48,599 nucleotides of DNA from Mycobacteriales bacterium. GTDB taxonomy: Bacteria > Actinomycetota > Actinomycetes > JAFAQI01 > DASSKL01. The notes beneath the pieces are model-generated. The model made no database searches. It had not been told where the DNA came from and saw only the letters and a program-made list of their open reading frames with translations. Numbering within the stretch: position 1 is the first letter of the stretch; each line of letters begins with the position of its first letter. This document shows, piece by piece, positions 1 to 48,599 of this stretch. The position numbers were made by a program, and so were the translations under genes. The stretch spans positions 1 to 48,599 of the forward strand of contig DASSKL010000073.1 of NCBI GenBank assembly GCA_035690485.1, given 5' to 3'.

Positions 1-34
1 CACTCCGGCGCAGCGGGAGACGCGAGCCGGCTGA

Positions 35-1543
35 TCAGCCCAGGGCAGGCACCGGCTCCGGCAAGGGATACGGCTGCTCACCGCCGCCGTCGAGGTCCGG
101 CCGGCTCTCGCCCGGGCGCCGGATCAGCGACACGACGACGACGAAAGCCACCGCGAGGATCCCGACGTTGACGGCGAACGCGCTGGTGAAGCCGTGCACG
201 ACTGCAGCAGGTGACAGGCCGCCGTGACCGACGGCGTACGACGCGGTCGCGCTGGTAGCGATCGTGTTCAGGAACGCGACTCCGAGCGAACCGCCGACCT
301 GCTGCATCGTGTTGACCAGCGCCGATGCGGCGCCCGCATCGTGGTTCGGCACCCCGAGCAGGGCGGTCGACGACAACGGCACGAAGACGTGGCCCATGCC
401 GAGACTGACGAGCAGCTCGGCCGGCACGACGTGCACGGCGTAGGACGACTCCGGCGACAGCTGCGTCAGCCACAGCATGCCGAGGGCGGCCGCCGCGAAC
501 CCGATCGAGGCGAGCACCCGCGGTCCGAACCTCGGAAGCGTGCGAGACGCGATCGTCGAGGAGGCGATGATCCCGGCCGGGAACGGCAGGAAGGCGATAC
601 CGGCCTTGAGCGCGGAGTAGTGCAGCACCTCCTGGAAATAGTAGGTCAGGAACAGGAACGTGCCGAACAGCGCGAGGGTGGACAGCAGGAACGCGGCGTA
701 GGAGCCGCCGCGGTTGCGGTCGAGCACGACACGCAACGGCAGCATCGGGTTGGCCGCCCGGCGCTCCCACGCGACGAAACCGACGAGCAGCGCGACCGCG
801 ACGGCGACCAGCGTCAGGGTGAACGCTGCCGTCCACCCGTGCAGGGACGCCTCGGTGAACCCGTAGACGAGCAGGGCGAGACCGGAGGTGGCGACGAGCG
901 CGCCGGGTAGGTCGAAGTGGCGGTCACCCTCGACGCGGCTCTCCTTGACCAGCGGGATGGCGGCGCACGCGACTGCGATGGCGATCGGCGTGTTGACGAG
1001 CAGCGTCCACCGCCACGACAGGTACTGCGTGAGCGCACCGCCGGCGATCAGGCCGAGCGCTCCGCCGGCGCCCGAGATGGCGCCGTAGACCGCGAAGGCC
1101 TTCGCGCGCTCGTGCGCCTCGGTGAACGTCGTGGTGACGAGTGACAGGACGGCCGGTGCAAGCACTGCCGCGAACACACCCTGGACGGCGCGAGCGCTGA
1201 ACAACCAGGCCGGCGACTGTGCCAGCCCGCCGAACGCGGAAGCCGCGGCGAAGCCGAACAGACCGATCAGGAACGTGCGTTTGCGGCCGAGGTAGTCGGC
1301 GACGCGGCCGCCAAGCAGGAGCAGGCCGCCGAAGGTGAGCGTGTAGGAGGTGAGCGCCCACTGGCGCGAGGCGTCGGAGATGTGCAGCGCCTGCTGCGCA
1401 TGCGGCAGCGCGATGTTCACGATCGACGCATCAAGAATGATCATCAGTTGGGCGAGGCCGATGACCCCGAGCGCGAGCCATCGCCGATCGCGAGGAGCAG
1501 GTGCCCGGGTCGCGGCAGCCCGGTCGAGTGTGGGTGCAGACAT
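35..1543 (-). CDS. MFS multidrug exporter, DHA2 (EmrB/QacA) family
   Basis: The 502-residue product is a proton-driven drug efflux permease of the 14-helix DHA2 type in the cytoplasmic membrane. Residues 37-47 read LDASIVNIALP, the helix-1 signature of EmrB/QacA proteins. Residues 78-89 (GGRVADYLGRKR) are MFS motif A in the loop between helices 2 and 3. The rest is a run of hydrophobic helices with short Arg-rich loops, and the length is normal for the family. The ATG at 1543 lies 158 bases from a divergent TetR gene. Two inverted repeats in that gap suggest the TetR protein represses this exporter. The drug specificity cannot be read from sequence. Confidence 0.93.
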   Translation of the reverse strand: MSAPTLDRAAATRAPAPRDRRWLALGVIGLAQLMIILDASIVNIALPHAQQALHISDASRQWALTSYTLTFGGLLLLGGRVADYLGRKRTFLIGLFGFAAASAFGGLAQSPAWLFSARAVQGVFAAVLAPAVLSLVTTTFTEAHERAKAFAVYGAISGAGGALGLIAGGALTQYLSWRWTLLVNTPIAIAVACAAIPLVKESRVEGDRHFDLPGALVATSGLALLVYGFTEASLHGWTAAFTLTLVAVAVALLVGFVAWERRAANPMLPLRVVLDRNRGGSYAAFLLSTLALFGTFLFLTYYFQEVLHYSALKAGIAFLPFPAGIIASSTIASRTLPRFGPRVLASIGFAAAALGMLWLTQLSPESSYAVHVVPAELLVSLGMGHVFVPLSSTALLGVPNHDAGAASALVNTMQQVGGSLGVAFLNTIATSATASYAVGHGGLSPAAVVHGFTSAFAVNVGILAVAFVVVVSLIRRPGESRPDLDGGGEQPYPLPEPVPALG

Positions 1544-1614
1544 GCGGTTGTCTCCCTGACGAAGCGGATGATCCCTTGCGGATCGCCGAGCGGCGGCCTA
1601 CGCTGGCGCCTAAG

Positions 1615-1653
1615 CGGAAGCAGCCTCCGTTAACTTACCGGAGGCACCCTCCG
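1615..1653. promoter_or_regulatory. Tandem TetR-type operators between exporter and regulator
   Basis: Two inverted repeats of the same design lie 24 bases apart, centre to centre. CGGAAG-CAG-CCTCCG (1615-1629) has one mismatch. CGGAGG-CAC-CCTCCG (1639-1653) is perfect. They lie in the 158-base gap between the divergent exporter and TetR genes. This is the usual arrangement for a TetR protein that represses itself and its exporter. Binding is inferred. Confidence 0.6.
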
Positions 1654-1701
1654 CTTTGTCAACGCCTTTCGTGATGTCTTTTTCGAGGCCGGGAGGAGCC
1701 G

Positions 1702-2277
1702 ATGGGCCGCGCGCCGCGTGCCGACGCGTGCCGCAACCGCGACCGGCTGCTCGAGGCCGCCTCGGAGGCATTCGCCCGCGACGGTGTCGACGCGTCGCTT
1801 GAGAAGATCGCGAAGGCCGCAGGCGTGGGTATCGGCACGCTCTACCGGCACTTCCCCAACAAGGACGTGCTGATGGAGGCGGTCTACCGCCACAACCTCG
1901 ACCAGATGCTGGCCGACGCCGACGAGCTGCTGGCCACCAAGCCGGCCGCCGAGGCGCTCGCCGAGTGGATGCAGCGCTTCGTCGCCTACGTGGCGACGAA
2001 GAAGGGCCTCGCCATGCATCTCAAGACCGTGGTGTCCGCCGACTCCGACCTGTTCACGAGCAGCCAGGAGCGGATGGGCGACACCATGCGGCGGATGGTG
2101 GAAGCCGGTGTCGCCGAGGGCGAGATCCGTCCCGACGTCGACCCGACCGACGTGCTGCGCGCCCTGGCCGGCGTGTGCATGACCAGCGACATGACGCAGT
2201 CACAGGAGCAGCCGTGCCGCATCGCACAGCTGCTGATGGACGGTCTGCGCTACGGCGCCGCGTCGGCAAGCCGCTGA
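1702..2277 (+). CDS. TetR/AcrR family transcriptional regulator
   Basis: The 191-residue product has the one-domain TetR DNA-binding N terminus: helix-turn-helix around residues 30-52 (SLEKIAKAAGVGIGTLYRHF) followed by NKDVLMEAVY. The C-terminal part is an all-helical ligand and dimerisation domain. The ATG at 1702 has a strong ribosome binding site, GGGAGGAG. The gene is divergent from the DHA2 exporter and faces two tandem inverted repeats, so it is probably a drug-responsive local repressor. The inducer is unknown. Confidence 0.93.
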   Translation: MGRAPRADACRNRDRLLEAASEAFARDGVDASLEKIAKAAGVGIGTLYRHFPNKDVLMEAVYRHNLDQMLADADELLATKPAAEALAEWMQRFVAYVATKKGLAMHLKTVVSADSDLFTSSQERMGDTMRRMVEAGVAEGEIRPDVDPTDVLRALAGVCMTSDMTQSQEQPCRIAQLLMDGLRYGAASASR

Positions 2278-2330
2278 CCCACGCGACCGGGCATCCGCCG
2301 CGATCCAACCCCTAGGCTCGACCCCGTGAG

Positions 2331-2975
2331 GTGTACGCCGGGGTGACGCACGAGCCGTCCCTGCTGCTGGCTCTGGACCTGGCCGGCACCTTCGCATTCG
2401 GGCTCAACGGCGCGCTGACCGCGGTACGCGCCGTGCGGCTCGACATCGTCGGTGTCATCTCGCTCGGAATGGTCACGGCCCTGGGCGGCGGCATCATCCG
2501 CGACATCCTCATCAACGCGCTGCCGCCGGCCACCTTTCGCGACTGGCGCTACCTGTCGGTGGCGGCCGGCGGCGGGCTGGTCGCCTTCGCCGCCGGTCGC
2601 TGGTGGGATCGGCTGATGATGCCCATCACCGTGCTCGACGCTCTCGGGCTGAGCCTGTTCGCCGTCACCGGCTCGAGCAAGGCCCTGGGCTACGGTCTCG
2701 GCGTGGGGCAGGCGGTGATCCTGGGTGCCATCACCGGCGTGGGGGGCGGCACGCTGCGAGACGTGCTCATCCAGCGCGTGCCGACCGTGCTCACGAGCGG
2801 GCTCTACGCGATCCCCGCGCTGGTGGCGGCAGCCATCACCGTGGCGACGACCCGTGAGGGGGTCTACGGCGTACCCGCGGCTCTCGGCGCAGCCGCCGCG
2901 TGCTTCGTGATCCGCATGGTCGGGGTGCGCTACGGGCTCAACGCCCCCCGGCCACGTGGCGTCTCACCCGAGTAG
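2331..2975 (+). CDS. TRIC/UPF0126 family cation channel protein
   Basis: The 214-residue, about seven-helix membrane protein has two copies of the UPF0126 repeat, each carrying the glycine-rich motif (GGGIIRD and GGGTLRD). The family is homologous to trimeric intracellular cation (TRIC) channels, and bacterial members conduct monovalent cations. The start is taken as the GTG at 2331; a second in-frame GTG lies four codons later, and a GTG at 2326 is out of frame and soon stops. A TAGGCT hexamer at 2313-2318 could be the -10 box, leaving a very short leader. It stands alone between the TetR gene and the convergent helicase gene. Confidence 0.85.
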   Translation: MYAGVTHEPSLLLALDLAGTFAFGLNGALTAVRAVRLDIVGVISLGMVTALGGGIIRDILINALPPATFRDWRYLSVAAGGGLVAFAAGRWWDRLMMPITVLDALGLSLFAVTGSSKALGYGLGVGQAVILGAITGVGGGTLRDVLIQRVPTVLTSGLYAIPALVAAAITVATTREGVYGVPAALGAAAACFVIRMVGVRYGLNAPRPRGVSPE

Positions 2976-2989
2976 GACGCGCTGACGGA

Positions 2990-4399
2990 CTACGCAGCGG
3001 TGTCGCGACGATGCTGACGCTGCTTGGACCGTCCCGCGCGTAGCTGCCCCGGTGCGCGCCGGGCAGGTTGCGGTGACGACTGCAGCGGACGGACGGGGGT
3101 GCCGGACTCGGCGAGGCGGCGTACCTCCGAGTGGCCGGGATGGACGCGCGCCGACGTGGGCGTCACCTGCGCATCGCGATGCAGTCGGGTGACGGCGCGC
3201 TCCTGGTCCGGCTGGATGAAGGAGACCACGGTGCCTCGCGCACCGGCGCGTGCAGTGCGGCCCGACCGGTGCAGGTAGTCCTTGTGATCGTTCGGCGGGT
3301 CGAAGTGCATGACCAGGTCGACGTCGTCGACGTGGATACCGCGCGCCGCGACGTCGGTGGCCACCAGCACTCGAGGGTGGCCGTCGGCGAAGCCGGAGAG
3401 GGCTCGTTGGCGGGCGGGCTGAGAGAGACCGCCGTGGATCGCGGCGGCAGGCACCCCCGCCTTGCCCAGCTGCTTGGCGAGGCGGTCAGCACCGTGCTTG
3501 GTCCGGACGAATACGAGCGTGCGACCCGGTCGGGCGGCGATCTCGGCGGCGACCGCAACCTTGTCGCCGCCCTCCAGGAGGAACGCGTGGTGGTCCATCG
3601 CCTCGACCGGCGACGCCGCCGGTGCGACGGCATGCACGGCCGGCTCGCTGAGGTAGGCGCTGACCAGGCGGTCGACGCCGCGGTCGAGCGTCGCGGAGAA
3701 CAGCAGTCGTTGCCCGTCGGCCGGCACGTCGTCGAGCAGCCGCACCACCGCGGGCAGGAAGCCGAGATCCGCCATGTGGTCGGCCTCGTCGAGAACGGCG
3801 ACCGACACCGCGGACAGCGAACAGGCGCCGCGGTCGATCAGGTCGATCAGACGGCCGGGGGTGGCGATCACGATGTCGACGCCGCGTTCCAGCGCGGCGA
3901 GCTGCCGGCCGTACGGCGACCCGCCGAAGACCGCGACGATGCGCAGGTCGACCGCGTCGGCGAGCGGGCGCAGCGCGTCGGCGACCTGCATGGCGAGCTC
4001 ACGGGTCGGGACGAGCACCAGGCCGCGCGGGTGGCGAGGCCTGGAACGCCGGCCGGACAAGCGCGCCAGCGTCGGCAGCCCGAAGGCGAGGGTCTTGCCG
4101 GAACCGGTCTGCGCACGGCCGAGCACGTCACGTCCCGCGATGGCGTCCGGGAGCGCGCGAGCCTGGATCGCGAACGGGGCGTTGATGCCGCGCCGGGCGA
4201 GCGCGTCCACCAGGACGGCGGGCAGCCCCGCCGCTGCGAAAGACGTCACCGGCGGCGCCTCGCGTGCCGACGCCTCGTCAAGCAGGCGCTCCAACGCGGA
4301 TGGGGTGGGCTCGACGGCGGCGGCGGGAACGCTGCGCGGGTGCGGTCGGCGGCGAGGCCGCGATGACGACGTGGGTCGCCGCTGGTGTGGCGAAGACAT
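2990..4399 (-). CDS. DEAD-box ATP-dependent RNA helicase
   Basis: The 469-residue product unwinds structured RNA using ATP (ribosome assembly, mRNA turnover or cold adaptation in relatives). Motifs occur in the expected order: Q motif with Gln79, Walker A AQTGSGKT (96-103), PTREL, DEAD (204-207), SAT (235-237), then in the second RecA domain HGGLSQ, DVAARGIHVDDVDLV and the motif VI sequence HRSGRTARAG. Both ends are short, basic and Pro/Arg-rich, common in actinobacterial RhlE-like helicases and probably RNA-contacting. It is monocistronic, with a gap of about 300 bases to the divergent DUF59 gene. The exact RhlE, DeaD or CsdA assignment is uncertain. Confidence 0.93.
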   Translation of the reverse strand: MSSPHQRRPTSSSRPRRRPHPRSVPAAAVEPTPSALERLLDEASAREAPPVTSFAAAGLPAVLVDALARRGINAPFAIQARALPDAIAGRDVLGRAQTGSGKTLAFGLPTLARLSGRRSRPRHPRGLVLVPTRELAMQVADALRPLADAVDLRIVAVFGGSPYGRQLAALERGVDIVIATPGRLIDLIDRGACSLSAVSVAVLDEADHMADLGFLPAVVRLLDDVPADGQRLLFSATLDRGVDRLVSAYLSEPAVHAVAPAASPVEAMDHHAFLLEGGDKVAVAAEIAARPGRTLVFVRTKHGADRLAKQLGKAGVPAAAIHGGLSQPARQRALSGFADGHPRVLVATDVAARGIHVDDVDLVMHFDPPNDHKDYLHRSGRTARAGARGTVVSFIQPDQERAVTRLHRDAQVTPTSARVHPGHSEVRRLAESGTPVRPLQSSPQPARRAPGQLRAGRSKQRQHRRDTAA

Positions 4400-4582
4400 G
4401 GGACGTGCTCCAACTCATCGATCGGCAGGCCACAAGGAGGCTCGCCAACACCGACGGGAACACTTCTTCTGCGACCTCGCGGGCGGCTCGCCCGCGGGAG
4501 ACGACGGCGCGACGCACCGTCAGTGCCGCAAGGGTATCAGCGACGGTGCGCGATTCGTTGCGGCCTCGGGACCAACGGCCTA

Positions 4583-4611
4583 TTGTTTCTCACAAGATGT
4601 CTCAGTAAAAA
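4583..4611 (+). promoter_or_regulatory. Promoter for the DUF59-hemerythrin operon with TCTCAGT element
   Basis: TTGTTT (4583-4588) and TAAAAA (4606-4611) are separated by 17 bases and resemble a housekeeping -35/-10 pair, in a patch much richer in A and T than its surroundings. The spacer ends in TCTCAGT (4600-4606). The same heptamer recurs ahead of the second hemerythrin gene near 20.7 kb. The rest of the 299-base gap 4400-4698 shows no other gene apart from a possible 14-codon leader reading frame. Confidence 0.5.
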
Positions 4612-4650
4612 GTAGGTGTCGCACCGAGCGCGCGGAGAGGATTCCCTGTC

Positions 4651-4695
4651 GTGACCCACCCCATCACCGGCCGCGCAACGCGGCACGAGGAGTAG
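4651..4695 (+). CDS. Possible 14-residue leader peptide
   Basis: GTG at 4651 opens a 14-codon frame ending in TAG at 4693-4695, three bases before the start of the DUF59 gene. GGAGAGG (4634-4640) lies ten bases upstream and could be its ribosome binding site. The end of this frame also contains the GGAG that serves the next gene, so translation of the two could be coupled. It may equally be chance in GC-rich leader sequence. Confidence 0.2.
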   Translation: MTHPITGRATRHEE

Positions 4696-4698
4696 GCC

Positions 4699-5034
4699 GT
4701 GCTCCTCACCGACCTGCTCACGACCGAGCCGACCCACGAGTCGATCGGCGAGCTGCTGCACGAAGTCATCGACCCCGAGCTCGGCGTCAACATCATGGAC
4801 CTCGGGCTCGTGCGCGAGATCGCCATCGCGGAGACCGGCGCGGTCGGGATCGCGATGACGTTGACGACGCCGGCCTGCCCGCTCGGGCCCTACATCACCG
4901 AGCAGATCCAGGACCTGCTGGGTCAGGTCACCACCGTCACCGACGTCGAGGTCGAGGTCGTCTGGAACCCCCCGTGGGACCCCGACCACGACATGACCGA
5001 CTACGCCAAGCAGCTGCTCGGCTGGCGCCACTGA
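4699..5034 (+). CDS. DUF59/MIP18 family metal-sulfur cluster assembly factor (SufT/PaaD-like)
   Basis: The 111-residue DUF59 protein belongs to a family that helps assemble or transfer iron-sulfur clusters (SufT, MIP18, and PaaD of phenylacetate oxygenase). It carries the signatures DPELGVNIMDLGLV (residues 25-38) and TTPACPLG with the conserved Cys60. The GTG at 4699 is preceded by GAGGAG. The hemerythrin gene starts 13 bases after its stop, so the two form an operon. The pairing with an oxygen/NO-binding hemerythrin suggests Fe-S protection or repair under oxidative or nitrosative stress. No paa or suf genes are near, so the client is unknown. Confidence 0.87.
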   Translation: MLLTDLLTTEPTHESIGELLHEVIDPELGVNIMDLGLVREIAIAETGAVGIAMTLTTPACPLGPYITEQIQDLLGQVTTVTDVEVEVVWNPPWDPDHDMTDYAKQLLGWRH

Positions 5035-5047
5035 CAAGGAGTGCACC

Positions 5048-5521
5048 ATGCCCGCCACCACCGACATCGTCGCCGCGATCACCGGCCACCACGCCGAGCT
5101 CGAGGCGGCCCTCGACGCCCGCGTGGACGCGGTCGTCCGTGCCGCCCGCGACGGCGCCGACCCCGCTGCTGCGGTCGCCGAGCTTCGCGGCCTGCTCGAC
5201 CACGACATCGTCCCGCACGCTCGCGCCGAGGAGGACGTGCTCTACGCCGCCGCCGTCACGCCGGACCTGCGCCCGCTCGTCACCGGCATGATCTTCGAGC
5301 ACGAGACGCTGCTCGGGCTCGCCACCGACCTGGCCGGGGCGACCGCCGCGGTCGACTCGGCGTCCGTCGCCGCCGCGATCCGCGCGGTGTTCGTCGGCCA
5401 CGTACGCCGCGAGAACGAGCTCCTGCTTCCTGCACTGGCCGCCGACCCCGCGGTCGACCTGCCGGCGCTGCTCCCGGTCATGCAGCAGCGGTTCGCGGAC
5501 TACCGCGCCGTCGCGTCCTGA
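5048..5521 (+). CDS. Hemerythrin HHE-domain protein
   Basis: The 157-residue four-helix protein has the HHE pattern that binds a di-iron centre: His14/His15, His52 and His57 followed by Glu61/Glu62, His85 (FEHETLL), then His118 and Glu122/Glu124 (GHVRRENELLLP). Relatives bind O2 or NO or repair Fe-S centres (YtfE/RIC type). The ATG at 5048 follows an AAGGAG ribosome binding site. It is the second gene of an operon with DUF59, and a 9-bp hairpin lies directly after it. The ligand (O2 or NO) cannot be decided from sequence. Confidence 0.9.
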   Translation: MPATTDIVAAITGHHAELEAALDARVDAVVRAARDGADPAAAVAELRGLLDHDIVPHARAEEDVLYAAAVTPDLRPLVTGMIFEHETLLGLATDLAGATAAVDSASVAAAIRAVFVGHVRRENELLLPALAADPAVDLPALLPVMQQRFADYRAVAS

Positions 5522-5525
5522 CCCT

Positions 5526-5552
5526 GCCGCCGCCTGCCCGGTCGGCGGCGGC
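5526..5552. terminator. Hairpin between convergent genes
   Basis: GCCGCCGCC (5526-5534) and GGCGGCGGC (5544-5552) form a perfect 9-bp stem with a 9-base loop between the converging hemerythrin and FMN-binding genes. There is no T-tract. High-GC actinobacteria often end transcripts at such hairpins, so it may serve both directions. Confidence 0.5.
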
Positions 5553-5555
5553 CCG

Positions 5556-6182
5556 TTACGGCAGGTGCGCCTGGTCCAGAGCGGACTGCAGCGACTGCCG
5601 GTAGCCGTCGGAGGTGTAGGTCGCGCCGGACACCGTGTCGATGTTCGCGCTCTGCGCCTGCAGGGCTTCTTGCCGCAGCTGCGGGCCGGCGTAGGAGCTG
5701 ATCTCCTGGCTTCGTGGCGTGTCGTTGGGCAGCTGGAGAGCCTGCACGTCGGTGATGCGACCGCCGCTGACCCAGATCTCGACCTGCACCGGACCGTACG
5801 GCGTGTCTTCGGTCTGACCCGTGTAGGTCGTGGTCGTCGGCCGGGGACTGGGCGCCGGCGCGGCGCGGGTCGCGGCCGGCGCCGGGGCCGTCTTGACCGG
5901 TGCAGTCGCGGTCCGTGCGGCCGGTGCCCGCGATGCGGGCGCGCTCGCGGGCACCGCAGCGCGGACCGGCGCCACCACAGGACGCGACCGGGACGCCGGC
6001 TGGGCCGTTGCCGCGACGGGCGGGTGCGCCGGCGCGGCGGAGATCTTCGGCGCAGCCGTCGCGGGCGCGACGGCAACCGGCCGGGCGGCCGGCTCCGCCG
6101 GTGGGGCGGCCTGCTCGTAGCGCAGCAGCGCGACGATCGCGACGGTCGTGAGCCCCACAGCGACCGATGGGCGGACGCTCAT
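5556..6182 (-). CDS. FMN-binding domain protein with Ala/Pro-rich linker
   Basis: The 208-residue exported protein has an N-terminal membrane anchor or signal (residues 5-20), a long Ala/Pro/Thr-rich linker (about 25-118) and a C-terminal FMN_bind domain (119-208). SGATYTS at 185-191 matches the site where RnfG and NqrC proteins carry FMN covalently through a Thr, here probably Thr190. The linker would let the flavin domain reach away from the membrane. It is the last gene of a leftward operon, four bases after the ferric-reductase-like gene, so it probably accepts electrons from that flavocytochrome outside the membrane. Confidence 0.88.
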   Translation of the reverse strand: MSVRPSVAVGLTTVAIVALLRYEQAAPPAEPAARPVAVAPATAAPKISAAPAHPPVAATAQPASRSRPVVAPVRAAVPASAPASRAPAARTATAPVKTAPAPAATRAAPAPSPRPTTTTYTGQTEDTPYGPVQVEIWVSGGRITDVQALQLPNDTPRSQEISSYAGPQLRQEALQAQSANIDTVSGATYTSDGYRQSLQSALDQAHLP

Positions 6183-6186
6183 GCGC

Positions 6187-7554
6187 TCACCACGCGAAGC
6201 TCTCCGTGTGGATGCGCGGGGCGGCGACCCCCGCAGCCTGCAGCAACGTGATCATCTCGCTCACGAGCCCCTCGGGACCACAGAGGTAGGCGTCGACCTC
6301 ACCGGGCTCGGTGAGGAGTCGGGTCAGCTGGCCGGCCCGGAGGAACCGACGTACCTCCTCCTCGTGCCGGCCGCCGGCGAGGACGTGCAGGTCGACGTGG
6401 CCGGTCTGCGCCAGCCGGTCGAGCTCGGTCTGGAACCACGCCTGCCCGCGACCGCTGACGCGGTAGATCAGTGTGACGTGGGTCCGCGCACGCGCCGCTT
6501 CCTGGGCCATGGCGAGCATCGGGGCGATGCCGGAGCCGCCCGCGACGAGCACCAGGTGCCGCCCACGGGCGAGCCGGCGGGTGACCGCGCCGTAAGGCCC
6601 TTCGAGGATGACCGGGACGCCTTCGCGGAGTCGGTGCAGCGTGCTGGTGTGGTCACCCACCGGCTTCGCGGTCATCCGCAGCCATCGGCCGTTCGGTGCC
6701 TGCGACACCGAGAACGGGTGCGCGTGCCACCAGCCGGACGGGGTCAGGAAGCGCCAGCGGAAGTACTGGCCGCCCTCGATCGGCAGCCGCGACAGGTTGC
6801 GCCCGCCGACGTAGACGCTGACCGACCCGTCGGCCTCGGGGATGACGTCGACGACCCGGAACCGGTGCCGGCTCCACAGCAGGAGCGGGTCACCGACCCG
6901 GTAACGCAGCACGAGCAGCAGCACCACGACGTGCGCACCGATCCAGCCCGCGCGCATCGTCGCGTGCCGGGCGAACTGCGCACCGTCGACCAGCTGGTGG
7001 ACGATCGCCAGCGCGATGCCGACGTAGGCCAGCAGGTGCAGGGTGTGCCACACCTCGTAGGGCAGCAGGCGGCGCAGCGGCTTCAACGACGTGACGACGA
7101 CGAGCGCGACCAGCGCCAGCCCGACGGTGCCGAGCAGCACGTAGGGATAGGTGAGGACCAACGTCGCCGTCTCGTGCGAGACGGAGGCGTGGTCGTACGC
7201 CGCATAGCCCACGATCACCGCGCCGACGTGGACGGCGACGAGGCCCATGACGTAGGAGCCGAGCCAGCGATGCGCGCCGGTCAGCCAGTCGGTGCCCACC
7301 CGGCGCTCCAGCCAGGGAACCCTGGCCAGCAGCGCGACCTGTACGAGCAGCAGGTAGGCGGCGAGCATGCCGGCCGCCCGGGCGACGCCGACGAGCACGT
7401 CGCCGCCGCTGCGCACCGTCCGCGTGGCGGGGTCCTGCCACCACGGCACGAGCACCAGGAGAAAGCCGGTCGCGCAGGCGGCCGTCACCAGGAGCGCGGC
7501 CTCCCGCCGGCTCAACGCGACGCTCGCCGCAGGCCCGGGGCGCACCGCCGTCAT
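6187..7554 (-). CDS. Ferric-reductase-like transmembrane flavocytochrome
   Basis: The 455-residue product joins a six-helix ferric-reductase/NOX-type membrane domain (about 18-220) to a ferredoxin-NADP reductase module (about 230-455). Candidate haem ligands are His95, His109, His170/His173 and His186. FAD binding is shown by HPFS (279-282) and GPYG (319-322). NAD(P)H binding is shown by AGGSGIAP (338-345) and a C-terminal LCGPEG. It should take electrons from cytoplasmic NAD(P)H, pass them through FAD and haem, and deliver them outside. Its neighbours are an FMN-binding protein, a four-helix membrane protein and a DoxX-Rieske fusion. The terminal acceptor is not evident. Confidence 0.88.
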   Translation of the reverse strand: MTAVRPGPAASVALSRREAALLVTAACATGFLLVLVPWWQDPATRTVRSGGDVLVGVARAAGMLAAYLLLVQVALLARVPWLERRVGTDWLTGAHRWLGSYVMGLVAVHVGAVIVGYAAYDHASVSHETATLVLTYPYVLLGTVGLALVALVVVTSLKPLRRLLPYEVWHTLHLLAYVGIALAIVHQLVDGAQFARHATMRAGWIGAHVVVLLLVLRYRVGDPLLLWSRHRFRVVDVIPEADGSVSVYVGGRNLSRLPIEGGQYFRWRFLTPSGWWHAHPFSVSQAPNGRWLRMTAKPVGDHTSTLHRLREGVPVILEGPYGAVTRRLARGRHLVLVAGGSGIAPMLAMAQEAARARTHVTLIYRVSGRGQAWFQTELDRLAQTGHVDLHVLAGGRHEEEVRRFLRAGQLTRLLTEPGEVDAYLCGPEGLVSEMITLLQAAGVAAPRIHTESFAW

Positions 7555-7617
7555 CGCCGGTCGCCGCCCGTCGAGTGACCTGCGGACCGTGCAGCGATCA
7601 ACGGCGGACCGCCAGGT

Positions 7618-8433
7618 TCACGACCGTCCCAACGACGAGACGGGTGCGGAGGAAACAGACCCGCGATGAGGGGTCGCGGTCATGCCTTGCGAGTCGTCGT
7701 GGATCCGGTCGAACTCGTGGTGGTGAAACGCGCGAACGCTGCCGTCGGTCCACCCGCCCGCGAGGTGCAGGACCAGCACCCCGATGGCCGCGCCCAGGGC
7801 CAGCGTCCCGAGCATGACGACGCCCCGGCCCACGGACCCGGGCACCCGCCGACGGTGCGGTCTTCCGCCCGCCGCGACCTGCACCGCCGGGACAGTGCGC
7901 GCGAGCACGTGCAGGCCCGTTGCGACCAGCCAGGCGATGAACGACGCCTGGTGCACGGTGAGCGGGCTGATCCGAAAGCCGACCACGCTGCCCAGCGAGC
8001 TGAACGCCCCGTCTCCCAGGGGGACGAGCGCGAGACCGCTGCCCACCACGGCGAGACCGGTCAGGACGACCAGTGGGCCGAGCACCCGCAGGACCAGCGG
8101 CGGCGGCCCAGCGGCGCGGTAGGCCGATGCGCCCAAGTAGTAGCGCACGATGCGCCAGCCGGTCGTCGCCGTCTTCAGCAGCACCAGCGGGATGAGGAAC
8201 GCGCCGAGCAAGATGTGGATGTTGATCATCGCGTTCAGCGACAGCAACGTGAAGCACTCGACGAGGAACGCGACGAGTAGGAAGAGCCCCGCCCAGGCGG
8301 TCAGGCGCGCGTTGCCGGCGGGACCCCCGGTGTGCGGGGCCACCGGGTCCTCTCGATGGGCGGTGCCCATCGCCGTCGTGACGACGTCGTTGAGCACCGG
8401 CGGGAGCCCCGTCTCGGACGCGAACTGCTGCAT
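7618..8433 (-). CDS. Four-to-five-helix membrane protein, cytochrome b-like, function unknown
   Basis: The 271-residue product has hydrophobic helices at about 45-65, 70-88, 118-140, 160-178 and 205-225. Histidines occur inside or at the edge of helices (NIHILLG, TVHQASF, GLHVLAR), reminiscent of small di-haem cytochrome b or DUF4405-like proteins, but I do not recognise the family with confidence. The C-terminal tail is His-rich. It sits between the DoxX-Rieske gene (8 bases upstream) and the flavocytochrome gene (63 bases downstream), so it is probably a membrane electron carrier of the same system. Confidence 0.75.
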   Translation of the reverse strand: MQQFASETGLPPVLNDVVTTAMGTAHREDPVAPHTGGPAGNARLTAWAGLFLLVAFLVECFTLLSLNAMINIHILLGAFLIPLVLLKTATTGWRIVRYYLGASAYRAAGPPPLVLRVLGPLVVLTGLAVVGSGLALVPLGDGAFSSLGSVVGFRISPLTVHQASFIAWLVATGLHVLARTVPAVQVAAGGRPHRRRVPGSVGRGVVMLGTLALGAAIGVLVLHLAGGWTDGSVRAFHHHEFDRIHDDSQGMTATPHRGSVSSAPVSSLGRS

Positions 8434-8441
8434 GCCTCTCC

Positions 8442-9689
8442 TCAGTCGACCCGGATCTCACCGGACACGACGTGTACCGGGATGCCGTCGAGCGGCGCCG
8501 GCGGCGGCCCACCGAGGACCTGGCCGGTCTTCGCGTCGTACGTGCCGCCATGGCAGGGGCAGACGAACTCCTCGCTGGACGGGTCGAAGTCCACGGTGCA
8601 GCCGGCGTGGGTGCACACGGCCGAGAAGGCGACGAAGCGATCGCTGCTCGCGTGCACGACCCAGGCGGGCTGGCCGCTGGCCGGGTCGGTGAAGCTGCGG
8701 GCTTGGCCGACGGGCACCGCCGAGACGGGACCGACCGCGGTCCCCGGCGGTGGGGCAGCGGGCGCGGTCGGCCGGGATGTCGTCGCCGAGGACGTCGCGG
8801 ATGGCTGCGGCGTCGCCCGCCGCGACGTGGGCAATGCTCGACGTTGCGTGCTCGTGGTGCCGCCGGCAAGGCGACCGGCTGCCGCGGTCAGCCCGCCGCC
8901 GGCTCCGGCGACGACCGCGACGAGAGCCGCGACCCGCGCGCGCCCGAGGAGGGTCCGCCGGTCGATCTCGTCGCGAGCCGCCGGCGACAGCGGCTCGCGG
9001 ACCGGGAAGACCGGGCAGTCGGCACGGCGGCCGCACTCGCCGGAGGGTCGAAGCCCGCAGCTCGACCCGTGGGCGCACAGCTGGCGCAGCCGCGGGACCT
9101 CGACGCCGACGACGGCCGGTAGCCCGCCGACCCCGGTCGACAACCGGGCCCGCTCGGTCAGCCAGCCGTCGACGCTGAGGACCCCGCCGGCCCCGAAGCC
9201 GACCAGGATCGTCCACGCGAACAGGAAGACGATGTCCGAGCCGTAGTAGTAAGGCGTGGTGTTCCAGCTGACGGTGAGCAGGAACGTCAGCGACAGCAGC
9301 ATCCCGCCGATCGCCGCGAGCCGGGTGAAGAGGCCGAGCAGCGCGCCCACGCCCACGGCGAGCTCGCCGAAGGCGATGAGCAGGCCCACCAGAGTCGGCG
9401 CGTGCGCCGACAGCTGCAGCAGCGGCCCGATCGGGCTGGTCGCCTGCAACGAGTGCATCTGCCCGACGACCGACGCCGGGTTGTGCGGGTCGAGGTACGC
9501 CGGATTGGCGAGCTTCTGCAGGCCGGCGTACATGAACGTCACCGCAAGGAAGCCGCGCAGGGGCAGGATCAACCAGCCGGGTTGCCGCAGCCCGAGCTCG
9601 GTCCAACGGCGACCGGCCAACCACGCGGGGGGCGCCGGCGGCGGCGCGGTGCGCACCGCCGATGTCTGCCCCGTCCGCTGGAACGTCAC
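8442..9689 (-). CDS. DoxX-family / Rieske [2Fe-2S] fusion protein
   Basis: The 415-residue fusion has a DoxX/DoxD-like four-helix domain (about 40-180), a linker with four cysteines (205, 211, 219, 225), a twin-arginine stretch RRTLLGRARVA (244-254) before a hydrophobic segment, a Thr/Pro-rich spacer and a Rieske domain. The cluster ligands lie in CTHAGC (359-364) and CPCHG (377-381). The internal RR motif suggests the folded Rieske domain is exported by the Tat route after the DoxX helices insert, as in actinobacterial QcrA. It is the first gene of the leftward electron-transfer operon and is divergent from a two-component system. DoxD is part of thiosulfate:quinone oxidoreductase in archaea; that role is not shown here. 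Confidence 0.87.
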   Translation of the reverse strand: MTFQRTGQTSAVRTAPPPAPPAWLAGRRWTELGLRQPGWLILPLRGFLAVTFMYAGLQKLANPAYLDPHNPASVVGQMHSLQATSPIGPLLQLSAHAPTLVGLLIAFGELAVGVGALLGLFTRLAAIGGMLLSLTFLLTVSWNTTPYYYGSDIVFLFAWTILVGFGAGGVLSVDGWLTERARLSTGVGGLPAVVGVEVPRLRQLCAHGSSCGLRPSGECGRRADCPVFPVREPLSPAARDEIDRRTLLGRARVAALVAVVAGAGGGLTAAAGRLAGGTTSTQRRALPTSRRATPQPSATSSATTSRPTAPAAPPPGTAVGPVSAVPVGQARSFTDPASGQPAWVVHASSDRFVAFSAVCTHAGCTVDFDPSSEEFVCPCHGGTYDAKTGQVLGGPPPAPLDGIPVHVVSGEIRVD

Positions 9690-9756
9690 GACCCCAGAGT
9701 GACGCGGCGGTGACTAAGAAGTCGTTCAGCGCGGCGCGCCGGCGATGCCGCGGCCG

Positions 9757-9762
9757 TACCGT
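9757..9762 (+). promoter_or_regulatory. Likely -10 box of a leaderless regulator transcript
   Basis: TACCGT lies six bases before the GTG at 9769, the spacing expected if transcription begins at the start codon. No Shine-Dalgarno sequence precedes this start, which fits a leaderless message. Confidence 0.4.
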
Positions 9763-9768
9763 TGCACC

Positions 9769-10449
9769 GTGACGGCACCGGGCGACGCGCTGACCGGCGT
9801 CCGGGTGCTGCTGGTCGAGGACGACCGATCGATCGCGCAACAGCTGACCCGCGGGCTCGAGCGGGCCGGCTGCTCCGTCATCGCCGTCCGGACCGGATCC
9901 GAAGCGCTGCAGCACTCGGAGGCCGACCTGATCCTGCTCGACCTCGGCCTGCCGGACGTCGACGGCATGCCCCTCTGCGCCCAGCTGCGCGGCTGCACGG
10001 ACGCGCCGATCATCGTCGTCACGGCGCGAGACGCCGAGCCCGACCGGGTTCGCGCCCTGGACAGCGGTGCCGATGACTACGTGGTCAAGCCGTTCGGGTT
10101 CGCCGAGCTGATGGCGCGGATGCGAGCAGTGCTGCGCCGGGCGGAGCGCAGCCAGCCGACCCTCCTCCGGTACGGGCCGCTGTCGGTCGACCTCGACGGC
10201 CGGCGCGTCGAGGTGGACGGCGCGTCGGTGGTGCTGACCGGCAAGGAGTTCGACATCCTCTCGTGTCTGATCACCGAGCCCGGCCGAGTGGTCAGCCGCG
10301 AGGAGATCTTCGACCGGGCCTGGGACGAGCACTGGTATGGCCCCACCCGGGTGCTCGACGTCCACATCGCGGCCTTGCGGCGCAAGCTCGGCGACCCATC
10401 GCTCATCGAGACCGTCTACGGGCGCGGGTTCCGGTTGCGGGCACCGTGA
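9769..10449 (+). CDS. OmpR/PhoB-type response regulator
   Basis: The 226-residue product has a receiver domain with acidic pocket Glu17-Asp18-Asp19, phosphorylation site Asp58, Thr85 and Lys107, then a winged-helix DNA-binding domain whose recognition region includes TRVLDVHIAALRRKLGD and ends in VYGRGFRL. The GTG at 9769 is preferred over an ATG eight codons upstream because neither has a ribosome binding site and a -10 box fits a leaderless start at 9769. Its stop overlaps the start of the sensor kinase gene. It is divergent from the DoxX-Rieske operon, its most likely target. Confidence 0.93.
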   Translation: MTAPGDALTGVRVLLVEDDRSIAQQLTRGLERAGCSVIAVRTGSEALQHSEADLILLDLGLPDVDGMPLCAQLRGCTDAPIIVVTARDAEPDRVRALDSGADDYVVKPFGFAELMARMRAVLRRAERSQPTLLRYGPLSVDLDGRRVEVDGASVVLTGKEFDILSCLITEPGRVVSREEIFDRAWDEHWYGPTRVLDVHIAALRRKLGDPSLIETVYGRGFRLRAP

Positions 10450-11768
10450 CCCGCCGCATCCTGGCGGGGTTCCTCGGTCTGCTCATCGGCGTGCTCGCGC
10501 TCATCGTCGTACCTCTCGGTGCGGATCTCTCCGCGCAGCACCGGCGCGACTTTCAAGACGCCGTGAACGGGACCGCAGCGTCTCTCGCGGCGGTCGCGGA
10601 GGAGCGGCTGGGCGACCGGGCGGACCCGAAAGATCGCGGGCTGATCACCCTGCAGGCCCACCCCGGCGACACCGTCATCCTGCTCGACGACCGTGGCAAC
10701 GTCTTGGTCGCCGAAGGTGCCCACGCGACCCAGGCGGCCATCCGAGCCGTCCGGGCCGGCCGCGCGCCCGAGGTCGTCGACACCGTCACCGCGGTGGCGA
10801 CGGTGGGCCCGAAGGCGCACCCCGAGGGGAGGCTCGTGCTCGTGCGTGCGGCCGAGCCGCTCGACCGCCGGATCGAGCGGCTCTGGGCAGGGCTGAGCGC
10901 CGCGGCCGCACTGGCCCTGGCGGTCGGCGCGCTCGTCGCCGTCGGCCTGGCCCGCTGGATCGCCCGTCCGTTGCGGGATCTTCGCGGCGCAGCGATGCGC
11001 ATGGGCGGTGGCGACATCACGGCTCGCGCCGGTGGGACCAATGGGCCGCCGGAGGTGCGCGAGCTCTCGCGCGCGTTCGACGAGATGGCCGCACGGATCG
11101 GCTCGCTCCTCGACAGTCACCGCATCATGACGCTCGACGTGTCGCATCAGCTGCGCACCCCGCTGGCCGCCTTGCGGCTGCGGTTGGAGCTGCTCGCCGA
11201 CGACGTCCCGGGCGATCTGCGCAGTGAGCTCCACGGCGCCCTGCGCGAGATCGGCCGGCTCACCCGGCTCGCCGACGGCCTCCTCGCGGTCGCCCGGGCC
11301 GAGGAGATGGTCACCCATCCCGAGTCGGTCGACGTGCGTGGAATCGTGGAGGAGCGCGTCGAGCTGTGGGAACCCGCCTCCAAGGAGTGTGGGGTCACCT
11401 TGACGACCGCGGTGGGGCCGGCCCGTGCCTGGGCGACACCGGGCCACCTCGACCAGGTGCTCGACAACCTGCTCGCCAACGCGCTCGAGGCCCTCGGCCC
11501 GGGCAACCACATCGCGGTGACGGCCCGGGTGGCGGACGGCAGCGTCGTCATCTCCGTAGCCGACGACGGCCCGGGCCTGACCCAGCCGCAGCGCGACGCG
11601 GCGTTCAACCGGTTCGTCAGCGGCCGCTCGCAGCCGTCGAGCTCCGGGCTGGGGCTCGCCATCGTGGCGCGACTCGTCGCGGCCGACCACGGCAGCGCAG
11701 AGCTGCACGAGACCCCGGGCGGCGGCCTGACGGCGGTCGTCCGGCTGCCGAGCGGCCGGCCGCGATAG
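10446..11768 (+). CDS. HAMP-domain sensor histidine kinase
   Basis: The 440-residue kinase has a first membrane helix (4-24), an extracytoplasmic domain of about 120 residues, a second helix (about 150-170), a HAMP linker (about 171-225), the H-box TLDVSHQLRTPLAAL with His234, the N-box LDNLLANALEA, the G-box VADDGPGL and a final glycine-rich ATP loop. GTG at 10446 overlaps the TGA of the response regulator, so the pair is translationally coupled; longer upstream readings would run through the regulator gene. The sensor domain has no recognisable ligand motif. Given the divergent operon, a redox or envelope signal is plausible. Confidence 0.93.
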   Translation: MTRRILAGFLGLLIGVLALIVVPLGADLSAQHRRDFQDAVNGTAASLAAVAEERLGDRADPKDRGLITLQAHPGDTVILLDDRGNVLVAEGAHATQAAIRAVRAGRAPEVVDTVTAVATVGPKAHPEGRLVLVRAAEPLDRRIERLWAGLSAAAALALAVGALVAVGLARWIARPLRDLRGAAMRMGGGDITARAGGTNGPPEVRELSRAFDEMAARIGSLLDSHRIMTLDVSHQLRTPLAALRLRLELLADDVPGDLRSELHGALREIGRLTRLADGLLAVARAEEMVTHPESVDVRGIVEERVELWEPASKECGVTLTTAVGPARAWATPGHLDQVLDNLLANALEALGPGNHIAVTARVADGSVVISVADDGPGLTQPQRDAAFNRFVSGRSQPSSSGLGLAIVARLVAADHGSAELHETPGGGLTAVVRLPSGRPR

Positions 11769-11931
11769 CCCGGCGCCCGCAGGTGACCGACGGCGGCGCG
11801 GGCATTTCGGCGGCCCGGAGTGTCACGGCCGCGAAACGGGAAACAATCCGCACGGCCTCAGACAGCAGTCGCCGCCGCCCAGGCGGCATGCCCGTAGCCT
11901 GGCGCGCCTGCCGAAGTCGCCGTTCGTCTCG

Positions 11932-12072
11932 ATGCGTGCGCTGCGAATCCTCGCGCAGTACCACCGGCCGGGGTTCCACTCCAACGACCGCGACACCACG
12001 CGGCTGATCGCCGACTGGAAGCAGGCGCTCTTCGGCAGGGACGGGCAGCTGACCGGGCTCCTCGCCGGCTAG
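11932..12072 (+). CDS. Possible 46-residue small protein
   Basis: This ATG-to-TAG frame lies in the 411-base gap between the histidine kinase and ABC exporter genes. Nearly every third codon position is G or C, as in real genes here. The sequence (MRALRILAQYHRPGFHSNDR and so on) looks like a compact soluble peptide with a charged middle (DTTRLIADWKQALF). There is no clear ribosome binding site and I recognise no family. It could be a real small gene, a remnant of a larger one, or chance. The rest of the gap shows no other gene. Confidence 0.3.
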   Translation: MRALRILAQYHRPGFHSNDRDTTRLIADWKQALFGRDGQLTGLLAG

Positions 12073-12179
12073 CGGCAGCACCACCCCACCTCGAGCACCC
12101 GGCACGGTCAGGCCGCCGTCCGACCGCCCGGCTGCGGCGCGCAGCGAGATTAGAGTGGCCGGGGGATGGGGGGCAGAAC

Positions 12180-13913
12180 GTGTTGTTGACCCTGGTGCGC
12201 CGCTACCTCGCGCCCTACCGGACGTGGCTGCTGGGGATCGTCGCACTGCAGTTCGTGGCGACGGTGGCAGCGTTGTACCTGCCCAGCCTGAACGCCGACA
12301 TCATCGACTTCGGCGTGATCACGGGCGACACCGGCTACATCCTCAGCCACGGCGGCATCATGCTCGCGGTCGCCCTCGTGCAGATCGGCTGCTCGGTCGC
12401 AGCCGTCTACTGCTCGGCCCGCACCGCGATGGCCTTCGGCCGCGACGTCCGGGCCGGCATGTTCCACCAGGTGGGGTCGTTCTCGGCCCGTGAGGTGCAG
12501 CACTTCGGGGCGCCGTCGCTGATCACGCGCGAGACCAACGACGTGCAGCAGGTCCAGCTGCTCGTGCTGATGTCGTTCACGATGATGGTGATGGCCCCGA
12601 TCATGATGATCGGCGGCATCGTGATGGCGATACACGTCAACCTCGGCCTGTCGTGGCTGATCGCCGCCTCGGTGCCGATCCTCGTCGTGGCGATCGGATT
12701 CATCGTCACGCACATGGTGCCGAGCTTCCGGTTGATGCAGGTCCGGATCGACGAAGTCAACCGCCTGCTGCGTGAGCAGATCACCGGGGTTCGGGTGGTG
12801 CGAGCCTTCGTCCGCGAGCCCGAGGAGACCGAGCGTTTCCGTCTCGCCAACGGCGACCTGACCGACGTCTCGATCAGCGCCGGCCGGTGGATGGCTGCGA
12901 TGTTCCCCACCGTCATGGTCGTCGCGAACCTGTCGTCGGTGGCCGTGCTCTGGTTCGGCGGGCATCGAATCGACGCCGGGCACATGCAGGTCGGCGCGCT
13001 GACGGCGTACCTGTCCTACCTGATGCAGATCCTCATGTCCGTGATGATGGGCACGTTCATGATGATGATGATCCCGCGCGCGGCGGTGTGCGCCGAACGG
13101 ATCGTCGAGGTGCTCGACACCGACACCTCCGTCGTGCCTCCGGCGCAGCCGGTCACCGAGATCGTCGAGCCGACCACCTTGCGCTTCGACGAGGTCGAGT
13201 TCACCTACCCCGGCGCCGACGTCCCCGTCGTCCGGGGAGTGAGCTTCGCGGCCGCGCCCGGCCAGACGGTGGCGATCATCGGCTCGACCGGCGCCGGCAA
13301 GTCGACGCTGCTCAACCTGGTGCCCAGGCTGTTCGACGCGACCGCGGGCACGGTTTCCGTGGGGGGCGTGGACGTACGGCGGCTGGACCCCGACCTGCTG
13401 TGGTCGAAGCTGGGGCTGATCCCCCAGAAGGCGTTCCTGTTCTCCGGGACGGTGGCCTCGAACCTGCGCTACGGCAAGGAGGACGCGAGTCCGGACGAGA
13501 TGTGGGCGGCCCTGGAGATCGCCCAGGCACGCGACTTCGTCGAACTCATGCCTGAAGGGCTCGAGGCGCGCGTCGCGCAAGGAGGCACCAACCTCAGCGG
13601 TGGCCAGCGCCAACGCCTCGCGATCGCCCGTGCGCTCATCCGGCGACCGGACATCTACCTGTTCGACGACTCCTTCTCCGCCCTCGACCTGACGACCGAC
13701 GCACGGCTCCGGGCGGCGCTGCGCCCGGTGACCCGCGACGCCACGGTGGTGATCGTGGCCCAACGGGTGTCGACCATCCGCGACGCCGACCTGATCCTCG
13801 TGATGGAGGACGGCGCGCTGGTCGGCACCGGCACGCACGCGCAGCTGCTCGAGACCTGCGCGACGTACCAGGAGATCGTCGAGTCCCAGCTCAGCGCCGA
13901 GGAAGCAGCCTGA
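12180..13913 (+). CDS. ABC exporter half-transporter, degenerate-site subunit
   Basis: The 577-residue product has six membrane helices (about 1-310) fused to an ATPase domain. Walker A GSTGAGKST starts at residue 368 and the signature LSGGQ is at 472-476. Walker B reads LFDDSFSALD, with Asp497 where the catalytic glutamate is expected. That substitution marks the non-hydrolysing site of heterodimeric exporters such as TM287/288 and BmrCD. The start GTG at 12180 follows a G-rich ribosome binding site, and TAGAGT (12151-12156) could be the -10 box. Its stop overlaps the start of the next ABC gene, which supplies the partner. The substrate (drug, lipid or peptide) is unknown. Confidence 0.93.
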   Translation: MLLTLVRRYLAPYRTWLLGIVALQFVATVAALYLPSLNADIIDFGVITGDTGYILSHGGIMLAVALVQIGCSVAAVYCSARTAMAFGRDVRAGMFHQVGSFSAREVQHFGAPSLITRETNDVQQVQLLVLMSFTMMVMAPIMMIGGIVMAIHVNLGLSWLIAASVPILVVAIGFIVTHMVPSFRLMQVRIDEVNRLLREQITGVRVVRAFVREPEETERFRLANGDLTDVSISAGRWMAAMFPTVMVVANLSSVAVLWFGGHRIDAGHMQVGALTAYLSYLMQILMSVMMGTFMMMMIPRAAVCAERIVEVLDTDTSVVPPAQPVTEIVEPTTLRFDEVEFTYPGADVPVVRGVSFAAAPGQTVAIIGSTGAGKSTLLNLVPRLFDATAGTVSVGGVDVRRLDPDLLWSKLGLIPQKAFLFSGTVASNLRYGKEDASPDEMWAALEIAQARDFVELMPEGLEARVAQGGTNLSGGQRQRLAIARALIRRPDIYLFDDSFSALDLTTDARLRAALRPVTRDATVVIVAQRVSTIRDADLILVMEDGALVGTGTHAQLLETCATYQEIVESQLSAEEAA

Positions 13914-15952
13914 TGAGCCGATCCGGCGGCAACGGCTCGGACCCTGCGGAGGGCCGGCCCGCCGGCGTACCAGCGGGAAGTCCTCCTGCCGGGCACGAGA
14001 CCGGCCGGCTCAAGGAGACCGAACGGGTCCAGACCGGCGGACCGGGCGGTGGCCGGTGGGGCAGCGGGCTGGTCGGCCAGAAGGCCTCGTCGTTCGGGCC
14101 GTCGGCCAGACGGCTCGTCGGGCGCATGCGCCCCGATCGCGTCAAGGTCGTCGGCGTGGTGCTGCTCACCATCTTCAGCGTGGCACTGACCGCACTCGGT
14201 CCCAAGCTTCTCGGCCGCGCCACCGACCTCATCTTCGGCGGCGTGATCGGCAGGGAGGTGCTGCCGCACGCCACCAAGGCCCAGGCGATCGCTCGCCTCG
14301 ATGCGTCGGGCAACCACACGAGGGCGAGCCTGCTCTCGTCGATGCACCTGACGCTGGGGGTCGACTTCGGGTCGGTCGGCCGGGTGCTGCTGTTCGCCGT
14401 GCTCGTCTACGCCGGTGCGGCGGTGCTGAGCTTCGTGCAGGGCTACCTGCTCAACGACGTCGTGCAGAACACCGTGCGCCGGATGCGGGCGGACGTGGAG
14501 GAGAAGGTCCACGCCCTGCCGCTCAGCTACTTCGACCGCCAACCCCGTGGCGAGCTGCTGAGCAGGGTGACCAACGACATCGACAACATCAGCCAGAGCC
14601 TGCAGCAGACGATGAGCCAGCTGTTGACCAGCCTGCTGACGGTCGTGGCCGTGCTGAGCATGATGTTCTGGATCTCCTGGCTGCTCGCGCTGGTCGCACT
14701 GGTGTCGGTGCCGGCCTCGATGGCGCTGGCGCGCGTGGTCATGCGTCGCTCCCAGCCCATGTTCATCGACCAGTGGCGCCGCACCGGCCGGCTCAACTCC
14801 CACATCGAGGAGACCTTCACCGGCCACGAGCTGGTCAAGGTCTTCGGTAAGCGGCGCGAGGTCGAGAAGGTCTTCGCGACCGAGAACGAAGCGCTCTACA
14901 AGTCGTCGTTCGGCGCGCAGTTCGTCAGCGGCCTGATCATGCCGCTGATGATGTTCGTCGGGAACCTGAACTACGTCGTCATCGCGGTGGTCGGCGGGCT
15001 ACGCGTCGCGCACGGGTCGATGTCCCTGGGAGACATCCAGGCATTCATCCAGTACTCGCGCCAGTTCACCCAGCCGCTGACCCAGGTCGCCTCGATGGCC
15101 AACCTGCTGCAGTCCGGTGTCGCCTCCGCGGAGCGGGTCTTCGAGCTGCTCGACGCTCCCGAGGAACCCGCCGACGCCACAGGCAGCGCCGCGCCCGAGC
15201 GGCACGGCGAGGTCCGCTTCGCGCACGTGTCGTTCTCCTACGACCCGAGCAAGCCGCTCATCAAGGACCTGTCCCTCGTCGCCCAGCCCGGCCAGACCGT
15301 CGCCATAGTCGGGCCCACCGGCGCAGGCAAGACCACGCTGGTCAACCTGATCATGCGGTTCTACGACGTGAATGGCGGTCGGATCACCCTCGACGGGGTG
15401 GACATCACGTCGATGCCACGCTCGGCGCTGCGCCGCCAGATCGGCATGGTGCTGCAGGACACCTGGCTGTTCGAAGGCACCATCCGGGACAACATCGCCT
15501 ACGGCAGACCGGACGCCTCCGAGGACGAGATCCGCACCGCCGCCCGAGCGACCTTCGTCGACAGGTTCGTGCACTCGCTGCCCGACGGCTACGACACCAG
15601 GGTCGACGAGGAGGGCTCCAACCTGTCGTCGGGCGAGCGCCAGCTGGTGACGATCGCGCGGGCCTTCCTCGCGAGTCCGGAGCTGCTGATCCTGGACGAG
15701 GCCACCTCGTCGGTCGACACCCGGACGGAGCTGCTGCTGCAGCACGCGATGAGCGCGTTGCGCACCGACCGCACGTCGTTCGTGATCGCGCACCGCCTGT
15801 CCACGATCCGCGACGCCGACCTGATCCTGGTGATGGAGCACGGCGAGATCGTCGAGCACGGCACCCACCAGACGCTGCTGCAGGCCGACGGGGCCTACGC
15901 ACGGCTCTACCAGTCGCAGTTCGCAGCGACCGGCGAGGCGCTGACGCACTGA
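13913..15952 (+). CDS. ABC exporter half-transporter, catalytic-site subunit
   Basis: The 679-residue partner has a Gly/Pro-rich N-terminal extension of about 60 residues, six helices, and an ATPase domain with Walker A GPTGAGKTT (from residue 467), the variant signature LSSGE (571-575) and canonical Walker B LILDEATSSVD with Glu596. In a heterodimer its altered signature would pair with the altered Walker B of the first subunit, giving one degenerate and one active ATP site. The ATG overlaps the upstream TGA. A helix-rich insert follows the first helices (residues about 115-150). Confidence 0.93.
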   Translation: MSRSGGNGSDPAEGRPAGVPAGSPPAGHETGRLKETERVQTGGPGGGRWGSGLVGQKASSFGPSARRLVGRMRPDRVKVVGVVLLTIFSVALTALGPKLLGRATDLIFGGVIGREVLPHATKAQAIARLDASGNHTRASLLSSMHLTLGVDFGSVGRVLLFAVLVYAGAAVLSFVQGYLLNDVVQNTVRRMRADVEEKVHALPLSYFDRQPRGELLSRVTNDIDNISQSLQQTMSQLLTSLLTVVAVLSMMFWISWLLALVALVSVPASMALARVVMRRSQPMFIDQWRRTGRLNSHIEETFTGHELVKVFGKRREVEKVFATENEALYKSSFGAQFVSGLIMPLMMFVGNLNYVVIAVVGGLRVAHGSMSLGDIQAFIQYSRQFTQPLTQVASMANLLQSGVASAERVFELLDAPEEPADATGSAAPERHGEVRFAHVSFSYDPSKPLIKDLSLVAQPGQTVAIVGPTGAGKTTLVNLIMRFYDVNGGRITLDGVDITSMPRSALRRQIGMVLQDTWLFEGTIRDNIAYGRPDASEDEIRTAARATFVDRFVHSLPDGYDTRVDEEGSNLSSGERQLVTIARAFLASPELLILDEATSSVDTRTELLLQHAMSALRTDRTSFVIAHRLSTIRDADLILVMEHGEIVEHGTHQTLLQADGAYARLYQSQFAATGEALTH

Positions 15953-16123
15953 GCGCAACCCGTGCTGAGCCTGAACCTGGGCTGCCACCTGCTCGATGCG
16001 ACCACTTCGGCTCGACGGTGGAGTGAACCGCCTGCGCGACGATCCAGCGGCCCGGACCTCTCGGCCGGGAACGCTACCGTCAATCCCGCACCGGAAACCG
16101 TATCGACCTGGCAGGATGGCGCG

Positions 16124-17200
16124 GTGCTGCTTGACTCACTGTCGGTCGATCCCGGCTCGTTCTCGGCGACCGGATGGTCCGTGGAGCCGCAGGGCGCCTG
16201 CCGAGGCGACGTGTGTGTGCCGTTGCCGGTCGAGGCAAGGGTCGCGGGCGGCGCGATCGACGTAACCGTGGTCGCGGAGCGCCTGGGGATGCCCCTTGTG
16301 CACGACGCCGAGCATGAGCTCTGGGCACTCGGGCCGGCCACGGTGGGCGGTAGAGCGCTTGCGACGGCTACCGCTGCAGAGCTGACGCTGCCCGACCTCG
16401 ATGGGCGGCCGTTCACCCTGTCATCGTTGCGGGGCCGCAAGGTGCTGCTGCTGGCCTGGGCGTCCTGGTGAGGCTGCCGTGACGACCTGCCCGGGTGGCA
16501 GGCAGTGCGCGAGGAGATCTACCCGCAGGGCGCCGAGGTGGTCACGGTCGCCCTCGACCTGGGCGGCCCCGAGGCCGCGCGCCCGTGGATCGAGAAGGCG
16601 CGACCACAGCACCCGTCGCTGATCGACCAGGCGCACAACACCGACGAGAAGTTCGGCTTCGTCAACGTGCCCAACGCCGTGTGGATCGACGAGGCCGGGA
16701 CGATCGTGCGACCCGCCCACGCCGCGCACGTGCAACGGTCGCCGCTGCGGGACATGGACGTCCCCGAGGGGCTGGGCCGGCTCGGCGAGATGCTGACCGA
16801 GGTCAAGAAGATCCGAACCGATCCGGATGGGTACCTGCGCGCGCTGCGCGACTGGGTGTCCCGCGGCGCCGACAGCCGGTATGCCATGTCACCGGACGAG
16901 GTGGTGGCGGCCGCACGCCCCCAACCGCGCGAGCACGCCGAGGCGGCAGCGTGCTTCGAGATCGGCCAGCACCTGTGGCGAGCCGGCGACACGGACGCAG
17001 CGGTGCGGTGGTTTCGACGCGCACACGAGCTGCACCCGGCGAACTGGACCTACAAGCGGCAGGCCTGGACCCTCGCCACCACGGCCCCCGGCGAGCCGTC
17101 GGACCTCGTCCAAGGACCGACGGACGTCTACCCGGGCAACTGGCTCGACGACGTCCGCGCCATCGGTGCGGAGAACTACTACGACGTGCTGGACGACTGA
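16124..17200 (+). CDS. Predicted selenoprotein: thioredoxin-fold redoxin with in-frame UGA (Sec116)
   Basis: Read with UGA at 16469-16471 as selenocysteine, this is one 358-residue protein. It has an N-terminal domain containing CRGDVC (about 1-85), a ResA/TlpA-like thioredoxin fold whose active site reads WASW-U-GCRDDLP, and a C-terminal TPR-like helical part (about 275-330). Family members usually have the redox Cys right after this Trp. The frame, GC-rich third positions and homology-like continuity are intact on both sides of the UGA. A hairpin starts 14 bases after it. GTG at 16124 has AGGA seven bases upstream. It lies 171 bases after the ABC exporter. A nonsense mutation of a Cys codon is the alternative. 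The N-terminal domain and substrate are not identified. Confidence 0.8.
16469..16471 (+). other. Predicted selenocysteine codon (UGA)
   Basis: This TGA is the only stop in an otherwise open frame running from 15962 to 17200. It sits where thioredoxin-fold enzymes carry their nucleophilic Cys, directly after WASW and before GC. Confidence 0.78.
16486..16502 (+). promoter_or_regulatory. SECIS-like hairpin
   Basis: CCTGCC (16486-16491) and GGCAGG (16497-16502) form a perfect 6-bp stem with loop CGGGT. The stem starts 14 bases after the UGA and the loop 20 bases after it, with G at loop position 2. Bacterial SECIS elements share this layout: a short stem-loop inside the coding region just after UGA with a G early in the loop. 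Its recognition by SelB is inferred. Confidence 0.62.
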
Positions 17201-17216
17201 CCGCGCCCGTCAGGCG

Positions 17217-18578
17217 CTAGCCGCGGGCCGACGACAGGGGGCGGCCGCTGCCGTCACTGCTGTGGCCGACCGGATACTTGCTCGCGTCAGTGGTGAACTC
17301 CGGCGTGCCATAGGTCACGAGCCGCTTCTTCAAGACGCGGATCGCGTAGGCGTCGCACACGCCTCGTAGTCCGGGCAGCTTGCTGGCGGCGATGACTGCC
17401 GCGTTGCGACCAAGGATGAACGGCGCCGTGACACCGACGACCGCGACATCGAGCAGCCGCAGCCGCACACCCATCCCGGCTGCCGCTGCCCGGTTGCCGT
17501 TGCAGAAGGCGCGGACGAACCCGACCTTGCTCCAGCACTTCTCGATGAACTCGACCGCGCGGTCGTACGGCGTGTGTCCCGGCCGGACGTAGGCGGCCAT
17601 GGTCGACCGGACGAGCGCACCGCAGGTCGCATCGTCGAACCCGTCCCGCAGCAACGCGCCGCGCGCGTGGAAGACGTCGACGATCTCCTGCGGGTCGGTG
17701 GGGAGGAGGTCCTTGGGCAGGCCGAGCAGGAAGCACCGGTAGCGGCTGAACTCGAGCACGGCGCGCTCGTCTGCGTTGAACTCCGTGCCGCCTCGGCGCA
17801 GGACTGCGGCCGCGAGCATGTACATGTTGATCAGCCCGGCCGGCATCTGGTCGACCTGCGGGACGGGTACGCCGTAGATCCCCGCGTCCCACTTGTCGGA
17901 GCGCTTCAGCGCGTTGAACCGCACCATCGAGTGCATGAGGCGGACCATCGCCGCCGCCTCGAAGCCCGGCCCGTGGCGCTCCAGCGCGCCGGGCATCGTG
18001 GTCACCGCGAAGAAGCTCGACGTCTCGTTGACCCGGTGCGCCGCGCGCGTGCCGGACAGCGCCCCGGTAAGCGCCATCGGAAGCGCGGCGTAGCTGTTGA
18101 TGAACGTCCCGAGGAACACGCCGCGAATCACGAAGGGCGCCACGAACGCCGACGGGATCCGGGCCTGCCGAGCACCCTCCTCGACCAGGCGCATGTCAAC
18201 CCAGTCCGGGGTCGCCTCCATCGACGCGATGAACGCCCGCAGCTCGTCGGGCGCATCCGGCACGGAGTCGACCCCTTCACGGCACGCCTGCCGCAGCATG
18301 CCGATCAACCCGGGCACGCCGTAGCGCCCGACGAGCGAGGCGTAGGGGTCGGCGACCACGTCGCCGAGCATCGTCGCGGTCGCCACCAGCTCGACGATTC
18401 GCTCGTTGCCGAGGATCTGCTCCCGGTCGGCGACCCATGACGGCAGCGCCGCGGTCTCCTCGGGGTCCGCCGTGTGCCGGTAGGGCAACCGACCGAAGTC
18501 GATGTCGCCGTACAGCTCTGGCTGCAGCACCGCCTGGCTGCGGACGCGCGCGGCCAGCTCTGGGTAGTGGAGCGTCAT
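17217..18578 (-). CDS. MpaB-family oxygenase (DUF2236)
   Basis: The 453-residue protein matches the DUF2236/MpaB family common in actinobacteria, related to the latex-clearing (Lcp) haem oxygenases. Conserved-looking stretches are VADPYASLVGRYG, a helix rich in small residues (GVFLGTFINSYAALPMALTG), RLMHSMVRFNAL and KWDAGIYGVPVPQVDQ. His and Arg in RLMHSMVR are likely haem-pocket residues by family analogy. ATG at 18578 is chosen because a longer reading would cross the divergent TetR gene. The gene is divergent from that TetR with operator-like repeats between. The substrate is unknown. Confidence 0.85.
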   Translation of the reverse strand: MTLHYPELAARVRSQAVLQPELYGDIDFGRLPYRHTADPEETAALPSWVADREQILGNERIVELVATATMLGDVVADPYASLVGRYGVPGLIGMLRQACREGVDSVPDAPDELRAFIASMEATPDWVDMRLVEEGARQARIPSAFVAPFVIRGVFLGTFINSYAALPMALTGALSGTRAAHRVNETSSFFAVTTMPGALERHGPGFEAAAMVRLMHSMVRFNALKRSDKWDAGIYGVPVPQVDQMPAGLINMYMLAAAVLRRGGTEFNADERAVLEFSRYRCFLLGLPKDLLPTDPQEIVDVFHARGALLRDGFDDATCGALVRSTMAAYVRPGHTPYDRAVEFIEKCWSKVGFVRAFCNGNRAAAAGMGVRLRLLDVAVVGVTAPFILGRNAAVIAASKLPGLRGVCDAYAIRVLKKRLVTYGTPEFTTDASKYPVGHSSDGSGRPLSSARG

Positions 18579-18623
18579 CGACACCTCTGCTCGGGCACGG
18601 TTCGACCGGTCAAATTTCACTGT

Positions 18624-18660
18624 GTAAGTTGATACTGTCAGATCGTAAGTTACGCTGTCA
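18624..18660. promoter_or_regulatory. Promoter and direct-repeat operator for TetR/MpaB pair
   Basis: GTAAGTT-N4-CTGTCA occurs at 18624-18640 and, with a three-base spacer, again at 18645-18660. The second copy overlaps the perfect inverted repeat CGTAA-G-TTACG (18644-18654). TTGATA (18629-18634) and TACGCT (18651-18656), 16 bases apart, look like the -35 and -10 of the TetR gene, whose start codon falls at the expected transcription start. Repressor bound here would block its own promoter. Confidence 0.55.
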
Positions 18661-18662
18661 AC

Positions 18663-19259
18663 GTGGCTGCAACCGCAACGCCGCGCACGCGGATGAAGGC
18701 GGAAGAGCGTCGCGAGCAGATCCTGGACGTGACCCACGAGATCGTCGACGCCGAGGGCTTTCACGCGGCGACCCCTGCCCGGATCGCCGAGGCGGCCGGC
18801 GTCACCCGGCCGGTGCTCTACCAGCAGTTCGGTGACCTCGGCGGCTTGTTCGTCGCGCTGATCGACCGGGAGGCAGAGCGGGCCGCAAAGCAGTTCACCG
18901 AGGCGATCGCCGAGCCGGACGAGGAAGCCGACTCCGACCCGTTCCTGCACGCCTTCGACGGTGCCCTGCGGGCGATCGACACCCATCCGGCGACCTGGCG
19001 GCTGTTCCTGGTCCCACCCGAGGGTGCGCCGCCGGAGCTGCACCAACGTGTCGCCGTGTCACAGGACGGCGTGCGTCTCTACCTCACCCAGCAGCTGCTC
19101 CGGCTCTTCCCCGAGCTCCCGGACCCCGACTACACCGCTCGGATCATCTTCGCCACCGGCCGAGAGCTGCTCTACCTGCGGCTCACCGATCCCGAGGCAA
19201 CCAACGAACGCCTGCGATCCGTGGTCAGGCATCTGCGCACTCTCACGGTGCAGGACTAG
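18663..19259 (+). CDS. TetR family transcriptional regulator
   Basis: The 198-residue protein has a TetR helix-turn-helix (about 33-56, TPARIAEAAGVTRPVLYQQF) and a helical ligand domain of about 140 residues. GTG at 18663 has no ribosome binding site but lies seven bases after a -10-like TACGCT, so the transcript is probably leaderless. Repeats overlapping the promoter suggest autorepression. The divergent MpaB oxygenase gene is the probable second target. The ligand is unknown. Confidence 0.92.
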   Translation: MAATATPRTRMKAEERREQILDVTHEIVDAEGFHAATPARIAEAAGVTRPVLYQQFGDLGGLFVALIDREAERAAKQFTEAIAEPDEEADSDPFLHAFDGALRAIDTHPATWRLFLVPPEGAPPELHQRVAVSQDGVRLYLTQQLLRLFPELPDPDYTARIIFATGRELLYLRLTDPEATNERLRSVVRHLRTLTVQD

Positions 19260-19376
19260 CCATGGGTACGCCGTAGAGCGGGCACGGCCGGCCGGCTGCC
19301 TGTCCGGACGTGTTGGCCTGGAGACGTCGTGAGAAGGTCGCCTCGTGAGGCTGCAGTCAGCTGCTCGGCAACGACC

Positions 19377-19688
19377 ATGAGCTGGGCGGACGCCTGTCCT
19401 TTGGCCGATCTGGCCGACGAGCTGCCGGCGGGCGTGGTCGTCGACGGCGTGGCCGTCTGCCTGGTCCGGCTGGCGCACGAGGTCTTCGCCGTACACGACG
19501 AGTGCACCCACGAGGCGGTGCCCCTGTCGGAGGGCGACGTCGAGGACGGCACGATCGAGTGCTGGCGGCACGGCTCCCGGTTCGATCTGCGCACCGGTGC
19601 CGTACTCAACCCACCGGCCGTCAAGCCGGTGGCGACCTACGCCACCCGCGTGAATGGCGGGACCGTGCAGGTCGACGTGGGCGCCTGA
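19377..19688 (+). CDS. Rieske-type [2Fe-2S] ferredoxin
   Basis: The 103-residue soluble protein is almost entirely a Rieske domain with ligands Cys43-Thr-His45 and Cys62-Trp-Arg-His65. There is no signal peptide or membrane anchor, so it acts in the cytoplasm, as ferredoxins of ring-hydroxylating dioxygenases and related small NirD-like proteins do. ATG at 19377 gives the normal family length; an upstream GTG adds 16 atypical residues. A cupin gene follows after 16 bases. No oxygenase partner lies next to it. Confidence 0.9.
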   Translation: MSWADACPLADLADELPAGVVVDGVAVCLVRLAHEVFAVHDECTHEAVPLSEGDVEDGTIECWRHGSRFDLRTGAVLNPPAVKPVATYATRVNGGTVQVDVGA

Positions 19689-19704
19689 GACGAGGGAGGA
19701 ACCC

Positions 19705-20028
19705 ATGCCCGTATCCGAGTGGCGGTCGGCGGTCCGGTTCGACGACCACGGTCCGGGCGTGACCGTGCTGCACGAGTCGGCGGAGCTCAAGGTCGTGCTC
19801 GTGGGACTGCGGGCCGGACAGCAGCTACCGGTCCACCCGGGACCCGCGGCATCGTTCACGTTTCTCAACGGGGAAGCGGTCATGGTCGTCGGAGACGTCG
19901 AGGTCCCCGTCGCGGCCGGAGGCATCGTCATCGTGCCGACCGGTGCCAACCGTGCGGTACGTGCGATCACCGACACGGTGTTCCTCGGAAACCTCGGCGA
20001 CCCGGGCTCGGAGCAAGGGCCCCACTGA
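19705..20028 (+). CDS. Small cupin-domain protein
   Basis: The 107-residue single-domain cupin starts at an ATG with a strong GGGAGGA site. The barrel shows the motif 1 region (LRAGQQLPVHPGP...FTFLNGEAVMVV) and motif 2 region (VPVAAGGIVIVPTGANRAVRA). Of the usual metal ligands, only His44 in motif 1 is clear, so metal binding is doubtful. It forms an operon with the Rieske ferredoxin and converges on the hemerythrin-DUF2249 gene. Its role is unknown. Confidence 0.85.
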   Translation: MPVSEWRSAVRFDDHGPGVTVLHESAELKVVLVGLRAGQQLPVHPGPAASFTFLNGEAVMVVGDVEVPVAAGGIVIVPTGANRAVRAITDTVFLGNLGDPGSEQGPH

Positions 20029-20034
20029 GCAGCG

Positions 20035-20715
20035 TCAGTCGCCCGAGTTGCTGCGACGGGTGACCCGGGCGCGCCACATGCCGGGCCCTTCGAGCTCGTA
20101 GACCCAGACGTGCGAGTCCGGGGAGCGGGAGTTCTGCCGCCTCCACAGCGGGTGCAGGTCGCCGCGCGCCTGCAGGCGAACAACCTCGCCGGGACGCATC
20201 CAGGTGAGCCGTTGCAGCACCATCCGCTCACGGTGCCGGGCCGGCAGCGCATCGAGATCGATGTCGCCGGCGAACAGCAACGGCAGCGCCCAGCCCTGCT
20301 GGTCGACTTCGGTCGCCGGCTCCGGGCCGTGGTCGGCGACCCAGGTCTCCTCCCGGCCGACGTGCCGGTCGAGCCGGTCGACGAGGGCGTCGGCGGTGAG
20401 GGCGAGCCGGCGGCGGGTGTGGCTGCCCTCGAGGTTGCCGACGTCGTCACGTAGCCGCTCATGATCGGCCAGCAGCAGCCCGCGCATGCGCTCGTCGCGG
20501 AGCCGCGTCTCCGGCAGCCGCCGCTCCTCCTCGGTCAGGTAGGGCAGCAGCCGGTAGTGCAGGAACTCGAGCATCGCGTCGTAGGCGTCGCCGAGCGGTT
20601 GCATCGAGCGGGCGGCGTCGGTCAGGTCGTCGGCGTAGGCGCAGGTCTGCCAGAGCAGGACGCTGTGTTCGTCGAGGATCGGAGCGGCGGGCGCGGCGGT
20701 CATCGAGATGCGCAT
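20035..20715 (-). CDS. Hemerythrin HHE / DUF2249 fusion protein
   Basis: The 226-residue product has an N-terminal di-iron hemerythrin domain (His17, His53, Glu62-64, His85, His118, Glu122/Glu123) and a C-terminal DUF2249 domain (about 148-226, DIDLDALPARHRERMV...GEVVRLQARGDLHPLW). DUF2249 is common next to denitrification and NO-response genes. The ATG at 20715 has an AAGGAGG site seven bases upstream. The gene follows narI on the same strand after 84 bases, with two ACTGAGA elements in that region. A role in binding NO or protecting against nitrite-derived stress from nitrate respiration is likely but inferred. Confidence 0.87.
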   Translation of the reverse strand: MRISMTAAPAAPILDEHSVLLWQTCAYADDLTDAARSMQPLGDAYDAMLEFLHYRLLPYLTEEERRLPETRLRDERMRGLLLADHERLRDDVGNLEGSHTRRRLALTADALVDRLDRHVGREETWVADHGPEPATEVDQQGWALPLLFAGDIDLDALPARHRERMVLQRLTWMRPGEVVRLQARGDLHPLWRRQNSRSPDSHVWVYELEGPGMWRARVTRRSNSGD

Positions 20716-20740
20716 CGCGCTCCTCCTTAGAACTCATCTA

Positions 20741-20804
20741 TCTCAGTTTTACAGGACCACCGCCATCATCGCAACGGGCTGGGTTCCGCTCGGGTCATCT
20801 CAGT
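20741..20804. promoter_or_regulatory. Two ACTGAGA elements ahead of hemerythrin-DUF2249
   Basis: On the minus strand ACTGAGA occurs at 20747-20741 and 20804-20798, the second overlapping the narI stop codon. The same heptamer, as TCTCAGT on the plus strand, lies in the promoter spacer of the DUF59-hemerythrin operon at 4600-4606. The shared element could bind one nitrosative-stress regulator. Confidence 0.35.
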
Positions 20805-21543
20805 ACGGGACGCCGATCTTGCGCCACCTGCGGCCACCGGTGCCGGGCTCGGGCGGATGGACCGCTCGCCGCCGCCGGTAGACGATGTAGGGGCGCCACA
20901 AGTACCAGAGCGGATAGCTCCATGCGTGTACGAGCCGGCTGAACGGCCACACCGCGAAGATCACCCAGGCGGCGGTGGCGTGGACCTGGTACATGATCGG
21001 CGCGTTGGAGATCAGGTGGACGTGCGGATCGCCGGCGAACAGGCCCCGGAACCACACCGACACGCTGTTGCGGTAGTCGTAGCCGCTGCCGATCTCCTGC
21101 ACGCCGAGAGTCAGGTAGATACCGAGACCGACGATGATGCCGAGCAGGATCAGCGCGAGGTAGTCGACCGCAGTGGTCGTTGCCCGCACCCGCGGCACGC
21201 CGGTACGACGGAGCAGCAGGATGCCCCCGCCGATCAGGACACCCACCGCCGCGATCGAGCCGGCGATACCGGAGAACGTGGTGTAGACGTGCTCGGGGAT
21301 GCCGAGCCACTCGGTGACCGCCTTGGGGATCAGGATGCCGATCACGTGGCCTCCGATGGCGGCGAAGGTCGCGTAGTGGAACAGCGGAGCGCCCCACTTC
21401 AGCAGGCGCTTCTCCTGGAGCTCGGTCGAACGGCTGGTCCAGCCGAACTGGTCGTAGCGCCAGCGCCAGACGTGGCCGACGACGAACACGATCATCGCGG
21501 CGTAGGGCAGGATCACCCACCACCACAGGTCCCAGCCGCTCAT
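20800..21543 (-). CDS. narI: Respiratory nitrate reductase gamma subunit
   Basis: The 247-residue membrane cytochrome b of nitrate reductase oxidises menaquinol and passes electrons through two haems b to NarH. Five hydrophobic helices are visible. The haem ligands correspond to His56 (LFHYAT), His66 (GGHVIG), His188 (YQVHAT) and His206 (RLVHAW). The start overlaps the end of narJ by four bases. The C terminus is basic. It is the last structural gene of the narGHJI operon. Confidence 0.96.
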   Translation of the reverse strand: MSGWDLWWWVILPYAAMIVFVVGHVWRWRYDQFGWTSRSTELQEKRLLKWGAPLFHYATFAAIGGHVIGILIPKAVTEWLGIPEHVYTTFSGIAGSIAAVGVLIGGGILLLRRTGVPRVRATTTAVDYLALILLGIIVGLGIYLTLGVQEIGSGYDYRNSVSVWFRGLFAGDPHVHLISNAPIMYQVHATAAWVIFAVWPFSRLVHAWSYPLWYLWRPYIVYRRRRAVHPPEPGTGGRRWRKIGVPY

Positions 21544-22157
21544 GGACGCATCCCCGCCCCGGCCATGTAGTCGGGTGGGGCGAACGGTTCGAGCCCCACC
21601 TCCTCCTGCGGCGGCCCGGCGTCCCAGGCCTGACCGACGATGGTCAGGTCGCGGCGTCGCAGCCGGGGCAGCTGCGTGCAGACGGCCTCGACCACATCGG
21701 CGTACGGCGTCTCCGCCTCGTGCAGCGCCCTGCGCAGCAGCTCGAGGTCGGCGCGGTGCGCGCGCAGCATCGACTCACCACGCGGGCTGAGCGACGCGAA
21801 GTCGAGCACCATCGGCAGGTAGTCGGGGAGCTCGTCGTCGGTCGGGGTGAACCCCGCCGCGCGGTAGGCCGTCTTGAATGCGAGCATCGACATGCCGCGC
21901 TTGCGGGTGTCGCCGTAGCGGTAGTAGGTCAGGTACAGCGCGCAGCGGCGACGCAGGTCGAAGGTCTCGACGTAGTGCTGCGCAACCTCCGTCGGGCTGG
22001 TGACGCGCAGCCAGTCGAGGAACCGGCCGAACGCGTCACGGCCGGCCCGCGGTGCGGTCTGCGCCGCCGAGGCCTCGAGGTGGTCGAGGCCGTCGAACAG
22101 CCTGACGGTCGGGTACTGCAGCAGGACCGAGGCGAGCTTGAACGGGCTGACCGTCAC
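21540..22157 (-). CDS. narJ: Nitrate reductase molybdenum cofactor assembly chaperone
   Basis: The 205-residue all-helical TorD-family chaperone binds NarG and allows insertion of the molybdenum cofactor and the membrane docking of the NarGH complex. Typical features are the N-terminal ASVLLQYPTVRLFDGL, the central YVETFDLRRRCALYLTYY and RKRGMSMLAFKTAYRAAGF, and DELPDYLPMVLDFASL. Both ends overlap its neighbours by four bases, so translation is coupled with narH and narI. Confidence 0.95.
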   Translation of the reverse strand: MTVSPFKLASVLLQYPTVRLFDGLDHLEASAAQTAPRAGRDAFGRFLDWLRVTSPTEVAQHYVETFDLRRRCALYLTYYRYGDTRKRGMSMLAFKTAYRAAGFTPTDDELPDYLPMVLDFASLSPRGESMLRAHRADLELLRRALHEAETPYADVVEAVCTQLPRLRRRDLTIVGQAWDAGPPQEEVGLEPFAPPDYMAGAGMRP

Positions 22158-23782
22158 GACGCACCGCCCTCGGGGAAGAGGTTCGGCGCGGCGCCTTCAC
22201 CGTTCCAGCCGAGCAGGTTGAAGTGCACCCGCCCGTCGGCGGCGCGGAACGTCTGCGTCGTCGCCACCTCGTCCGGTGCGGTCGCCGGGTGGAAGCTGCG
22301 GATGCCGTGCCCGCCCATCCCGGGGCCGCCGTCGGTGTCGAGGCTGCAGAACAGCTGCTCGTGCTGGGCCATCAGCCGGCCGGCGTCCTCGGCGTGCGCC
22401 TTCGGGATGACGTAGCGGTCGTCGTACTTCGCGATCGCCAGCAGCCGGTAGAGGTCGTCGAGGTCGTCGACGGTGGAGCCCACCGACTCCGGTAGACCAT
22501 CGTCGGCCTCCAACCCCAGCTGACCGGCGCGCTGGATCGTCCGGACCGCGGCGAGCTTGCGCAGCACCGTCCGCACGGTCTCGGCGCGTCCGGCGGTGAA
22601 CAGGTTGGCGAGGTAGTCGATCGGGACGCGCAGCGCGTCGATCGTCGCGAAGACCCGGTCGGGATCCGCGTCGTCGTAGCCCTCGGCGTGCACGATGTCG
22701 GCGACCGGTGACAGCGGCGGGATGTACCAGACCATCGGCAGGGTGCGGTACTCCGGGTGCAGCGGCAACGCGACACGGTGCTTGGCAGCCAGGGCGTAGA
22801 CGGGTGAGCGTCGCGCGGCGTCGATCCAGTCGGCCGGCATGCCCTGCCGCGCGGCCTCGGCCTGCACCTCGGGGTCCTCGGGGTCGAGGAACACCGACAG
22901 CTGTGCTTCGTAGAGGTCCTGCACGTCGGTGGTGGCTGCGGCGCCGAGCACCCGGTCGGCGTCGTACAGGACCAGTCCGAGGTAGCGCAGCCGGCCGACG
23001 CAGGTCTCCGAGCAGACCGTCGGCTGCCCGGCCTCGATCCGCGGGTAGCACAGCGTGCACTTCTCGGCCTTGCCGGTGCGGTGGTTGAAGTAGACCTTCT
23101 TGTAGGGGCAGCCGGACACGCAGAACCGCCAGCCGCGGCAGCGGTCCTGGTCGACCAGGACGATGCCGTCCTCCTCGCGCTTGTACATCGCGCCGGAGGG
23201 GCAGGAGGCGACGCACGACGGGTTCAGGCAGTGCTCGCAGATGCGGGGCAGGTAGAACATGAAGACCTGCTCGAACTCCATCCGCACCCGTTCCTCGAGC
23301 CCGGCGAGGTTGGGGTCGTTGGCGGCGTAGTCCGGCGAGCCGGCCAGGTCGTCGTCGAAGTTGCTGCCCCAGCTGACCTTCATCTGCCGGCCGGTCAGCG
23401 CCGAGATCGAGTGCGCGCTGGGGTTCTGGGTGCCGAGCGGCGCCTCGATGAGGGTCTGGTAGTCGTAGGTCCACGGGTCGCCGTACTCGTCGATCGACGG
23501 CAGGTCGGGGTTGTAGAAGATCGACAGCAGCTTGCGCAGCCGCCCGCCCGCCCGCAGCTGCAGGCGGCCCTTGCGGTCCAGCGCCCAGCCGCCGTGCCAC
23601 TGCTCCTGGTCCTCGTAGCGCTTGGGGTAGCCGATGCCGGGCTTGGTCTCGACGTTGTTGAAGTAGACGTACTCGGTGCCCGGCCGGTTGGTCCAGACCT
23701 GCTTGCAGGTGACCGAGCAGGTGTGGCAACCGATGCACTTGTCGAGGTTCATCACCATTGCCATCTGCGCCATCACTCTCAT
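22154..23782 (-). CDS. narH: Respiratory nitrate reductase beta subunit
   Basis: The 542-residue iron-sulfur subunit carries electrons from NarI to NarG. The first cluster motif is Cys16/19/22/26 (CIGCHTCSVTC). Further ligands are in CEHCLNPSCVASCP, CRGWRFCVSGCPYKK, where Trp replaces one Cys as in the [3Fe-4S] site of NarH, and CTLCYPRIEAG with CSETCVGR. The N terminus MRVMAQMAMVMNLDKC closely resembles mycobacterial NarH and supports ATG 23782. narG ends 31 bases upstream. Confidence 0.97.
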   Translation of the reverse strand: MRVMAQMAMVMNLDKCIGCHTCSVTCKQVWTNRPGTEYVYFNNVETKPGIGYPKRYEDQEQWHGGWALDRKGRLQLRAGGRLRKLLSIFYNPDLPSIDEYGDPWTYDYQTLIEAPLGTQNPSAHSISALTGRQMKVSWGSNFDDDLAGSPDYAANDPNLAGLEERVRMEFEQVFMFYLPRICEHCLNPSCVASCPSGAMYKREEDGIVLVDQDRCRGWRFCVSGCPYKKVYFNHRTGKAEKCTLCYPRIEAGQPTVCSETCVGRLRYLGLVLYDADRVLGAAATTDVQDLYEAQLSVFLDPEDPEVQAEAARQGMPADWIDAARRSPVYALAAKHRVALPLHPEYRTLPMVWYIPPLSPVADIVHAEGYDDADPDRVFATIDALRVPIDYLANLFTAGRAETVRTVLRKLAAVRTIQRAGQLGLEADDGLPESVGSTVDDLDDLYRLLAIAKYDDRYVIPKAHAEDAGRLMAQHEQLFCSLDTDGGPGMGGHGIRSFHPATAPDEVATTQTFRAADGRVHFNLLGWNGEGAAPNLFPEGGAS

Positions 23783-23813
23783 CGGCGCACCCCGCAGACT
23801 CCGTTGCGCTGCA

Positions 23814-26800
23814 TCAGAACTGCACCTCCTGGGAGCGGCGGCGGATGACGGTGATCTCGTCGCGTTGGTTGCCGGTCGGGCCGTAGTAGTTGAAGGCGTA
23901 GGTGAACTGCCCGTAGCCGCCGATCATGTGGGTGGGCTTGATGACCAGGCGGGTGAGGGAGTTGTCGGACCCCCCGTGCCACCCGGAGACCTCGGAGCGC
24001 GGAGTCATCAGGTGGCGGTCCTTCGCGTGGTACATGAAGACGGTGCCGGGCGGCATCCGGTGCGTCACGACCGCACGGCAGGCGACGACCCCGTTGCGGT
24101 TGTAGGCCTCGATCCAGTCGTTGTCGCGCACGTCGATCTTCGCCGCGTCCTCCGGGCTCATCCAGATCACCGGACCGCCGCGGAACAGCCGCAGCATGTG
24201 CAGGTTGTCCTGGTACTCCGAGTGGATGGACCACTTCGAGTGCGGGGTGAGGTAGCGCACGGTGATCTCCGGCCGGCCTGCCTCCTCGAGGCCCTGCTCG
24301 CCGAAGTGGCGGACGTAGTTCAGCGGCGGACGGAAGGTCGGCAGCCACTCGCCGTACTCCGCGATCCAGTCGTGGTCGAGGAAGAAGTGCATGCGGCCGG
24401 TCAGCGTGTGCCACGGCTTGTTGCGTTCGACGTTGACGACGAACGGGGAGTAACGCCGCCCGCCGGTCTCACTGCCCGACCACTCGGGTGAGGTGATGAC
24501 GGCTCGGGGTTGCACCTGGATGTCGCTGAAGTTGATGTGCTCGCCCGCCCGCTCCTCCGCGAGGTCGGCCAGGGATTGGCCGGTCTGCTTCTCGAGTGCG
24601 GCCCAGGCCTGCAGCGCAACCTTGCCGTTGGTGGTGCCGGACAGCGCGAGGATCGCCTCGGCCAGGTGCACGTCCCTGCGCAGCGACGGGCGCCCGTCGC
24701 CGACACCGCCCCTGACGACACCGTTGGCACGCCGCAGGTAGTCGACCGCGCCGGACGGCACCCAGGTCAGGCCCTTCGTGGTGGTGCCCAACGTGTCGAC
24801 CAACGGTCCCAGCGCCGCCATCTTCGCGGCCACCGCGGTGTAGTCGCGCTCGATGGTGACCAGCTTCGGCATCGTCTGCCCAGGGACCGGCTCACCCTCT
24901 CCCGCCTTCCAGTCGCGCACCTGCCCACCGGGCTGCGCCATCTCGTCCGGGCTGTCGTGTGCGAGCGGCGCGGCGACGACGTCGGTGCGCGTGCCCAGGT
25001 GGGTGGCGGCGAGCCGCGAGAACTCCTCGCCGATGAGCCGGAACGCGTCGAAGTCGGTGCGGGTCTCCCACGGCGGCGCAATGGCCGGGTTGAACGAGTG
25101 CACGAACGGGTGCATGTCGGTGGTGGAGATGTCGTGCTTCTCGTACCACGTCGCCGCGGGCAGTACGACGTCGGCGTAGGTGCACGTGCTCGTCATCCGG
25201 AAGTCGATCGCGGTGATCAGATCGAGCTTGCCGCGCGGCGCCTCCTCCCGCCAGGTGACCTCGACGGGGCGAAGGTCCGGAGGCGACTCCTCGGCGCGCA
25301 CCGCGTCCTCGACCCCGACGAGGTGGCGCATGAAGTACTCCATGCCCTTGCCCGAGGAACCCAGCAGGTTGGCCCGCCACACGGTCAGCACCCGCGGGAA
25401 GTTCGCCGGGTTGTCCGGGTCCTCGCCGGCGAAGTGCAGCCGGCCGGCCTTGAGCTCCTCGACGACGTGGTCGGCGACGGGCTTGCCGGCGCGTGCCGCC
25501 TCGTCGGCGAGGTCCAGCGGGTTGCGGTCGAACGCCGGGTGTGACGGCGTCCACCCGAGGCGGGACGCCTGCGCCAGGCAGTCGGCGAAGGTGCGCCCGT
25601 GCAGAAGCCCCTGCCCGAGCGGGCTGGCCAGCTCGCCGGCGCCGAAGCTCTCGTAGCGCCACTGGTCGCTGTGCAGGTAGAAGAACGACGTGCCGGTCAT
25701 GTGCCGCGTGGGGCGCTGCCAGTCGAGGCCGAACGCCGTCGTCGCCCACCCCGTCAGCGGCCGGACCTTCTCTTGCCCCACGTAGTGCGCCCAGCCGCCG
25801 CCGTTGACGCCCTGCGTGCCGCACAGCATCAGCAAGGTGAAGAACGTGCGGTAGATCTGGTCGGAGTGGTACCAGTGGTTGCTGCCCGCTCCCATGGCGA
25901 TCATCGACCGGCCGCGGGACAGCTCGGCATTGCGCGCGAACTCGCGGGCCACCCGGATCGCCGCCGCCGCCGGCACCGACGTGATCGCCTCCTGCCATGC
26001 GGGCGTGTAGGGCTGCGGGTCGTCGTACGACGCCGGCCACTGCCCGGGCAGTCCTTCCCGCGGCACCGCGTAGTGCGCCATCAGCAGGTCGAACACCGTG
26101 GTCACCAGCCGGCCGCCGATGCGCAGGACCGGCACACCGCGCCGCACGGACTCGCCGCCCTCGGTCGGCCCGATGTCGAAGCGCGGCAAGTCGACTGCGA
26201 CGGCGTCGTCGCTGCGGTCGTGCAAGGTCAGCGCCGGGTCGACCGCACCGAGATCGAGGTTCCAGCGACCCTCGTTGGCCGGGCCGAACCGGAAACCCAG
26301 CGACCCGTTCGGTGCGACCGGCTCGCCGGTCGCTGCATCGAGCAGCACCGGCTTGTGCGCGGCTCCCTCACCGGTCTCTCCCAGGTCGGCGGCGGTGAGG
26401 AAGTGCCCCGGCACGTAGCCGTCACCGCGCTCACGCAACGTCACCAGGAACGGCAGGTCGGTGTAGCGCTTCACGTAGTCGTCGAAGTAGGGCACCCGCC
26501 GGTCACGGAAGAACTCGCTGAGGATCACGTGCCCCATCGCCATCGCCAGCGCGCCGTCGGTGCCGGGTGCGGCGGGCAGCCAGTCGTCGGCGAACTTCGT
26601 GTGGTCGGAGAAGTCGGGACTGACGACGACGACCTTCTGCCCCCGGTAACGCGCCTCGGTCATGAAGTGCGCATCCGGGGTGCGAGTGATCGGCAGGTTG
26701 GTGCCCCAGATGATCAAGTAGGAGGAGTTCCACCAGTCGCCGGACTCCGGCACGTCGGTCTGGTCACCGAAGACCTGCGGGGAGGCCGGCGGCAGGTCGG

Positions 26801-27530
26801 CGTACCAGTCGTAGAAGGACAGGATCGTCCCGCCGATCATCGACAGGAAGCGGGTGCCGGCGGCGTAGGAGACCTGCGACATGGCCGGGATCGGCGAGAA
26901 GCCGACGACCCGGTCCGGTCCGAACTCCTTGACCGTGTGCACGTGCGCAGCCGCGATCAGCTCGGTCACCTCCGGCCAGGTGGACCGGACGAACCCGCCC
27001 TTGCCCCGGAAGCGCTTGTACGCCGCCGCCTTCTCCGGGTCGCCGCTGATCTCCGCCCACGCCTCGACCGGGTCGCCGAGCCGGGTGCGGGCCTCTCGCC
27101 ACATCTCCAGCAACGGGCCGCGTACGTAGGGGTAACGCACCCGCGACGGCGAGTAGGTGTACCAGGAGAACGACGCCCCGCGCGGGCAACCCCGGGGCTC
27201 GTACTCCGGCGAGTCGGGACCCACCGACGGGTAGTCGGTCTGCTGGGTCTCCCAGGTGATGATCCCGTCCTTGACGTAGACCTTCCACGAGCACGAACCG
27301 GTGCAGTTGACCCCGTGGGTGGAGCGGACCTCCTTGTCGTGGCGCCACCGCTCCCGGTAGAACTCCTCCGCACCCCGCCCGTCCACGCGGTGCACCTCGC
27401 GGTAGTCCTGCGACGGCACGCCGGGCGTGAAGAACTGCGCCCGGCGCAGCAGCGCCTCCACCGGCTCGCCACCCGGCAGCAATGGCGCCAGCAGCTCTGA
27501 TCGATCGGTCGTCTCGGTCACCTCGGCCAC
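23814..27530 (-). CDS. narG: Respiratory nitrate reductase alpha subunit (molybdopterin)
   Basis: The catalytic subunit, about 1238 residues, reduces nitrate to nitrite on the cytoplasmic side. It has the N-terminal THGVNCTGSCSW motif that ligates the FS0 [4Fe-4S] cluster through a His and three Cys, the Mo-site region VFGDQTDVPESGDWW, and long stretches like those of mycobacterial NarG (EYEPRGCPRGASFSWY, GRMHFFLDHDW, YLTPHSKW). There is no Tat signal, as expected. GTG 27530 is chosen; GTG 27521 is a close rival with a better AAGGTGG site and gives 1235 residues. It heads narGHJI. No narK transporter is in the window. Confidence 0.97.
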   Translation of the reverse strand: MAEVTETTDRSELLAPLLPGGEPVEALLRRAQFFTPGVPSQDYREVHRVDGRGAEEFYRERWRHDKEVRSTHGVNCTGSCSWKVYVKDGIITWETQQTDYPSVGPDSPEYEPRGCPRGASFSWYTYSPSRVRYPYVRGPLLEMWREARTRLGDPVEAWAEISGDPEKAAAYKRFRGKGGFVRSTWPEVTELIAAAHVHTVKEFGPDRVVGFSPIPAMSQVSYAAGTRFLSMIGGTILSFYDWYADLPPASPQVFGDQTDVPESGDWWNSSYLIIWGTNLPITRTPDAHFMTEARYRGQKVVVVSPDFSDHTKFADDWLPAAPGTDGALAMAMGHVILSEFFRDRRVPYFDDYVKRYTDLPFLVTLRERGDGYVPGHFLTAADLGETGEGAAHKPVLLDAATGEPVAPNGSLGFRFGPANEGRWNLDLGAVDPALTLHDRSDDAVAVDLPRFDIGPTEGGESVRRGVPVLRIGGRLVTTVFDLLMAHYAVPREGLPGQWPASYDDPQPYTPAWQEAITSVPAAAAIRVAREFARNAELSRGRSMIAMGAGSNHWYHSDQIYRTFFTLLMLCGTQGVNGGGWAHYVGQEKVRPLTGWATTAFGLDWQRPTRHMTGTSFFYLHSDQWRYESFGAGELASPLGQGLLHGRTFADCLAQASRLGWTPSHPAFDRNPLDLADEAARAGKPVADHVVEELKAGRLHFAGEDPDNPANFPRVLTVWRANLLGSSGKGMEYFMRHLVGVEDAVRAEESPPDLRPVEVTWREEAPRGKLDLITAIDFRMTSTCTYADVVLPAATWYEKHDISTTDMHPFVHSFNPAIAPPWETRTDFDAFRLIGEEFSRLAATHLGTRTDVVAAPLAHDSPDEMAQPGGQVRDWKAGEGEPVPGQTMPKLVTIERDYTAVAAKMAALGPLVDTLGTTTKGLTWVPSGAVDYLRRANGVVRGGVGDGRPSLRRDVHLAEAILALSGTTNGKVALQAWAALEKQTGQSLADLAEERAGEHINFSDIQVQPRAVITSPEWSGSETGGRRYSPFVVNVERNKPWHTLTGRMHFFLDHDWIAEYGEWLPTFRPPLNYVRHFGEQGLEEAGRPEITVRYLTPHSKWSIHSEYQDNLHMLRLFRGGPVIWMSPEDAAKIDVRDNDWIEAYNRNGVVACRAVVTHRMPPGTVFMYHAKDRHLMTPRSEVSGWHGGSDNSLTRLVIKPTHMIGGYGQFTYAFNYYGPTGNQRDEITVIRRRSQEVQF

Positions 27531-27560
27531 CTTTGTCCCGGTGTGCGTCGACCCCCGTGA

Positions 27561-27575
27561 CCCGACGTTATCGGG
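27561..27575. promoter_or_regulatory. Inverted repeat upstream of narG
   Basis: CCCGA-CGTTA-TCGGG is a 5-bp inverted repeat 31 bases upstream of the narG start, in the 249-base gap to the divergent gnd gene. A TATAGG on the minus strand (27596-27591) could be the narG -10 box, which would place the repeat in the early leader. No FNR-type TTGAT-N4-ATCAA site is present. Confidence 0.25.
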
Positions 27576-27779
27576 CTCCCGCCGCCACACCTATACCGCG
27601 TCGTGAGGTGGCAGCGCTCGTGGGGCCCACGACGCAGGGAACCTCGCCCGCCGGTGGACCCACGGGCTGGCCTAGACATCTCGCTGACCGATAGGGATGC
27701 TCGGATTGACCCGCATGACACCGCAACAGCGGTCCCCCACCGGCGGCAGTTGCGCCGGCAACACCTGAACGGAGAGCAG

Positions 27780-28799
27780 ATGCAGCTCGGCATGGTGGGC
27801 CTCGGTCGGATGGGCGCCAACTTGGTCCGCCGGCTACAGCGCGCAGGTCACGAGTGCGTCGTCTACGACGTGAGCGCCGAAGCGATCCAGACGCTGGTCC
27901 GCGAGGGCGCGACCGGCGCGAGCTCGCTCGACGACTTCGTCGCGATGCTCGACGCGCCGCGCGCCGCCTGGGTGATGGTGCCCGCGGGTGACATCACCGG
28001 TCGAACCGTGCAGGAGCTCGCCGACCGGATGGCCGCCGGCGACGCGATCATCGATGGCGGCAACTCCTACTATCGCGACGACATCGCCCGGGCCCGCGAC
28101 CTGGCGACCCGCGGGATCGACTACCTCGACGTCGGCACCAGCGGTGGCGTGTGGGGGCTCGAGCGGGGCTACTGCCTGATGATCGGCGGCCCAGAGCGTG
28201 CGGTCGCGCGGTTGGGTCCGATCTTCGCCGCGATCGCGCCGGGCGTGGATGCGGCTGCGCGCACACCGGGGCGCACCGGCGACCCGTCGCCGGCCGAGCA
28301 GGGCTACCTGCACTGCGGCCCCGCCGGCGCCGGTCACTTCGTGAAGATGGTGCACAACGGGATCGAGTACGGGCTGATGGCCTCATACGCAGAGGGGCTC
28401 AACATCCTGCGCAACGCCAACGCCGGAACGGTCGAGCGGACCGCCGACGCCGAGACCACACCGATGTCCGACCCGCAGTACTACCAGTACGAGCTCGACC
28501 TGCCGGCAATCGCGGAGGTGTGGCGGCGCGGCAGCGTGATCGCGTCCTGGCTGCTCGACCTCACCGCGACCGCGCTGCACGAGTCGCCGGACCTCGCGGA
28601 GTTCTCCGGGCGGGTGTCCGACTCCGGAGAGGGCCGCTGGACTGCCCTGGCCGCGATCGACGAAGGGGTGCCCGCGCCGACGCTGGCGACGGCACTGTTC
28701 TCCCGGTTCGCCTCCCGTGACCTGAACCACTTCGCCAACCAGACGCTCTCGGCGATGCGCAAGCAGTTCGGCGGGCACGCCGAGAAGCCCGCCGGCTGA
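27780..28799 (+). CDS. gnd: 6-phosphogluconate dehydrogenase, decarboxylating, short (GndA/YqeC-like) form
   Basis: The 339-residue enzyme oxidises and decarboxylates 6-phosphogluconate to ribulose 5-phosphate. It has the N-terminal NAD(P)-binding GLGRMG (7-12), the substrate motifs IIDGGNSYY and DVGTSGGVWG, and the catalytic-region HFVKMVHNGIEYG. It lacks the long C terminus of the about 470-residue form, so it belongs to the short class often specific for NAD. ATG 27780 has GGAG six bases upstream; earlier in-frame codons lack one. A HAD phosphatase gene follows after six bases. Confidence 0.92.
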   Translation: MQLGMVGLGRMGANLVRRLQRAGHECVVYDVSAEAIQTLVREGATGASSLDDFVAMLDAPRAAWVMVPAGDITGRTVQELADRMAAGDAIIDGGNSYYRDDIARARDLATRGIDYLDVGTSGGVWGLERGYCLMIGGPERAVARLGPIFAAIAPGVDAAARTPGRTGDPSPAEQGYLHCGPAGAGHFVKMVHNGIEYGLMASYAEGLNILRNANAGTVERTADAETTPMSDPQYYQYELDLPAIAEVWRRGSVIASWLLDLTATALHESPDLAEFSGRVSDSGEGRWTALAAIDEGVPAPTLATALFSRFASRDLNHFANQTLSAMRKQFGGHAEKPAG

Positions 28800-28805
28800 C
28801 GGGTC

Positions 28806-29480
28806 ATGGCTCACGACTTCCTGGTGCTGCTGTTCGACATCGACGGCACGCTCATCGTCACCGGCGGCGCGGGGGCGGCCTCCTGGCGGCTCGCATTCGA
28901 CGAGCTGTACGGCATTCCCGCCGACATCGGGCAGTTCACCGACGTCGGCATGACCGATCCCGATGTCGGCCGCAAGACGTTCGCCGCAGTGCTCGGGCGG
29001 CAACCGGAGCGGGCCGAGTTCACCAAACTGATGGAGCGGCGGCTGCACTACCTGCACCAGACGGTCGCCGACTCCACGGACTACCGCGTGCTGCCGGGCG
29101 TCGAGCAGCTGCTGCCACAGCTCATCGATCAGGGTTACCTGCTCGGCCTGGTCACCGGCAACGTCGAAGCCGCCGCGCACATCAAGCTGCACCGCGCCAA
29201 GCTCAACCGCTTCTTCTCCTTCGGCGGCTACGGGTCCGACTCCACTGACCGCCCCGAGCTCACGCTGATCGCGCTGCAGCGCGCGAACCTCGTCTACGGC
29301 CAGGACATCACCCGTGCACGCTGTCTCGCGATCGGTGACACGCCCCACGACGTGGAGGCGGCGCACGCCGTCGGCGTCGCCTGCGTCGGTGTCGGCAGCC
29401 ACCACTACACGGCCGACCAGCTGCACGACGCCGGTGCCGACTTCGCCATCACCTCGCTCGAGGACGAGCTGCCGCTGTAA
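28806..29480 (+). CDS. HAD-family phosphatase
   Basis: The 224-residue haloacid dehalogenase-type hydrolase has motif I DIDGTL with nucleophile Asp11 and acid/base Asp13, an alpha-helical cap (about 20-85), motif II VTGN (about 117) and motif IV AIGDTPHDVEAA (about 176). It resembles phosphoglycolate phosphatase (Gph) but has no defining substrate residues. It starts six bases after gnd, suggesting co-transcription and a sugar-phosphate substrate. Confidence 0.88.
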   Translation: MAHDFLVLLFDIDGTLIVTGGAGAASWRLAFDELYGIPADIGQFTDVGMTDPDVGRKTFAAVLGRQPERAEFTKLMERRLHYLHQTVADSTDYRVLPGVEQLLPQLIDQGYLLGLVTGNVEAAAHIKLHRAKLNRFFSFGGYGSDSTDRPELTLIALQRANLVYGQDITRARCLAIGDTPHDVEAAHAVGVACVGVGSHHYTADQLHDAGADFAITSLEDELPL

Positions 29481-29491
29481 CCGCGCATCGC

Positions 29492-29508
29492 GCCGGTGAT
29501 CTACCGGC
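29492..29508. terminator. Hairpin between convergent genes
   Basis: GCCGGT-GATCT-ACCGGC is a 6-bp perfect stem with a 5-base loop, 12 bases after the HAD gene and 40 bases from the end of the convergent catalase operon. It has no T-tract. Confidence 0.4.
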
Positions 29509-29547
29509 ACTGTCGAGCCGGCTCGCCTGCTGCCGCGCGCCTGACAG

Positions 29548-30024
29548 TCAGTACTCACCCTTGATGACGAAGTACGTGCCGCGGATCGTGCCGGCCAGCT
29601 TCGACTTCTGCCGCGCGAACTTGAACGACGCGAGCTCGGTCGGGATCTCCATCCCTTCGCAGAGCTTGAACCCGACCGCCCGCTTGCCCCCATCGGCCAG
29701 GCTGTACAGCACGTTCACCGACAAGCCGCTCGCGTAGAAGACGTACGGCCATCGGATGTTCTCCACCGCCACCTCCGCCGCCTCCAGCGGCGCTGACGAG
29801 ATGACGATGCCTCGCTCCTTCTCGAGGATCCGGTGCACCCACTCGATGGTGTCTTCCGCGTCCTTCGCGGGCCGCACGGTGAAATCGATGCCGTACTTGT
29901 TCTTGAAGTAGCGAGCCTCGTTCGCGCGCACGCCGGCCAACGCTTCGGCGAACGGCGACGACTCCAGGCCCACGGTCGAGACGTTCGTGAAGTCCACCGT
30001 GTGGGCGGTTCCGTCGGCGGTCAC
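29548..30024 (-). CDS. Unrecognised 158-residue protein downstream of catalase
   Basis: The GTG at 30024 lies five bases after the catalase stop, so the two genes are probably co-transcribed. The product is soluble, with no signal or membrane helix. It has an acidic-to-basic helical middle (AKDAEDTIEWVHRILEKERG), a beta-rich second half (PYVFYASGLSVNVLYSLADG, KRAVGFKLCEGMEIP) and a basic end (KFARQKSKLAGTIRGTYFVI). I do not recognise a family. Codon usage is that of a real gene, and the operon position suggests a link to peroxide stress. Confidence 0.75.
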   Translation of the reverse strand: MTADGTAHTVDFTNVSTVGLESSPFAEALAGVRANEARYFKNKYGIDFTVRPAKDAEDTIEWVHRILEKERGIVISSAPLEAAEVAVENIRWPYVFYASGLSVNVLYSLADGGKRAVGFKLCEGMEIPTELASFKFARQKSKLAGTIRGTYFVIKGEY

Positions 30025-30029
30025 TGCCC

Positions 30030-31532
30030 TCAGCCCTCGCCCATACCGGGCACCGGCTCGGGCGCGGCGCCCTGCCGCACCTTTTCCTCGATCCGCTTGC
30101 CGATGTCGGGGTCGATGCTCTGCCAGTAGCCGAACGCGCGCTCCAGCGCCTCTCCGTGCACGCCGCCCAGCAGGCTGCCGCTCACCTGCTCGACGAGCCG
30201 GTCGCGCTGGAGGTCGTCGAACACGTCGCGGACGAGAGCGCCCGGCTGGCCGAAGTCGTCGTCGTCCGCGTGCAGCTCGTAAGCGCTGCGCACCATGTCT
30301 CCGTCGACCGCCCATGACTCTTCCAATGCGGCCCCGCCGTCGGCCCACGCGCGGCCCTGCGAGTTGGGGGCATAGACCGGCTGGTTGCCCGAGTTGTCGA
30401 AGGCCATCTGCCCGTCGAAGAGATAGGTGTTCGTGGCCCCGTTGCGCGGCCGGTTGACCGGCAGCTGGTGGAAGTTGGTGCCGATGCGGTTGCGCTGGGC
30501 GTCGTGGTAGGCGAAGGCCCGGCCGAGCAGCATCTTGTCGGGGGACAGCCCGATCCCCGGGACGACGTTGCCCGGCGAGAACGCCGCCTGCTCGATGTCG
30601 GCGAAGAAGTTGCCCGGGTTGCGGTTGAGCGTCATCGTCCCGACCCGGATGAGCGGGTAGTCGGCGTGCGGCCACACCTTCGTCAGGTCGAACGGGTTGA
30701 ACCGGTAGGACCGCGCGTCGTCGTACGGCATCACCTGCACGTACAGCGTCCACCTCGGCAAGTCGCCGCCGGCGATCGCCTCGAACAGGTCGCGGCGGTG
30801 GAAGTCGGCATCGGTTCCGGCCATCAGTGCGGCCTCGTGGTTGGTGAACGTCTGCCAGCCCTGGTCGGTCTTGAAGTGGTACTTCACCCAGAACCGCTCC
30901 CCCGACACGTTGACCCACATGAAGGTGTGCGAGCCGTAGCCGTTCATGTGCCGCCACGTGCGCGGCAGGCCGCGGTCACCCATGAGGTAGGTGACCTGGT
31001 GCGCGGACTCGGGGTTGAGCGTCCAGAAGTCCCACTGCATGTGGTTGTCGCGCAGCCCCGAGTCGGGCAGCCGCTTCTGGCTGCGGATGAAGTGCGGGAA
31101 CTTCATCGGGTCACGCACGAAGAACACCGGGGTGTTGTTGCCGACCAGGTCGTAGTTGCCCTCGGGCGTGTAGAACTTCAGCGAGAAGCCGCGCACGTCG
31201 CGCCACGTGTCGGGGCTGCCCATCTCCCCCGCCACCGTGGAGAAACGGATCAGCAGGTCAGTGCGCGCGCCGGGCTGGAACAACGCCGCCCTCGTGTACG
31301 ACGACACGTCTTCGGTCGTCTCGAACACGCCGTAGGCACCACCCCCCTTGGCGTGCGGTTGGCGCTCCGGCACCTTTTCACGGTTGAAGTGCGCCATCTG
31401 CTCGAGGAAGTGCACGTCGTGCAGCAGCAGCGGCCCGTTGGCGCCGACCGACAACGAATTGCGGTCACTCGGCGCCGGTGCGCCCGCCGCCGTGAACGAG
31501 CCACCACCAGACCGGCCGTCCGTCGTCGCCAT
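30030..31532 (-). CDS. Haem catalase (monofunctional)
   Basis: The 500-residue enzyme converts hydrogen peroxide to water and oxygen. It has the distal signature around His60 ([20 protein letters not shown]), the Asn region [13 protein letters not shown], and the proximal haem motif [13 protein letters not shown] containing the Tyr ligand. Its length fits the small-subunit type. ATG 31532 has a GGGAGG site five bases upstream; a 26-residue upstream extension is unlike catalases. The unrecognised 158-residue gene follows in the operon. A catalase this close to narGHJI and the redox genes fits the stress theme of the region. Confidence 0.96.
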
Positions 31533-31589
31533 CGCTGCCTCCCGGTCGTCGGTGAGGGAATGTCCCGATCCACACGAGCTGAGCATCCC

Positions 31590-31607
31590 CAGCCGGCCGG
31601 CCGGCTG
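31590..31607. repeat. 18-bp perfect palindrome upstream of catalase
   Basis: CAGCCGGCCGGCCGGCTG is self-complementary and lies 58 bases upstream of the catalase start. It is built from GCCGG units, so it could be an operator, a leader hairpin or simple GC-rich repetition. The 352-base gap 31533-31884 otherwise holds only the small membrane-protein frame. Confidence 0.4.
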
Positions 31608-31664
31608 CAAGCCGACAGCTACGCCCCCACCGCGGTGCTGCGGCTGTGCCCTCGGGTGGAACCG

Positions 31665-31790
31665 ATGGCAGCCGGGCTGCGTTCGCTGAATGTGCTGTCC
31701 GCCTGGGAAACGGTCGTGGTCGCCTTCGGCGGGGCGCTCCTACTGGTGGTCATCTGCGCCGCCACCTGGCGGCAGCAGGGTCGGGGGTAG
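31665..31790 (+). CDS. Possible 41-residue single-helix membrane protein
   Basis: ATG 31665 to TAG 31790 encodes a short N terminus, one hydrophobic helix (about residues 16-33, [18 protein letters not shown]) and a basic tail TWRQQGRG, giving the positive-inside orientation of a real small membrane protein. A GGGTGGA lies six bases upstream as a weak ribosome site. It is in the gap between divergent catalase and MFS genes. No family is recognised. Confidence 0.4.
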
Positions 31791-31871
31791 GGCTGGGGAC
31801 GACCGCTGCCGCACTCGTGGCGGTGCTCGTCGCGGCGTCACGCCTTGTGAGATCCGGCTTTCCGCGTGTCG

Positions 31872-31877
31872 TAGCGT
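31872..31877 (+). promoter_or_regulatory. Likely -10 box of the MFS gene
   Basis: TAGCGT lies seven bases before the GTG at 31885, which lacks a ribosome binding site, consistent with a leaderless transcript. No good -35 box is visible. Confidence 0.35.
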
Positions 31878-31884
31878 TCGGCGG

Positions 31885-33147
31885 GTGACCCGGCCGCAGA
31901 CTCGCGTGGACGAGTCACCGGGCAACGAACAGGGCCCCCTGGCTCGCTCCGCCGAGGACAGGCGTGCCATCTGGGTGATGTCGCTCTGCCACGGCATCCA
32001 GCACTTCTACGTCGCCGGCCTGGCCGTGACCTACCCGTTCGTGGTTGCTCACTTTCACATCTCGTACACCGTGCTCGGACTCTGGCTCACCGCCGCCGGG
32101 GTCATCGGCGGCATCCTGCAGGCCAGCGCCGGCTTCGTGCGGCGAGCCCGCGTGCGGGTGATCCTGACCCTGCAGGACCTCGGCATGGCAGGCGCGGCCT
32201 TCCTCGGCGCGGCCAGCCCAGCCTTCACCGTTTTCGGGTCGGCGAGGATCAGTGGCGCCGTCGCCAGCTGGCCGCAACATCCGGTGGGTTCCGCCTACCT
32301 GTCCGAGCGTTTCCCCCGCCGGCGTGCCACGGCCCTCAGCTGGCACACGGCCGGGGGCAGCGCGGGCACGGCCGTGGTGCCGCTGATCGCCTCGGCCGTG
32401 ATCGCCACCGCCGGCTGGCGCTGGGCGCTGGTCACGGTCGGCGGCGCGCTGGTGGCCGGTGCCGCGCTGGTCTGGACCGCACTTCCCGACGAACGGTCGC
32501 GCACGCTGTCCGGGCCCGACGGGGCCGCGGCGTCGATGCGCGCGGCACTGCATCACATCCTCCGGCAGCGCCAGGCGGTCGCGGTCCTGGCGGCGGGGAC
32601 CGTCGCTGCCGGCGGCCGCGGGCTGGGCGTGCTCAACGCCTACATCCCGGCGTACCTCCGCTCGGGTCTGCACCTGTCGGCTCTCGGTGTCGGCGGCATC
32701 TTCACGGTCGTCATGGTCGCGAGCATCGCCGGCCCGGTCGCGGGTGGCATGCTGGCCGACCGGTTCGGCCGTCGCCGGATCCTGATCGTCACCTATGTCG
32801 GCGGCGCGCTGGCCGTGGCCGCGTTCGGCGCGGTGGGTCGCCACCTGGTCGCTCTCGTCGTGACCGGGCTCTTGGTCGGCGTGCTGGCCTACGCCGAATC
32901 ACCCCTGCTGCAAGCCCTCTTCGCCGACATGACCGCCGACACGGAGCCCCGCGCCGCCTTCGGCGTCTTCTACGCCATCGCCTACGGAGTCGGTGCGCTG
33001 TGGACGGCGATCGTCGGCTGGCTCATCGACGTGGCCGGGTTCAGCGCCGCATTCGGTGTGATGGGGGCGTCGTTCGTGGCCGCCGCACTGATCATTCACC
33101 TCGGCATCAGCGACCGGCCCGGACTCGACCGATCACTGCAGCGATAG
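31885..33147 (+). CDS. MFS transporter (12-helix)
   Basis: The 420-residue permease has twelve hydrophobic helices in two halves. The second half carries a motif-A-like GGMLADRFGRRRILI (about residue 290), while the first half has a weak version at VRRARVRVILT. It begins with a polar stretch of about 28 residues. GTG 31885 is favoured over an upstream in-frame ATG whose added residues are Arg/Pro-rich and unlike a protein. The substrate is unknown; it is not close enough to NarK for that name, lacking the nitrate signature. Confidence 0.87.
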   Translation: MTRPQTRVDESPGNEQGPLARSAEDRRAIWVMSLCHGIQHFYVAGLAVTYPFVVAHFHISYTVLGLWLTAAGVIGGILQASAGFVRRARVRVILTLQDLGMAGAAFLGAASPAFTVFGSARISGAVASWPQHPVGSAYLSERFPRRRATALSWHTAGGSAGTAVVPLIASAVIATAGWRWALVTVGGALVAGAALVWTALPDERSRTLSGPDGAAASMRAALHHILRQRQAVAVLAAGTVAAGGRGLGVLNAYIPAYLRSGLHLSALGVGGIFTVVMVASIAGPVAGGMLADRFGRRRILIVTYVGGALAVAAFGAVGRHLVALVVTGLLVGVLAYAESPLLQALFADMTADTEPRAAFGVFYAIAYGVGALWTAIVGWLIDVAGFSAAFGVMGASFVAAALIIHLGISDRPGLDRSLQR

Positions 33148-33251
33148 ACCGGGCCTGTCCTCCACGGCGCCCGGGGCGACGGTCGCGGCTCCGCTGCGGG
33201 CTGATCCTCGCGCTGGTGGCGCGCGCGAGGCTCGGGTGCGATGCTCGACGC

Positions 33252-33479
33252 ATGGCCCGCATCGATTCGTACGAACTCGCGGACGACGACGCCGAAGGCA
33301 CGCAGGCAACCCAGCACCGCAAACGTGACCAGGACGGTGTCGCATCGTTACGCGACACCGAAGCGGAGGCCGGCGACGACGAGGAAGTCACTGACGACTT
33401 CGACATGGACGACAGGGAAGCGCTCGAGGTCGGGGCCAATCTCGACGACCGCGACGAACCTGAGCCCGGCTTCGACTGA
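33252..33479 (+). CDS. Small acidic protein, unknown function
   Basis: The 75-residue product is strongly acidic, rich in Asp and Glu (ELADDDAEG, AEAGDDEEVTDDFDMDD, NLDDRDEPEPG), with a short basic patch HRKRDQD. It is probably disordered and soluble. The ATG at 33252 is the only sensible start; upstream in-frame sequence is Arg-rich shadow. It lies between the MFS and ftsH genes on the same strand. It resembles the short acidic proteins common in actinobacteria, without a firm family. Confidence 0.6.
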   Translation: MARIDSYELADDDAEGTQATQHRKRDQDGVASLRDTEAEAGDDEEVTDDFDMDDREALEVGANLDDRDEPEPGFD

Positions 33480-33620
33480 CACGTCAACTCGCAGCCTGGG
33501 CCAGTGTGCTGACCATTCATACGGCACGCGCTCGGAAGCCGGTGACGTAACGTTCCGCCACATCGGTGCCAGGAATGATGATCTCGCGCGCTGATGTGCC
33601 GATGGTCGAGGGAGATCGCG

Positions 33621-35669
33621 ATGGCGGACGCAGTCGGCGAACAGCCGGCTCGGCACCACGTGAACGGGACCGATCAGGTGCCCTCGTCCGACACTGCTGG
33701 GAACGGCAACCGGCGAGTTCCCTGGAGGGTGGAGGGCGAGCGGCCGGCGTCGGATCAGATCGACGGTCCACGCAAGGACTCCCCTCCGCTGCGCCGACCG
33801 CGCTTCTGGTGGGTGCTGCTGGTCCTGCTCGTTCTCAACTGGGTGATCTCGGCGGTGTTCCTGCGGCCGTCGGCGCCGACGGAGGTGCCGTACTCGTTCT
33901 TCCGCGCGCAGGTGCAGGCAGGAAACGTCGTCGAGGTGACGGCGGTTGAGGACGCGATCGACGGGCGGTTCAAGGACCCGGTGCGGCCACCGACCGTGCC
34001 AGGCACGGACGAGAACAGCGGGCGCAAGCCGCTGACGGAGTTCAGCACCCACCGGCCCGGCTTCGCCAACGATGACAAGCTGTTCGACCTGCTCGCCAGC
34101 AAAGACGTCACGGTGAGCGCGAAACCACCCCCTGGCCCCTCGCTGCTGGAGCGGGTGCTCCTCGGGTTCGGCCCGACGCTGCTGCTGGTCGGCCTGTTCG
34201 TGCTGCTGATGCGTCGCGCCGGTGCGGGGGCCTCCGGGCTCGGCGGGCTGGGCCGGTCCCGCGCACGCCGATATGAGCCGGAAGCTGGACGGCGTACGAC
34301 GTTCGCCGACGTCGCCGGCATCGACGACGTCGAGGACGAGGTCGCCGAGATCGTCGACTTCCTGCGCAACCCCGACCGCTACCGGCGTCTCGGCGCAGCC
34401 ATGCCGAAGGGCATCCTGCTCGCCGGGCCGCCCGGCACCGGCAAGACGCTGCTCGCCCGCGCGGTCGCCGGCGAGGCTGACGTGCCGTTCTACTCGGTCT
34501 CGGCGTCGGAGTTCATCGAGATGATCGTCGGGGTCGGCGCCAGCCGAGTGCGCGACCTGTTCGCGCAGGCCAAGGAACACGCCCCGTCGATCATCTTCAT
34601 CGACGAGCTCGACGCGATCGGCCGGGCTCGGGGCGGTTCGATGAGCATCGGCGGCCACGACGAGCGGGAGCAGACGCTCAACCAGATCCTCACCGAGATG
34701 GACGGTTTCACCGGCCGCGAGAACGTCGTCGTTCTCGCCGCCACCAACCGGCCCGACATCCTCGACCAGGCCCTGCTGCGACCTGGCCGCTTCGACCGAC
34801 GTCTCATGATCAACCCACCGGACATGAAAGGTCGTCGCGAGATCCTCGACGTGCACGTCCGGTCGGTGCCGCTGGATGCCGACGCAGACCTCGACACCGT
34901 TGCCGCCATCACCCCCGGCATGGTCGGCGCCGACCTGAAGAACCTCGTCAACGAGGCGGCTCTGCTCGCGGCCCGACGGGACGGGGACACCGTCCGACTG
35001 CGGGACTTCACCGAGGCGCTGTCGAAGATCCAGCTCGGCAGCGAGCGGCGGATCGTGGTGTCCGAGGACGAGCGGCGGCGCACCGCCTACCACGAGGCCG
35101 GTCATGCGCTGCTGGGCATGCTCACGCCGGGCGCCGACCCGGTCCGCAAGATCTCGATCGTCCCGCGCGGGCACGCGCTCGGGGTCACGTTCCAGAGCCC
35201 CGACACCGAGCGCTACTTCTACAGCGAGCCCTACCTGCGCGGCCGCATCGCCGGCATGCTCGGTGGCCGCGCCGCCGAGCAGATGGTCTTCGGGGACGTC
35301 ACCACCGGCGCGGAAAGCGACCTCGAGCAGGCAACCGCGCTCGCCCGACAGATGGTGGGTCGCTGGGGCATGTCCGAACGGGTCGGCGCGATGTCCGTGC
35401 TGCCCGACCCGCGCCGGGAACAGGCGTTCTCGTTCGACGGCGGCGGGACGTCACCGGCGACCAGGGAGCTGGTCGAGTCCGAGGTACGCCGCATCCTCAA
35501 GGAGTGCTCCCAGCAGGCTCGCAGCGTTCTGGACAAGGAGCGGGCACGGCTCGAGGGGCTGGTCGAGGCGCTGCTGTCGGCGGAAACGCTCGACTCGGCG
35601 GATGCCTACCGCGCGAGCGACCTGACCCTGCCGCGCGGCTCCTCCCCGGACGAACCGGCCGGCACCTGA
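33621..35669 (+). CDS. ftsH: ATP-dependent zinc metalloprotease FtsH
   Basis: The 682-residue membrane protease degrades misassembled membrane proteins and short-lived regulators. Two helices (about 58-78 and 175-197) flank the extracytoplasmic domain. The AAA module has Walker A GPPGTGKT (269-276), Walker [12 protein letters not shown] and the arginine fingers RPGRFDRR. The zinc motif HEAGH is at 491-495. The N-terminal extension of about 55 residues is hydrophilic and longer than usual. ATG 33621 has GGGAG seven bases upstream. It lacks the usual tilS-hpt-folE neighbours, so it may be a second FtsH copy. Confidence 0.93.
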
Positions 35670-35768
35670 CACAACGTCGTCTCCCGCTACCACCTTCGCG
35701 ACGTCAACCTCTCGCCGCACCAGACGTGCCATGCAGCCGCGAGCCGCGTGGGCCGGGAGCGCGCGGTC

Positions 35769-36920
35769 TCAGCGATCGCGCAGCAACTCTCGCGACATGA
35801 CGAGCCGCTGGATCTGGTTGGTGCCTTCGTAGATCTGGGTGATTTTCGCGTCGCGCAGCATCCGTTCGACGGGGAAGTCCTGGGTGTAGCCGTAGCCGCC
35901 GAGGATCTGTACGGCGTCGGTGGTGACCTTCATGGCGACATCGGAGGCGAAGCACTTGGCGGCGGCTGAGGTGAAGGTGAGGTCATCGGCGCCGTGGTCG
36001 GCTTTGGCGGCGGCCGCATAGATGAGGTGGCGGGCCGCTTCGATCTGCATGGCCATGTCGGCGAGCATGAAGCCGATGGCCTGGAAGTCGCTGATGGGAC
36101 GACCGAACTGCTGGCGGGTCTTGGCGTAGCCGACGGCGACGTCGAGGGCGCCTTGGGCGATGCCGAGGGCTTGGGCGCCGATGGTGAGCCGGGTGTGGTC
36201 CAGGGTGCGCAGGGCGGTCTTGAACCCGGTGCCGGGCTCGCCGATGATCCGGTCGACGGGGATGCGGCAGTTCTCGAAGTGGATCTCGCAGGTGGGGGAT
36301 CCCTTGATGCCGAGCTTGTGCTCCCGGCTGCCGACGGAGAAGCCGGGGTCGTCGGCATGCACGACGAACGCGGAGATCCCGCGGGCGCCCTGAGCAGGGT
36401 CGGTCTTGGCCATCACCGTGTAGTACTGGGAGACGCCGGCGTTGGAGATCCAGCACTTCGTGCCGTTGAGCACCCAGCCGTCGCCGTCTCGGGAGGCGCG
36501 GGTGCGCATGGCGGCCGCGTCGGAGCCGGCTTCACGTTCGGACAGTGCGTAGCTGAACATCGCCCGCCCCGAGGCGACCTCGGGCAGGTACCTCCGCCGG
36601 AGGGTCTCGCTGCCGGCCAGCAGGATCGGCATGGTGCCGAGCTTGTTCACCGCCGGGATCAGCGAGCTGGAGGCGTCCGCGCGGGCGATCTCCTCCACGA
36701 CGATGGCGCCGGCGATGGCGTCGGCACCCATACCGCCGTACTGCTCGGGGATGTGCACGGCCTGCAGGTCGGCGCGGCAGAGCACGTCGTAGACATCGTG
36801 CGGGAACTCGGCGGTGCGGTCGATCTCCGCGGCACGTGGTGCGATCGCGTGGTCGGCGATCTGGCGCACCGTCTTGCGCAACAGCTCATGATCTTCGGAC
36901 AGCGTGTAAAGGCTGGGCAT
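35769..36920 (-). CDS. Acyl-CoA dehydrogenase
   Basis: The 383-residue FAD enzyme introduces a trans-2 double bond in an acyl-CoA. It has the FAD/substrate motif FSYALSEREAGSDAAAM, the WISNAG region, RQQFGRPISDFQ, and the catalytic Glu in QIYEGTNQIQR. Length and the C-terminal Glu position match short/medium-chain and branched-chain types (FadE25-like). ATG 36920 lies three bases after the stop of a small CxxC protein gene, so they form an operon. The true acyl substrate is unknown. Confidence 0.94.
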   Translation of the reverse strand: MPSLYTLSEDHELLRKTVRQIADHAIAPRAAEIDRTAEFPHDVYDVLCRADLQAVHIPEQYGGMGADAIAGAIVVEEIARADASSSLIPAVNKLGTMPILLAGSETLRRRYLPEVASGRAMFSYALSEREAGSDAAAMRTRASRDGDGWVLNGTKCWISNAGVSQYYTVMAKTDPAQGARGISAFVVHADDPGFSVGSREHKLGIKGSPTCEIHFENCRIPVDRIIGEPGTGFKTALRTLDHTRLTIGAQALGIAQGALDVAVGYAKTRQQFGRPISDFQAIGFMLADMAMQIEAARHLIYAAAAKADHGADDLTFTSAAAKCFASDVAMKVTTDAVQILGGYGYTQDFPVERMLRDAKITQIYEGTNQIQRLVMSRELLRDR

Positions 36921-36923
36921 GAC

Positions 36924-37205
36924 TTATCGGCTTCCTGCCATCATCGAACGGGCCGGTTGCGGGGCGCAGCGCAGGATGTGCGGCGCGTAGAGGCGAGGCC
37001 GGATCTCGAGAGAGTCGGCGCGCAGAATGTCCGCCAGCGACAGCAGGTGCAGCCTGGGCTGGCCGTCTCGCCAGATCAGCGTGTAGGCATACCACGGGTT
37101 GGACCCGGGTTCCGGGTCGACGACGGTCCACCGGCGGGTGTCGGTACGCCCGAGCAGAACCGGCCGTCCACACCGATCGCAGACGTCACGCTGGAGGTCG
37201 GTCAT
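36924..37205 (-). CDS. Small CxxC protein, unknown function
   Basis: The 93-residue product starts MTDLQRDVCDRCGRPVLL with one Cys9-x-x-Cys12 pair, as in half of a zinc ribbon; only one further Cys (ILRCAP) is present, so a full zinc site is doubtful. The middle (RWTVVDPEPGSNPWYAYTLIW) resembles small actinobacterial hypothetical proteins. ATG 37205 is preferred; GTG 37217 would add four residues. It precedes the acyl-CoA dehydrogenase gene by three bases. Confidence 0.65.
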   Translation of the reverse strand: MTDLQRDVCDRCGRPVLLGRTDTRRWTVVDPEPGSNPWYAYTLIWRDGQPRLHLLSLADILRADSLEIRPRLYAPHILRCAPQPARSMMAGSR

Positions 37206-37409
37206 GGCCCGGACCACCGGCCTGCGTGGACGTTGATCCAGGCGAGTTCACCAGCTCGGCTGCTCGGCGTATCCGCCCCGGTAGGCCACCACGCCGTCAG
37301 GTCCGCGTCCCGCTTCACCGCCACCGCAAACCGCCGGCGCATGCGCCCGCGGCCCGCGATCTCCTGAGCGTCCACAGCAGGTCATCCTTGTATACGTGGA
37401 AGTCCGATT

Positions 37410-37423
37410 GTAGGTCGACCTAC
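37410..37423. promoter_or_regulatory. 14-bp perfect palindrome upstream of cyclase
   Basis: GTAGGTCGACCTAC is fully self-complementary and lies 78 bases before the cyclase start, in a locally AT-richer promoter region just after TATACG (37391-37396). A MarR regulator gene follows the cyclase, and MarR proteins bind such short palindromes. The 296-base gap 37206-37501 shows no gene. Confidence 0.5.
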
Positions 37424-37501
37424 TTGTCTTCTGCAACGTCCACGAGGAGACTGTCGCCGTTCTGCATGCCACGGATCTGGACCGGAAGGAGCAAACCGTC
37501 C

Positions 37502-38461
37502 ATGAGTGACCAGGCACCTGCAATGGCACAGCTTCTGAAGGATGCGCCGTCGAACTGGGGCAAATGGGGGCCGGATGACGAACTCGGCTCGCTCAACTAC
37601 CTGACCAACGCAGAGGTTCTGCGCGGCGTTCAAGCCGCGCGCCAGGGCAAGGTCTTCACACTGCAGGTACACATGGGTCACGAGAAGGGTGACCCGGTCT
37701 GGCCCGGCCGGCGAGGTGCCGAGCGGTACATGGTCGTGGACGAGGGCACGTGGCTAGGCGACAAGGCACCACAGTTCCCGGGCGGCCTGCACTACGCGGA
37801 CGATTTCATCACGGCGTTTCTGCAGGGGTCGACGCAGTACGACGCGCTGGGTCACGTCTGGTACGACGGCAAGATCTACAACGGTTACGACGCCAGTACG
37901 ACGATCGGCGGTCTGACGAAGGCGAGCGTGCTCCCCATAGCCGAGCACGGCGTGGCAGGTCGCGGAATTCTGATCGACCTGGCCAGGCATCGCGGCAAGG
38001 CGTCGTTGGCGAAGGGCGAAACATTCACCCATCAAGACGTGCTTGACGCGGCAGAGTCCCAAGGGGCCGCCATCGAAAAGCACGACGTCCTGTTGATCCG
38101 AACTGGATGGATTTCCACGTGGTACGAGAGCACGCCCGCCGAGTTCTACGAGGGATTCAACGAACCGGGACTCACCTACACACCCGAACTCGTCGAGTGG
38201 TTCCAAGAGATGGAAATTCCCAATCTGGTCACCGACACCATCGCCAACGAGGTGACGTACGAGCCGGACACAGGCGTCGCGCTGCCGCTCCATTGTGCCT
38301 TGATGCGCAATCTCGGTGTGGCGTTCACCGAAATCTGCACACTCGACGCCCTGGCTGAAGACTGTGCCACGGACGGGCAGTGGACGTTCCTCTATACCGC
38401 GGCTCCGCTGAAGGTTGTTCGCGGTACAGGGGCGCCCGTCAACCCGCTCGTCATCAAGTAG
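37502..38461 (+). CDS. Cyclase-family hydrolase (kynurenine formamidase/isatin hydrolase superfamily), copy 1
   Basis: The 319-residue protein belongs to the metal-dependent cyclase superfamily that hydrolyses cyclic or N-formyl amides. The metal-binding signature reads STQYDALGHVW, with Gln where HxGTHxDxxxH members have His, so it is the Gln subclass. Other landmarks are NWGKWGPDDELGSLNY near the N terminus, LIRTGW, and the C-terminal GAPVNPLVIK. ATG 37502 has GGAAGGAG ten bases upstream. It is clearly paralogous to the protein encoded at 40019-40981. A MarR gene follows. The substrate is unknown. Confidence 0.88.
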   Translation: MSDQAPAMAQLLKDAPSNWGKWGPDDELGSLNYLTNAEVLRGVQAARQGKVFTLQVHMGHEKGDPVWPGRRGAERYMVVDEGTWLGDKAPQFPGGLHYADDFITAFLQGSTQYDALGHVWYDGKIYNGYDASTTIGGLTKASVLPIAEHGVAGRGILIDLARHRGKASLAKGETFTHQDVLDAAESQGAAIEKHDVLLIRTGWISTWYESTPAEFYEGFNEPGLTYTPELVEWFQEMEIPNLVTDTIANEVTYEPDTGVALPLHCALMRNLGVAFTEICTLDALAEDCATDGQWTFLYTAAPLKVVRGTGAPVNPLVIK

Positions 38462-38474
38462 AACCGGTGCGGGC

Positions 38475-38495
38475 GCCTCGCTGATGCGACGAGGC
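38475..38495 (+). terminator. Hairpin after first cyclase
   Basis: GCCTCG (38475-38480) and CGAGGC (38490-38495) form a 6-bp stem with a 9-base loop, 14 bases after the cyclase stop and before the MarR gene. There is no clear T-tract. Confidence 0.4.
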
Positions 38496-38559
38496 AAGCG
38501 TTGCGGCTCGTGAGTGCAGCAGACGCGTTCGCGCTCGAAGGTCGAGGCGTTCCGCTATG

Positions 38560-38565
38560 TATGGT
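38560..38565 (+). promoter_or_regulatory. Likely -10 box of MarR gene
   Basis: TATGGT ends six bases before the GTG at 38572. This spacing and the absence of a ribosome binding site point to a leaderless transcript starting at 38572. Confidence 0.4.
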
Positions 38566-38571
38566 TTGCGC

Positions 38572-39081
38572 GTGCCGACACGCAGGCGGGTGACCTTCGA
38601 CCCAATCGCAGAGGCGACGCGCCAGTGGGACGAGCGGTTCGGTCGGTCACTGCCGATGACGACCGTGATCTCGCTCATGCGAGCACATCAGCTGGTGCAG
38701 GCGGGTGTCGACGCGTGCCTGCTTCCCTTCGGACTCTCGTTCGCTCGCTATGAGGCACTCGTTCTCTTGTCCTTTACCCGACAAGGTCGCCTACCCATGA
38801 ACAAGATGGGCGAGCGTCTCATGATCCACCCGACGAGCGTCACCAACATCGTCGATCGACTGGAACAGGATGGCCTGGTCATACGAGCAGAGAATCCTGC
38901 GGACCGCCGGTCACGACTGGTAGAGATCACATCGGTCGGTAGGAGCACCGCCGAACAAGCAACTCAAGCGCTGAACACGGCAGAGTTCGGGCTGGCAGCG
39001 ATGCCTGACCGTGACCTGCAGGCGCTCGTAGGGATCTTGCGGCGGCTGCGTCTCAATTCCGGAGACCTTCAGACCCAGTAG
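38572..39081 (+). CDS. MarR family transcriptional regulator
   Basis: The 169-residue winged-helix regulator has the recognition-helix region MNKMGERLMIHPTSVTNIVD and the wing DRRSRLVEIT characteristic of MarR proteins that sense aromatic or acyl-CoA ligands. GTG 38572 fits a leaderless promoter; ATG 38557 would add five residues. It lies between the first cyclase and an enoyl-CoA hydratase, so it probably controls this catabolic cluster, and the palindrome at 37410-37423 is a candidate operator. Confidence 0.9.
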   Translation: MPTRRRVTFDPIAEATRQWDERFGRSLPMTTVISLMRAHQLVQAGVDACLLPFGLSFARYEALVLLSFTRQGRLPMNKMGERLMIHPTSVTNIVDRLEQDGLVIRAENPADRRSRLVEITSVGRSTAEQATQALNTAEFGLAAMPDRDLQALVGILRRLRLNSGDLQTQ

Positions 39082-39165
39082 TCCAGGAGGCCGGCCCACT
39101 CGACTGCCACCGCAGGGACACAAAGAGTTCAAACCAGCTTCACACACACGAACGGCAGGAGCGTC

Positions 39166-39936
39166 ATGGCATACGGCGTCGACCTCGAGACCGAATCGGG
39201 AATCGCCCTGGTGCGTCTCAACCGGCCTGAGCAGCGCAACGCCCTGGACGGGACCATGTTGACGCAGCTTGACGCTGCTCTCACGGAGAGCGAGGAGCGC
39301 GACGACGTCCAGGTGGTCATCGTCACCGGCGCTGATCCCGCCTTCTGCGCGGGCCTCGACGTGGGCGCGCTGACCCGGCCGGGCGGACTCAACATCAGCG
39401 AGCTGACGCCGAAGGGGCGACCCTGGCCCGCGCAGCATCACAAGCCGTGGATCGGCGCGATCAACGGCGTGGCTATCACTGGTGGTCTTGAGCTGGCGCT
39501 GGCCTGCGATTTCTTGATCGCCTCAGAACAGGCGCGCTTCGCCGACACCCACGCACGGCTCGGCATCCTGCCGTTTTGGGGACTGACCGCAGAGCTGCCG
39601 CAAGCCGTCGGGCTACGGGCCGCCCGACTGATGAGCCTGACCGGTAATTTGATCAATGCGCATGAGGCGCACGAGTGGGGTCTCGTCTCCCGGGTGGTCC
39701 CGCATGACCGGTTGATGACTGCTGCGCGCCAACTCGCTGAAGACATCACCAGCAATGATCTCGCGGCGGCACAAGTCATCAGGCAAGAGCATGAAGCGGG
39801 GCTGTCGATGAGCGCAGACTCCGCGCGAGACGTGGAAGTCCGGCGAGCAGTGGAATGGCAGGGGACCGGCTGGGACAGCGATCGCATGGCCGCGCGCATC
39901 GAGGCTGTGAAGCAACGGGGACGCGCGCAGAAGTAG
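39166..39936 (+). CDS. Enoyl-CoA hydratase/isomerase family protein
   Basis: The 256-residue crotonase-fold protein has the oxyanion-hole motifs PAFCAGLDVG and INGVAITGGLELALACDF. The first catalytic Glu (in GGLELAL) is present, but the second, expected in the FGxPE segment, is replaced: FADTHARLG has His at that point. This variant is frequent among actinobacterial paralogs and may change the reaction from hydration to isomerisation or hydrolysis. ATG 39166 has CAGGAG five bases upstream. It follows the MarR gene in the same direction. Confidence 0.9.
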   Translation: MAYGVDLETESGIALVRLNRPEQRNALDGTMLTQLDAALTESEERDDVQVVIVTGADPAFCAGLDVGALTRPGGLNISELTPKGRPWPAQHHKPWIGAINGVAITGGLELALACDFLIASEQARFADTHARLGILPFWGLTAELPQAVGLRAARLMSLTGNLINAHEAHEWGLVSRVVPHDRLMTAARQLAEDITSNDLAAAQVIRQEHEAGLSMSADSARDVEVRRAVEWQGTGWDSDRMAARIEAVKQRGRAQK

Positions 39937-39942
39937 CCTCTC

Positions 39943-39970
39943 CGGCGGGCGGTCTCGCGACCGCCCGCCG
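39943..39970. terminator. Strong bidirectional terminator hairpin
   Basis: CGGCGGGCGGTC (39943-39954) and GACCGCCCGCCG (39959-39970) form a perfect 12-bp stem with a TCGC tetraloop, six bases after the hydratase stop. It lies between converging genes and can serve both strands. Confidence 0.75.
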
Positions 39971-40018
39971 AGAACTAGGCGCGTAAGAGCCTTCAGCCTT
40001 GCTGATCCGGTGATCGAC

Positions 40019-40981
40019 CTACTTGATGGCTTGCGGGTTGACCGGCGAGCCGACTGAGCCCGTCACGGTGAGTGGCGGCGCAACCAACATGAACTCGTAG
40101 ACGCCATCCTCGGCGCAGTCCGCGGCCAGCGCCTCCATGTCCCACATCTCACCCAGGTAGATGCCTGCGTTGACGAGCATGATGATGTGCAGGGGCTGCC
40201 ACACATCAGGACTCTCGTTGGGCAGCACCTCAGTTCCCCAGGTGTCGGTGGCCACCGCAGCGACGTGACGCGGGCAGAAGAAGTCCGCAGCACTGATGGC
40301 AAGCCCGGGTGCGGGGCCTCCGGCGAAGTCGCCCCAGGCGCCTGCAGTACGACGCTCGAGCATCTGCCCCGTGCGCACGAGAACGATGTCGCCCTCCTCG
40401 ACGGCCACTCCCTGCCGCTGCGCGCACGCCTCGAGATCTTCGGCGCTGATCGGCTCACTCGTCTCAAGCCACTGCTTGCCCTTGAACCGAGGAATGTCCA
40501 GCAGAACTCCGCGACTGACCGCACGATCCCGTATGTTCGTTATGCTGTTCTTCTTCGCGCCTTGGCTAGTCACCATTTCGGTGCCAAAGCCGTTGTACAT
40601 CTGCCCTTCGTGATAGATGTGCGAGAGCGCGTCCCACTGAGTTGAGCACTGCAGCACGAGGTAGACGGCGTCATCGGTGTAACGCAGTGTGGGCAGGTGG
40701 TCTTGCGCCCCCGAAGAGATGTCGCCGCCGTCCTGGAGCATGAGGTGTACCGGGTTGATGCGGCCGAGGCCGCCCGTCATCGGACCCTCCCCGTCCAGCG
40801 GAAGAGCCAGTGAAAAGACTCTGCCCTTTCGCACGAGCTTGGCCGCAGCCGCGACCTTCTCAGCCGTGATGTAGTTGGCCGATCCCAACTCGTCCTCTGC
40901 CCCCCACTTCCCCCAATTGCGGTACTGGTGGGCCTTCTTCACCACCGACTCGACGCTGACAGGTGCATCAGTTGCGGTCAC
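40019..40981 (-). CDS. Cyclase-family hydrolase, copy 2
   Basis: The 320-residue paralog of the 37.5-kb cyclase shares NWGKWG.EDELGS.NY, the metal segment CSTQWDALSHIY, the LVRTGQ strand and the end GSPVNPQAIK. It is distant enough to have a different substrate. The GTG at 40981 has AAGGAAGGA five bases upstream. It is 52 bases downstream of the last permease gene, making it the final gene of the importer operon, so it probably acts on the imported compound. It is predicted to be a cytoplasmic metal-dependent amide or lactone hydrolase. Confidence 0.88.
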   Translation of the reverse strand: MTATDAPVSVESVVKKAHQYRNWGKWGAEDELGSANYITAEKVAAAAKLVRKGRVFSLALPLDGEGPMTGGLGRINPVHLMLQDGGDISSGAQDHLPTLRYTDDAVYLVLQCSTQWDALSHIYHEGQMYNGFGTEMVTSQGAKKNSITNIRDRAVSRGVLLDIPRFKGKQWLETSEPISAEDLEACAQRQGVAVEEGDIVLVRTGQMLERRTAGAWGDFAGGPAPGLAISAADFFCPRHVAAVATDTWGTEVLPNESPDVWQPLHIIMLVNAGIYLGEMWDMEALAADCAEDGVYEFMLVAPPLTVTGSVGSPVNPQAIK

Positions 40982-41033
40982 GACTATCCTTCCTTTGACG
41001 AACGGCCCCGCTACGGGTGGGTACGGATTTCTG

Positions 41034-42041
41034 TCACGACGACGTGGCGGTCTGTCGAGCGGCGAGCACCGCCGCGATGATCGCCACGGCGTAGACGATC
41101 TGCTTGACGGCTTCCGGAAGAGACGTGCCGGACAAGGTCGTACTGATGGTCTGCAGGATCAACGCGCCGCCAATCACGCCGATGTAGAGGCCCCGCCCCC
41201 CCATGATGCTGGCGCCGCCGAGTACCACGGCAGCCAGCGTCAGCAGGAGGTAAGGGTCACCCATACCCAGGAAACTCTGGTTGCCGTAGCCGTCGAGCAT
41301 GATCGCAGTCAGCGCGGCGCACAGTCCGCTGATCGCGTAGACCGTGATGATGACGCGATTGACTCGTACCCCGGACAGGTAGGCGACCTGACGATTGCTA
41401 CCGACCGCGTAGACGAACCGACCGAACACCGTCTTGCTCATTAGGAACGACGCGAGCGCGGCGAACCCGGCCAGGATGAAGATCACATAAGGAACGCCCT
41501 GGAAGTCGCCCTGAATCGCATTCACGACGACCTTGGGCGTGAACCCCTTAGGCGTGCCGTTGGTGTAGACCAGCACCACGCCGCTGAGGATCACATTGAC
41601 CGCCAACGTCATCACGACTGGCGACAGTTTGAGGTAGACGATGCCGATACCGTTGGCGATTCCAATGGCCGCGCCCATCGCGCAGATCAAGGGCAGCGCC
41701 CACGCGACGTTACCGCTCGATCCGGCGCAAAAGCCCGTGAACATGACACCGGCGAGTGTGATGACGCTCGGGATCGACAGGTCCAGACCACCTGTCAGAA
41801 CAACGACGAACTGACCGAAGCTTGCGATAGCCGTGAACGTGGCGATCGCCGCGACGCTCTTGACGAAACCGATCGAACCGTAGGACGAGCTGACCGCTTT
41901 GGACGCAAAAATAAGAACAACGAGAAAGACGTAGACGGCGAGGACGGTCCGGGTCGACCGTTGGCGCCACAGCATCTGCCACGTCGAGATGAGCTGCGGC
42001 TCTGGCGTGTCAACGGGTACTGCGGGCTGGCTGTATGCCAC
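41034..42041 (-). CDS. ABC importer permease, ribose (RbsC) type
   Basis: The 335-residue permease has about nine to ten hydrophobic helices. It carries the RbsC-family signatures GGLDLSIPSVITLAGV and FGRFVYAVGSNRQVAYLSGVRV with GAxxxG-like elements, and an exit region GGASIMGGRGLYIGVIGGALI. GTG 42041 starts it. It is the second permease of the operon, so the two permeases probably form a heterodimer with the single two-domain ATPase. The substrate may be a sugar or another small polar compound. Confidence 0.92.
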   Translation of the reverse strand: MAYSQPAVPVDTPEPQLISTWQMLWRQRSTRTVLAVYVFLVVLIFASKAVSSSYGSIGFVKSVAAIATFTAIASFGQFVVVLTGGLDLSIPSVITLAGVMFTGFCAGSSGNVAWALPLICAMGAAIGIANGIGIVYLKLSPVVMTLAVNVILSGVVLVYTNGTPKGFTPKVVVNAIQGDFQGVPYVIFILAGFAALASFLMSKTVFGRFVYAVGSNRQVAYLSGVRVNRVIITVYAISGLCAALTAIMLDGYGNQSFLGMGDPYLLLTLAAVVLGGASIMGGRGLYIGVIGGALILQTISTTLSGTSLPEAVKQIVYAVAIIAAVLAARQTATSS

Positions 42042-42085
42042 GTTTCGCTCGGCCCCTTCGCGTCGTAACGGCTACTTCATCGATA

Positions 42086-42122
42086 GGACGGCGCCGACCT
42101 GATCAGCCGGCCGGTGCCGTCC
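42086..42122 (-). other. Stable hairpin between the two permease genes
   Basis: GGACGGC (42086-42092) pairs with GCCGTCC (42116-42122), continued by a G-T pair and CCGACC against GGCCGG with one mismatch: a stem of about 14 pairs with a 9-base loop. It fills the only sizeable gap within the importer operon. It could attenuate or partly terminate transcription, or stabilise the upstream message. Confidence 0.5.
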
Positions 42123-42141
42123 TCCACAGTCCGAGCGCTGG

Positions 42142-43176
42142 CTATCCATCGGCGGCAGAAAGGGAAGGTCGCAGCCGGGAGAAGAGCCACTGCCGCGCGC
42201 CTGACAGCGAGCCGGCGAGCACGGCCACGAGAAGCACCGACCCGTTCAGCACATTGGTGTAGAAGGACGACACCCCCAGGGCGAACAGCACGTCGGCGAT
42301 CAGGTAGAGAATGAATGCCCCGATCATGCTGCCGACCACGTCACCACGGCCACCGCCGAACACCACGCCGCCGATCACCACAGCTGCGAACACGCTGAGG
42401 AGCAGGGGGCCGCCCACGTTGGGATCGCCACTGGCGCTCTGGGCCGTCAGAAAGATTCCGGCCAGCCCGTAGAGCAGGCCACCGAGGGTGTACGCAGCAA
42501 GGGACGTCGGGCCAACGCGGATGCCGTTCGCGGCGGCGGCGCCTGGATCCCCTCCGACGGCGTAGATGGCCCGCCCGAGTCTGGTTCGCTTGACCAGGAT
42601 CCACAGGGCGACCACGACTACCAGGAGCACCAGTGCGGCGGGTATGGCCCCGCGGACGTTGCCCGTGAACCAGTTGACGAAGTCGAGCGGTACGGATCCC
42701 CCGGGCTGGCTCAGAATCAGGAGTGCCACGCCGCCCCAGAAGAACGACATGGCCAGCGTGGCGACGATAGAGGGGATGCGCAGGAGGACGACGAGGGCGC
42801 CATTGATGGCACCGATGGCGGCACCGGCACCGAGGGCAATCGGCACCATGAGAAGCTGCGATCCAGTGCTGGTCCCGATCTTCGTCGCGATGAGCACGTT
42901 GATGAGCGACAACACCGACCCGACGGACAGGTCGAATCCTCCGGCGAGGACGATCAGCGTCTCGCCGGCCGCCGCGATGGCGACTGCCGTCGCTTCATTC
43001 GTGAGGGTGTTGAACTGCAGCAGCGACAACACCCCGGGGTGTACCGCGACATAGATGAAGAACAGGACGACCAGGACTACCGCAGGGCCCACCGTGCCGG
43101 TCAGGGACATCCGTCGCCGGTAGACGCCGAACTCGCTGAGCTTCACCCAGGGGGCGCCCCGCCTCGTGACGCTCAC
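42142..43176 (-). CDS. ABC importer permease, ribose (RbsC) type
   Basis: The 344-residue membrane protein has about ten helices. It carries the family motifs GGFDLSVGSVLSLINV and LGRAIYAVGGDPGAAAANGIRV, and GGVVFGGGRGDVVGSMIGAFIL near the end. GTG 43176 overlaps the TGA of the ATPase gene, so translation is coupled. It is separated from the second permease by a 100-base gap containing a stable hairpin. Confidence 0.92.
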   Translation of the reverse strand: MSVTRRGAPWVKLSEFGVYRRRMSLTGTVGPAVVLVVLFFIYVAVHPGVLSLLQFNTLTNEATAVAIAAAGETLIVLAGGFDLSVGSVLSLINVLIATKIGTSTGSQLLMVPIALGAGAAIGAINGALVVLLRIPSIVATLAMSFFWGGVALLILSQPGGSVPLDFVNWFTGNVRGAIPAALVLLVVVVALWILVKRTRLGRAIYAVGGDPGAAAANGIRVGPTSLAAYTLGGLLYGLAGIFLTAQSASGDPNVGGPLLLSVFAAVVIGGVVFGGGRGDVVGSMIGAFILYLIADVLFALGVSSFYTNVLNGSVLLVAVLAGSLSGARQWLFSRLRPSLSAADG

Positions 43177-44723
43177 AGTGCCGCCTCGGGCGCTTGCACG
43201 GGCATCGAGACGGAGTCATCGCGGGCGACGCCCAGCATCGCGGTCAGAACGCGGTCTCGGGTCATCTCGGACTGTGATAGCTCCGCGGCCTTGACGCCTC
43301 TGTAGAGCACGACAATGCGGTCGCTTACACCGAGCAGCTCCTCAATATCCGTCGAGTAGAACAGGATAGACTTCCCGGCCTCGGCCATCTCCTGCATCAT
43401 GGCGAAGATCTCTGCCTTGGTGGCCACGTCCACCCCGCGGGTAGGGTCGTACATCAGCAACAGCTTGGTATCGGCGACCAGCCACTTCCCGAGGGCAATC
43501 TTCTGTTGGTTGCCGCCGCTCAGCGCTCGAACCTCCTTCACGAGGTTCTGTGGAGTGACGTTGACCCCTCGAGCTGCGCTCAAAGCTGCGCGTCGTTGGC
43601 GGGGTGTACGAACAACGCCGGCCGTTGCCAGCGCGCGCAGGCTCGGGAGCGTGATGTTGGCAAGGCCCGACATATCCACCATGACGCCCTCGGCCTTGCG
43701 ATCCTCGGGCACCAGGCTGATCCCAAGTCCGCGGTGAATGGCGTCGTAGGGCGACCTGGGCTTGTAGGGCTGTCCATCCAACCGGATCGTGCCGGACGCC
43801 GCCCGTCGCGCGCCGAAAAGGGACAGGAACAGCTCGAGTTGGCCGTTGCCCTGCAGTGCTCCGAGGCCGACGATCTCTCCAGCGCGCAGCGAGAAGGACA
43901 GACCTTTCAGACCCGGTTCACAGCGCAGATCTTCGACGTCCAGTCGTACTTCTGAAGACACATCGCGCGTCTTTCGCAACGTGGCTTTGACATCGCGCCC
44001 AACCATCATCTGGATGACGTCTCGATCGCTTGCCTCGTGGGGAGCGAACGTCGCCACCTCGTGGCCGTTGCGCAGAACGGTGATCTTGTCCGCGATCTCA
44101 CGGACCTCGCTCATCCGGTGAGAGATGAAGACCAGGGTCTTGCCCTTATCGCGCAGTCGGCGGACCTGACGAAACAGCCAATCCACCTGTTGCGCGCCCA
44201 GAGCCGCGGTGGGCTCGTCGAGGAGCAGCACCTGCGATGTGCGATCGAGGCTTCTCACAAGCTCCAGTTGCTGTCTCTCGGCGAGCGACAGCTCCGAAAC
44301 GAGGGCTTCCGGGCTGACGCCGGCCAGCTCCCACCGCTGCAACATGCCGCTGGCCTGTTGAACGAGGCGATTCGTCGAGACCAGACGAAGCCTGTTCCTC
44401 GGCTCTCTTCCGAGCAACAAGTTCTGCGCAACAGTCAGGTAGGGAATCACCGTCAACTCTTGGTACGCAGTGGCAATGCCGGCGCCGAGAGCGTCGCGTG
44501 GCGAGTGCAGTCGAACCGACTCACCCGCCACGCGAATCTCTCCGGCGTCTGGCCGAATCAAGCCACTGAGAAGCTTCACCAGAGTTGACTTGCCCGCACC
44601 GTTCTCTCCGATGAGAGCATGCACGTCGCCGTCAGCCACAGCGAACGAGGCATTGTTAAGCGCGACCGTAGGGCCGTAATGCTTGCTCACCTCGACCACT
44701 TGCAGCCTTGCAACGTCGGTCAC
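43173..44723 (-). CDS. ABC importer ATPase, two-domain (RbsA/XylG type)
   Basis: The 516-residue protein has two fused ATPase domains. The first has Walker A GENGAGKST (about 38-46), signature-like LSLAERQQLEL and Walker B LLLDEPTAALG. The second has a degenerate Walker A (GLGALQGNGQLEL), a canonical signature LSGGNQQKIALGKWL and Walker B LLLMYDPTRGVDV with Asp in place of Glu. This asymmetry is normal for RbsA-like proteins. It starts 44 bases after the binding-protein gene. Confidence 0.95.
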   Translation of the reverse strand: MTDVARLQVVEVSKHYGPTVALNNASFAVADGDVHALIGENGAGKSTLVKLLSGLIRPDAGEIRVAGESVRLHSPRDALGAGIATAYQELTVIPYLTVAQNLLLGREPRNRLRLVSTNRLVQQASGMLQRWELAGVSPEALVSELSLAERQQLELVRSLDRTSQVLLLDEPTAALGAQQVDWLFRQVRRLRDKGKTLVFISHRMSEVREIADKITVLRNGHEVATFAPHEASDRDVIQMMVGRDVKATLRKTRDVSSEVRLDVEDLRCEPGLKGLSFSLRAGEIVGLGALQGNGQLELFLSLFGARRAASGTIRLDGQPYKPRSPYDAIHRGLGISLVPEDRKAEGVMVDMSGLANITLPSLRALATAGVVRTPRQRRAALSAARGVNVTPQNLVKEVRALSGGNQQKIALGKWLVADTKLLLMYDPTRGVDVATKAEIFAMMQEMAEAGKSILFYSTDIEELLGVSDRIVVLYRGVKAAELSQSEMTRDRVLTAMLGVARDDSVSMPVQAPEAAL

Positions 44724-44767
44724 GAGCTCTCCCTCACCTACTGCAGTCTCTCCAGGGCTGACAAGAA

Positions 44768-46015
44768 CTAGTTGCCGCCAGAATGCTGCTTGTCAAATGA
44801 CAGCTTGTCCTGCGTCTTGCACCCATCGACCTGGTCGCAGGGCTTGGCGTCGCTGATCTTGTCGGACTTACCGGTCAGTGCCGCCTGCACGCCCTGCTCC
44901 ACCAGTGGGTTCCAGAAGTCACCGAAGAAGCCCGGGTTGCTCACCACGCTCGGCGGGAAGACGAGTGCTCCCTGAGCCGGGTTGTCACCGACTGCCTTGA
45001 CACCAAGCTGGTCGAGATCATCCGTCGTGAAGTACGGCAACGGCAGGATGGTGTCGTGTGCGATCTTCTGACCTTCCAGGATCTTCACCGAGTTGATGAA
45101 GGCGAGCTCACCTGAGTAGACCGGCGACCCGGCCGAGCTGCTGGGCAGGTGCGCGCAGCTGCTCGGGTCCACGTTCGCCTTCTGACAGATGTCCTTGGAA
45201 AGCATGTACAGGTGGTGCCCGTTGCTCATTTCACCGGCGCATGGGAGCGGCTGCTTTCCGCTGGAGATCAGGTACTGTGTTATCGCGTAGCAACCGGCCT
45301 CGGCGTAGATGCCGTCAAGGTTGGGGTGTCCAGACTGGATCTGGACAAATGCCGTCTTGCCTTGCGCCTGCGCCCACTCGCCGTTGGCCGAGCCAGCGAC
45401 ATGAATGTTCGGGTAATTCTTCAGGACATCCTTCAGAGCCTGTTCGCGGTCAGTGTCGACCGTTGTTCCGGGAACGCCAGAGATGTTGGCGATCTGCCCC
45501 TTGCCGTTCAGCTTCTTCGCCAGCCAGGTAGCCGACTTGATGCCCCATTCGTACTGGTCGATATGCACGTTATAGGCGCAAGGGGCCGTGACGAGGCTGT
45601 CGTACGCGTAGACGACGATTCCCTGTTGGCACGCCTTCTGAATCGTCGCGTTCAGGGCTGTGGGCGAGATCGGGTAGACGATGATGGCGTTCATACCCGC
45701 GTTGATCTCGTTGTTCAGAGTCTGAATCTGCTTCGTGACATCCGCGCCCGCGATGTCAACTCTCAGGTCGACCTTCTGGTCATACGGTGGAGTCGCCGCC
45801 ACGGCCTTGACCAAGTTGGCAGCTTCATTCTGCCAGTCATTGCCGGTGTAGCTCAGACTCAGCGCGATCTTGTACTTACCAGCGTGAGACTGTCCGCCCG
45901 ACGGGCTGGAGCTACTTCCACTGGCGCTCGTGCCGCCGCTGCTCGAGCCGCAGCCGGCCGCCACCACTGCGGCGGTCAGCAGCCCGACGGCTACCCCCCA
46001 CTTTGGACGTTTCAT
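44768..46015 (-). CDS. ABC importer substrate-binding lipoprotein
   Basis: The 415-residue lipoprotein has a signal peptide ending in the lipobox VVAAGC (Cys22), a Ser/Gly-rich linker, and a type-I periplasmic-binding fold (YKIALSLSYTGNDWQNEAANL at the first strand; NAIIVYPISPTALNATIQKA). It is longer than ribose-binding proteins (about 300 residues) and carries Cys-containing loops (DICQKANVDPSSCAHL). ATG 46015 gives a clean signal peptide. It heads the importer operon. Binding specificity cannot be told, but the operon suggests a small organic ring compound. Confidence 0.92.
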   Translation of the reverse strand: MKRPKWGVAVGLLTAAVVAAGCGSSSGGTSASGSSSSPSGGQSHAGKYKIALSLSYTGNDWQNEAANLVKAVAATPPYDQKVDLRVDIAGADVTKQIQTLNNEINAGMNAIIVYPISPTALNATIQKACQQGIVVYAYDSLVTAPCAYNVHIDQYEWGIKSATWLAKKLNGKGQIANISGVPGTTVDTDREQALKDVLKNYPNIHVAGSANGEWAQAQGKTAFVQIQSGHPNLDGIYAEAGCYAITQYLISSGKQPLPCAGEMSNGHHLYMLSKDICQKANVDPSSCAHLPSSSAGSPVYSGELAFINSVKILEGQKIAHDTILPLPYFTTDDLDQLGVKAVGDNPAQGALVFPPSVVSNPGFFGDFWNPLVEQGVQAALTGKSDKISDAKPCDQVDGCKTQDKLSFDKQHSGGN

Positions 46016-46178
46016 CCCGTTCCGATCCCTTCTCAAAGACTGCCGACGTCACCGTCGTTGCGAGTACAGATCTTGTCCATCGCGGCCGCCAGCGCGGTCC
46101 GTGCTCCGGTAGGACTCCTTCCTCTCACCGCGAGGAGACAGGCAGCCAGACGCACCGAAGCGTCTCCGCCCCTCGGCA

Positions 46179-46196
46179 GTACCGACCGGTCGGTAC
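46179..46196. promoter_or_regulatory. 18-bp palindrome, operator on the importer side
   Basis: GTACCGACCGGTCGGTAC is perfectly self-complementary. It lies 164 bases upstream of the binding-protein start and shares TACCGAC and GTCGGTA arms with the site at 46540. Such palindromes are typical TetR-family operators. Confidence 0.62.
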
Positions 46197-46539
46197 GTTG
46201 TCCGTGGCGCGAGATTTCCTCACGCCGCGATCCGTGTCAAGCAGTTCGGGGGCTGTCGGAGATAACAACATGGCAACGGGCTGATCGGCCGAGACTCTGT
46301 CGATGTCGCTCTTGGTGACGGCGGCTCAGCCGCCTGGGCGCTTCGAGGCGGCGCTCCCCCCGCGCCCCGGTGTGCGGGCTCTCTGGCCCTGCCCTCGGCC
46401 ATGCCGGGCCCGCGTCTCACGACAGAGGGACCATCGAGCGCTCTGCTGGCGACCGGTCAACTGCTCCGCTGCGAGCAGTGAATTTCGCTCGGCCCCTTTC
46501 CACGGCGGGCCACGTGTGGCAAGGTCCTGAAGGGATCCG

Positions 46540-46555
46540 TACCGACTAGTCGGTA
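46540..46555. promoter_or_regulatory. 16-bp palindrome, operator on the ligase side
   Basis: TACCGACTAGTCGGTA is perfectly self-complementary and differs from the 46179 site only in its two central bases. It lies 236 bases upstream of the ligase start and overlaps TATGGC (46553-46558), a possible -10 box. Confidence 0.62.
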
Positions 46556-46791
46556 TGGCACCGTCACCAACCGGAGGTCGTAGCCGCCGATGCCGCATCC
46601 GCCCGTAGATCGCCCCAGGTGCGTCCTCGCCCGCCTGCACTGGCAGACCGCCACCGCCGGCCGACCGTCACCAGGCGCGGAGCGGGGCAGGGGCAGAGTC
46701 CGGCTGTCTGGACCCGGCCCATGCCTCGGTGTTGAAGGCGGCACACGCCGCGCTACCAGTCGTTGCGCGACCGCAAAGGAGTAGTGGATTC

Positions 46792-48438
46792 GTGCCCAGC
46801 ACAACGAAGCCATGGTTGGCCCTCTACGACGAAGGCAAGCCCGCCGGCATCGACCTTGAGTACGACAACGCCCTGGACATGTTCAAGGCCGCCGTACGAC
46901 GCTCCCCCGACTCACCGCTTATTCACTACTTCGACACCAGCTTGAGCGTCGTCGAGGTCGACCGACTGAGTGATGCAGTCGCGTGCGGTCTGCTGGCGAA
47001 CGGCGTGCACGAAGGCGACAGGGTCGCCGTCTACCTGCAGAACGTGCCGCAGTTCCTGATCGGCATGGTCGCCATTTGGAAGACCGGCGCCACCATGGTG
47101 TCGATCAACCCGATGTACCGCGGCAAGGAAGTGGAGCACCTGCTCAACGACTCGGGCGCGGTCGCCATCATCTGCTTGCAGTCGCTCTACAACGACGTGA
47201 TCGCCGGCTTGCGCTCGGCCACCAAGCTTTCTACGGTCATCACGACCTCGGAGTTGGACTTTCAGCACCAACCTCACGAGCGCTTGTTCGCCAACATCGA
47301 ACGGCAACAGCCCGACGACACTCTCGATTTTCTGGAAGTTGCCAGCAGCTACGCCGGCGAGAAGCCGCCGCCCGTCACGCTCGACCTGGACTCGGTCGCG
47401 TTTCTCACCTATACCTCCGGAACGACCGGGCCGTCCAAGGGCGCGATGAACACACATCGCAACGTCATCTTCACCGCGCAGGCCTACCGAGACTGGATCG
47501 AGCTCACCCCCGACGATGTCGTGCTCGGTGTGGCTCCCCTGTTCCACATCACCGGGCTCATCGGCCACATGGCGCTGTGCCTGCTGCTGCCGGCGCCCCT
47601 GGTGCTGGGCTACCGCTTCGATGCGCCCGTAGTGCTCGAACTGATCGAGCGCTACGCAGTGACCTTCACTATCGGCTCTATCACCGTGTTCGTCGCCCTC
47701 ATGAACGAACCCAGCGCCAAACACCGGGACACTAGCTCCATGCGGAAGGTGTACACCGGAGGGCAGCCGGTTCCGCCCACCATCGTCGATGACTTCGAAC
47801 GACAGTTCGGCACCTACATTCATGTCGCATACGGGCTCACCGAGTCGACATCTCCTTCGCATTTCGTGCCCTTGCGTTCACGGTCACCGATCGATCCAAA
47901 CTCCGGCGCGCTGGCGGTAGGGGTGCCCATCTTTGACACGGACGCCGCCATTCTGAACGAGGAGGGTGTGGAGGTAGCTCCCGGAGAGGTCGGGGAGATC
48001 GTGCTGGCGGGGCCGCAGATCGTGCCTGGCTACTGGGAGAAGCCCGAGGAAACGGCTCATGCATTCCACGACGGTTGGTTTCACACCGGCGATGTCGGGG
48101 TGATGGACGAACACGGCTGGTTCTACGTGGTCGACCGAAAGAAGGACATGATCAATGCCTCGGGATACAAGGTCTGGCCACGCGAGGTGGAGGATGTGCT
48201 CTACCAGCATCCGGCGGTGCGCGAAGCAGCCGTCGTCGGTGTCGCGGATCAGTATCGGGGCGAAACCGTTAAGGCTTTCATCAGCCTGAAACCAGACCAG
48301 ACCGTCACAGCCGAAGAGCTCAAGGCGTTCTGCAAGGAACGGATCGCGGCCTACAAGTATCCACGGGAGATCGAGTTCCTCGAGGATCTGCCCAAGACGG
48401 TGACTGGGAAGATCCTCCGCCGCGAGCTCCGTACCTGA
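46792..48438 (+). CDS. Acyl-CoA ligase, AMP-forming (FadD-like)
   Basis: The 548-residue adenylate-forming enzyme activates a carboxylate to its CoA thioester via acyl-AMP. Motifs are LTYTSGTTGPSKGAM (about 205-219), AYGLTEST, the hinge and core GDVGVMDEHGWFYVVDRKKD, SGYKVWPREVE and the catalytic Lys in PKTVTGKILRREL at the C terminus. GTG 46792 follows AAAGGAG. It is divergent from the importer operon behind a matching palindrome and is followed 30 bases later by an acyl-CoA dehydrogenase gene. The acid could be a fatty acid or the ring-opened catabolite. Confidence 0.94.
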   Translation: MPSTTKPWLALYDEGKPAGIDLEYDNALDMFKAAVRRSPDSPLIHYFDTSLSVVEVDRLSDAVACGLLANGVHEGDRVAVYLQNVPQFLIGMVAIWKTGATMVSINPMYRGKEVEHLLNDSGAVAIICLQSLYNDVIAGLRSATKLSTVITTSELDFQHQPHERLFANIERQQPDDTLDFLEVASSYAGEKPPPVTLDLDSVAFLTYTSGTTGPSKGAMNTHRNVIFTAQAYRDWIELTPDDVVLGVAPLFHITGLIGHMALCLLLPAPLVLGYRFDAPVVLELIERYAVTFTIGSITVFVALMNEPSAKHRDTSSMRKVYTGGQPVPPTIVDDFERQFGTYIHVAYGLTESTSPSHFVPLRSRSPIDPNSGALAVGVPIFDTDAAILNEEGVEVAPGEVGEIVLAGPQIVPGYWEKPEETAHAFHDGWFHTGDVGVMDEHGWFYVVDRKKDMINASGYKVWPREVEDVLYQHPAVREAAVVGVADQYRGETVKAFISLKPDQTVTAEELKAFCKERIAAYKYPREIEFLEDLPKTVTGKILRRELRT

Positions 48439-48468
48439 CGTCCAGCGAGAAGTAGTGGGGAGGTCCTG

Positions 48469-48599
48469 ATGCCGTACCAGTTCACGGAGAAGGGTGTGGA
48501 GACTCTCGAGGAGGTCAAGCGGTTCCTCGATGATCACATCTATCCGAACGAGCAGGAGTATCTCGAGCAGGCGCACGAGGTCGGGTCGACCGGCTACCC
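48469..48599 (+). CDS. Acyl-CoA dehydrogenase, N-terminal part (cut by window edge)
   Basis: Only the first 43 codons are present and the frame runs open to the end. The start ATG 48469 has GGGGAGG five bases upstream. The sequence FTEKGVETLEEVKRFLDDHI followed by YPNEQEYLEQAHEVG is the first helix of the larger acyl-CoA dehydrogenases (FadE/ACAD10-11 type, about 400 residues). It is co-directional with the ligase 30 bases upstream. Confidence 0.75.
   Translation, partial: MPYQFTEKGVETLEEVKRFLDDHIYPNEQEYLEQAHEVGSTGY

What the first reader, a model, noticed from the sequence alone, without database searches (positions are those of the whole stretch)
5556..9689. Four-gene membrane electron-transfer operon under a divergent two-component system
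DoxX-Rieske fusion, a His-containing four-helix protein, a ferric-reductase-like flavocytochrome and a tethered FMN-binding protein lie in tight order. Together they give a plausible chain from NAD(P)H through FAD and haem to an extracytoplasmic FMN and a Rieske cluster. I know no established named pathway with this exact set.
Basis: partly seen in the sequence, partly recalled or inferred. Interest (0 to 1): 0.65.

Follow-up and report, generated by a model that had tools for sequence, protein, structure and literature searches.

The report
Mosaic cell-envelope electron-transfer locus
Four neighbouring genes in an uncultured actinomycete encode membrane redox proteins that look like two separate, widely conserved electron-transfer modules brought together beside a sensor-regulator pair; the unusual part is an unannotated cytochrome-like membrane protein that turns up again and again beside flavin-based electron-transfer genes.

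Summary
In detail: four tight same-strand genes (DoxD/DoxX-Rieske fusion A; unannotated membrane protein B; ferric-reductase-like flavocytochrome C; membrane-anchored FMN_bind protein D) face a divergent response regulator/histidine kinase. But the four-gene order was found nowhere else. It is a mosaic. A with an adjacent two-component system is conserved across the phylum; A-B across the order; neither has C-D beside it, and four A-B genomes lack a C-type reductase. C-D is the known 'MsrQ-like' flavinylation module of Actinobacteria (FMN_bind beside it in 29 of 30 loci, ApbE in 24), here with ApbE encoded elsewhere. So one obligatory NAD(P)H-to-Rieske chain is not supported. A looser link is: B homologues lie near flavinylation genes in 29 of 80 loci, and one other genome (L125) unites A, the two-component system, B and a different NADH/haem/ApbE module. 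B matches no Pfam or NCBIfam family, but H73, K87, H161 and H175 (H-x13-K, H-x13-H) are invariant, suggesting a haem-b cytochrome with an unusual His/Lys site. In passing: ApbE clusters near B without FMN_bind encode a membrane tether ending in serine (19 of 19 loci), a candidate new ApbE substrate.

The parts
8442..9689 (-). Gene A: DoxD/DoxX (4 TM) - Cys4 loop - twin-arginine TM5 - linker - Rieske 2Fe-2S domain; predicted Sec/Tat dual-targeted
   Evidence: Pfam DoxD 4.6e-15, Rieske 1.6e-12; CTHAGC 8598-8615, CPCHGG 8544-8561, RRTLL 8946-8960; twin Arg kept in nearly all aligned homologues
7618..8433 (-). Gene B: unannotated 5-helix membrane protein, candidate haem-b cytochrome (H73-x13-K87, H161-x13-H175)
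   Evidence: No Pfam/NCBIfam hit; four residues invariant in every homologue that spans them, 91 distinct; AlphaFold core pLDDT 92
6187..7554 (-). Gene C: ferric-reductase-like (MsrQ-like) transmembrane domain fused to FAD- and NAD(P)H-binding domains
   Evidence: Pfam PF01794 5.6e-18, PF00175, PF08022; His pairs H95/H109 and H173/H186, GGSGIAP, CGP
5556..6182 (-). Gene D: N-terminal TM anchor, ~100-residue Pro/Ala linker, FMN_bind domain with flavinylation site
   Evidence: PF04205 3.9e-10; DTVSGAT 5619-5639 matches D-x-x-[ST]-G-A-[ST]
9745..10449 (+). OmpR-type response regulator
   Evidence: Response_reg 3.1e-25, Trans_reg_C 2.4e-24; 67-74% identical neighbours of A in L030, L031, L032, L175
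10446..11768 (+). Sensor histidine kinase
   Evidence: HATPase_c, HAMP, HisKA; 54-58% identical neighbours of A in L030, L031, L032, L175
9714..9730 (-). Conserved element GCTGAACGACTTCTTAG upstream of A; candidate regulator-binding or promoter site
   Evidence: Present in all five loci of the order with this two-component system facing A, absent from the other loci scanned; only exact match in the genome to the slightly shorter genome-wide pattern
7661..7679 (-). Terminator-like hairpin near the end of B, between the A-B and C-D modules
   Evidence: 2 overlapping hits, 0.4 expected; weak

Best explanation
The locus is a mosaic of two envelope electron-transfer modules next to a two-component system. 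Module 1 (A-B): A is a Sec/Tat-targeted DoxD/DoxX-Rieske protein, its Rieske cluster outside the membrane; B is probably a b-haem cytochrome with an outer His/His site and an inner His/Lys site, passing electrons between the membrane (quinone pool or cytosolic side) and the Rieske cluster. Module 2 (C-D): a standard actinobacterial MsrQ-like system in which C takes electrons from NAD(P)H via FAD and two haems to the covalent FMN of D, loaded by the ApbE encoded on contig C50. The two-component system switches on at least A-B in response to an envelope redox signal. Shown: gene content, motifs, conservation of each module and absence of the combined order elsewhere in the genomes searched. Inferred: haem in B, electron direction, that both modules feed a shared outside acceptor, and the signal.
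For: Domains and motifs. A-B adjacency in seven genomes of the order including this one, none of the others with C-D beside it. A with an adjacent two-component system in other classes of the phylum, in two layouts. FMN_bind next to C-type reductases in 29 of 30 loci, ApbE in 24, A or B only in the window. The only other close C-D pair (54/56% identity) lies on a different contig from A-B in its genome. ApbE present in trans, single copy. TatC and a separate QcrA/QcrB present, so A is not the bc1 Rieske protein. B near flavinylation genes in 29 of 80 loci and a response regulator in 36 of 80; L125 combines A, the two-component system, ApbE, MsrQ-like, NuoF-like and B.
Against: Haem in B is not shown: no significant sequence or fold match to any cytochrome (best sensible fold hits are Wolinella fumarate reductase cytochrome b, E about 0.4, TM about 0.37). 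No co-transcription data; the 63-nt B-C gap and a weak terminator-like hairpin leave open that C-D is separately expressed. Most genomes are draft MAGs, so some absences may be assembly gaps.
Confidence: 0.55

Rival explanations
1. One reading: one co-expressed chain NAD(P)H - FAD - haem (C) - FMN (D) - Rieske (A), with B as an extra haem relay, working as one dedicated pathway in this organism.
For: Tight co-directional genes; FMN-to-Rieske transfer is downhill by usual potentials (general knowledge); L125 assembles equivalent parts independently; L082 has C-D-B in a row.
Against: The exact set is unique to this genome; A-B persists in four genomes of the order with no C-type reductase, so C-D cannot be A's general donor; possible terminator between B and C.
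Confidence: 0.25
2. A is mainly a quinone- or thiosulfate-linked oxidoreductase of the thiosulfate:quinone type (DoxD), with B its membrane partner; C-D is an unrelated neighbour (for example an assimilatory ferric reductase) that landed beside it by chance.
For: DoxD is the best Pfam hit for A; C-D stands alone in G150.
Against: A scores 21.7 bits against a cut-off of 300 for the TQO large-subunit equivalog; no DoxA subunit seen nearby; B recurs beside flavin modules, so chance juxtaposition is less likely.
Confidence: 0.2
3. B is not a cytochrome but a non-redox membrane assembly or sensor protein of the two-component system, and the invariant His/Lys residues bind a metal or quinone. (This concerns B only and can be combined with the readings above.)
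For: No significant match to any cytochrome family; frequent neighbourhood with two-component systems (36 of 80).
Against: Weak Pfam hits of single members are mostly haem-b families (Ni_hydr_CYTB 1e-4, Ferric_reduct, Sdh_cyt, DUF4405); H-x13-H and H-x13-K spacing is that of transmembrane haem ligand pairs; frequent company of redox genes.
Confidence: 0.2

Closest known systems
MsrQ-like flavinylation-associated systems of Actinobacteria (Meheust et al. 2021, PMC8238504)
   Same: C has PF01794 plus NAD-binding domain; D is an FMN_bind protein with DTVSGAT next to it.
   Different: apbE is not in the cluster (it is on contig C50 with a second reductase-FMN pair); A and B are additional and not part of the described system.
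Actinobacterial Sec/Tat dual-targeted Rieske proteins (Tooke et al. 2017, PMC5449189)
   Same: Twin-arginine motif directly before the last TM helix that carries an outside Rieske domain; that paper mentions a five-TM Rieske homologue in Kitasatospora (KSE_30950).
   Different: The first four helices are a DoxD/DoxX domain; the genome has a separate QcrA.
Cytochrome bc1/b6f Rieske-cytochrome b pair
   Same: Rieske cluster motifs; a neighbouring membrane protein with H-x13-H on one helix.
   Different: B has five helices, Lys in place of the fourth His, no cytochrome b family match; Rieske motif is CHGG rather than CHGS.
DUF4405 and FezC flavinylation-associated cytochromes (Huang et al. 2024, PMC11334425)
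   Same: Small transmembrane proteins with invariant ligand-like histidines found beside apbE clusters.
   Different: B matches DUF4405 only at E 0.055 in 1 of 19 members and has three His plus one Lys.
Thiosulfate:quinone oxidoreductase DoxDA
   Same: DoxD domain.
   Different: Far below the equivalog cut-off; fused to Rieske; no DoxA seen.

Membership tests
MsrQ-like flavinylation system (C-D) | PF01794 transmembrane haem domain, usually with C-terminal NAD-binding domain | tested here: met
   His pairs
MsrQ-like flavinylation system (C-D) | Adjacent FMN_bind protein with D-x-x-[ST]-G-A-[ST] | tested here: met
   PF04205, D182TVSGAT
MsrQ-like flavinylation system (C-D) | apbE in the gene cluster (typical, not universal, in PMC8238504) | tested here: not met
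   Only ApbE of the genome is on contig C50; available in trans. 24 of 30 sampled C-type loci have it adjacent, so absence does not exclude membership
MsrP-MsrQ methionine sulfoxide reductase | MsrQ equivalog score; MsrP beside it | tested here: not met
   34.8 bits against cut-off 130; no MsrP among the neighbours scanned
Cytochrome bc1/b6f complex (A-B) | Rieske ligands C-x-H-x-G-C and C-P-C-H-G | tested here: met
   CTHAGC, CPCHGG
Cytochrome bc1/b6f complex (A-B) | Cytochrome b with two H-x13-H helices | tested here: not met
   B has H-x13-K and H-x13-H, no Pfam hit; a separate QcrA/QcrB exists on contig C37
Thiosulfate:quinone oxidoreductase (A) | TQO large-subunit equivalog score and DoxA partner | tested here: not met
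   21.7 bits against cut-off 300; no DoxA among the neighbours scanned
Sec/Tat dual-targeted Rieske protein (A) | Twin-arginine motif directly before the last TM helix; Tat system present | tested here: met
   R244RTLL then TM 253-271, conserved in homologues; TatC found. Targeting itself not testable here
DUF4405 cytochrome (B) | PF14358 match | tested here: not met
   E 0.055 in 1 of 19 members, none for the window protein
Haem-b membrane cytochrome (B) | Binds haem b | not testable with these tools
   Only invariant ligand-like residues; PDB fold matches not significant

The most novel reading that the evidence does not exclude
B is the first recognised member of an undescribed family of flavinylation- and Rieske-associated haem-b cytochromes with an invariant His/Lys haem site, acting as the shared hub that different electron-input modules (FRE/FMN_bind, MsrQ-like/NuoF-like with a serine-ended tether, DoxX-Rieske) plug into under redox-sensing two-component control.
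Probability: 0.3. Interest if true: 0.7.

Novelty: new variant of a known kind. Interest (0 to 1): 0.45.

Why it matters
If B is a cytochrome, it adds an unannotated component to flavinylation-based envelope electron transfer in Actinomycetota and gives a handle on what these many uncharacterised systems deliver electrons to. The DoxX-Rieske protein with its two-component system is conserved across the phylum, and I found no paper describing its function. The comparison also shows how redox modules are recombined around a common partner.

Tried and rejected
Profile comparison of B with MsrQ-like and FRE-NAD families: no significant match. B profile against all PDB sequences: nothing at E up to 10. 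Two AlphaFold models of B against PDB folds: no hit at E below 0.001; the first, full-length model gave meaningless matches. Search for the promoter element elsewhere in the genome: no second exact copy, so no wider regulon inferred, and none at the second reductase-FMN-ApbE locus. Papers with DoxX and Rieske and FMN-binding and operon: none held; DoxX with Rieske and fusion: only two unrelated papers. The first neighbourhood map used a crude gene caller and missed genes; replaced by tblastn mapping.

Full report
What is there. A (8442-9689) joins a DoxD/DoxX domain, a twin-arginine-preceded fifth helix and a Rieske domain. B (7618-8433) matches no Pfam or NCBIfam family. C (6187-7554) is a ferric-reductase-like haem domain fused to FAD- and NAD(P)H-binding domains with all four haem histidines. 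D (5556-6182) is an N-terminally anchored FMN_bind protein with a complete flavinylation motif D182TVSGAT; the motif definition D-x-x-[ST]-G-A-[ST] is from PMC12052999. A response regulator and histidine kinase face A.

Is the four-gene set conserved? No. In the 13 held genomes of the order, A occurs in 10 and stands directly next to B in seven including the window (G000, G150, G120, G086, G054, G036, G013); none of the other six has C or D beside it. Four of those A-B genomes (G086, G036, G054, G120) have no C-type reductase at E below 1e-60 and only weak reductase-domain matches otherwise. The closest relative of C-D (54% and 56% identity) sits alone on another contig of G150, flanked by genes with weak BNR-repeat matches. 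In the phylum sample, DoxX-Rieske proteins in other classes are again next to a response regulator, mostly with its kinase, either A-RR-HK or HK-RR facing A (L227, L229, L231, L233-L237, L239), never next to C or D. Among 30 loci of C-type reductases, 29 have FMN_bind and 24 have ApbE within the fetched flanks; A or B appears only in the window. So C-D is the MsrQ-like flavinylation module described for Actinobacteria (PMC8238504), and the window is a mosaic.

Is the association meaningless? Probably not. Of 80 B loci from named genome contigs, 29 have at least one flavinylation gene within 6.5 kb (MsrQ-like 22, NuoF-like 19, ApbE 17, FRE-NAD 6, FMN_bind 6) and 36 have a response regulator. 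My rough estimate of chance, one to three such clusters per genome of several Mb, is about 1% of loci; the 80 are related sequences and some contigs are short, so this is not a formal test. B sits in three kinds of company: beside ApbE - MsrQ-like - NuoF-like (sometimes with a small ferredoxin; Solirubrobacterales, Acidimicrobiales, Marmoricola, Streptomyces shenzhenensis), beside FRE-NAD and FMN_bind (L073, L082, L088, L107, L110, L126), and beside DoxX-Rieske (the order of the window; also L091, L044). L125/L046, the same contig of a palsa MAG, combines DoxX-Rieske, the two-component system, ApbE, MsrQ-like, NuoF-like and B in one locus: the same kinds of parts as in the window, assembled independently with a different cytosolic input. 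That keeps a functional link between A, B and a flavin module plausible.

What B is. Every homologue that spans the positions, among 91 distinct sequences, keeps H73, K87, H161 and H175. The pairs H73-x13-K87 and H161-x13-H175 sit on helices 2 and 4 of a five-helix model (core pLDDT 92); by the topology I infer, H73 and H161 face each other near the outer side and K87 and H175 near the cytoplasmic side. This is the spacing of transmembrane haem pairs, with Lys in one slot. Single members hit Ni_hydr_CYTB (1e-4), Ferric_reduct (2e-3), Sdh_cyt and DUF4405 weakly; most of the weak hits are haem-b families (Frag1, in four members, is not). No profile or fold comparison is significant. Haem in B is therefore an inference. 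Related small cytochromes beside apbE clusters (DUF4405, FezC) were recognised only in 2024 (PMC11334425), so an undescribed one is credible.

What A is. The Rieske motifs are bc-type with CHGG in place of the usual CHGS, which by general knowledge should lower its potential. The genome has its own QcrA/QcrB and TatC. Twin arginines precede TM5 in nearly all homologues, as in actinobacterial Rieske proteins shown to need both Sec and Tat (PMC5449189), where a five-TM Rieske homologue of Kitasatospora is mentioned. A loop motif C-x5-C-x7-C-x5-C is shared, with spacing varying by a residue, by only part of the family.

Regulation. A 17-nt element (9714-9730) upstream of A is conserved in all five loci of the order where this two-component system faces A and absent from ten other loci scanned. 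The near-identical pattern used genome-wide has a single exact match in the genome, at this place. It may be the regulator's site or a promoter. A terminator-like hairpin lies near the end of B (weak). Nothing ties C-D to the same regulator except position.

Judgement.

Side result. While mapping B neighbourhoods I found that every ApbE - MsrQ-like cluster near B lacking an FMN_bind gene has, immediately before apbE, a single-TM protein with a low-complexity tether ending in serine (VVSGGS, VVSGSS, VTSGAS, TTSGAS, VTSGS, QSSGS, LVTSQS, STHTS, TTHAS): 19 of 19 distinct loci with apbE, where the search did not select for serine; two more (L100, L123) were seen beside MsrQ-like genes. It lacks the Asp said to be strictly conserved in the known motif (PMC12052999), so flavinylation of the terminal serine is a proposal, listed under noticed in passing.

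Noticed in passing
L089 6728-7189, L101, L108 6697-7200, L111 6055-6522, L116 6596-7192, L094, L102, L103, L125 and others: In ApbE - MsrQ-like (- NuoF-like) clusters near B that lack FMN_bind, the ORF abutting apbE encodes a single-TM, low-complexity tether ending in Ser (VVSGGS, VTSGAS, VTSGS, LVTSQS and similar), 19 of 19 distinct loci. Candidate ApbE substrate with FMN on the C-terminal serine; the usual Asp of the motif is absent.
   Followed up: partly
L125 1-6573 (same contig as L046): One locus joins DoxX-Rieske, RR/HK, ApbE, MsrQ-like, NuoF-like and B: an independent assembly of the same kinds of parts as the window.
   Followed up: yes
L029 4498-9558 (own contig C50): Second FRE-NAD / FMN_bind pair with the genome's only ApbE and its own divergent two-component system; RR only 38% identical to the window's.
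   Followed up: partly
window 9015-9077 (A residues 205-225): C-x5-C-x7-C-x5-C motif in the predicted cytoplasmic loop of A, shared with small spacing changes by only part of its homologues; possible metal or Fe-S site.
   Followed up: no
window 9714-9730: Conserved 17-nt element upstream of A, only where the cognate two-component system is adjacent.
   Followed up: partly
window 4699-5521: FeS_assembly_P (SUF-associated-like) gene and a hemerythrin-domain gene converge on D from the plus strand.
   Followed up: no
window 19380-19640: A further Rieske-domain match on the plus strand of the window.
   Followed up: no
L082 1754-2907: Two tandem FMN_bind genes between FRE-NAD and B.
   Followed up: no
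L240, L241, L242: Genomes of genus g25 carry two DoxX paralogues (open frames of about 200 and 550 aa) without a Rieske match beside them.
   Followed up: no
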